DNA from: Planctomycetaceae bacterium
GTDB taxonomy: Bacteria; Planctomycetota; Planctomycetia; Pirellulales; Thermoguttaceae
Length of the DNA stretch: 33,421 bases
Assembly (NCBI GenBank): GCA_009776995.1
Contig: WRMR01000002.1
Span: 1 to 33,421, forward strand
Reading direction: 5' to 3'
Shown: one piece after another, positions 1-33,421 of the stretch
How the letters are laid out: each line of letters opens with the position of its first letter
How positions within the stretch are numbered: the first letter of the stretch is position 1
Notes under the pieces: model-generated
Database searches by the model: none
What the model saw: only the letters and a program-made list of their open reading frames with translations
Told to the model about the DNA's origin: nothing
Program-made: the position numbers and the translations under genes

Positions 1-104
1 ACCGACGGGTCCCACTTCGGCACCAGCACGTCGCTCGGACGACGCACACAGCCCCGGCTTTCAAAAAATTCAAGATACTTTTCGCGGAGTTCGTTCGTTT
101 GCAT
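1..104 (-). CDS. alaS: alanyl-tRNA synthetase, N-terminal end (partial, runs off the left window edge)
   Basis: Reverse complement from ATG at 104 reads [35 protein letters not shown], the conserved AlaRS N-terminus. Confidence 0.85.
1..104. repeat. direct repeat copy A (alaS 5' end), paired with 2215-2318
   Basis: 101/104 identical by eye to 2215-2318; copy A continues off-window. Confidence 0.9.
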
Positions 105-129
105 GGGTTATGGCTTGATATGATGCTTG

Positions 130-828
130 TTATTGTTGGTGCAAGTTTGGCTTCAGTTGTTCCAGTTTTTTCAACCACTCGTCAAAATGCGGACATTTGC
201 TCCTGATGGCATTGATGCCGATTCTTTCGACTGTGTTGACTCCGGCGATCGGTTTATTGTAATCGGCGATGATTTTGAGTATCCGCTTTGATGGTGCCGT
301 TTCTTCACCCTCATCAATCAACTCCGGATTGTTTTTGATGTTTTTCTCGTCCAACACTCGATTGAGTTTTTCGATTTTTGATTCCATGTCGGGATACTCA
401 AACACCAATTGTCCCGGTTCAACAAAAATCATCGCTTCAAATTCATGTAACTGAATATATGGTATAAAACGGTTGTCGCCGACATCATCGGCAAGAGCGT
501 TTTCAAACTGTTTTACCCTTTGATAAGAATCAATGATCATTTGTAATTCGGAAAATCCCGGAAAATCCATTGGCAACGCATACAAATCGAACATCGTTGT
601 AAAACAATGCCCGGCTCCATGATGTTGTTTGAGGCGGCGTACAATATCTTTTTTGACTTTTTGATAATTACCCAAACCACCTTTATAACGTCTTCCCCGA
701 CTCAAATCTTTGCTTGTCATAACCAGGGAAGTATCAACACAATAATCGTAGCCGAGATAAGGGGCAAGGAGATGATCGACAAAACGTTTTTCGGTCTGAC
801 CTTCGGCGATTACATGGAGGTAAATCAT
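130..828 (-). CDS. DUF4276 family protein (Toprim-like), second gene of a putative defence pair
   Basis: IAEGQTEKRFVDHLL and QLHEFEAMIF motifs are typical of DUF4276. The ORF track starts at 873, but the internal ATG at 828 overlaps the upstream TGA (ATGA, 4 nt) and is the likelier start. Confidence 0.8.
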   Translation of the reverse strand: MIYLHVIAEGQTEKRFVDHLLAPYLGYDYCVDTSLVMTSKDLSRGRRYKGGLGNYQKVKKDIVRRLKQHHGAGHCFTTMFDLYALPMDFPGFSELQMIIDSYQRVKQFENALADDVGDNRFIPYIQLHEFEAMIFVEPGQLVFEYPDMESKIEKLNRVLDEKNIKNNPELIDEGEETAPSKRILKIIADYNKPIAGVNTVERIGINAIRSKCPHFDEWLKKLEQLKPNLHQQ

Positions 829-1961
829 GGTTGCCCTCCCAGAATATTCTTCTCCCAGAGTTCGGAAAGACAATAATCTTCAATCCAATCGTTGAGTTCC
901 CCTGAATTTAACCGCTTCAATATGCTGCACTGGTTGCGTTTATCTCGTTCGGCAACGATAATATCTTCAGGCGCAAACTCGTCTAAAAGTCGTGGCGATT
1001 GCGTGGCCAGAATCACCTGGCAATGTTGGGATGCTGTTTGCACCATTCCAGCCAATGCGCCGACCGCTGCCGGGTGCAATCCCAGTTCGGGCTCGTCAAT
1101 AATGAGCAAATTCGGAAGCAAATCCGGCGGTTGCAACAAAAGCGTTGCCAGTGCCATAAACCGCAACGTACCGTCGGAAATTTGATGTGGCCCGAAAACG
1201 TACTCGCTCCCTTTTTCCCGCCAGTTGAGCATCGTTATATTGGGGTAAAACGGCGACGGTTCCAAAGCAAAATCGCCAAACAACGGAAAGATATTTCTTA
1301 TCCACTGGACGATGCGTTTGTAGTAAGGCAAATAGGACTCTGCGGACTTCATTCCCAAAAGATAGGCCGCGAGGTTGCCGCCATCGGAATATAAGTAATA
1401 ATTGTTTCCTGTTGATGTCTTGTTTCGAATGTATGACTTTGCTGTCGTATCATGAAACTGATAAACTTGGCATTTTTTCAATATCATGCCCATAATACGG
1501 AGCGAGTTGGTTTGTTTTGCGTCATCACTTAATAATTTCGATTCTTTATGTCCGACGCCAAGATCAATTTTTTTGTGTGACGTTCCAGGCTTGAGACGAT
1601 AAGTTGTGTTTTCTTCTGTGAAAATCAACGTATCCGGGCTCGCATGAGCAAGTCGAAAAAAATAAGCATTCTCTTTGTTTTTTTCATCTCGAAAATCAAG
1701 AGCCCCTTCAAGGATTGGTGTTTTTTTGAAACCATAATGCAAAAGCGAATTCGCTCCACCTTGCTGCCCGATGTATTCTTGTAATGCTCCAGTCGTCATC
1801 ATATTGAGCATTTTAAAAAACGAAATGAAGTTGCTTTTTCCAGCACCATTAGCTCCGATAAGAATATTGATGTCACCAAACATCACTTCCAAAGGTTCAT
1901 TTCCAGGAAAAGACTTGTAACCGCCAATGGTGATTTTCTTTAATTTTGTTATCATATCCAA
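825..1961 (-). CDS. RecF/OLD-like AAA family ATPase (AAA_21 type)
   Basis: Walker A GANGAGKSN, Walker B LLIIDEPELGLHP, N-terminal IGGYKSF and ATQSPRLLDEF. Confidence 0.88.
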   Translation of the reverse strand: MDMITKLKKITIGGYKSFPGNEPLEVMFGDINILIGANGAGKSNFISFFKMLNMMTTGALQEYIGQQGGANSLLHYGFKKTPILEGALDFRDEKNKENAYFFRLAHASPDTLIFTEENTTYRLKPGTSHKKIDLGVGHKESKLLSDDAKQTNSLRIMGMILKKCQVYQFHDTTAKSYIRNKTSTGNNYYLYSDGGNLAAYLLGMKSAESYLPYYKRIVQWIRNIFPLFGDFALEPSPFYPNITMLNWREKGSEYVFGPHQISDGTLRFMALATLLLQPPDLLPNLLIIDEPELGLHPAAVGALAGMVQTASQHCQVILATQSPRLLDEFAPEDIIVAERDKRNQCSILKRLNSGELNDWIEDYCLSELWEKNILGGQP

Positions 1962-2042
1962 TCAGCAACTCCGCCTAAACGATTTTATTTTTGGTCTTAA
2001 TTTGTATTGTCAAACTGTCCACAGAAGGAATTTTTTGTGACA

Positions 2043-2318
2043 TTAAATTCTGCCGAGCATTTCGAAAAACGTGTGATGGTACGCCGTGCGTCCGACGTTG
2101 TCGATGTCGCCGGTTCGCAGGCATTTCTGGCAGGTCGTCGTACGGGTGAACTCCAGTTTGCAACGACCGAGAAAATGGTCTTTGAACTGGTTCATCCCCG
2201 CCGGCGTGAACAACACCGACGGGTCCCATTTCGGCACCAGCACGTCGCTCGGACGACGCACACAGCCCCGGCTTTCAAAAAATTCAAGATACTTTTCACG
2301 GAGTTCGTTCGTTTTCAT
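2043..2318 (-). pseudogene. alaS: truncated alaS 5' fragment (duplicated N-terminus, 91 aa)
   Basis: [89 protein letters not shown] matches AlaRS, then RI-stop. Positions 2215-2318 align to 1-104 with 3 mismatches. Confidence 0.9.
2215..2318. repeat. direct repeat copy B (alaS 5' end), paired with 1-104
   Basis: 101/104 identical by eye to 1-104. Confidence 0.9.
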
Positions 2319-2371
2319 GAGTGGATGTGATTGAAGCTTGTTTGATTGATGTCTTATAAATTGGTAACTTT

Positions 2372-2948
2372 TTACTTATTGCCTTTTGCTTGATTACGCA
2401 GCTTGCAAAGCATTTGGCAATTTTTGACGTCCGTCGTGCCGCCTTTGCTCCATGCCGTTACATGATCGGCGTCCATATCCTTCATCTCTCAGTTTTTTTA
2501 CCTCTTCGCTTCGAAAATCCCCATCGCCTTTCAGTCGGGTGAGATGGTTTCTATCACTGGCAAGAAGCAATTCCACATCGGCCAAGTCCACCGCTCCATC
2601 GCGATTCAGGTCAGGAATTTCCGTGATTTCAATTTTGTGTGGATTTCTTGTGGTTTTATTGTCTTCGCTTTCATCGTCAAATAAAGAAAGCTGCGTGTTG
2701 GCAATGGGAGAGCCGGCGTAGCAGGTGGCAATCAGTTTTTTGAGCTGAAACTCGCCAAATTTCAAAGCAAAATACTTGAAAAACTTGCTTTCGTAAGGAT
2801 CGTCGCAAGGGCATAAAACCGTTTTGTCCCGGAAAACATCGGGATCGAACTCCTGGTACGCCTGAACCTCTCTTTCGATGTCCGCCCACTGCGTATAGAA
2901 TTCATCGTTCTTGGCGTTTTTCGCCTGCGTTAAATTCTTGTTCGCCAT
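2372..2948 (-). pseudogene. EcoRI-type adenine-specific DNA methyltransferase N-terminal remnant fused to an out-of-frame HNH nuclease C-terminal tail
   Basis: MANKNLTQAKNAKNDEFYTQWADIEREVQAYQ...VLCPCDDPYESKFFKYFALKFGEF...LTRLKGDGDFRSEEVKKLRDE matches the EcoRI_methylase family, but no NPPF catalytic motif follows. In a different frame, 2485-2372 encodes [37 protein letters not shown]-stop, an HNH motif. Confidence 0.75.
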
Positions 2949-3133
2949 GATTGACTTATTCTCCCGTACAAAATCTTTTTCTATTTCCTGCCGATGGCGG
3001 AACATAAATCATTGTACTCTCCCTTCACGTTTTCGATAGAGACGGTTGCCAGGAGTTTTGCCGTGTCACTAAGAACTCGCACAGAAATAACATGGTTTTT
3101 TCCGCTCGTTTTTCTGCGCGAGTCCCTGGATTT

Positions 3134-3226
3134 CTTTTTTTAGCGCGAACCACGTCAACCATCCCGAAATACACGAAAAACATTTCTATATTTCACGATA
3201 TTATGAGTGGTTCGCGTCAAAAAAAG
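3134..3226. repeat. 20-bp inverted repeat with about 53-bp spacer
   Basis: ctttttttagcgcgaaccac (3134-3153) versus gtggttcgcgtcaaaaaaag (3207-3226); 18/20 complementary. Confidence 0.7.
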
Positions 3227-3253
3227 AGCCGGAAAGAATGTCAACTTGAAATC

Positions 3254-3270
3254 GGGGATGAGCCATCCCC
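3254..3270 (-). terminator. hairpin downstream of the EEP-family gene, possible terminator
   Basis: GGGGATG AGC CATCCCC perfect 7-bp stem, nested in an aatcggg/cccgatt outer pairing. Confidence 0.45.
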
Positions 3271-3331
3271 TTTTACGAAATCCCGATTGTGCAAATATTT
3301 CACTGCAATGGAATATATTTCCGATCAGATT

Positions 3332-4354
3332 TCATTGAGGCGGGAGTGCTTCAAAAACGCTGAAATCCGTACAAATGGGAAAGTGTCTGGCGATGGAAGC
3401 CGCTTCGGACAGTTTCAAGTCGAATAACTTAATGAAATCCACCTGTCTGGTATTACCGATACATTCCACGTGAATGACGGTGCGCATTCGGTCAAAAACG
3501 ATGTTTGTCGTCGAATCCATCCCGTCAATGGTCGTTGTCACGTTATCGTGCGCTATTGCCATATACGGAACATCGCACAGGGACTGGATTTGTTGCACAG
3601 GCAACCCGAAATTCCCCAGCATGATGACGTCATCTTCCGTCGGGTCGTCATCCCGAACCTGGCGGAAAACCCGGCCAAGAACCTTCGTTTCAATCTCTTT
3701 TCTGTCATCGGGAATCTTGACATTGACCAAATTGAAAGTAAACGCTTTTTCCGGAGGGGGCTGTACTGCACAAAACAGGGCTACCAACGGTCGGTAGGAG
3801 AGGGACGACTCAACGATTTCACGGGTTTTGTCCGGGTCATACTTGACCGTTTCCGTGTTGAAAAGAAACGCAACATATTCGGGCACATTTCCGATATGAT
3901 TCGGAATGACGTAAGCGTACTTTTTTCCTTTGGCGTTGATTCGGCGGATGATTTCATCCAGCGGCCGCGTTGTCTGCGCAACTCCCTGGACTGCAATCAG
4001 GTCGAACAGGGCGATGACGTCGGAAATTTGTTGCGCCCTTGTGTCATCCGTCAGTTTCTCAACATTGAGCGGCGTCAAATCCCATGTCGCAATCGACATG
4101 GTGGTCATCGGTGTCACTTCATTCGTCGCAGTTGGTTGTGGTGACGGTTGTGCAGTTTCGCTGTCCACCGCGTTCTGCGGCGGAGGATTATCCAACGGTG
4201 TTTTTTCACCGCGCCGGGCGAAAACGATCCCTTGATCCTGATCGAAACGAATTTGAAAATTTTTCCAAAAATAGAACCCGCCAATGATAATCACTACAAA
4301 AATGACCGGCCAGGGTAATGAGAACTTTTTTTTCGCTTGATCTTCGTCTGCCAT
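3332..4354 (-). CDS. membrane-anchored endonuclease/exonuclease/phosphatase (EEP) family protein
   Basis: N-terminal hydrophobic segment FSLPWPVIFVVIIIGGFYF, then SIATWDLTPLN...IAVQGV, EEP-like fold features. Confidence 0.6.
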   Translation of the reverse strand: MADEDQAKKKFSLPWPVIFVVIIIGGFYFWKNFQIRFDQDQGIVFARRGEKTPLDNPPPQNAVDSETAQPSPQPTATNEVTPMTTMSIATWDLTPLNVEKLTDDTRAQQISDVIALFDLIAVQGVAQTTRPLDEIIRRINAKGKKYAYVIPNHIGNVPEYVAFLFNTETVKYDPDKTREIVESSLSYRPLVALFCAVQPPPEKAFTFNLVNVKIPDDRKEIETKVLGRVFRQVRDDDPTEDDVIMLGNFGLPVQQIQSLCDVPYMAIAHDNVTTTIDGMDSTTNIVFDRMRTVIHVECIGNTRQVDFIKLFDLKLSEAASIARHFPICTDFSVFEALPPQ

Positions 4355-4481
4355 GACATCAGAACCGGAGATTTTTTACCCGCTGAAAAAACTCACAAAA
4401 AAGATTGGACTGGACACAACTGAACACAATAGCAAAAATACCGCCTGCTCCATTTTCTACCGCGTATTCCGCGTTGAAAAA

Positions 4482-4739
4482 TCACTCGGCAGGCGGTTCG
4501 AATTTGGGGGCGGAGGTTTCCTGCGGTGCCGGTTCAGGCACCGGAACGGGGTCGTCCTTGTCGACGGTTTTCGATGTTGTTTCGTCGAAAATCGTCTTTT
4601 TCGCCTCATTGCCCCATTCGTTCATGCCGCGCTGAAATTCGAGCAGACTTTTCCCGATGTCGCGTGCCATTTCCGGCAACTTGCCGCCGAAAAGCATCAC
4701 GCCAAGCAATAAAAGCACGATGATTGTCACAGGAGACAT
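4482..4739 (-). CDS. tatA: TatA/E-type twin-arginine translocase subunit
   Basis: MSPVTIIVLLLLGVMLFGGKLPEMARDIGKSLLEFQRGM: TatA TM helix, FG hinge and amphipathic helix. Confidence 0.85.
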   Translation of the reverse strand: MSPVTIIVLLLLGVMLFGGKLPEMARDIGKSLLEFQRGMNEWGNEAKKTIFDETTSKTVDKDDPVPVPEPAPQETSAPKFEPPAE

Positions 4740-4805
4740 GGTTACTCCTCAAAGGAAACGATGGCGATCACAACGAGACCGACCTGACTTCGGTTCAAGT
4801 GGGAA

Positions 4806-5030
4806 TTATTCGTGCTTGTCAGACGCATCAACGGATTTTTCCGCCTTGGCAACGGCTTCGTTGATATCGTCTTCGATACCGGCAACTCCTTTTTTGAATT
4901 CCGTCACACTGCGTCCAAGTGAGCGCATAACACTCGGCAGTCGATTTCCGAACAACAGAAATGCAATCGCGGCAACGATAATCAGCGTTGTCGGACTCAT
5001 GGCTGGACCAAACGCAAAAAGCGGGCTCAT
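4806..5030 (-). CDS. TatA/E-type twin-arginine translocase subunit (second copy)
   Basis: MSPTTLIIVAAIAFLLFGNRLPSVMRSLGRSVTEFKKGV, starting at an internal Met. Same architecture as the neighbouring gene. Confidence 0.8.
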   Translation of the reverse strand: MSPLFAFGPAMSPTTLIIVAAIAFLLFGNRLPSVMRSLGRSVTEFKKGVAGIEDDINEAVAKAEKSVDASDKHE

Positions 5031-5331
5031 ATTTTCAACCTCTCATATCACGGGGAACAGGGGAAATATTTCCAGAAAACACACGCTGTGGGCAAAAATA
5101 ACCAAAAAACCGCCATTTTAACGATTCGGCCATTTTGCCTACTGTTATTGTAAACGAATTGTCTTCAAGAGTCAAACCGATGTGGAAAAAAAGATGGTTT
5201 TTTCTTGAAAAATCTGGTGAGGCTACTCTGGAACAGCGCGTGACAGGCTGACGCGGCGAAACTCTTCACCCCGCATCCAAGACGCGGGGCGAAACTGTCC
5301 CAAGCCAATCATTTGGTATTTTAAGCAGGAC

Positions 5332-5405
5332 AGCAACCGGGAACGTAAGTGACCGGTTCAACGGTAGCGCACCCGAAAAACCCGTCGCTTACGCTCCGGG
5401 CTGCT
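5332..5405. repeat. REP-like palindromic element, copy A
   Basis: agcaaccgggaacgtaag (5332-5349) pairs with cttacgctccgggctgct (5388-5405), 15/18. Related sequences at 18394-18457 and 20809-20921. Confidence 0.65.
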
Positions 5406-5483
5406 GTTTTAAAACTTCACTTTCCTGACGTTGTGCGGTAGAGTCCGGTCAGACCTCCGAACGGTTGACAGCGAGGCGGGGTT

Positions 5484-6962
5484 TTATGGGGTCGTCGACG
5501 GTTCGTACACTTCCACTTCGGCAACCGACATTTGCGTTCCCGGTTGATCGGGACCGTCCGGTTTGTGTGCGCGAACACGAATCCATCGGGATTCCTTCGG
5601 TTCGAACTTCAGATCAAGGCTTTCGCCTTTCTGATCAGTGAACCGTCCCAGGGAAGTTTCCCGGTTTTGAGGATCGACGACACATACCTCCAGATCGGTC
5701 GCATAGCCGGAGCCGAAGTGAACGACAACCCGGGAAATCGTCACCGGTTCCAAAAGATCGATTTCGTAAGTCCACGCCCAATTGCCGGCCCCGATGGCCG
5801 TGGTTCTCCGGTTCCCATCGTTTCCGTATCGGGCGGCATGGACCGGTCCCACGCTTGGAATCAGAAAACGCTGACCGTCGTTGCTTTTCAGCGCAGCGGG
5901 TTTCCTCCAGGCGATATTGTTCGCCGGAATCGCTTTGCCTTCCTTCCAGGCATAACGAATGGCGTCCAACGCGGCGATGTTTTGCCGCAACGGTTTCAAA
6001 ACCTCGAGTTGCGAACGGTCCATTTCGCCGTCGCGGTACAACAGCACGTCGATGGACACGACGCCGCCGAGCGAATTGACCTGCCAGACATATTCCGCCA
6101 GTTCCTGCTTGCCTTGACAGGTTCCCGGCTGGCCCCAACTGGCGGAGATGTTGCCCGCACTGGTGCCAAGAAAAGAGAGAATGTGCCACTGTGTCCCGTC
6201 AAGAAAACGACCGTTCGGCGGAAACAACTCGAACGAATTCATCTCGCCCGCCGTGAAATCGTCATGAACCGAATAGGCACGCATCTCCACGCCGGGGTTG
6301 AAAGCAAGAATCCGCTCCGGGTATCCAGCCCGCAGCCCCTCAGCGAAAATCCCAAGCAGGTGATCATTGTAACCAATGAATTCATAAGAACCATCAACCC
6401 AGTACCCTTTGATCTTGTCTTTGTAGCGCTCCCCATATTCGGCGGCGACGGAAGCCCATTTTCGCACAAATTCCTCTTGAACGGGAAAAGAGATGCTCAA
6501 CCCCTGGCGGGCTTTCGGATCGTCAACGGCGGAGTCCCCGGTGAAGTAGAGCATCAGGTCGATTCCCCGTTTGTTCAAGGCTTGATAAAGCTCTTCGATC
6601 AAATCCCGGCCGGCACAGGCTTCCCCTGTTTGATAACCGGTCAATTGATTAAAGGTCTCGTTCGGGGCGATCAAGAACCGTTCTCGTTGCAAGACCGTGA
6701 AGATGACGTAACCGGCTCCGGTTTCCTTCATCCGGTCGGCGAACAGTTCGACGTTAAATTCGTTGACGCATTCGTCCCAGGACGTTGACTTGCCGAGGCT
6801 GGCGACGTGTTCGGGATTGTTTTGAAGTTTGTTCAAATAATGAACGAATACACCATAACCGTGTTTCACGAACCAATCGGTCCGCTCCGGTTGCGGTTCC
6901 CGTGCAAAAGTTGCCACGCTGACGAAGGCCATCAACACGATCGAAAAAATAAAATGTTTCAT
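5484..6962 (-). CDS. secreted alpha-L-fucosidase-like (GH29-like) protein with C-terminal F5/8-type discoidin-like domain
   Basis: Signal peptide MKHFIFSIVLMAFVSVATFA; WFVKHGYGVFVHY, KIKGYWVDGSYEF; C-terminal beta-rich domain with SRWIRVRAHKPD. Confidence 0.7.
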   Translation of the reverse strand: MKHFIFSIVLMAFVSVATFAREPQPERTDWFVKHGYGVFVHYLNKLQNNPEHVASLGKSTSWDECVNEFNVELFADRMKETGAGYVIFTVLQRERFLIAPNETFNQLTGYQTGEACAGRDLIEELYQALNKRGIDLMLYFTGDSAVDDPKARQGLSISFPVQEEFVRKWASVAAEYGERYKDKIKGYWVDGSYEFIGYNDHLLGIFAEGLRAGYPERILAFNPGVEMRAYSVHDDFTAGEMNSFELFPPNGRFLDGTQWHILSFLGTSAGNISASWGQPGTCQGKQELAEYVWQVNSLGGVVSIDVLLYRDGEMDRSQLEVLKPLRQNIAALDAIRYAWKEGKAIPANNIAWRKPAALKSNDGQRFLIPSVGPVHAARYGNDGNRRTTAIGAGNWAWTYEIDLLEPVTISRVVVHFGSGYATDLEVCVVDPQNRETSLGRFTDQKGESLDLKFEPKESRWIRVRAHKPDGPDQPGTQMSVAEVEVYEPSTTP

Positions 6963-7218
6963 GGGAGTTTAATCCTTGATTCTTGTTGTTGAATCGTTTT
7001 CGGAATCCGTAATTCTCCAGCCAACCTTGTCATTCTACCAAAAATCCCTGCCGGGAAAACCTTTACTATACCGTACTCCGCCACAAACCGGTCGTTTATG
7101 AAGACCTGAAGTCTTATGTGTATGCCTGGATAATTTCTGAAAAATCCATAAAATCCATTTTGTGGCAGGGTTATGTACACCTCATGTGTCTCGTGTTCCG
7201 ATTCAGTGAAAGGCACGC

Positions 7219-8757
7219 TCAGAGCAACTGCCGGGCTTTGATTTCGAGGTATTTGTTGATCAACGGGGCGGTCATGTCTTCGGGGAACGTGTCGAGCGTC
7301 AGCGTTCCCTGGTGCTTGAGGTCGTTGATGACCTTGTGACGCCAGTTCAAAATATCAGCGGCGGCACCGGCACGCCAAAATTCGTGGGCTTCCGACTTCA
7401 GGCTTCGGACTTCAGCAGAGAGTGCCAAAGCGGAATCTGAAGCCTGAAACCTGAAGCCTGAAGCCTCCCGCGTCTTGAAAAAATTTGTGAGCGGGTCGAA
7501 AATCTCGTGGTCGCGCAAGAACACCCCCAGTGGAAGATGACGCCCCGTGATGTTGGTCAGGTGATTCTGGATGGCCTTTGCGTTGACCAGGTCGGCAACG
7601 TTGGTCACGAGAACGACCAGCGAACGCTTGCGGCACCGTGAGGCCAGATACGCGAAGGCCTCATCGTAGCGGGACTCAACCGGTTCGGGGAACAGGTTGA
7701 AAAAGCCGTGCAACAGCCGGCTCATCTGCCGCTGTCCCGAAGTCGGCGGGATGTAATTGATGATGCGATTGGAGAAACAGAGCATCCCCACCGCGTCGAA
7801 TCGCCGGATGGCCACGTAACTGAGCATCAAGGCCGCATTGAGCGAATGATCGAGCAGCGTCAGGCCGTTGCGTGACAGGTTGGTCATCATCCGGCCGCAA
7901 TCGACCAGGAACATGATGCGCTGGCTGCGCGACATTTGAAAATCCTTGACCGTCAGTTTCTGCCGCCGGGCGGTCGCCGACCAGTCCATGAACTTGTATT
8001 GATCGTCAAGCTGGTAATCGCGGAGCCGCTCGAAATCGTTGTCATGCCCGACGCGCCGGGCCACCCGCACGCCGAGTTGATGCAAGCGGTCGGTGCGGGC
8101 GAGCAGGTCGTATTCGGTCATTTGCCGCAGGTTCGGGTAAACGCAGATTTCGCTCTCGCAGGGAATCGTGATGTCGCGATGCCAAAATCCGAGCAGGCTG
8201 CGGACACGTAACGCAACTTCTTCAAGGCGGAACAGCCCGCGTTCTTTCGGTTTGATTTCATATTCGAATGTTTCGGCGGAACGTCCCGGCAATGTACGTT
8301 CGGAAAACGCCTCCGTATCGGGGCAAAGCGTCGGCGGCACATCATCCTTGACCGTCAGACGAAATTTCCGCCGGGTGCGGTTTTCGATGCGCAACCGGAT
8401 CAAATGCGGTCGTGCGAGCGAGGCAATGCGGTCCACATCGCGCCGCACACGAAACGGTTGCCCAATGACGGGCAGCGTCGCGAAACCATCGAACAGCAAA
8501 ATCAGTGCGATGGCCGCATCGGCAGTCAACAAGACGTACCAAAAATCGTCGTAAGCATAAAGGAGCGTTGAGAAAAATGTTGCCGCAAGAATCGTCACGA
8601 ACAGCAACCTGGTCGGGTAAACGCGCCGTAACAGTGCCGGCAAAAGAAAAACGAGTAATGCCGCCGGAAAAATCAGCATCACACGGCGGTCAAACACCTG
8701 CCCGATTTCATCTGCGGCTTGGGCGAAAAGCAATACGTTTGAAAAAATATCTCTCAT
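7219..8757 (-). CDS. DUF58 domain-containing protein
   Basis: GHDNDFERLRDYQLDDQYKFMDWSATARRQKLTVKDFQMSRSQRIMFLVDCGRMM is the DUF58 core. Start taken at MRDIFSNVLLF (8757); the track ORF starts at 8796. Confidence 0.88.
   Translation of the reverse strand: MRDIFSNVLLFAQAADEIGQVFDRRVMLIFPAALLVFLLPALLRRVYPTRLLFVTILAATFFSTLLYAYDDFWYVLLTADAAIALILLFDGFATLPVIGQPFRVRRDVDRIASLARPHLIRLRIENRTRRKFRLTVKDDVPPTLCPDTEAFSERTLPGRSAETFEYEIKPKERGLFRLEEVALRVRSLLGFWHRDITIPCESEICVYPNLRQMTEYDLLARTDRLHQLGVRVARRVGHDNDFERLRDYQLDDQYKFMDWSATARRQKLTVKDFQMSRSQRIMFLVDCGRMMTNLSRNGLTLLDHSLNAALMLSYVAIRRFDAVGMLCFSNRIINYIPPTSGQRQMSRLLHGFFNLFPEPVESRYDEAFAYLASRCRKRSLVVLVTNVADLVNAKAIQNHLTNITGRHLPLGVFLRDHEIFDPLTNFFKTREASGFRFQASDSALALSAEVRSLKSEAHEFWRAGAAADILNWRHKVINDLKHQGTLTLDTFPEDMTAPLINKYLEIKARQLL
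7387..7465 (-). repeat. in-frame palindromic insertion inside the DUF58 gene (family 1)
   Basis: ggcttccgacttcaggcttcggacttcag (7387-7415) pairs 24/29 with ctgaagcctgaaacctgaagcctgaagcc (7437-7465). Encodes EASGFRFQASDSALALSAEVRSLKSEA. Confidence 0.85.
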
Positions 8758-8779
8758 GACGCTCATTCTTCTCTTGTTG

Positions 8780-9361
8780 TCACCCCATCGCTTCATCCAC
8801 TTCCAGCATGATGTTCCCGGTTTCTTTCAGCGCGCGGATGATTCGCTGGTAATGCGAGATGTCGTTATAAGTCAGTTTGCGGCCTTTGCGGTCTTTCAGC
8901 CACTTTTGCGCGGGTTGGTAACCGCCGATGGAAAACTCCCACGTTTCCGGCGGAACATGCCCGAAATACTGCGCTTCGTTGATATGGACATCGTTGCCGG
9001 AATGTTGCCACTTTTCATAACGCAGGAAATCGAGGTAGTCGGTAAAGATAATGTTGTCAAGCGAGCGTTTGTAACGGTCGAACTGCTCTTGATTGGCTTT
9101 GCGTCCGGTCAGGTCGGGATCGTCAATGTCTTTGGCTTCGACGAAAGAAACAGGAATAGTGTCCTCCTTGCGCAACAGAATCAGGTCCGGCGCACCGCAA
9201 GCCTGACGTGCCGGTTCGTTCGACACGATGAGATGCGACAACATCGCGGCCAGCAGTTGTTGCAACGCAGGCCGGTACGTATGCTCCCGCGCAAAGCCGG
9301 TTTCATACTGACGCTCGAGTTCAGTGAGGTAATCCGAAATGGATGAAGTAATTTCGTTTTG
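8780..9361 (-). pseudogene. internally deleted Type ISP-like restriction-modification enzyme (N-terminal PD-(D/E)XK nuclease plus C-terminal segment), ORF still open
   Basis: N-part GFAREHTYRPALQQLL...NEPARQACGAPDLILLRKEDTIPVSFVEAKDIDD...NQEQFDRYKRSLDNIIFTDYLDF; C-part VHINEAQYFGHVPPETWEFSIGGYQPAQKWLKDRKGRKLTYNDISHYQRIIRALKET. Both resemble the ends of about 1000-aa Type ISP enzymes. Start taken at MQNEITSS. Confidence 0.7.
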
Positions 9362-9391
9362 CATAGTGGTTTCGCACGAAGGCACAACAAA

Positions 9392-9420
9392 TTAGAGCCG
9401 CGACGGTCACGGAACGGCCA
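9392..9420 (+). repeat. dispersed 29-bp repeat, copy 1 (TTAGAGCCGCGACGGTCACGGAACGGCCA)
   Basis: Similar to 10990-11018 and 29859-29882. Confidence 0.6.
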
Positions 9421-9777
9421 CACTGCGTTTCGCCCCAACTCCGGCAATTGTTTGCATTATACCACAAAACCGTAGCCCGGTGAATCCGTTTTGCCCCGCG
9501 TCCCGGACACGGGAAATCTTTTGAGAAGACGTGCCACGGCAAGTCGGATGGCCATGAAAACGAAATGTCCGCCCCCTTGCGTCCGAAGTTGGGGATATGG
9601 TAAAATACTTGTTGTCCTTGTGTCACCTTGACGACCGACGCCACGGGGGTATGGTTGACCGTCAGCGGCAAGCGGATGCACCGGGAGCCGATAATTTCTC
9701 AAGACCGGTGTTTTATTGAATAGCGTTAAACGAGTTCCAGGAAAGGGCAGGTTCCCAGTGAACCTCTTGTCGCAACG

Positions 9778-10245
9778 ATGACTGTTTGGTACCAACGTCA
9801 CATTGTTCTTGAACCGTCGTCACGGCGGCGTTTGACGCCCATCACGCGGGAAATCCTCAACGCGATGCCGGAAATTGCGGAAATCAAGGTTGGCTTGCTG
9901 CATCTTTTCCTGCAACACACATCCGCATCGCTGACGATCAACGAAAACGCCGATCCTGACGTCCTGACCGACCTCGAAATGGCGGTTGACCGTCTTGCGC
10001 CGGAATCGTTGCCTTACACGCACACCATCGAAGGCCGTGACGACATGCCCGCGCACGTCAAAACGTCGCTTTTCGGCGTCTCATTGACCGTACCCGTCGG
10101 CGGGGGACGGTTACTGCTTGGCACCTGGCAGGGGATTTACCTCTGCGAACATCGTCATGCCAAACACCGGCGTTCGCTCGTGCTGACGCTCACGGGCGAA
10201 TCATTGCGTTTTTTTCATTTCATCGGGGATAAAGAAAAATCATGA
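9778..10245 (+). CDS. yjbQ: YjbQ family protein (secondary thiamine-phosphate synthase enzyme family)
   Basis: GLLHLFLQHTSASLTINENADPDVLTDLE...HTIEGRDDMPAHVKTSLFGVSLTVPV...LGTWQGIYLCEHR. Confidence 0.9.
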   Translation: MTVWYQRHIVLEPSSRRRLTPITREILNAMPEIAEIKVGLLHLFLQHTSASLTINENADPDVLTDLEMAVDRLAPESLPYTHTIEGRDDMPAHVKTSLFGVSLTVPVGGGRLLLGTWQGIYLCEHRHAKHRRSLVLTLTGESLRFFHFIGDKEKS

Positions 10246-10979
10246 GTTTGATTTCCGACATGAAGGTGCTGTACCATATGGCTGTTCGACCGGTTCGCGG
10301 CAAGACGCACGCTTCACGCATGGAGAATTTTTACGGCGGTCAGGCGGGGGATTACGATGCGTTTCGCAAACGGCTGCTGAAAGGCCGTGAGGAACTTTGG
10401 CAACAACTTGGCACGAACGAGGGCGAAGTCTGGCTCGACATGGGCGGCGGTACCGGTGCAAATCTGGAAGCGTTTGGCGACAGCATAGCCAAGTTGAAAA
10501 AAGTGTATGTCGTCGATTTGGCCGGGTCGCTTTTGAAAATGGCCGAACAACGGGCGGAATCACACGGTTGGAACAATGTTGTCACAGCCGAGGCGGACGC
10601 GACGCGGTTTGTGCTCGAAGAACAGCAGGCGGACGTCATCACCTTTTCCTACTCGCTGACGATGATCCCGGACTGGTTCGCCGCGATTCGACACGCCCAC
10701 GCACTGCTCAAGCCGGGCGGACGCATCGGCGTGGTTGACTTTTACGTTTCGCGCAAGCACCCGGACGAAGCGTTCCGCAAACACGGTTGGGCCACGCGCT
10801 CGTTCTGGCCGGTTTGGTTCGCTTCGGACAACGTGTTCCCGTCGCCGGACCACGTCCCGTACCTGCACAAACTGTTCGAGCCGGTGTATTTCGACGAACG
10901 CAAAACCCGTCTGCCCTGGTTCCCGCTCCCGTTTTTCAAGACGCCGTATTATCTGTTCGTTGGGAAAAAACGGGATTGA
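10242..10979 (+). CDS. SAM-dependent methyltransferase, BtaB-like (betaine-lipid N-methyltransferase-like)
   Basis: THASRMENFYGGQAGDYDAFRKRLLKGRE, WLDMGGGTGANLE and FKTPYYLFVGKK; ATGA overlap with yjbQ. Confidence 0.65.
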   Translation: MSLISDMKVLYHMAVRPVRGKTHASRMENFYGGQAGDYDAFRKRLLKGREELWQQLGTNEGEVWLDMGGGTGANLEAFGDSIAKLKKVYVVDLAGSLLKMAEQRAESHGWNNVVTAEADATRFVLEEQQADVITFSYSLTMIPDWFAAIRHAHALLKPGGRIGVVDFYVSRKHPDEAFRKHGWATRSFWPVWFASDNVFPSPDHVPYLHKLFEPVYFDERKTRLPWFPLPFFKTPYYLFVGKKRD

Positions 10980-10989
10980 CCGGCGGAAA

Positions 10990-11018
10990 TCAGAGCCGTG
11001 TCGGTAACAGAGCGGTCA
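10990..11018 (+). repeat. dispersed 29-bp repeat, copy 2
   Basis: TCAGAGCCGTGTCGGTAACAGAGCGGTCA. Confidence 0.6.
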
Positions 11019-11115
11019 ATGGCATTTCGCCGTCGTGGTTTTATCGACAGATGATGCCAAATTTCGCAGAGGGTTTTGAGAAAAAAACAAATTTTCACCT
11101 CGATTTGACCAATCC

Positions 11116-12045
11116 ATGAAAAACTTCGACGACACAAAAACGTCTGATCGTGCATTGAAAAGACGATCCCTGTTTGCAATGATCACGGGATTGATTGTCA
11201 TCGGTTTCTGTCTGCTTTGGGTAACTGCGGTCATTGCCCCATTCTTTTTTCCTTGTGGTCCTTCATTGGGTTCGGTAGTGGGAGCTCCTTTTGTTCCCCC
11301 GTTTATCTGGTTGGCCTACAAACAATATTCCGCCCTGTTTTGCCGTGAACCTGTTGTGTCGAGAGCTTACCACGAAGTATGGATTGGATTCGGCATTTTT
11401 CTGGTTGTCTCCACAGTTGGCAGTTTACTGCAACATAATACTGAAATCATGAAAGACACGGATGCCTGGAAATACCAAGTCGGAATACCGACTTGCGGCT
11501 TACTATTTCTCGTCATCGGCTGTCTGATACGAATACAAACCATCCGGCGGCAAAAACCGTTTTTGCCTGAAGGACGGAAATTTCTCAAGAATCAATCCGG
11601 TAGCAAGTTTCGGCACAGGAAGATCATGGGAATCATTCTCATGACCGGGTGCGTTACTTTGCTTTCGGCATACCTTGTCTCTACGGAACGTCAATATCCC
11701 GCACTTGGTGAACATTTCTCGTATGAGCAGCTTCCGCGAAAAGGCGGATTTCCGCCGGAAGGCTCCGATTTTTCCTGGCGTCGTGGTTATCGCGGGACAA
11801 GCTATTACGAATTTACCATATCGGAAGAAGCGTTCCAACGTTGGATTTCATCTCAAAGTCGTTGGGAATACTGCGAACCCATTACCGGAAATGTCACCAT
11901 CCAGGGTTCCATACACCCGCGTAAAGAAGAGGAAGAGAGACCATCTGTCACCGACGGTCTTTCCGCAGGGTATGGTGAACATTCAGGAGGCTGCGCGGTT
12001 TTCGACCGTTCGACAAATCGCGCTTATTATTGGACCTATTATTGA
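11116..12045 (+). CDS. hypothetical membrane protein
   Basis: 309-aa ORF with several hydrophobic segments; no recognised family. Confidence 0.6.
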   Translation: MKNFDDTKTSDRALKRRSLFAMITGLIVIGFCLLWVTAVIAPFFFPCGPSLGSVVGAPFVPPFIWLAYKQYSALFCREPVVSRAYHEVWIGFGIFLVVSTVGSLLQHNTEIMKDTDAWKYQVGIPTCGLLFLVIGCLIRIQTIRRQKPFLPEGRKFLKNQSGSKFRHRKIMGIILMTGCVTLLSAYLVSTERQYPALGEHFSYEQLPRKGGFPPEGSDFSWRRGYRGTSYYEFTISEEAFQRWISSQSRWEYCEPITGNVTIQGSIHPRKEEEERPSVTDGLSAGYGEHSGGCAVFDRSTNRAYYWTYY

Positions 12046-12065
12046 AGCGTGACCGCCCAACCACT

Positions 12066-12090
12066 TCGCGTCACAGGATGACGCGGCGAA
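12066..12090 (+). repeat. short dispersed hairpin (TCGCGTCACAGGATGACGCGGCGAA)
   Basis: GCGTCA-CAGGA-TGACGC stem. Similar at 5236-5260 and, in reverse orientation, 14132-14156. Confidence 0.6.
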
Positions 12091-12121
12091 CCATACTCAT
12101 CCCTAACCCCAGCCCCCTCTC

Positions 12122-13111
12122 ATGGAAACAATCTGGCTTTGGATCGGTTTTATCGCATTGGTCATGGTTTTTCTCGCCCTCGATTTGGGGGTGTTCAACC
12201 GCAAGGCGCACGTCATCGGTATTCGCGAGGCGGTCCGTTGGACAATCGTATGGATCGTCATGGCCATGCTGTTCAACGTTGCCGTTTATTTCATGTACGA
12301 ACACCACCTGTTCGGCATCGGCACACACCACGGTCATGTCGATCTGGACGGCACACAGGCGGCGGTCAAATTTTTCACCGGCTACATCATTGAAAAATCG
12401 CTGAGTCTCGACAATATTTTCGTCATCAGCATGGTGTTCACGTTTTTCGGCGTTCCGGCGATTTACCAGCACCGCGTCCTGTTCTGGGGCATTCTCGGCG
12501 CGCTGGTCATGCGCGGGGTGATGATCGGCATTGGCACAACCGCCCTGCATTGGTTCAGCGGATGGATGAATTACGTGTTCGGGCTGATCCTGATTTTTAC
12601 CGCCCTGAAAATGATGTTCGTCAAACATGAGGAAGTGCACCCGGAAAAGAATCCCCTCGTCAGACTGGCCAAACGGTTTTTTCCCGTCACGGGCGATTAT
12701 CACGGCGAAAAGTTTTTCGTCCGGCTTGACGGACGGCTGTTTCTGACGCCGCTGTTTCTCGTGCTGTTGGTCGTCGAAAGTATGGATGTTGTGTTCGCCG
12801 TTGATTCCATCCCTGCGATTTTCGCGATCACGACGGACCCGTTCATCGTGTTCACATCGAATATTTTCGCCATTCTCGGATTACGGTCGCTGTATTTCGC
12901 GCTGGCCGCGATGATCCGGCAATTCCGTTACCTCAAGCAAAGCATCATTGTCATTCTGCTTTACGTCGGCTGCAAGATGATGGTTTTGCACCACATTGAA
13001 GCACACGGCCTTTCGAACACCATGACCTGGGTTTCGCTCGGCGTCATCCTTTGCGTGATGGGCATTGGCGTCGTCGCGTCGCTTGCCAAAGGCAGAACGA
13101 CCTCACCATGA
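12122..13111 (+). CDS. TerC/Alx family integral membrane protein
   Basis: ALDLGVFNRKAH, EKSLSLDNIFVISMVF, LLVVESMDVVFAVDSIPAIFAIT, FAILGLRSLYF. Confidence 0.93.
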   Translation: METIWLWIGFIALVMVFLALDLGVFNRKAHVIGIREAVRWTIVWIVMAMLFNVAVYFMYEHHLFGIGTHHGHVDLDGTQAAVKFFTGYIIEKSLSLDNIFVISMVFTFFGVPAIYQHRVLFWGILGALVMRGVMIGIGTTALHWFSGWMNYVFGLILIFTALKMMFVKHEEVHPEKNPLVRLAKRFFPVTGDYHGEKFFVRLDGRLFLTPLFLVLLVVESMDVVFAVDSIPAIFAITTDPFIVFTSNIFAILGLRSLYFALAAMIRQFRYLKQSIIVILLYVGCKMMVLHHIEAHGLSNTMTWVSLGVILCVMGIGVVASLAKGRTTSP

Positions 13112-13263
13112 ACGACGCAACATTTTCCGGCATGTTCTTTCTTTCAGAACGGAATTGTGGTATGATACAATCGTTTCGGACAGACATGGCATGGGTTGTC
13201 ATGCGAAACAAGTTTCCGTTTATCTGACAAACAGTTCAATGACAGTATTGGGAGTGACACACT

Positions 13264-14109
13264 ATGGAAAAATGGCCTGTTGGAGTATTTGCCAGTATTG
13301 ATGCCGGTCTTGGCGTACAACTGGACGTGGTTCGCGAGTTGGGCATCAAGACGATTCAGTTGCACACGCCGCACCCGCAATCGCGGACGCCGGAAAAAGC
13401 GAAGGAGTTTCTCGACAAGCTGGCCGGGTACGGTATCGAAATCTCAGTCGTCTTTTGCGGCTTTGAAGGCGAAAGTTACGAGTCGATCAAGATCACCGCC
13501 GAGACGGTCGGGCTGGTTCCGAAAGCAACCCGTGCCGCGCGTCTCGCCGAGTCGAAGGACATTGCCGACTTCGCCAAACTGCTGGGCGTCGATGCGATCG
13601 GTTCGCACATCGGTTTCGTGCCGCACGACACGGGTTCCGACGAGTACAAAGAGATGGTCGCTTGTGTCAGGGACCTGTGCGAACATCTCAAAGCGAACGG
13701 ACAGCGTCTGCATCTTGAAACCGGCCAGGAAAGCGTCGAAGGTTTGCTCACATTCATCAGCGACGTGGGAACGGACAACCTTTTCATCAACTTCGACCCG
13801 GCCAACCTGATTCTGTACGGTATCGGTGATCCGCTGGGTGCGCTGAAAAAAGTCGGGGCTTACGTGCGGAGCGTCCATTGCAAGGACGGCACTGCGACGA
13901 AAGGCAAGCCCGGCGTCGATTGGGGGGCTGAAGTTCCCTTTGGGACAGGCGAAGTTGATGCCGAAGCGTTCCTTCGCACGCTCAAGGACATCGGCTACGA
14001 CGGCCCACTGACCATCGAACGCGAAATCCCGCAGGAACCCGCCCGGCAGAAAGAAGAAATCGGTCAGGCGGTCAGCTTGATCAACGCGATCAAGGCGAAA
14101 ATCCTGTAA
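13264..14109 (+). CDS. sugar phosphate isomerase/epimerase (TIM barrel)
   Basis: LHLETGQES, FINFDPANLILYG, VRSVHCKDG, GPLTIEREI. Confidence 0.85.
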   Translation: MEKWPVGVFASIDAGLGVQLDVVRELGIKTIQLHTPHPQSRTPEKAKEFLDKLAGYGIEISVVFCGFEGESYESIKITAETVGLVPKATRAARLAESKDIADFAKLLGVDAIGSHIGFVPHDTGSDEYKEMVACVRDLCEHLKANGQRLHLETGQESVEGLLTFISDVGTDNLFINFDPANLILYGIGDPLGALKKVGAYVRSVHCKDGTATKGKPGVDWGAEVPFGTGEVDAEAFLRTLKDIGYDGPLTIEREIPQEPARQKEEIGQAVSLINAIKAKIL

Positions 14110-14131
14110 AGCGCAGAGCACAAAGACACGT

Positions 14132-14156
14132 TAGCCGCGTCACCCTGTAACGCGGC
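14132..14156. repeat. short dispersed hairpin, reverse-orientation copy; may act as a terminator
   Basis: AGCCGCGT...ACGCGGCT perfect 8-bp stem; the reverse complement matches the 12066 copy. Confidence 0.55.
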
Positions 14157-14301
14157 TGTGAATTGACAATTTCACTCTGTTGCTTACAATAAGCCATTCT
14201 ATTCCACTGGAACATCATCCTCAAGGCCCGAATCCATTGTGTGGTATAACAAGATCATTGTCTTGGACTGTTATGCCTTGCCCCTCAGGGCATAGACTCT
14301 C

Positions 14302-17300
14302 ATGCCCGACTTCTCAAAATTGAAAAAGGAAATTTCGCACGTCATGCTGGCCGACCGTTTTCGGCTGGGCAACCGGTTGCGGCAGTTGGAACGGAAATCG
14401 CTCGACGGGTGGGGCGGTGGGCGTGACTTATCCGCGCGGCGGGAGACGCTCGAAAACGACATTGCCGTTTCGTACCAGAAAGTCGAACAACGGCGGAAAC
14501 ATTGGCCGAAGCTCGCGTTTGACGAAACCTTGCCGGTCAATGAGCGTCGTGCGGAAATTGCGGAAACGCTCAAGACCAACCAGGTCGTCGTGATTTGCGG
14601 CGAGACCGGTTCGGGCAAGTCAACGCAATTGCCGAAAATCTGCCTCGACATCGGGTGCGGCTTGTATGGCATGATCGGTCACACGCAACCGCGACGCATT
14701 GCCGCGCGTTCGGTTGCTGCGCGCATCGCCGAAGAACTCGGCACGCCGCTTGGAAAGCATGTCGGTTACAAGGTTCGATTCTCCGATCAAACCTCGTCCG
14801 AAACGCTCGTCAAACTGATGACCGACGGCATTTTGCTCGCCGAATCGCAAAACGACAAGTTTTTCGAGCAATACGACACGATCATTATTGACGAAGCCCA
14901 TGAACGCTCGCTGAACATTGACTTTTTACTCGGCATGATGCGTCGTCTTGTCAAGCAACGTCGTGACCTGAAACTGATCATCACCTCGGCCACCATTGAT
15001 GCCGCACGCTTTGCCGAACATTTTAGTATGGGCAACAAAAAGGTGCCGGTCATTGAAGTGTCCGGACGCACTTACCCGATTGAAATCCGCTATCGTCCGA
15101 TGCTCACGGAGGATATTGACGAGACGGAGAGTGACGATGCAGACGAATCGGACCCGTTGCGGGCAGTGCTGAAAGCGGTGGACGAACTTGCGGCGGAAGG
15201 CCCCGGTGACATGCTCGTGTTTATGCCGACCGAGCGCGACATTCTCGAAACGGCGAAACTGCTCCGTTCGCACACATTGCCTGGTGACCCCTTGCGCAAG
15301 ACGGAAATTTTGCCGCTTTATGCGCGATTGCCCGTCGAGCAGCAACAGCGCATTTTCAAAACCTCGGCTCACCGCCGGATTGTCATTGCGACCAACGTTG
15401 CGGAATCGTCGCTCACTGTGCCGGGCATCCGCTTCGTTATTGACACCGGCACGGCACGCATGAGCCGCTACTCGGCGCGGTCCCGCACGCAACGACTGCC
15501 GATTGAAGCCGTCTCACAAGCGTCCGCAGACCAGCGTGCCGGACGTTGCGGACGTGTCGGACCGGGCGTTTGTGTGCGGCTGTATTCGGAATCCGATTAC
15601 AACAAGCGCGACCGTTACACGACACCGGAAATTCAGCGGACCAACCTTGCGTCGGTCATTTTGCAAACGAAATCACTCCAGTTGGGTGCCGTCGAAAAGT
15701 TCCCGTTCATCGATCCGCCACGTTCGGCGGCAATCACAGACGGTTACAAAACGCTGTTCGAAATTGGAGCCATCGACAACGAGAAAAACCTCACGTCCAT
15801 TGGTCGGCAGTTGGCGCAACTGCCGGTTGACCCGCGTATTGGACGCATGATTCTTGCGGCGAACGAAAACGGTGCATTGCGTGAGATGCTGATTATCGCG
15901 GCGGCACTCGAAATCCAGGACCCGCGCGAACGACCACACGAATTGCAGGAAAAAGCGGACGCGGCCCATCAGAAATTTCTTGATCCGCAGTCTGATTTTC
16001 TCGCTTACCTCAAGATGTGGGAGTTTTACCACAACCTGAAAGACAAGATTTCGCAAAACCAGCTTCGCAAGGCACGTGCGCAGAATTTTCTTTCGTACAA
16101 CCGGATGCGCGAGTGGTCGGATATTCATTTGCAGCTCAAGAGGCTTCTGGGTGAGACTTCAGGTTTCAGGCTTCAGAATGAAGTATCAAATGACAAACCT
16201 GAAGTCCGAAGTCCGAAGTCCGAAGCCTTATATGACAACTTGCATTGTGCGATTCTTACAGGGATGTTGTCGGGCATTGCGCAGCGGGATCAGAAATATG
16301 AGTACAACGTGACCGGCGGCGGCAAGTTTTTTCTCTGGCCGGGCAGCGGGGTTGCCAAGAGAGTGGCGAGTGGCGAGGGGCTAGTGGCTAGTGATTGCCA
16401 AAATGTGACTGGCCGCTCACCACTCGCCACTCGCCACCTAAATTGGATCGTTGCAACAGAACGTGTCGAGACGACACGGAAGTATTTGCGGACGGTCGCG
16501 CGTATTGAGACTGATTGGGTTGAGCCGTTGGCCGGGCACCTGATCAACAAGAGTTACAACGAGCCGCATTGGTCGCCGGAAACGGGGTATGTCAACGCTT
16601 ACGAAAAAGTGTCGCTGTTCGGACTGACGCTCGTGCCGAGACGCCGTGTCAATTACGGCACCGTCAATCCGCAGGAAGCCCGCGAAATTTTTATCAACTG
16701 CGCGTTGGTGGATGGCGAGCTTGACACGAAAGTCGAGTTTTTTCGGCATAATCAGGCCATTCGTGAAGAGGCGATTGCATTGCAGGCAAAGTTGCGACGG
16801 CACGATTTCCTGCTCGGTACCCGGGCGATTTACGATTTTTACCAAAGCCGTATTCCCGACACGGTGTATGACAGGCCGACGCTCGAACGCTGGCACAAAA
16901 CGCTTGACAACAACGGACGGCGCAACCTTTTGATGACGCTCGGCGATGTCGCACGGGAGGAAATCGACGAAGCAACGGCGGCACAGTTTCCCGATGCGCT
17001 GGCGACACTGCACGGCACCGAAGCCCGTATTGAATACACGTTCAAACCCGGCGAAGCGGACGACGGTCTCACTGTGATTGTGCCGATTGAAAGTTTGCGC
17101 GAAGTTGAGCCGTCGCGACTCGGCTGGCTTGTTCCGGGGTTGCTTGAGCAAAAAGTCGAGGCGATGTTACGGGCATTGCCCAAAACGTTACGACGACCGT
17201 TGGTGCCGATTCCCGACACGACCAAAGCGATTGTCTCGCAACTGCGATTCGGCGAAGGCAGTATCGAGGAAACAGTTGCGCGGCACGTCAGTCGCCTTGC

Positions 17301-18354
17301 AGGCGAACGGGTGACGATTGCCGATTTCGCGGGCGAACGGCTGCCAAGCGAACTGGTGATGAATATTCGCGTCGTCGGTAGCGATGGCAAACCAATCGCC
17401 GAAGGACGGCAACTTGAAACGTTGCGTAAAGAACTCGGTGTACAGGCGGCGGCGTCCGTTGCGGCGATTGACGATCCGACCTGGAGCCGCGACAAAGTGA
17501 CAACATGGGACTTTGGCGACTTTCCTGAAACGCTCGAAGTGCGTCGGGGCAACATGGCGATCACGGCGTATCCAACGCTGGTCGATCATCGCGATTCGAT
17601 TTCGCTGCGACTGGCTGACTCGCCGGACAAATCGCGGCGGCAGTCGCGGCACGGTCTGTTGCGGCTGTTTCAACTTGCCAACCGCAAGGAACTGAACACC
17701 CAGGCACAGTGGCTGCCGGGTTTCGACAAACTCAAGGTGTATGCCCAGGGCTTGCCTGAATTTGAGTTGAAACGTGACATCGCCGACCTGCTTGCCGCCC
17801 GCGCACTGGAGTTGGACACCCAATCTCTTCCCCGCTCGGAAGGCGCTTACAACGCCCGGGTGCAACAGGGGAAGACGCGCATCGGTCTTGCCGTGCAGGA
17901 CGTAACTCGCGTGATGACGCCGTTACTCGAAAACTTTCAAGCGGTGCGGTTGCTCGTCGAGCAGCATAAAAACTCGCGGTACCAGACGACACTCACCGAT
18001 GTCAAGGCACAGGTCAATCGGCTGTTCCCGCCCGGCTTTTTGACGGAAACCAACTGGCAATGGCTGAAGGAATACCCACGCTATTTGAAGGCAATCACGC
18101 AACGCTTCGACAAACTCAAAAGCGGCGGCGAGCGGCATGACAGTGAATCGACGGCCATACTCAACGAATGGTGGTTACGTTACGAAGACCGGCTCGCACT
18201 GCACGAAACGATGGGCATCATGGACCCGGAACTGGAAACGCTCCGCTGGATGCTCGAAGAATACCGCGTTTCGTTGTTTGCTCAAAAACTCGGCACGTCG
18301 GTCAAAGTGTCCGAAACAAGGCTCGAAAAGCAGTTTGAAAAAACAAGGGCGTAA
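14302..18354 (+). CDS. hrpA: ATP-dependent RNA helicase HrpA (DEAH, DUF3418 C-terminus)
   Basis: GETGSGKSTQLPKI, DEAH, ITSATIDA, TNVAESSLTVPGI, QRAGRCGRVGPGVCVRLYSE; about 1350 aa. Confidence 0.95.
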   Translation: MPDFSKLKKEISHVMLADRFRLGNRLRQLERKSLDGWGGGRDLSARRETLENDIAVSYQKVEQRRKHWPKLAFDETLPVNERRAEIAETLKTNQVVVICGETGSGKSTQLPKICLDIGCGLYGMIGHTQPRRIAARSVAARIAEELGTPLGKHVGYKVRFSDQTSSETLVKLMTDGILLAESQNDKFFEQYDTIIIDEAHERSLNIDFLLGMMRRLVKQRRDLKLIITSATIDAARFAEHFSMGNKKVPVIEVSGRTYPIEIRYRPMLTEDIDETESDDADESDPLRAVLKAVDELAAEGPGDMLVFMPTERDILETAKLLRSHTLPGDPLRKTEILPLYARLPVEQQQRIFKTSAHRRIVIATNVAESSLTVPGIRFVIDTGTARMSRYSARSRTQRLPIEAVSQASADQRAGRCGRVGPGVCVRLYSESDYNKRDRYTTPEIQRTNLASVILQTKSLQLGAVEKFPFIDPPRSAAITDGYKTLFEIGAIDNEKNLTSIGRQLAQLPVDPRIGRMILAANENGALREMLIIAAALEIQDPRERPHELQEKADAAHQKFLDPQSDFLAYLKMWEFYHNLKDKISQNQLRKARAQNFLSYNRMREWSDIHLQLKRLLGETSGFRLQNEVSNDKPEVRSPKSEALYDNLHCAILTGMLSGIAQRDQKYEYNVTGGGKFFLWPGSGVAKRVASGEGLVASDCQNVTGRSPLATRHLNWIVATERVETTRKYLRTVARIETDWVEPLAGHLINKSYNEPHWSPETGYVNAYEKVSLFGLTLVPRRRVNYGTVNPQEAREIFINCALVDGELDTKVEFFRHNQAIREEAIALQAKLRRHDFLLGTRAIYDFYQSRIPDTVYDRPTLERWHKTLDNNGRRNLLMTLGDVAREEIDEATAAQFPDALATLHGTEARIEYTFKPGEADDGLTVIVPIESLREVEPSRLGWLVPGLLEQKVEAMLRALPKTLRRPLVPIPDTTKAIVSQLRFGEGSIEETVARHVSRLAGERVTIADFAGERLPSELVMNIRVVGSDGKPIAEGRQLETLRKELGVQAAASVAAIDDPTWSRDKVTTWDFGDFPETLEVRRGNMAITAYPTLVDHRDSISLRLADSPDKSRRQSRHGLLRLFQLANRKELNTQAQWLPGFDKLKVYAQGLPEFELKRDIADLLAARALELDTQSLPRSEGAYNARVQQGKTRIGLAVQDVTRVMTPLLENFQAVRLLVEQHKNSRYQTTLTDVKAQVNRLFPPGFLTETNWQWLKEYPRYLKAITQRFDKLKSGGERHDSESTAILNEWWLRYEDRLALHETMGIMDPELETLRWMLEEYRVSLFAQKLGTSVKVSETRLEKQFEKTRA
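16155..16227 (+). repeat. in-frame palindromic insertion 1 inside hrpA (family 1, shared with DUF58)
   Basis: gacttcaggtttcaggcttcag / ctgaagtccgaagtccgaagtccgaagcc. Encodes TSGFRLQNEVSNDKPEVRSPKSEA. Confidence 0.85.
16363..16437 (+). repeat. in-frame palindromic insertion 2 inside hrpA (family 2)
   Basis: gtggcgagtggcgaggg (16363-16379) pairs 16/17 with cactcgccactcgccac (16421-16437). Encodes VASGEGLVASDCQNVTGRSPLATRH. Confidence 0.85.
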
Positions 18355-18393
18355 GTGTTACTGCTACCTGCCAAGCCTTGTTTTGTGAGTAGC

Positions 18394-18457
18394 AGCAACC
18401 GGGAACGGATGTAACCGATTTTTGATCCTTCACCCGTCGCTCACGCTCCGGGCTTCT
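18394..18457. repeat. REP-like palindromic element, copy B
   Basis: agcaaccgggaacggatgtaaccg...cacccgtcgctcacgctccgggcttct, parallel to 5332-5405. Confidence 0.6.
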
Positions 18458-18833
18458 CTTGGAAAACCGCATTTTTGAGTTTGGCCGGGTAATACTCGCC
18501 TGCAAAATATTCGTCTTGACAGATTCGCAGAAATAGGGAACAATCATGGCCGCAGTCAGCAAGAAATAATGCGTTGAAATTGAAAGTTTTACACAAGATA
18601 CGCAATACGGGTAAAGATCGATGATTGTTCACTCTGTACTTGATGCCCTGGAAACTTTTTATCAATCTTTGCGAAATCAGTCCATTTCGATTGGATTCTT
18701 TTTTGCGGCTGCGTATGATAGGACTTAATCATTGTCGCAGAATGAGGCTTATTGATTATCCCTAACGCTTGAAACGGAACGACAACAGGCAATTTCGTTG
18801 CTTTGACAACGAGGCCGCAAGGAAGCCAACCCC

Positions 18834-20330
18834 ATGCTCGGATTTACAGGAAACGGAAAACCGCTTGCACTTCGACAGACATTGAAAATTGCCTCAACTT
18901 CGGCAAAAGAGGAAGTTTGGGTCAACTCATGCACTTGTGACGTGCGCACGCTTCGTCCCGGCGATCTTTTTGTCGCATTGGTCAACGATCATTTTGACGG
19001 ACATAACCACATCGATGAGGCACAGCGGCTCGGTTGCAAAGCGATTGTGGCCGAGCGGTCGATTCCGGGTATTCGGGTTCCGCTGTTTCTCGTGGCCAAC
19101 TCGCGTGAGGCTTATGGCATTCTGTGCCAAAAGCTGTACGACAGCCCTGCCGAAAAACTCAAGATCGTTGCCGTGACCGGCACCAACGGCAAAACCTGCA
19201 CGGCATTCCTCATTGCCGGTGTTTTGGCCGAGGCCGAACATCCGGTCGGCATTATCAGTTCCATCGGTATTTTTGACGGTGAACGGATGTACCCTTCGGT
19301 GGTGACAACGCCACCGGCCAACGAATTGGCGTACTGGCTTTCACGCATGGTCCTCAACGGTTGCACGCATTTGGTCGTTGAGGCTTCCAGTTACGCCATT
19401 GACCAGTATTATTTCTCCGGCATGGAGTTCGATGCCGTTTGCCTGACCGACATCCGCAACAATCACCTGGATTACCACAAGACGACCGAGCATTACCGAC
19501 GCACCATGCAGGGCATTTTCCGTTTCGCAAAAAAAGAAGCGATTGCCATCTGTAACGCCGACGATCCGGTCACACGCGCGATGATCCCTTTAATTGACAA
19601 CCCGCTGCTGACGACCGGCATCCGGCAGGAATGCGAAGTCAACGGGATACTCATCGACAAGTGCCGTAGCGAACAGACGTTTTACATCATGGCCGGTTCC
19701 GAAATGGTGCCGACCGCCACGCGCATCATCGGCGAATCGCACATCCGCAACGCGCTCACGGCAACGGCCTTCGGTATCAGCCAGGGCATTGATCTCAGGC
19801 AAGTGGTGCGCGGAATTGAACGCGTCGAGAGTATTCCGGGGCGAATGGAGCGCATCGAATGCGGACAACCGTTCGGCGTGTTTCTTGATTCGGCGCAAAC
19901 GCCCGAATCGCTGGCCGCCAACTTGTCAACGCTCCGCGATGTCACCGACGGCGGGGTTTATTGCATTTTCGGTTCAACCGCCGACGGGGGGACTCCCAAA
20001 AAACGCTTGCAACTCGGCCAAACGTTGCACCGGTTGGCCGATCATGTGATACTGACCGCAGAATCGCTGACCACCAAACGACCCGACCGTGCCATTCGCG
20101 AAATGTTGCGCGGGGTCAGCGGAATGCAGAAAGTGCAAATCATCCGTAATCGCGCCGACGCAATTTCGTCAACACTGGCGAAAATGCAGCCGGAAGATTG
20201 TGTGCTGATCGTCGGCAATGGCCGCGAAATCGAACCGGCCTGCTCCGATGACTCACTGCCGATGGACGAGCGAACCTACGTCAAAGACTGGCTCTATGAA
20301 AACCAACCACACTCTGTCCCTGCGTTTTGA
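18834..20330 (+). CDS. murE: Mur ligase family protein, MurE-like (UDP-N-acetylmuramyl-tripeptide synthetase)
   Basis: VAVTGTNGKTCTAFLIAGVL, TTPPANELA, VVEASSYAIDQ, TDIRNNHLDYH, NADDPV. Confidence 0.82.
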   Translation: MLGFTGNGKPLALRQTLKIASTSAKEEVWVNSCTCDVRTLRPGDLFVALVNDHFDGHNHIDEAQRLGCKAIVAERSIPGIRVPLFLVANSREAYGILCQKLYDSPAEKLKIVAVTGTNGKTCTAFLIAGVLAEAEHPVGIISSIGIFDGERMYPSVVTTPPANELAYWLSRMVLNGCTHLVVEASSYAIDQYYFSGMEFDAVCLTDIRNNHLDYHKTTEHYRRTMQGIFRFAKKEAIAICNADDPVTRAMIPLIDNPLLTTGIRQECEVNGILIDKCRSEQTFYIMAGSEMVPTATRIIGESHIRNALTATAFGISQGIDLRQVVRGIERVESIPGRMERIECGQPFGVFLDSAQTPESLAANLSTLRDVTDGGVYCIFGSTADGGTPKKRLQLGQTLHRLADHVILTAESLTTKRPDRAIREMLRGVSGMQKVQIIRNRADAISSTLAKMQPEDCVLIVGNGREIEPACSDDSLPMDERTYVKDWLYENQPHSVPAF

Positions 20331-20364
20331 GTTGACAAGATTTTCCTTCGAATGATCGACTGTC

Positions 20365-20748
20365 ATGCGTATTATTGGAATCGGAACGGACATCACCGAA
20401 TGCGAACGGATTGCCCGGATGCTTGAGCGGCATCCGGAATCGTTTGCCGGGCGCGTATTCACCAATGCGGAGAACGCCTATTGCTCGCGCGGCAAGCGGC
20501 AGTCGGCGGAACACTACACCGGACGTTGGGCGGCCAAAGAAGCGGTTCTCAAGGCACTTGGCACCGGCTGGTCGGCGGGCATTACCTGGCGGGATATCGA
20601 AATTCTCAACGAACCGGGCGGGAAACCGTTTGTCCATCTGACCGGTGCCGCAGCGGAAATCGCCATGGAAAAAGGCATTACGGAAATTCAAATCAGCATT
20701 TCCCACTGCGTTTCCCATGCGGTGGCCTTTGCCGTCGCGGTGGGATAA
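20365..20748 (+). CDS. acpS: holo-[acyl-carrier-protein] synthase
   Basis: MRIIGIGTDITECERI, FTNAENAYC, GRWAAKEAVLKALGTG, ISISHCVSHAVAFAV. Confidence 0.95.
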   Translation: MRIIGIGTDITECERIARMLERHPESFAGRVFTNAENAYCSRGKRQSAEHYTGRWAAKEAVLKALGTGWSAGITWRDIEILNEPGGKPFVHLTGAAAEIAMEKGITEIQISISHCVSHAVAFAVAVG

Positions 20749-20808
20749 GAAAGCGTTTTTTCCGAAAACGCAGTCGGATAGGTACGGCAACCGGGAACTC
20801 GGACAGGT

Positions 20809-20921
20809 ACAGCAGCCGGGAACGCAGAGAGGTCACATCGTGACCGAACGGAGTGACCGAATCACACGCCCCAATCCGGTCACTCCGTTCGCCTTTGGCG
20901 AACTTCGTTCCCGGCTGCTGT
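20809..20921. repeat. large cruciform/multi-hairpin element, REP-like copy C, between convergent genes
   Basis: Outer perfect 16-bp stem (20809-20824/20906-20921), inner perfect 15-bp stem (20845-20859/20877-20891), small hairpins ggtcac-atc-gtgacc and ttcgcc-ttt-ggcgaa. Confidence 0.9.
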
Positions 20922-20969
20922 TTCTTGTGCCAAATCTTGGGACGAAATACATTTCCGCCAGGCGTCATG

Positions 20970-23816
20970 TCAATCCGTCGTACCAATCGCAGGCGGCGGC
21001 GAAAGTGCGGGAACGCCGGTTGTTCGTTGCAATCGTCCGGGCGATGCACTGAGAGACGGCGTGGGAGCCGTGATCGGCTGTTGGTTGAAATTCATGTCCG
21101 GTATCTGCATGACGGGAACGGTACTTCCGCCGCCATCAACCGTTGCTCCCTGCATCCGGCTTGAGGGCAATCCGGTGTTGGAACCGGCCGACGGACCGGG
21201 ATTTGCCAGCGGATTGACAGCCGTGGGAGCCATCGCCAGGGAGCCTTGCGGATTTGGTCCCGGTCTCGACATGCTTGGGACTCCCGGTGCAGTTGCTGAC
21301 GTATTGGTCGGAGGAAGCGTGTTCCTGTCATCCCGCAACGGATTTCCCTGTGCTATGGCAGATGTGCTGTCGCGCAGGGGCGGAGTGTCGCGTGCCAGTG
21401 CGCTGGGAGTTGTCTTGCTGTTGCGTTGATCCTGATAAAACCGTGACGTGATCTGGGTGTTCAGTTCCGTTTCAGCCGATTGGCATACGAGGATCGCGTT
21501 GACCTTGTGCCTGCCGGACTCCAATCCGCGTCCCTTGATTTTGTAAGTCAGCTTTTCACGGGCGGATAGGATAGGGATACGATCCAACACGACTTCACGA
21601 CCTTCCACGTCAATTTTTGCCCGCCCGCCGATCACGTCAATCGGCTCGATGGCACTGGCGAAATAGACGCCAACCTCAATGTTGTCCGCCGCTTTGGAAC
21701 CCCGGTTGGTGATGGTTACCACATACTCCGTCGTTGCCCCCACTTCGATGGGGTCTTGCGGTTTGTCGATTTCCAGGATGATGTCCGCGATGGCGTCCAC
21801 GGATGTGACGGCATTTGCCGTTTGCGCCAACCCGGTTTTTTCGGTGACTCTTGCGTCAAGCCGGCATTCGCCCTCGCGTTTCGCCTCGCAGATGACCGTG
21901 CAGACGAATTCGCCATTGATGGGAAGCGTTCCGGCATCCCATTGAACACGATTCGTATCGGAGTCATACTCGCCGTTGTGCGTGCAGGAAACGAATTTGA
22001 CGCCCAGCGGCAGTGACGCTTCAACCACCGTGTTCAGGGACGCGGTGGTTCCCGTATTGCGGGCAATCAGCACATAGTCAAGCGTGTTATCGACATACTG
22101 CATTCCCGGGGCGTCAATATCCAACTCCAGAGCGGCACGTTTGATCATGACGCGTTTTACCGTTTCTTCCGACAAACCGTAGAGACCGGTGGCCTCGACC
22201 TTGATTTGCAACTCGTCCATTTCCTGGGCTTCGACGATCACTTCCAGAACTTTCTCCTCGCCCACTTTCAGGGAAGGGATAATGGTTTCCGCCTTGACCA
22301 CGCCGGAGGTTGAAAGTCTTAAATCCAGATCGGTTGCGTCGCCGTTGCCGATGTTCCTGATTTTGAGTCGGTACGATTCTTCCGCCCCCCAAATCACTTC
22401 GTCAGCCCCTTCAAATTCCATTTTGATGACGGGCTGTTGCACGTCAATTTTGGTGTGGGACGCCCGATTCTTGAAATCGATATTGTATTTTAGTTCGAAG
22501 GGACGTTTATCGCTAAGCATGATATGGAGCTTGAGTGTTTCCGACTTGTTTGGCGCGATCGGGCCGACCTGCCATTGAAAAATCTCGTAATCGTCATTCT
22601 GTGATTCCGACAGCACTCTGGTCGAACCGGTTGACAATTCCGGCGGCTGAGTGTTTTGCGCCCAGCGCGGCAGGTCAATATTGAGAACCACTCCTTCCGC
22701 CGGAACCGAACTGCTGTTGGCCACGACAAACTTGTAGGTCTCTTCCTTGCCGACGATCATGGCTTTCGGGCCTTGGAGGTCAACAGACAACACTGGACTT
22801 TGCAACGTGATCAAACCCCCATCGTTTTTGGACACACTCCTTGAATCCTCCTGTCTGGGAATCGGCGTGGGACGGGATTGGGAAAGGGGTTGAGGTGCCC
22901 GTTGGGATGTCTGCTCTTGGGTAACCGGCTCGCGAACCGCTCCACTTCGTTTTTCGGAATCGGCTTCGGACGTTTTGTCGTCGGACGGAACAACAGGAGG
23001 CGTTGCAAGGCTGCCTGACAGACTTCTTGTCGGTGGGGTTTCCGTGGAAAGGCTTTTGCTGTCGGTGGAAATGGAATTGCGGCTGGCGACTTTTGTGCCG
23101 GTCTCGGTATCGGTGGAAATGGATTTTTCGTTGTTTGCAGTGACACTTTGCCTCGAGGTTTCCCGTGTCTGCGCTGGTTCCGGATCGCTACCCGCCACCG
23201 GAGGCGGTGACGGCAGACCGCTCGCCGACGAACGCGCCGCGTTTGTATTGGGCGGGCTAATCTCCGGGACCCGGTCCTGCAACTCTCTCATGCGTGACAG
23301 CGTACTGGAGGGCGTGGTTCCCTGACTGCCGACAGTGGAACCGGAGATGGCTTGTGACAAAGGCGGACGTTGATTGAGTGACTGGGTTGTCCCGTACTGT
23401 TGCGACGCCGAGACCGACGTGACCGGTTGGTAACTTGGCGATGTTCTTGCTCCCGTTGCGGAACCGGTCGCCGGATAACCTCCGCTTTTCGGACGGGGAG
23501 GCTGCACCGGTTGACTGTACTGCTGTTGCGGCACCGGCTGTGATTGCGGCATCGGCTGTGCCGCATTGGCCGGGGCCACATGCTGATTCGTGTTTTTAGG
23601 GCTGTCGCTACTGCCAAAGAGTTTGCCGAATAGAGTGCCGCCCGACTTTTGGTTGGCGGATTGTTGTTGGGACTGAGCCTGGATTTGTTCCTGAGTTTGG
23701 GGAACCGCCGTCGCATTATACTGTGCTTGAGCCAGGACATAAGAGTACGTTCCCAGAGCGATCAGAGTGACGACACTCATCCGAAATACACGCTGTAATT
23801 GTTTTGAACTCAACAT
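20970..23816 (-). CDS. large exported DUF11-repeat surface protein
   Basis: Repeated VxxGxEExYxxxVxNxGxxxAxxV modules; Ser/Pro/Gln-rich N-terminal half; N-terminal hydrophobic signal segment. Confidence 0.8.
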   Translation of the reverse strand: MLSSKQLQRVFRMSVVTLIALGTYSYVLAQAQYNATAVPQTQEQIQAQSQQQSANQKSGGTLFGKLFGSSDSPKNTNQHVAPANAAQPMPQSQPVPQQQYSQPVQPPRPKSGGYPATGSATGARTSPSYQPVTSVSASQQYGTTQSLNQRPPLSQAISGSTVGSQGTTPSSTLSRMRELQDRVPEISPPNTNAARSSASGLPSPPPVAGSDPEPAQTRETSRQSVTANNEKSISTDTETGTKVASRNSISTDSKSLSTETPPTRSLSGSLATPPVVPSDDKTSEADSEKRSGAVREPVTQEQTSQRAPQPLSQSRPTPIPRQEDSRSVSKNDGGLITLQSPVLSVDLQGPKAMIVGKEETYKFVVANSSSVPAEGVVLNIDLPRWAQNTQPPELSTGSTRVLSESQNDDYEIFQWQVGPIAPNKSETLKLHIMLSDKRPFELKYNIDFKNRASHTKIDVQQPVIKMEFEGADEVIWGAEESYRLKIRNIGNGDATDLDLRLSTSGVVKAETIIPSLKVGEEKVLEVIVEAQEMDELQIKVEATGLYGLSEETVKRVMIKRAALELDIDAPGMQYVDNTLDYVLIARNTGTTASLNTVVEASLPLGVKFVSCTHNGEYDSDTNRVQWDAGTLPINGEFVCTVICEAKREGECRLDARVTEKTGLAQTANAVTSVDAIADIILEIDKPQDPIEVGATTEYVVTITNRGSKAADNIEVGVYFASAIEPIDVIGGRAKIDVEGREVVLDRIPILSAREKLTYKIKGRGLESGRHKVNAILVCQSAETELNTQITSRFYQDQRNSKTTPSALARDTPPLRDSTSAIAQGNPLRDDRNTLPPTNTSATAPGVPSMSRPGPNPQGSLAMAPTAVNPLANPGPSAGSNTGLPSSRMQGATVDGGGSTVPVMQIPDMNFNQQPITAPTPSLSASPGRLQRTTGVPALSPPPAIGTTD

Positions 23817-24127
23817 CGCGTTGTCTTTCTTTTGAAACCGGAACTGAAAAACCGGACTGCTTGTTATGGTTTCCCAGTTGCAGTTGTGATAGCACCGAAC
23901 GCTTGGGTGTCAATTAAAATCGTGCTTTTATCAAAAAATCAACTGTTGGCAAAATGATTCCTGAAAATTTCACCAAACCCCGTATTTTACAAATCATGGA
24001 AGCGATCAACGGACAAAGCCGTTTCATCATCATGTTGTATCGAACAATCTCAAAAGAAAGATTAAGAAAAAATTGCCGATTGTCCGGTTTTTGCAGAATA
24101 GCCGGAGAGCCGAGGCAATGTATTGGT

Positions 24128-25279
24128 TTAAAGCCGCGTTTTTCTGGACTCACCGGGAACATCGCGAACATATTTCGGCACGGCGTAGCCGGGCAAAGTC
24201 GCGCTCAGTTTCGAGGCCAGCACCTGCCCCTTGACTGTCGGAACTTCAAAATGCGCGGCACCTTGAACCTTGTCAAGCTGGTGCAGATAATATGGGATCA
24301 TTCGGCTGTTTGCGAGTTTTTCACAAAGATCGAAAAGTGTCTCAAAACGGTCGTTGACGTGTCGCAACAGGACCGTTTGGCTCAAAACCGGAATTCCCGC
24401 GTCAACGATTGCGGCAATCGCGTTGACCACTTTGTCGGACAGTTCGTTCGGATGATTCACATGCAGAACAACATAAACGGCCCCCCCAGCCGGGGAGAAT
24501 CGAAAAGCTTGGAGTGACTCAACCAGTTGCGGCGTCACCCGTTCGGGCAAAAAGATCGGCATTCGGGTATGCACTCTGACCCTATTCCCAGGATACAAGT
24601 CTTTGATATAATTGAACATCCCGTGGAGTGTGGCGTCGTCCAGCATGAGAGGGTCGCCGCCGCTGAGAATGATTTCGCGGACGTCACTGATTTCCTCATT
24701 GTTCTTGGAAGAGTCCGTTGAGTTTTGAATAGAAAAGTGTTTGGTATCCATCCTGCGGAGCGGGGACAAAATCGACTTTTTTTTCAAAGAATGGCGGCGA
24801 AAACAGAAGCGACAATGGCTGGCACAGTGGTCTGTGGCTAAAACCAGTTCGCGTCCCGGATATTTTTGCAACACCGGCAGGTGGAAGAATTTTTCATAAG
24901 CGGAAAGATCACTTTTTGTACAATTCGGGGTTAAAATACAGGAACCCGGTAGCGGAGTTTGTTTGATGTAACTTGATTCTTCGAGTGGGTCGTTGGAAAA
25001 TCCCGGAATTGTTTCCAGTTCCTCTTGACGAGGCAGAATTTGCAACAAAAGCGGATCGTTGGGATTGCCTGGTTCGATGCGGCTGAGAAAATCACGAGTG
25101 ACGTTCAGCGGTTGGATGGTTGCGGATTCCGCAGAAACGGCAGAAGCTGGTAGTTGCAATTTTTCGCAGAGTTCCCCGGGTTCGGTTACATTATCGCGCA
25201 AGAGGGACTGCCAATCAGAGTGGTGGGAATTCGAACGCGACGTATTGTTTGGCTGTTGAAGTTGCGTCATGGGGATCAT
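24128..25279 (-). CDS. epmB: KamA-family radical SAM lysine 2,3-aminomutase, EpmB-like (EF-P beta-lysylation)
   Basis: DHCASHCRFCFRRH (CxxxCxxC), LSGGDPLMLDD, RVHTRMPIFLPERVT, YYLHQLDKVQGAAHFEV; divergent from efp. Confidence 0.82.
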   Translation of the reverse strand: MIPMTQLQQPNNTSRSNSHHSDWQSLLRDNVTEPGELCEKLQLPASAVSAESATIQPLNVTRDFLSRIEPGNPNDPLLLQILPRQEELETIPGFSNDPLEESSYIKQTPLPGSCILTPNCTKSDLSAYEKFFHLPVLQKYPGRELVLATDHCASHCRFCFRRHSLKKKSILSPLRRMDTKHFSIQNSTDSSKNNEEISDVREIILSGGDPLMLDDATLHGMFNYIKDLYPGNRVRVHTRMPIFLPERVTPQLVESLQAFRFSPAGGAVYVVLHVNHPNELSDKVVNAIAAIVDAGIPVLSQTVLLRHVNDRFETLFDLCEKLANSRMIPYYLHQLDKVQGAAHFEVPTVKGQVLASKLSATLPGYAVPKYVRDVPGESRKTRL

Positions 25280-25415
25280 TAAATATGCCTGTCCGGAACA
25301 GGATGAATCTCATCAAGTTGAAAACTTTACATTCCCGGCAATTGAAGTTCATCATCGCAGTAGAATCACAACCACTCATCGACAACAGATATTATTATAA
25401 TAAGGAACAGGTTCT

Positions 25416-25985
25416 ATGGCCAGCTACAGCACAAGTGATTTTCGCAAAGGCCTCAAAGTGCAAATTGACGGCGACCCGTATATCATGGCCGAGTGCAATT
25501 TTGTCAAGCCGGGCAAGGGACAGGCTCTTTACAAATGCAAGTTGCGTAACCTCCTCAAAGGCACGGTTCTCGACCGTACCTACAAAAGCGGTGATTCGCT
25601 TGACGCGGCGGACATCGAAGAAATCGAGGCGACGTTTCTGTACTCGCAGGGCACGCAATTCATTTTTATGGATGCCAAAACCTACGAACAGTATGAACTG
25701 GAAAAAGACGCCATCGATGACGCCTGGAAATACCTCAAGGAAGGCATGGCCTGCAAGATGATGTTGTTCAATAACAACCCCATCGGTATGACGCCGCCCA
25801 ACCACGTTGTGTTGCTCATCACTTACACCGAACCGGGTGTGCGGGGTAATACAGCGACCAATCTGACGAAACCCGCGACGGTCGATACAGGCGCGGAAAT
25901 CATTGTTCCCAATTTCGTCGAAATGGGCGAGTCTATCCGCGTTGACACCCGAACCGGCGAATACATTGAACGTGTCAAAGAATAA
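25416..25985 (+). CDS. efp: elongation factor P
   Basis: FVKPGKGQALYKCKLRNLLKGTVLDRTYKSGD, GEYIERVKE. Confidence 0.97.
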   Translation: MASYSTSDFRKGLKVQIDGDPYIMAECNFVKPGKGQALYKCKLRNLLKGTVLDRTYKSGDSLDAADIEEIEATFLYSQGTQFIFMDAKTYEQYELEKDAIDDAWKYLKEGMACKMMLFNNNPIGMTPPNHVVLLITYTEPGVRGNTATNLTKPATVDTGAEIIVPNFVEMGESIRVDTRTGEYIERVKE

Positions 25986-26097
25986 CGTGTCGCTGTTTTT
26001 TCCTGCCTTTTTTTGTGGAAACGGCATTGTGTGTTAAAATTGACATGAGGGATGGAGATTGGTGTTTTCACTTTAATAATAACAATCATCACATATC

Positions 26098-27480
26098 ATG
26101 TCACTTTACAAGGTATTTCTCCAGAATGTTCTTTTTCCGATTGACGCCTATCTGTCGGGAAAAGGAAAACTGTTCCAATACCGCCGCGAATTTGAAGCGA
26201 CGCAGTATTTGCCGCCGGACGAAATACGCCGGTTGAATTGGCAGCGTCTCCAGGCGATTTTGTACCACGCTTATGCCAAAATTCCGTTTTACCGCAAGAG
26301 TTTCGACGCGGCTGGCGTGACTCCCGACGATGTGCAGGCGGAAAGTGATTTATTGCGGTTGCCGATTCTCGAAAAATATCAGGTGCAAGATCATCTCGAC
26401 GAACTTGTTGTGCCGGATTGGCCGAAACACGACCTGATGATCGATCAAACCGGCGGTTCGACCGGCACACCCGTGCGATATTACCGTAGCATGGATCGTA
26501 ACATCTCGCGTGAAGCGGCAACCTGGCGGCACAATCACTGGGCAGGCTGGGATATTTGCGACAAAGCCGCCGCACTCTGGGGAGCCCGTCGCGACATGGA
26601 ACAGCCAACCAGGTTGTTAAGTCGTTTCCGTTCCTTCTTTCTCGACCGAACAATTCTTTTGAATACGGCCGTTTTCAACGAGTCGGACGCACTGGCTTTC
26701 AACGAGCGGCTCAAAACGTATCGCCCCAAGTGCATTTTGGGTTATGCCAACGCGCTGGTCGTGTTCGCGTTCATACTGAAGGAGAGAAATGTCACGGCTT
26801 ACACGCCGTTTTCGATCATCTCGTCCGCTGAAATGCTGTCCCCGGAGAACCGCAAAATCATCGAAGACGTGTTCGGGTGCAAGGTATACAATCGCTACGG
26901 CTCGAGGGAAACGTCGATCATCGCCAGTGAGTGTGATCGACACGAAGGCATGCACCTGATGGCCGAAGGGTTGCATGTCGAACTGCTGGTCAACGGTCGT
27001 CACGCCCAGCCCGGCGAGATGGGAGAGGTCGTCGTCACGGATTTGCTCAATCTGCCGATGCCGCTTGTACGATACCGCATTGGCGACACGGCACGCTGGT
27101 ATGACAAGCCGTGTTCCTGCGGTCGCGGACTGCCAATGCTGGCCGAGCTGACCGGACGTGTGACCGATTTTCTCGTGACCGACAACGGCTCGCTGTGTTC
27201 CGGTGCTTCGCTCACGGCACTGGTGGTCGCCTGGCGTCCAACGCTTAAGCAAATTCAAATTTACCAGGAACGGCAGGGGGAAGTCGTTTTCCGCATCGCT
27301 TCCGGGCAGGGGAACCCCTTGCCGGACGACGATCTGGATTTTGTCCGTGAAAAATCGGCGATTTACCTCGGCAAAGGAACGAAAGTCGAGTTCGAGTTCG
27401 TCGATGAAATTCCCAAGACGGCTTCGGGCAAGTCGCTGTTCTCCATCTCGAAAGCCGCACCGTACCAATTCGCGGAATAG
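26098..27480 (+). CDS. phenylacetate-CoA ligase (PaaK/CapK)-family adenylate-forming protein
   Basis: DQTGGSTGTPVRYYRS, SSAEMLSPENRKIIEDVFGCKVYNRYGSRE, YRIGDTARW. Confidence 0.85.
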   Translation: MSLYKVFLQNVLFPIDAYLSGKGKLFQYRREFEATQYLPPDEIRRLNWQRLQAILYHAYAKIPFYRKSFDAAGVTPDDVQAESDLLRLPILEKYQVQDHLDELVVPDWPKHDLMIDQTGGSTGTPVRYYRSMDRNISREAATWRHNHWAGWDICDKAAALWGARRDMEQPTRLLSRFRSFFLDRTILLNTAVFNESDALAFNERLKTYRPKCILGYANALVVFAFILKERNVTAYTPFSIISSAEMLSPENRKIIEDVFGCKVYNRYGSRETSIIASECDRHEGMHLMAEGLHVELLVNGRHAQPGEMGEVVVTDLLNLPMPLVRYRIGDTARWYDKPCSCGRGLPMLAELTGRVTDFLVTDNGSLCSGASLTALVVAWRPTLKQIQIYQERQGEVVFRIASGQGNPLPDDDLDFVREKSAIYLGKGTKVEFEFVDEIPKTASGKSLFSISKAAPYQFAE

Positions 27481-27531
27481 GGGCTTCCACTCATAGCTTT
27501 TGAAAAATCACCTTTTTCAGAATCGACACGC

Positions 27532-28548
27532 ATGACAACCCGGGAAGACGCATTTTCGACGAACAGATGGAACCTGCTATCGATCTTCTTGTGTATTGAA
27601 GCGATGGCACTGTTGTTGACCAGCCCGATCGTTTTGGCCGCGACCTGGGGCATCACGCGGCACACGCTTTTCGCCTTTGCGGGCGTGTTCGTAATCACGT
27701 TGCCGTTTTGCCTGCTTCTGGCCTGGTCACATAACCTTTACGTACGGAAGCGGAGCGGCTTCGTCGAACTGGACGACGGCACGTTGCACTACTACGAGAA
27801 CGAAAACGAGTCACCGGTTTATTCCGCGCCGCTGGAAGATTGTCTCTGGTTTGAAGGGTATCGCACTTGGGCAACGCTTCCCCGCCTGGACAAGGTCAAT
27901 GTATTCCAAATCGTGGTCGGTCCCCAAGTGATTTTGCTACAATTTCCCGAATGGTGTTACATCCCCGAACACAAATCGCGAAAAACGACCATGGCCGAAC
28001 AGCCTGTCATTATCGCGGTTGGTCAATCGCGGGAACCCCGCGAACAATGGTTGACCGTCCTCGAAAGCATGGGAATCGCGTGTGACATGACGCGACACCA
28101 ACGTCCGCTGGCCCCGATTTCCAACGGTTTGGCAACATGCTGGTTTCTTTTGTGCGGTATGGTTGCCTTTCTCAAGTTACCCGAAGCGGCAAGAGGAATC
28201 ATAAGTGTGCTGAACCATTGGAACGTTCCTGCTGACGTCGCTGAAGCAATTGGTTTTTCAGTATTTTTTCCCGGGATTGTTTTCCTGTTGTTATGGATGT
28301 GCGTTTTTCCATTGCTCTGGATCAGTCTCAGAACAAATGTCGGCAAAGTCAAAGTGACATGGTATGAACTTGTCATAAGTGGAGCGGCAATTCTTGTGTT
28401 CATTCTTGGTGCTATATGGTTTGGTATGGATGCCAAAACCTTTGACTGGAAAATGACCTACACGATCAGTACGGTTGTGATGTGTACCGTGACTTTTTTG
28501 TGTTATTGTCTGAACATACGCTCACCTCACCCACGCCGACGCCCATGA
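27532..28548 (+). CDS. hypothetical membrane protein
   Basis: 338-aa ORF with several TM segments; ATGA overlap with the next gene. Confidence 0.6.
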   Translation: MTTREDAFSTNRWNLLSIFLCIEAMALLLTSPIVLAATWGITRHTLFAFAGVFVITLPFCLLLAWSHNLYVRKRSGFVELDDGTLHYYENENESPVYSAPLEDCLWFEGYRTWATLPRLDKVNVFQIVVGPQVILLQFPEWCYIPEHKSRKTTMAEQPVIIAVGQSREPREQWLTVLESMGIACDMTRHQRPLAPISNGLATCWFLLCGMVAFLKLPEAARGIISVLNHWNVPADVAEAIGFSVFFPGIVFLLLWMCVFPLLWISLRTNVGKVKVTWYELVISGAAILVFILGAIWFGMDAKTFDWKMTYTISTVVMCTVTFLCYCLNIRSPHPRRRP

Positions 28549-29756
28549 ATTTTACCTTCACGAATTTTCGACCACAGATTGTCACGCCGGAGTTTTTGGA
28601 AGAGCGTGAGCATTTCCTGCCGATCCGCATTGAAGTCCTCCTGGAACGCATGGTGCAGGAGGAGCGACTCGACGACATGGAACGGGAACACTTTCGTGTT
28701 CTTCGGCGGTTGCTGGCCGACCGTTTTCATTATGAATACCACAGGGATCTCGAATCGCTGAAAAACGATTTTGTGCCCTTTGATCCGGATTGCGAAACAC
28801 TCTGCGAACCGGAATACACGGACGGGCAATTGCGCGAAATCCGGTTGCGGCTCTATGACTCCATCCGTGAGGTGCTGCAAATCGGCAACTACCGCGAGAT
28901 GACACCGGAACAATTTGCCGAGTGCCTCGAATTGCAGCCGATCGGCGGGTTGAGCGTCCGTGTCGATACCGGCGATTTCGACCAGTTCCACGTTTATTAC
29001 CGCGGCGTCCGGCAACGTGAGGAAACCGAACGCATCCTCTTTTTCTGGAAGCGGACTCGACCGGTGGCCAGTCTGAACCGCGTGTTCGTCATCGCGCGTT
29101 TCAAGCCGGAATACGGCGGTCGGGTTTTGGTCAAAATGTTCAAGGACATCCCCGTCGAAAACATCAAGATCATCGCCCCGAAGGTCAAACTCGGAATGCC
29201 GGTCTTCGCGCGGGTCAAGATCGGCGGCAGTGTTGCCGGTTCGCTGATTACCCCGCTTTCAAAACTTGTGTTTGCGTTCACCATGTCGTGGATTTACTTC
29301 TGCATTATTCTCGGCGGTTTGCTCCTGGCCGCGTTCAAAGGCACGATGAGTTTTCTCAACAGCCGCACGAAGTACATGCAGGTGTATTCGAGCAACCTGT
29401 ACTACCGGAACCTGTCGAACAACACCGCCGCCCTGACCACGCTGCTCGACGCGGCGGAAACGCAGGAACTGAAAGAGACGCTGCTCGGCTATTTTATTCT
29501 GTACCTCAACCGGGACCGCGACATGACGGAGGAAGAACTCGACACGGCGACCGAACGCTGGATCGACGAGCAGTTCGGTCACCATTTCGATTTTGAGGTC
29601 GTTGACGCCATCCGCAAACTGGTCGAAAAGGAGATCGTGCATGTCACGGAGCTGTCACCCGGTCAATTCGGTTATCGCGTTCGCAGTTTACCAGAAGCCC
29701 TGGTACAACTCGACCAGGCCTGGGATGATTTCAACACCTTTCCCAACGTGGCGTAG
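28545..29756 (+). CDS. DUF3754 (TMEM143-like) membrane protein
   Basis: ILFFWKRTRPVASLNRVFVIARFKPEY, VFVIARFKP...IPVENIKIIAPKVKLGMP, two hydrophobic helices. ATG at 28545 overlaps the upstream TGA. Confidence 0.8.
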   Translation: MNFTFTNFRPQIVTPEFLEEREHFLPIRIEVLLERMVQEERLDDMEREHFRVLRRLLADRFHYEYHRDLESLKNDFVPFDPDCETLCEPEYTDGQLREIRLRLYDSIREVLQIGNYREMTPEQFAECLELQPIGGLSVRVDTGDFDQFHVYYRGVRQREETERILFFWKRTRPVASLNRVFVIARFKPEYGGRVLVKMFKDIPVENIKIIAPKVKLGMPVFARVKIGGSVAGSLITPLSKLVFAFTMSWIYFCIILGGLLLAAFKGTMSFLNSRTKYMQVYSSNLYYRNLSNNTAALTTLLDAAETQELKETLLGYFILYLNRDRDMTEEELDTATERWIDEQFGHHFDFEVVDAIRKLVEKEIVHVTELSPGQFGYRVRSLPEALVQLDQAWDDFNTFPNVA

Positions 29757-29858
29757 TTGTTCTCGAAACCAGAACAGTATTTTCGCCACAAAGAAATTCA
29801 GAGATGAGAGTTCAAAGTGTTCTTGGGGCTCACAAAAAAAATCCGTTGTTCGATCGAT

Positions 29859-29882
29859 CAGAGCCGTGACGTGGAACGGTCA
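29859..29882 (+). repeat. dispersed 29-bp repeat, copy 3 (shortened)
   Basis: CAGAGCCGTGACGTGGAACGGTCA. Confidence 0.45.
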
Positions 29883-30110
29883 TTCCATTCGATGACTCTT
29901 ACGGCTCCGATTGAAATGTCCATGTGATATTTCACCTTGCAATCAACCAGCCTTTTCACAAACAGCGAAAAGGTACGCAATCCAGTGGTTTAACGACTTC
30001 AAAACGACCGGTTCATGCTAAAGTGAAGGTGAATGATTATATGACAAATTCATTCTTTTTTATGTTTCCCCGTGAAGAAATCCGTTGCACTGTGGATTTA
30101 CGGAATCGCG

Positions 30111-31709
30111 TTATTTTCGCAACGAGACGCTTTTGACGATGATGTCTCCGCCGTGGACGAACAACCGGAAATCGGAACCGTTTGCGCGGTTCTCAAAACG
30201 CGGTTCCGGCAAATGAAACACGGCGGTATTCCAGCCATCTTTCTGTTCCACACTCCGTGGTTTCATTCCGCGAAACGCCTGGTCGAGACCTTTCAACGTC
30301 GGGTGATATGAATCGTAATGCACGGCAAACGAGTCGGGGTCGGCATTTGGGCCAAGCCGGAAAACGACGGTCAATTCCACGGCAGCCGCCTGTTCGATCA
30401 AAAACATTGAATCGTCGTCAAATTAGAAAAAACGTTCGTTGGGATTGCCGACGTTTTGCTTGGGGATGGTCGTCCAGACTTTCGTTTTGACCCCGTTGTC
30501 ATCCACTTCGGTCACCTTGATCGGACCGTCGCCCGGCGGGGCAAAATTGACCGCCGTGACACCCAGCTCTGCGTCGGGAGTTGCCGAAGGCACCGGGTAT
30601 TTCGGGGCAATGGAGATCGCCCGGATGCGTTCCTTTGCGTGAAACAGCGTTGTGAATTTTTTCGTCAATTCCAGGTATAAGGTTCCGTACTCTTTCGATT
30701 TCCCAATATCGGTTCCCTCGTGAAACTCATTCCAGGTTTCCAAATGCACGAGAAAGGGGCGTGTTTTCGTGTCCATCTTGAGGAGCCGTTCCCAGCCGAG
30801 CGTGTAAAAATCGCCGTTGTCGCGGGTGCGTACCAGCGGCGTGCGGCCGGGAACGGCACTGTGATCGTAACCGGCACCAATGGCCGCAACATCCAGGACG
30901 ATGAAATTGAGTGCCGCGCCCCATTGATAGACCGAATCGGCGTCGCCGGGCCATTCCGCCGCTTTGACAATGTAAAGGTCACTGCCGAAATCTTTGCGGA
31001 ACATCTCGCGCACCGCCGGGAACAAGGTGTCGTCCACATTTTTCGCAAATGCGGAGGCGTAAAGGAACACGAGTGGTTTGCCATCGATGGTCGCGCGGTA
31101 CTTCGGCGGCACCAGGGAGAAAAAGTTGCGAATGGTTGCGTAAAACCAGCGTTTTCCGGCGTCCGTTGTCAGATCAATTTGATAGCGGCCGGCATTGTGC
31201 CCGCCAAGTGTACTGGTGTCGTAAAACAAGCCCAGTACCGGAGTCTTTTCGCCGTTCGAGGTCATGGTCTCCAGGGCTTCGATCATGGGCGGGATTCCTT
31301 CGTCACTGAAGCGAAATGCGTCCGATTGCCGGGCTGTCGGCGCACCCCAATAAACGGGAATGGCAATATCAATTCCCGCTTCGGCCATTTGCCGGAACTG
31401 CTTTTCATGCCACCGGGGATTTTTCCAACTCATTCCCGCAGTCGAGACCGGATGGGTGGTCAGCGCGTCGCTACCGTCGTGATTGAGAATATGGGCTTTC
31501 GAGTCAATGTCGTACCAGTAAAAATACGATGTCGCAACGACAGGATCACCGGTACGAAAAGGTTGCAAGCTTGTTTCACCCGGTTCGGGGGCGAAAAACG
31601 TTCCAGGTGCCGGAGACGGCTGATAATCCCGTGGAAGATCGGCGGCCAGGGTAGAGGAAGCAAACACCAGCAACGGAATCGCAAAACAGCATTGGATGGT
31701 TCGTGACAT
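30111..31709 (-). pseudogene. exported DUF5010/GH99-like glycoside hydrolase, interrupted by a single in-frame TAA at 30423-30425
   Basis: Signal peptide, then VVATSYFYWYDI...MAEAGIDIAIPVYWGAP. After ...NPNERFF-TAA the same frame continues FDDDSMFLIEQAAAVELTVVFRLGP...GGDIIVKSVSLRK-stop. Confidence 0.7.
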
Positions 31710-31828
31710 GAGATTCTCCTTTCAAAACAGGTTTCAGGGATGGAATCATCCGACATGAGCAAAAATGACGGGATTCATTTTACCACAAAGGCGCGAAGAT
31801 GTTTAGCCTCGGTTCCTGGAACCGGGAA

Positions 31829-31940
31829 GGATGGCAGGGCGGCCACGCCGTGCCATCCGCGACGTGGCGTTTGATTGTCAATTTGCATCAATCAAAGTGA
31901 TTGGCAAATCCAACGGTGTTCAGAGTCTGGCCACCCTGCC
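31829..31940. repeat. intergenic palindromic region
   Basis: ggatggca...tgccatcc 8-bp stem (31829-31858); ggcagggcggccac (31833-31846) also pairs 12/14 with ctggccaccctgcc (31927-31940). Confidence 0.5.
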
Positions 31941-32110
31941 TTGAAACCCATTTGTGATTCTTTGTGTCTTCGAGGTGAAAAATATATGCCCATGAACAGA
32001 TACCTTCATTTGAAGGGATTTTTGAGTATAATTAGAGAAGTGCTTGTATTGATACTGGAAACCGGCATGGTGGTATTTCAATCCCAAAGTCTGAAATTCA
32101 ACATTCATTT

Positions 32111-32791
32111 ATGGAACAACGCGTGATTGCAATGGGTGACGTTCATGGCTGTCTGGCGGCACTGGATGCCGTTGTGGACGCTATTGACCCGCAACCTTCC
32201 GATTCACTGATCCTTTTGGGCGATTTTGTTGACCGTGGGCCGGATTCGGCGGGGGTGATTGACCGTCTGATTGAGCTGCGCGAACGCTGTTTTCTCTTCG
32301 CCATCCTGGGAAACCACGATGAACTGATGCTCGACGTCGTTGAGGAACGCTCCTGGAATTTGGGACAATGGCTCATGTACGGCGGTGAGCAAACAATGCG
32401 AAGTTACGGTACGGACAAGGTTTCCGACATCCCGAAAGCACACGTCGGGTTTCTGAGAGACTGCATCCCTTTTTGTGAAACGGAACATCACTTTTTTACG
32501 CATGCCAATTATCTTGAAAACGAACCGCTTGCAAAAACAGAAGGGCAGGTTCTTCGTTGGGAATCACTCAAGGCACGAATGCCCGGCCCGCACAATTCAG
32601 GCAAAATGGCCGTTTTGGGCCATACGGCACAAAAAGACGGACAGATTCTCTATTCCGGCCATGTTCTCTGTCTTGACACTTATTGTTATGGTTCAGGTTG
32701 CCTGACTGCGTTCGAGGTCAACACCGGCGAGTACTGGCAAGCCAGTCGCGGCGGTCGTCTGCTTAAAAACACAATTTTTCGTCCCCGCTAG
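32111..32791 (+). CDS. metallophosphoesterase / PPP-type serine-threonine phosphatase
   Basis: GDVHGC, GDFVDRGPDS, LGNHDELM, VLGHTAQ. Confidence 0.92.
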   Translation: MEQRVIAMGDVHGCLAALDAVVDAIDPQPSDSLILLGDFVDRGPDSAGVIDRLIELRERCFLFAILGNHDELMLDVVEERSWNLGQWLMYGGEQTMRSYGTDKVSDIPKAHVGFLRDCIPFCETEHHFFTHANYLENEPLAKTEGQVLRWESLKARMPGPHNSGKMAVLGHTAQKDGQILYSGHVLCLDTYCYGSGCLTAFEVNTGEYWQASRGGRLLKNTIFRPR

Positions 32792-33162
32792 GATCCGGCC
32801 AAAGCGAATTATGCAAATGGTAACCGGGAACGAAACATGCGGATCGAATACGGGCATACCCGCAGTTTTAAGGTCGTCCGGGAAATAGTATCCTGTCTGA
32901 GCGGATTGGTAACATACTCCGGCCTGGAAAATAGGATTGGCTTTGATATTCTGGTGTTTTTTTTGGTTGAATCATTGAAATTTGCCGACAGGCTGGGTAA
33001 AATGCCAATATTGTCCCCACTGTGGTGACGTTTTCATCTCCTTCGGAGCGACAACGGCCATGCATAGCCGGGAGAAACAACCAATAATTTTTGACACAAC
33101 TTGACAACCGATGTGGCACGCTAAGTTTCGTGCCGTCACCACTTTTTTAAGGAGAGTACATC

Positions 33163-33421
33163 ATGGGACGACCAGTCACCCTCTGCTCCGGACAATGGGC
33201 CGATTTGCCTCTTGAAGTTTTGCTGGACAAAGCCAAGTCGTTTGGTTACGACGGCATCGAGCTTTCCTGTTGGGGCGATCATTTTGAGCTTGACAAGGCG
33301 ATGTCGCAAGACGATTATTGCGCCAAAAAATGGGAGTTACTCAAAGCCAAGGGGATGAAGTGTTTTGCGATCAGCAATCACCTCATTGGCCAGGGCGTTT
33401 GCGACCTCATTGACGACCGCC
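33163..33421 (+). CDS. sugar phosphate isomerase/epimerase (partial, runs off the right edge)
   Basis: Preceded by aaggaga [50 protein letters not shown]. Confidence 0.8.

Follow-up and report, generated by a model that had tools for sequence, protein, structure and literature searches.

The hrpA gene lies in a 33,421-nt stretch of planctomycete DNA (the window), and a long palindrome within it raises the question of what this segment is and how it came to be read, in frame, as part of a helicase. The features on which the answer depends are as follows.

14302..18354, plus strand: hrpA gene (1350 aa; TIGR01967, DUF3418), which carries both palindromes
16157..16233, plus strand: upstream GAAGYCY-family palindrome, SGFRLQNEVSNDKPEVRSPKSEA, the second element in hrpA (boundaries approximate)
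16243..16539, plus strand: OB_NTP_bind domain (Pfam PF07717; aa 648-746), which encloses the element at 16363-16437
16363..16437, plus strand: GTGGCKA-family palindrome (75 nt, 25 codons), in frame, encoding VASGEGLVASDCQNVTGRSPLATRH; homologs are without it
16363..16390, plus strand: left arm of this palindrome, heptamers GTGGCGA GTGGCGA GGGGCTA GTGGCTA in direct reading
16410..16437, plus strand: right arm, inverted heptamers TGGCCGC TCACCAC TCGCCAC TCGCCAC in direct reading
7388..7464, minus strand: GAAGYCY-family palindrome, in frame near the end of a DUF58 gene (7222-8826), read SGFRFQASDSALALSAEVRSLKSE

The palindrome at 16363-16437 is laid out as four left heptamers, a GT...AC middle, and four inverted right heptamers, so that its arms are tandem heptamers of the form (GTGGCKA)n. 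The outer arms (16363-16377 and 16423-16437) are perfect 15-mers, and the whole 30-nt arms (16363-16392 and 16408-16437) are 83% complementary and separated by a 15-nt spacer. Folded as single-stranded DNA, the segment reaches -29 kcal/mol, whereas shuffled versions average -11.8 (z = -7.07) and none of 200 folds as well. In 200 ORFs simulated with its composition, inverted arms within 90 nt were perfect over at most 14 nt, never 15. The strong fold and the perfect outer arms bear out the original prediction of a hairpin here, which was exact in both sequence and coordinates. The segment encodes 25 residues, HrpA aa 688-712; the peptide first assigned to it holds for these 25, and its final Leu belongs to the flank, outside the element. 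The three sense frames of this copy contain 0, 2, and 2 stop codons, and the open frame is the one used. No target-site duplication, of the kind expected at the ends of a MITE, was seen at this particular copy, the flanks of which are AAGAGA and CTAAAT.

The 1350-aa reading frame is open throughout and corresponds to HrpA (TIGR01967, 1462 bits). Residues 687 and 714 of the query pair with chain residues 663 and 666 in the alignment with E. coli HrpA (PDB 9ggr), leaving 26 residues here versus 2 in E. coli at the palindrome site. This agrees with the earlier claims that the flanking blocks are nearly adjacent in HrpA proteins and that an in-frame palindromic insertion is missing from distant ones; the aligned HrpA proteins show no conservation of the segment at a distance, and neither E. 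coli HrpA nor most planctomycete relatives have it. The interval from FFLWPGSG to IVAAERV spans 22-23 residues in most aligned relatives, 25-89 in a few, and 47 here, which becomes 22 when the 25 encoded residues are subtracted. The two closest named genomes, Planctomycetaceae MAGs whose isolate names suggest termite guts, have HrpA proteins 68-71% identical to this one, and neither the heptamers nor a comparable hairpin was found in their HrpA linkers, which are long and unrelated. For an empty site, the nearest comparison is with the sister species, only ~70% identical in HrpA.

The upstream interval behaves differently: it has 42 residues in most relatives and 46-161 in others, versus ~32-33 here without its element. 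Since the remainder is shorter than the usual 42, the upstream element seems, as judged from the alignment, to have taken the place of native HrpA loop residues rather than to be a simple addition. The original view of two palindromic insertions in hrpA applies cleanly to the downstream one, whereas the upstream one would stand in place of native loop. Both loops are variable in length among relatives (46-161 and 25-89 residues in some), which supports the idea of an insertion-permissive interval and suggests that both places accept additions. The 25-residue insert is presumably neutral for HrpA. An AlphaFold model of HrpA 561-860, built on a five-sequence alignment, had a mean pLDDT of 43.5, too poor to place the loop, and was discarded, so that the structural view of the loop envisaged at the outset contributed nothing. 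The upstream loop in the HrpA of another genus (G005, L076) carries a different palindromic repeat, read LPSPAGRGAGGEG...THPHPNPLPTNLRSAPGEG (PHPNPLP...GEG).

Counts of the repeats in this genome, a 599-contig draft, rest on pattern and model searches and on ~1.1 Mb of fetched stretches, many of which were picked for containing matches. The hrpA hairpin DNA, for which a genome search had been suggested, does recur elsewhere in the genome: its arm GTGGCGAGTGGCGAG, allowing at most one mismatch, is dispersed with 46 matches versus 2 for the reversed control, and has 0 matches in the sister species G002 and G003. An exact match is rare in the phylum sample (15 of 294 genomes), and some other genera of the family (G011, G024, G341, and G357) have expansions of their own. 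Of the 43 GTGGCKA clusters, eight fall within an ORF of 200 aa or longer, the clearest hosts being HrpA, Dxr, a GspH-like protein, and a radical-SAM/TRAM (MiaB-like) protein, while most of the checked intergenic copies are closed in all six frames. The GTGGCKA arrays vary much in length and in loop, and slippage therefore contributes to them at least in part. One GTGGCKA hairpin (L043 1255-1333) has apparent genes, recognized by eye, on both sides: it directly follows the likely 3' end of a seryl-tRNA synthetase gene, to which it would contribute the stop codon, and immediately precedes a likely tRNA gene.

The upstream element of hrpA, read SGFRLQ...PEVRSPKSE, has arms composed of the heptamers CTTCAGR and GAAGYCC. 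A covariance model of this GAAGYCY family (16 copies, 82 positions) gave 125 matches, merged into 68 places, in this genome, and three weak matches in G002; none were found with it in G001, G003, G011, and G024. Copies at different sites have a common loop consensus. Of the 50 GAAGYCY clusters in the fetched sequence, at least 27 fall within an ORF of 200 aa or longer, and several others are close to ORF ends or contig ends. The Pfam-assigned hosts include Dxr, PurL, MnmE (for which a PDB search at a strict cut-off gave no matches), a squalene-hopene cyclase-like protein, FeoB, and CTP synthase; others are an exosortase, a class II tRNA synthetase, an alpha-2-macroglobulin with two copies, the DUF58 protein in the window, and a protein with the lid and Fis-type domains of sigma-54 regulators. 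Dxr, like HrpA, contains a GAAGYCY copy and a GTGGCKA copy. Compared with most relatives, it has 25 extra residues at its second site, in the PIDSEH...ILTASGGPF loop; at its first site, as in upstream HrpA and CTP synthase, the element stands in for a native loop of similar length, which may have been replaced on insertion or trimmed afterwards. The two hrpA palindromes had been called unrelated, which is right for their sequences and not for their kind, as both are heptamer-arm hairpins and both families also occur in Dxr. HrpA is one among many invaded genes and no special case.

Genic copies avoid stop codons. On the sense strand, the left arm of genic GAAGYCY copies is mostly CTTCAR (72 versus 11), and the right arm is YCCGAAG in 60 instances versus 30 of YCTGAAG, which would introduce TGA. 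The asymmetry in the direction that removes TGA is significant in genic copies (p = 3e-13) and not in intergenic ones (p = 0.63), although an element that is itself asymmetric and enters intergenic DNA in either orientation could account for part of it. Among the 27 genic GAAGYCY copies, 23 have their innermost right-arm unit in the same codon phase, while the left arm occurs in all three phases; stop avoidance accounts for only part of this right-arm bias. Because 7 = 1 mod 3, three units make seven codons, and the three frames of a given strand yield the same heptapeptide in different rotations; the rotated heptapeptides SGFRLQA and EVRSPKS are seen in most GAAGYCY copies.

From these results and the absence of the segment from homologs, we consider that the hrpA segment is probably a copy of a dispersed, non-autonomous, species-specific palindromic repeat with tandem heptanucleotide arms that has been filtered inside genes. 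The GTGGCKA family and the parallel GAAGYCY family would have spread in one planctomycete species, into intergenic and genic sites, and multiplied recently; the dispersal of the copies suggests that they move as units. Genic copies would be kept only if they preserve the frame, contain no stop, and fall where a loop can accommodate additional residues, here in the HrpA OB-fold, with selection probably acting through translation, and the heptamer period may ease the acceptance of such arrays as coding sequence. A broader reading, which we offer tentatively, is that these are self-spreading palindromes whose 7-nt unit gives coding compatibility, and that different heptamers sweep different planctomycete genomes and repeatedly rebuild the same loops.

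Local slippage is a serious rival, above all for the GTGGCKA family: a GTGGCGA-like motif of the loop would have expanded and hairpin-templated repair (quasi-palindrome correction) would have made the other arm, with nothing moving. Seven is the dominant tandem-repeat period in a 394-kb sample of large contigs not picked for matches, unit numbers vary greatly (up to ~14, in L024), and the loops of GTGGCKA hairpins are unlike one another, all as slippage would have it. However, identical heptamers at dozens of unrelated sites, seed heptamers not found in relatives at the HrpA site, and a GAAGYCY loop consensus common to many sites, which slippage is not expected to produce, make it unlikely as the whole account. 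We regard as about equally unlikely a REP-like element that one of the genome's own Y1 (RAYT-type) tyrosine transposases mobilizes. Five genes of PF01797, a family common in bacteria, are present, and GAAGYCY arms lie ~145 and ~250 nt upstream of two of them, but the other three have no heptamer nearby, the C75 and C31 loci bear other palindromes of their own, and neither a cleavage motif nor a mobilizing enzyme tied to the elements was found. Such a weak and inconsistent association leaves the Y1 transposase as a possibility for the mover.

The two remaining explanations are far less probable. The strong predicted folding could mean that the segment is a conserved structured RNA or a regulatory hairpin in the mRNA, kept for RNA structure; yet relatives are without the HrpA copy, the hosts have no common pathway, and pairing among the 16 copies of the GAAGYCY family, the one family to which this applies, shows no covariation above shuffles (score 0.136 versus 0.141, with 323 of 500 shuffles as high). 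Slightly less credible still is a repeat misjoined into hrpA during assembly. Repeats mislead assemblers and the genome is a draft of 599 contigs, but the HrpA copy is frame-preserving and is flanked on either side by the loop residues that are normally present, and the dozens of in-frame copies in unrelated genes and contigs would all need frame-preserving errors.

The dispersed repeat that we favor can be set beside several known systems. Rickettsia, together with a few other microbes, is the main known source of in-frame palindromic elements. As in Rickettsia palindromic elements (RPE) and the coding palindromes of Wolbachia, palindromic repeats occur here both in intergenic DNA and as in-frame parts of conserved protein genes, they form long hairpins, and they are missing from orthologs. 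We know of no tandem-heptamer arms in RPE. The planctomycete elements are also shorter, ~75 nt (75 at HrpA; 82 positions in the GAAGYCY model), compared with 105-146 bp for RPE, inserts of which were observed in 19 reading frames (PMC2229807). We therefore do not file them as RPE proper, the comparison being one of kind and length and not of sequence. With regard to the arms, Gmet_H4 of Geobacter metallireducens likewise consists of four tandem heptamers with copies within and between genes; it differs in its GGACCGG consensus, and the part of its description available to us presents putative regulatory RNA elements and does not describe hairpin arms or in-frame peptides. The heptameric simple repeats of Xanthomonas and Nostoc and the heptanucleotides of Calothrix are tandem, with some inverted pairs able to form stem-loops (PMC4692102); many dispersed tandem 7-nt copies are likewise found in the planctomycete genome, whereas those repeats are described as mostly intergenic and G-rich (quadruplex-forming), and have other sequences. 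REPs, of 20-40 bp (PMC3733652), resemble the present elements in the presence of many short palindromes per genome together with Y1 transposase genes, but the heptamer elements have no consistent link to the Y1 genes (GAAGYCY arms upstream of 2 of 5, at loci that contain other palindromes as well). By analogy, the elements would work like RPE, with arms built like the heptanucleotide repeats of Geobacter and Nostoc.

These are coding palindromes with heptamer arms, of several families in one planctomycete genome. Two of the families have entered core genes of metabolism and translation in a single species, its sisters being free of this, and they stand together in at least two proteins, HrpA and Dxr. 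They offer a natural experiment on how short repeats turn into protein sequence and which loops take them. For annotators they are also a warning: SGFRLQ...PEVRSPKSE, VASGE...SPLATRH, and other such low-complexity peptides come from reading DNA repeats as protein.

The genome contains further palindromes. An ungapped hairpin scan of 675 kb not picked for matches found 28 palindromes versus 0 in simulated sequence, most of them from other repeat families; such a scan undercounts the GAAGYCY family because of the regular mismatches in its arms. A third heptamer family, GCAGART / GCAAAGT / TTCAAAG, also forms palindromes, for example in HydF (L101 2218-2289) and at many intergenic sites, and 14 of its 63 clusters in the fetched sequence are in long ORFs. 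A dispersed palindrome unrelated to the heptamers, ATCAGAGCCGCGACRGT...GGAGCGGT, occurs with variants at L212 245-333, L223 1370-1438, L109 3114-3170, L106 12925-12993, and elsewhere, and L102 5535-5604 contains a perfect 30-nt inverted repeat, CTTTGTGCATTCCTTTGTGATCTTTGTGTT, with a 10-nt spacer. Furthermore, 13 of the 142 heptamer clusters have the short repeat GGGCGGTCACG no more than 70 nt away, versus 2.9 expected (L207, L047, L098, L213, L022, and L042), an excess which indicates that intergenic heptamers are often part of composite repeats.
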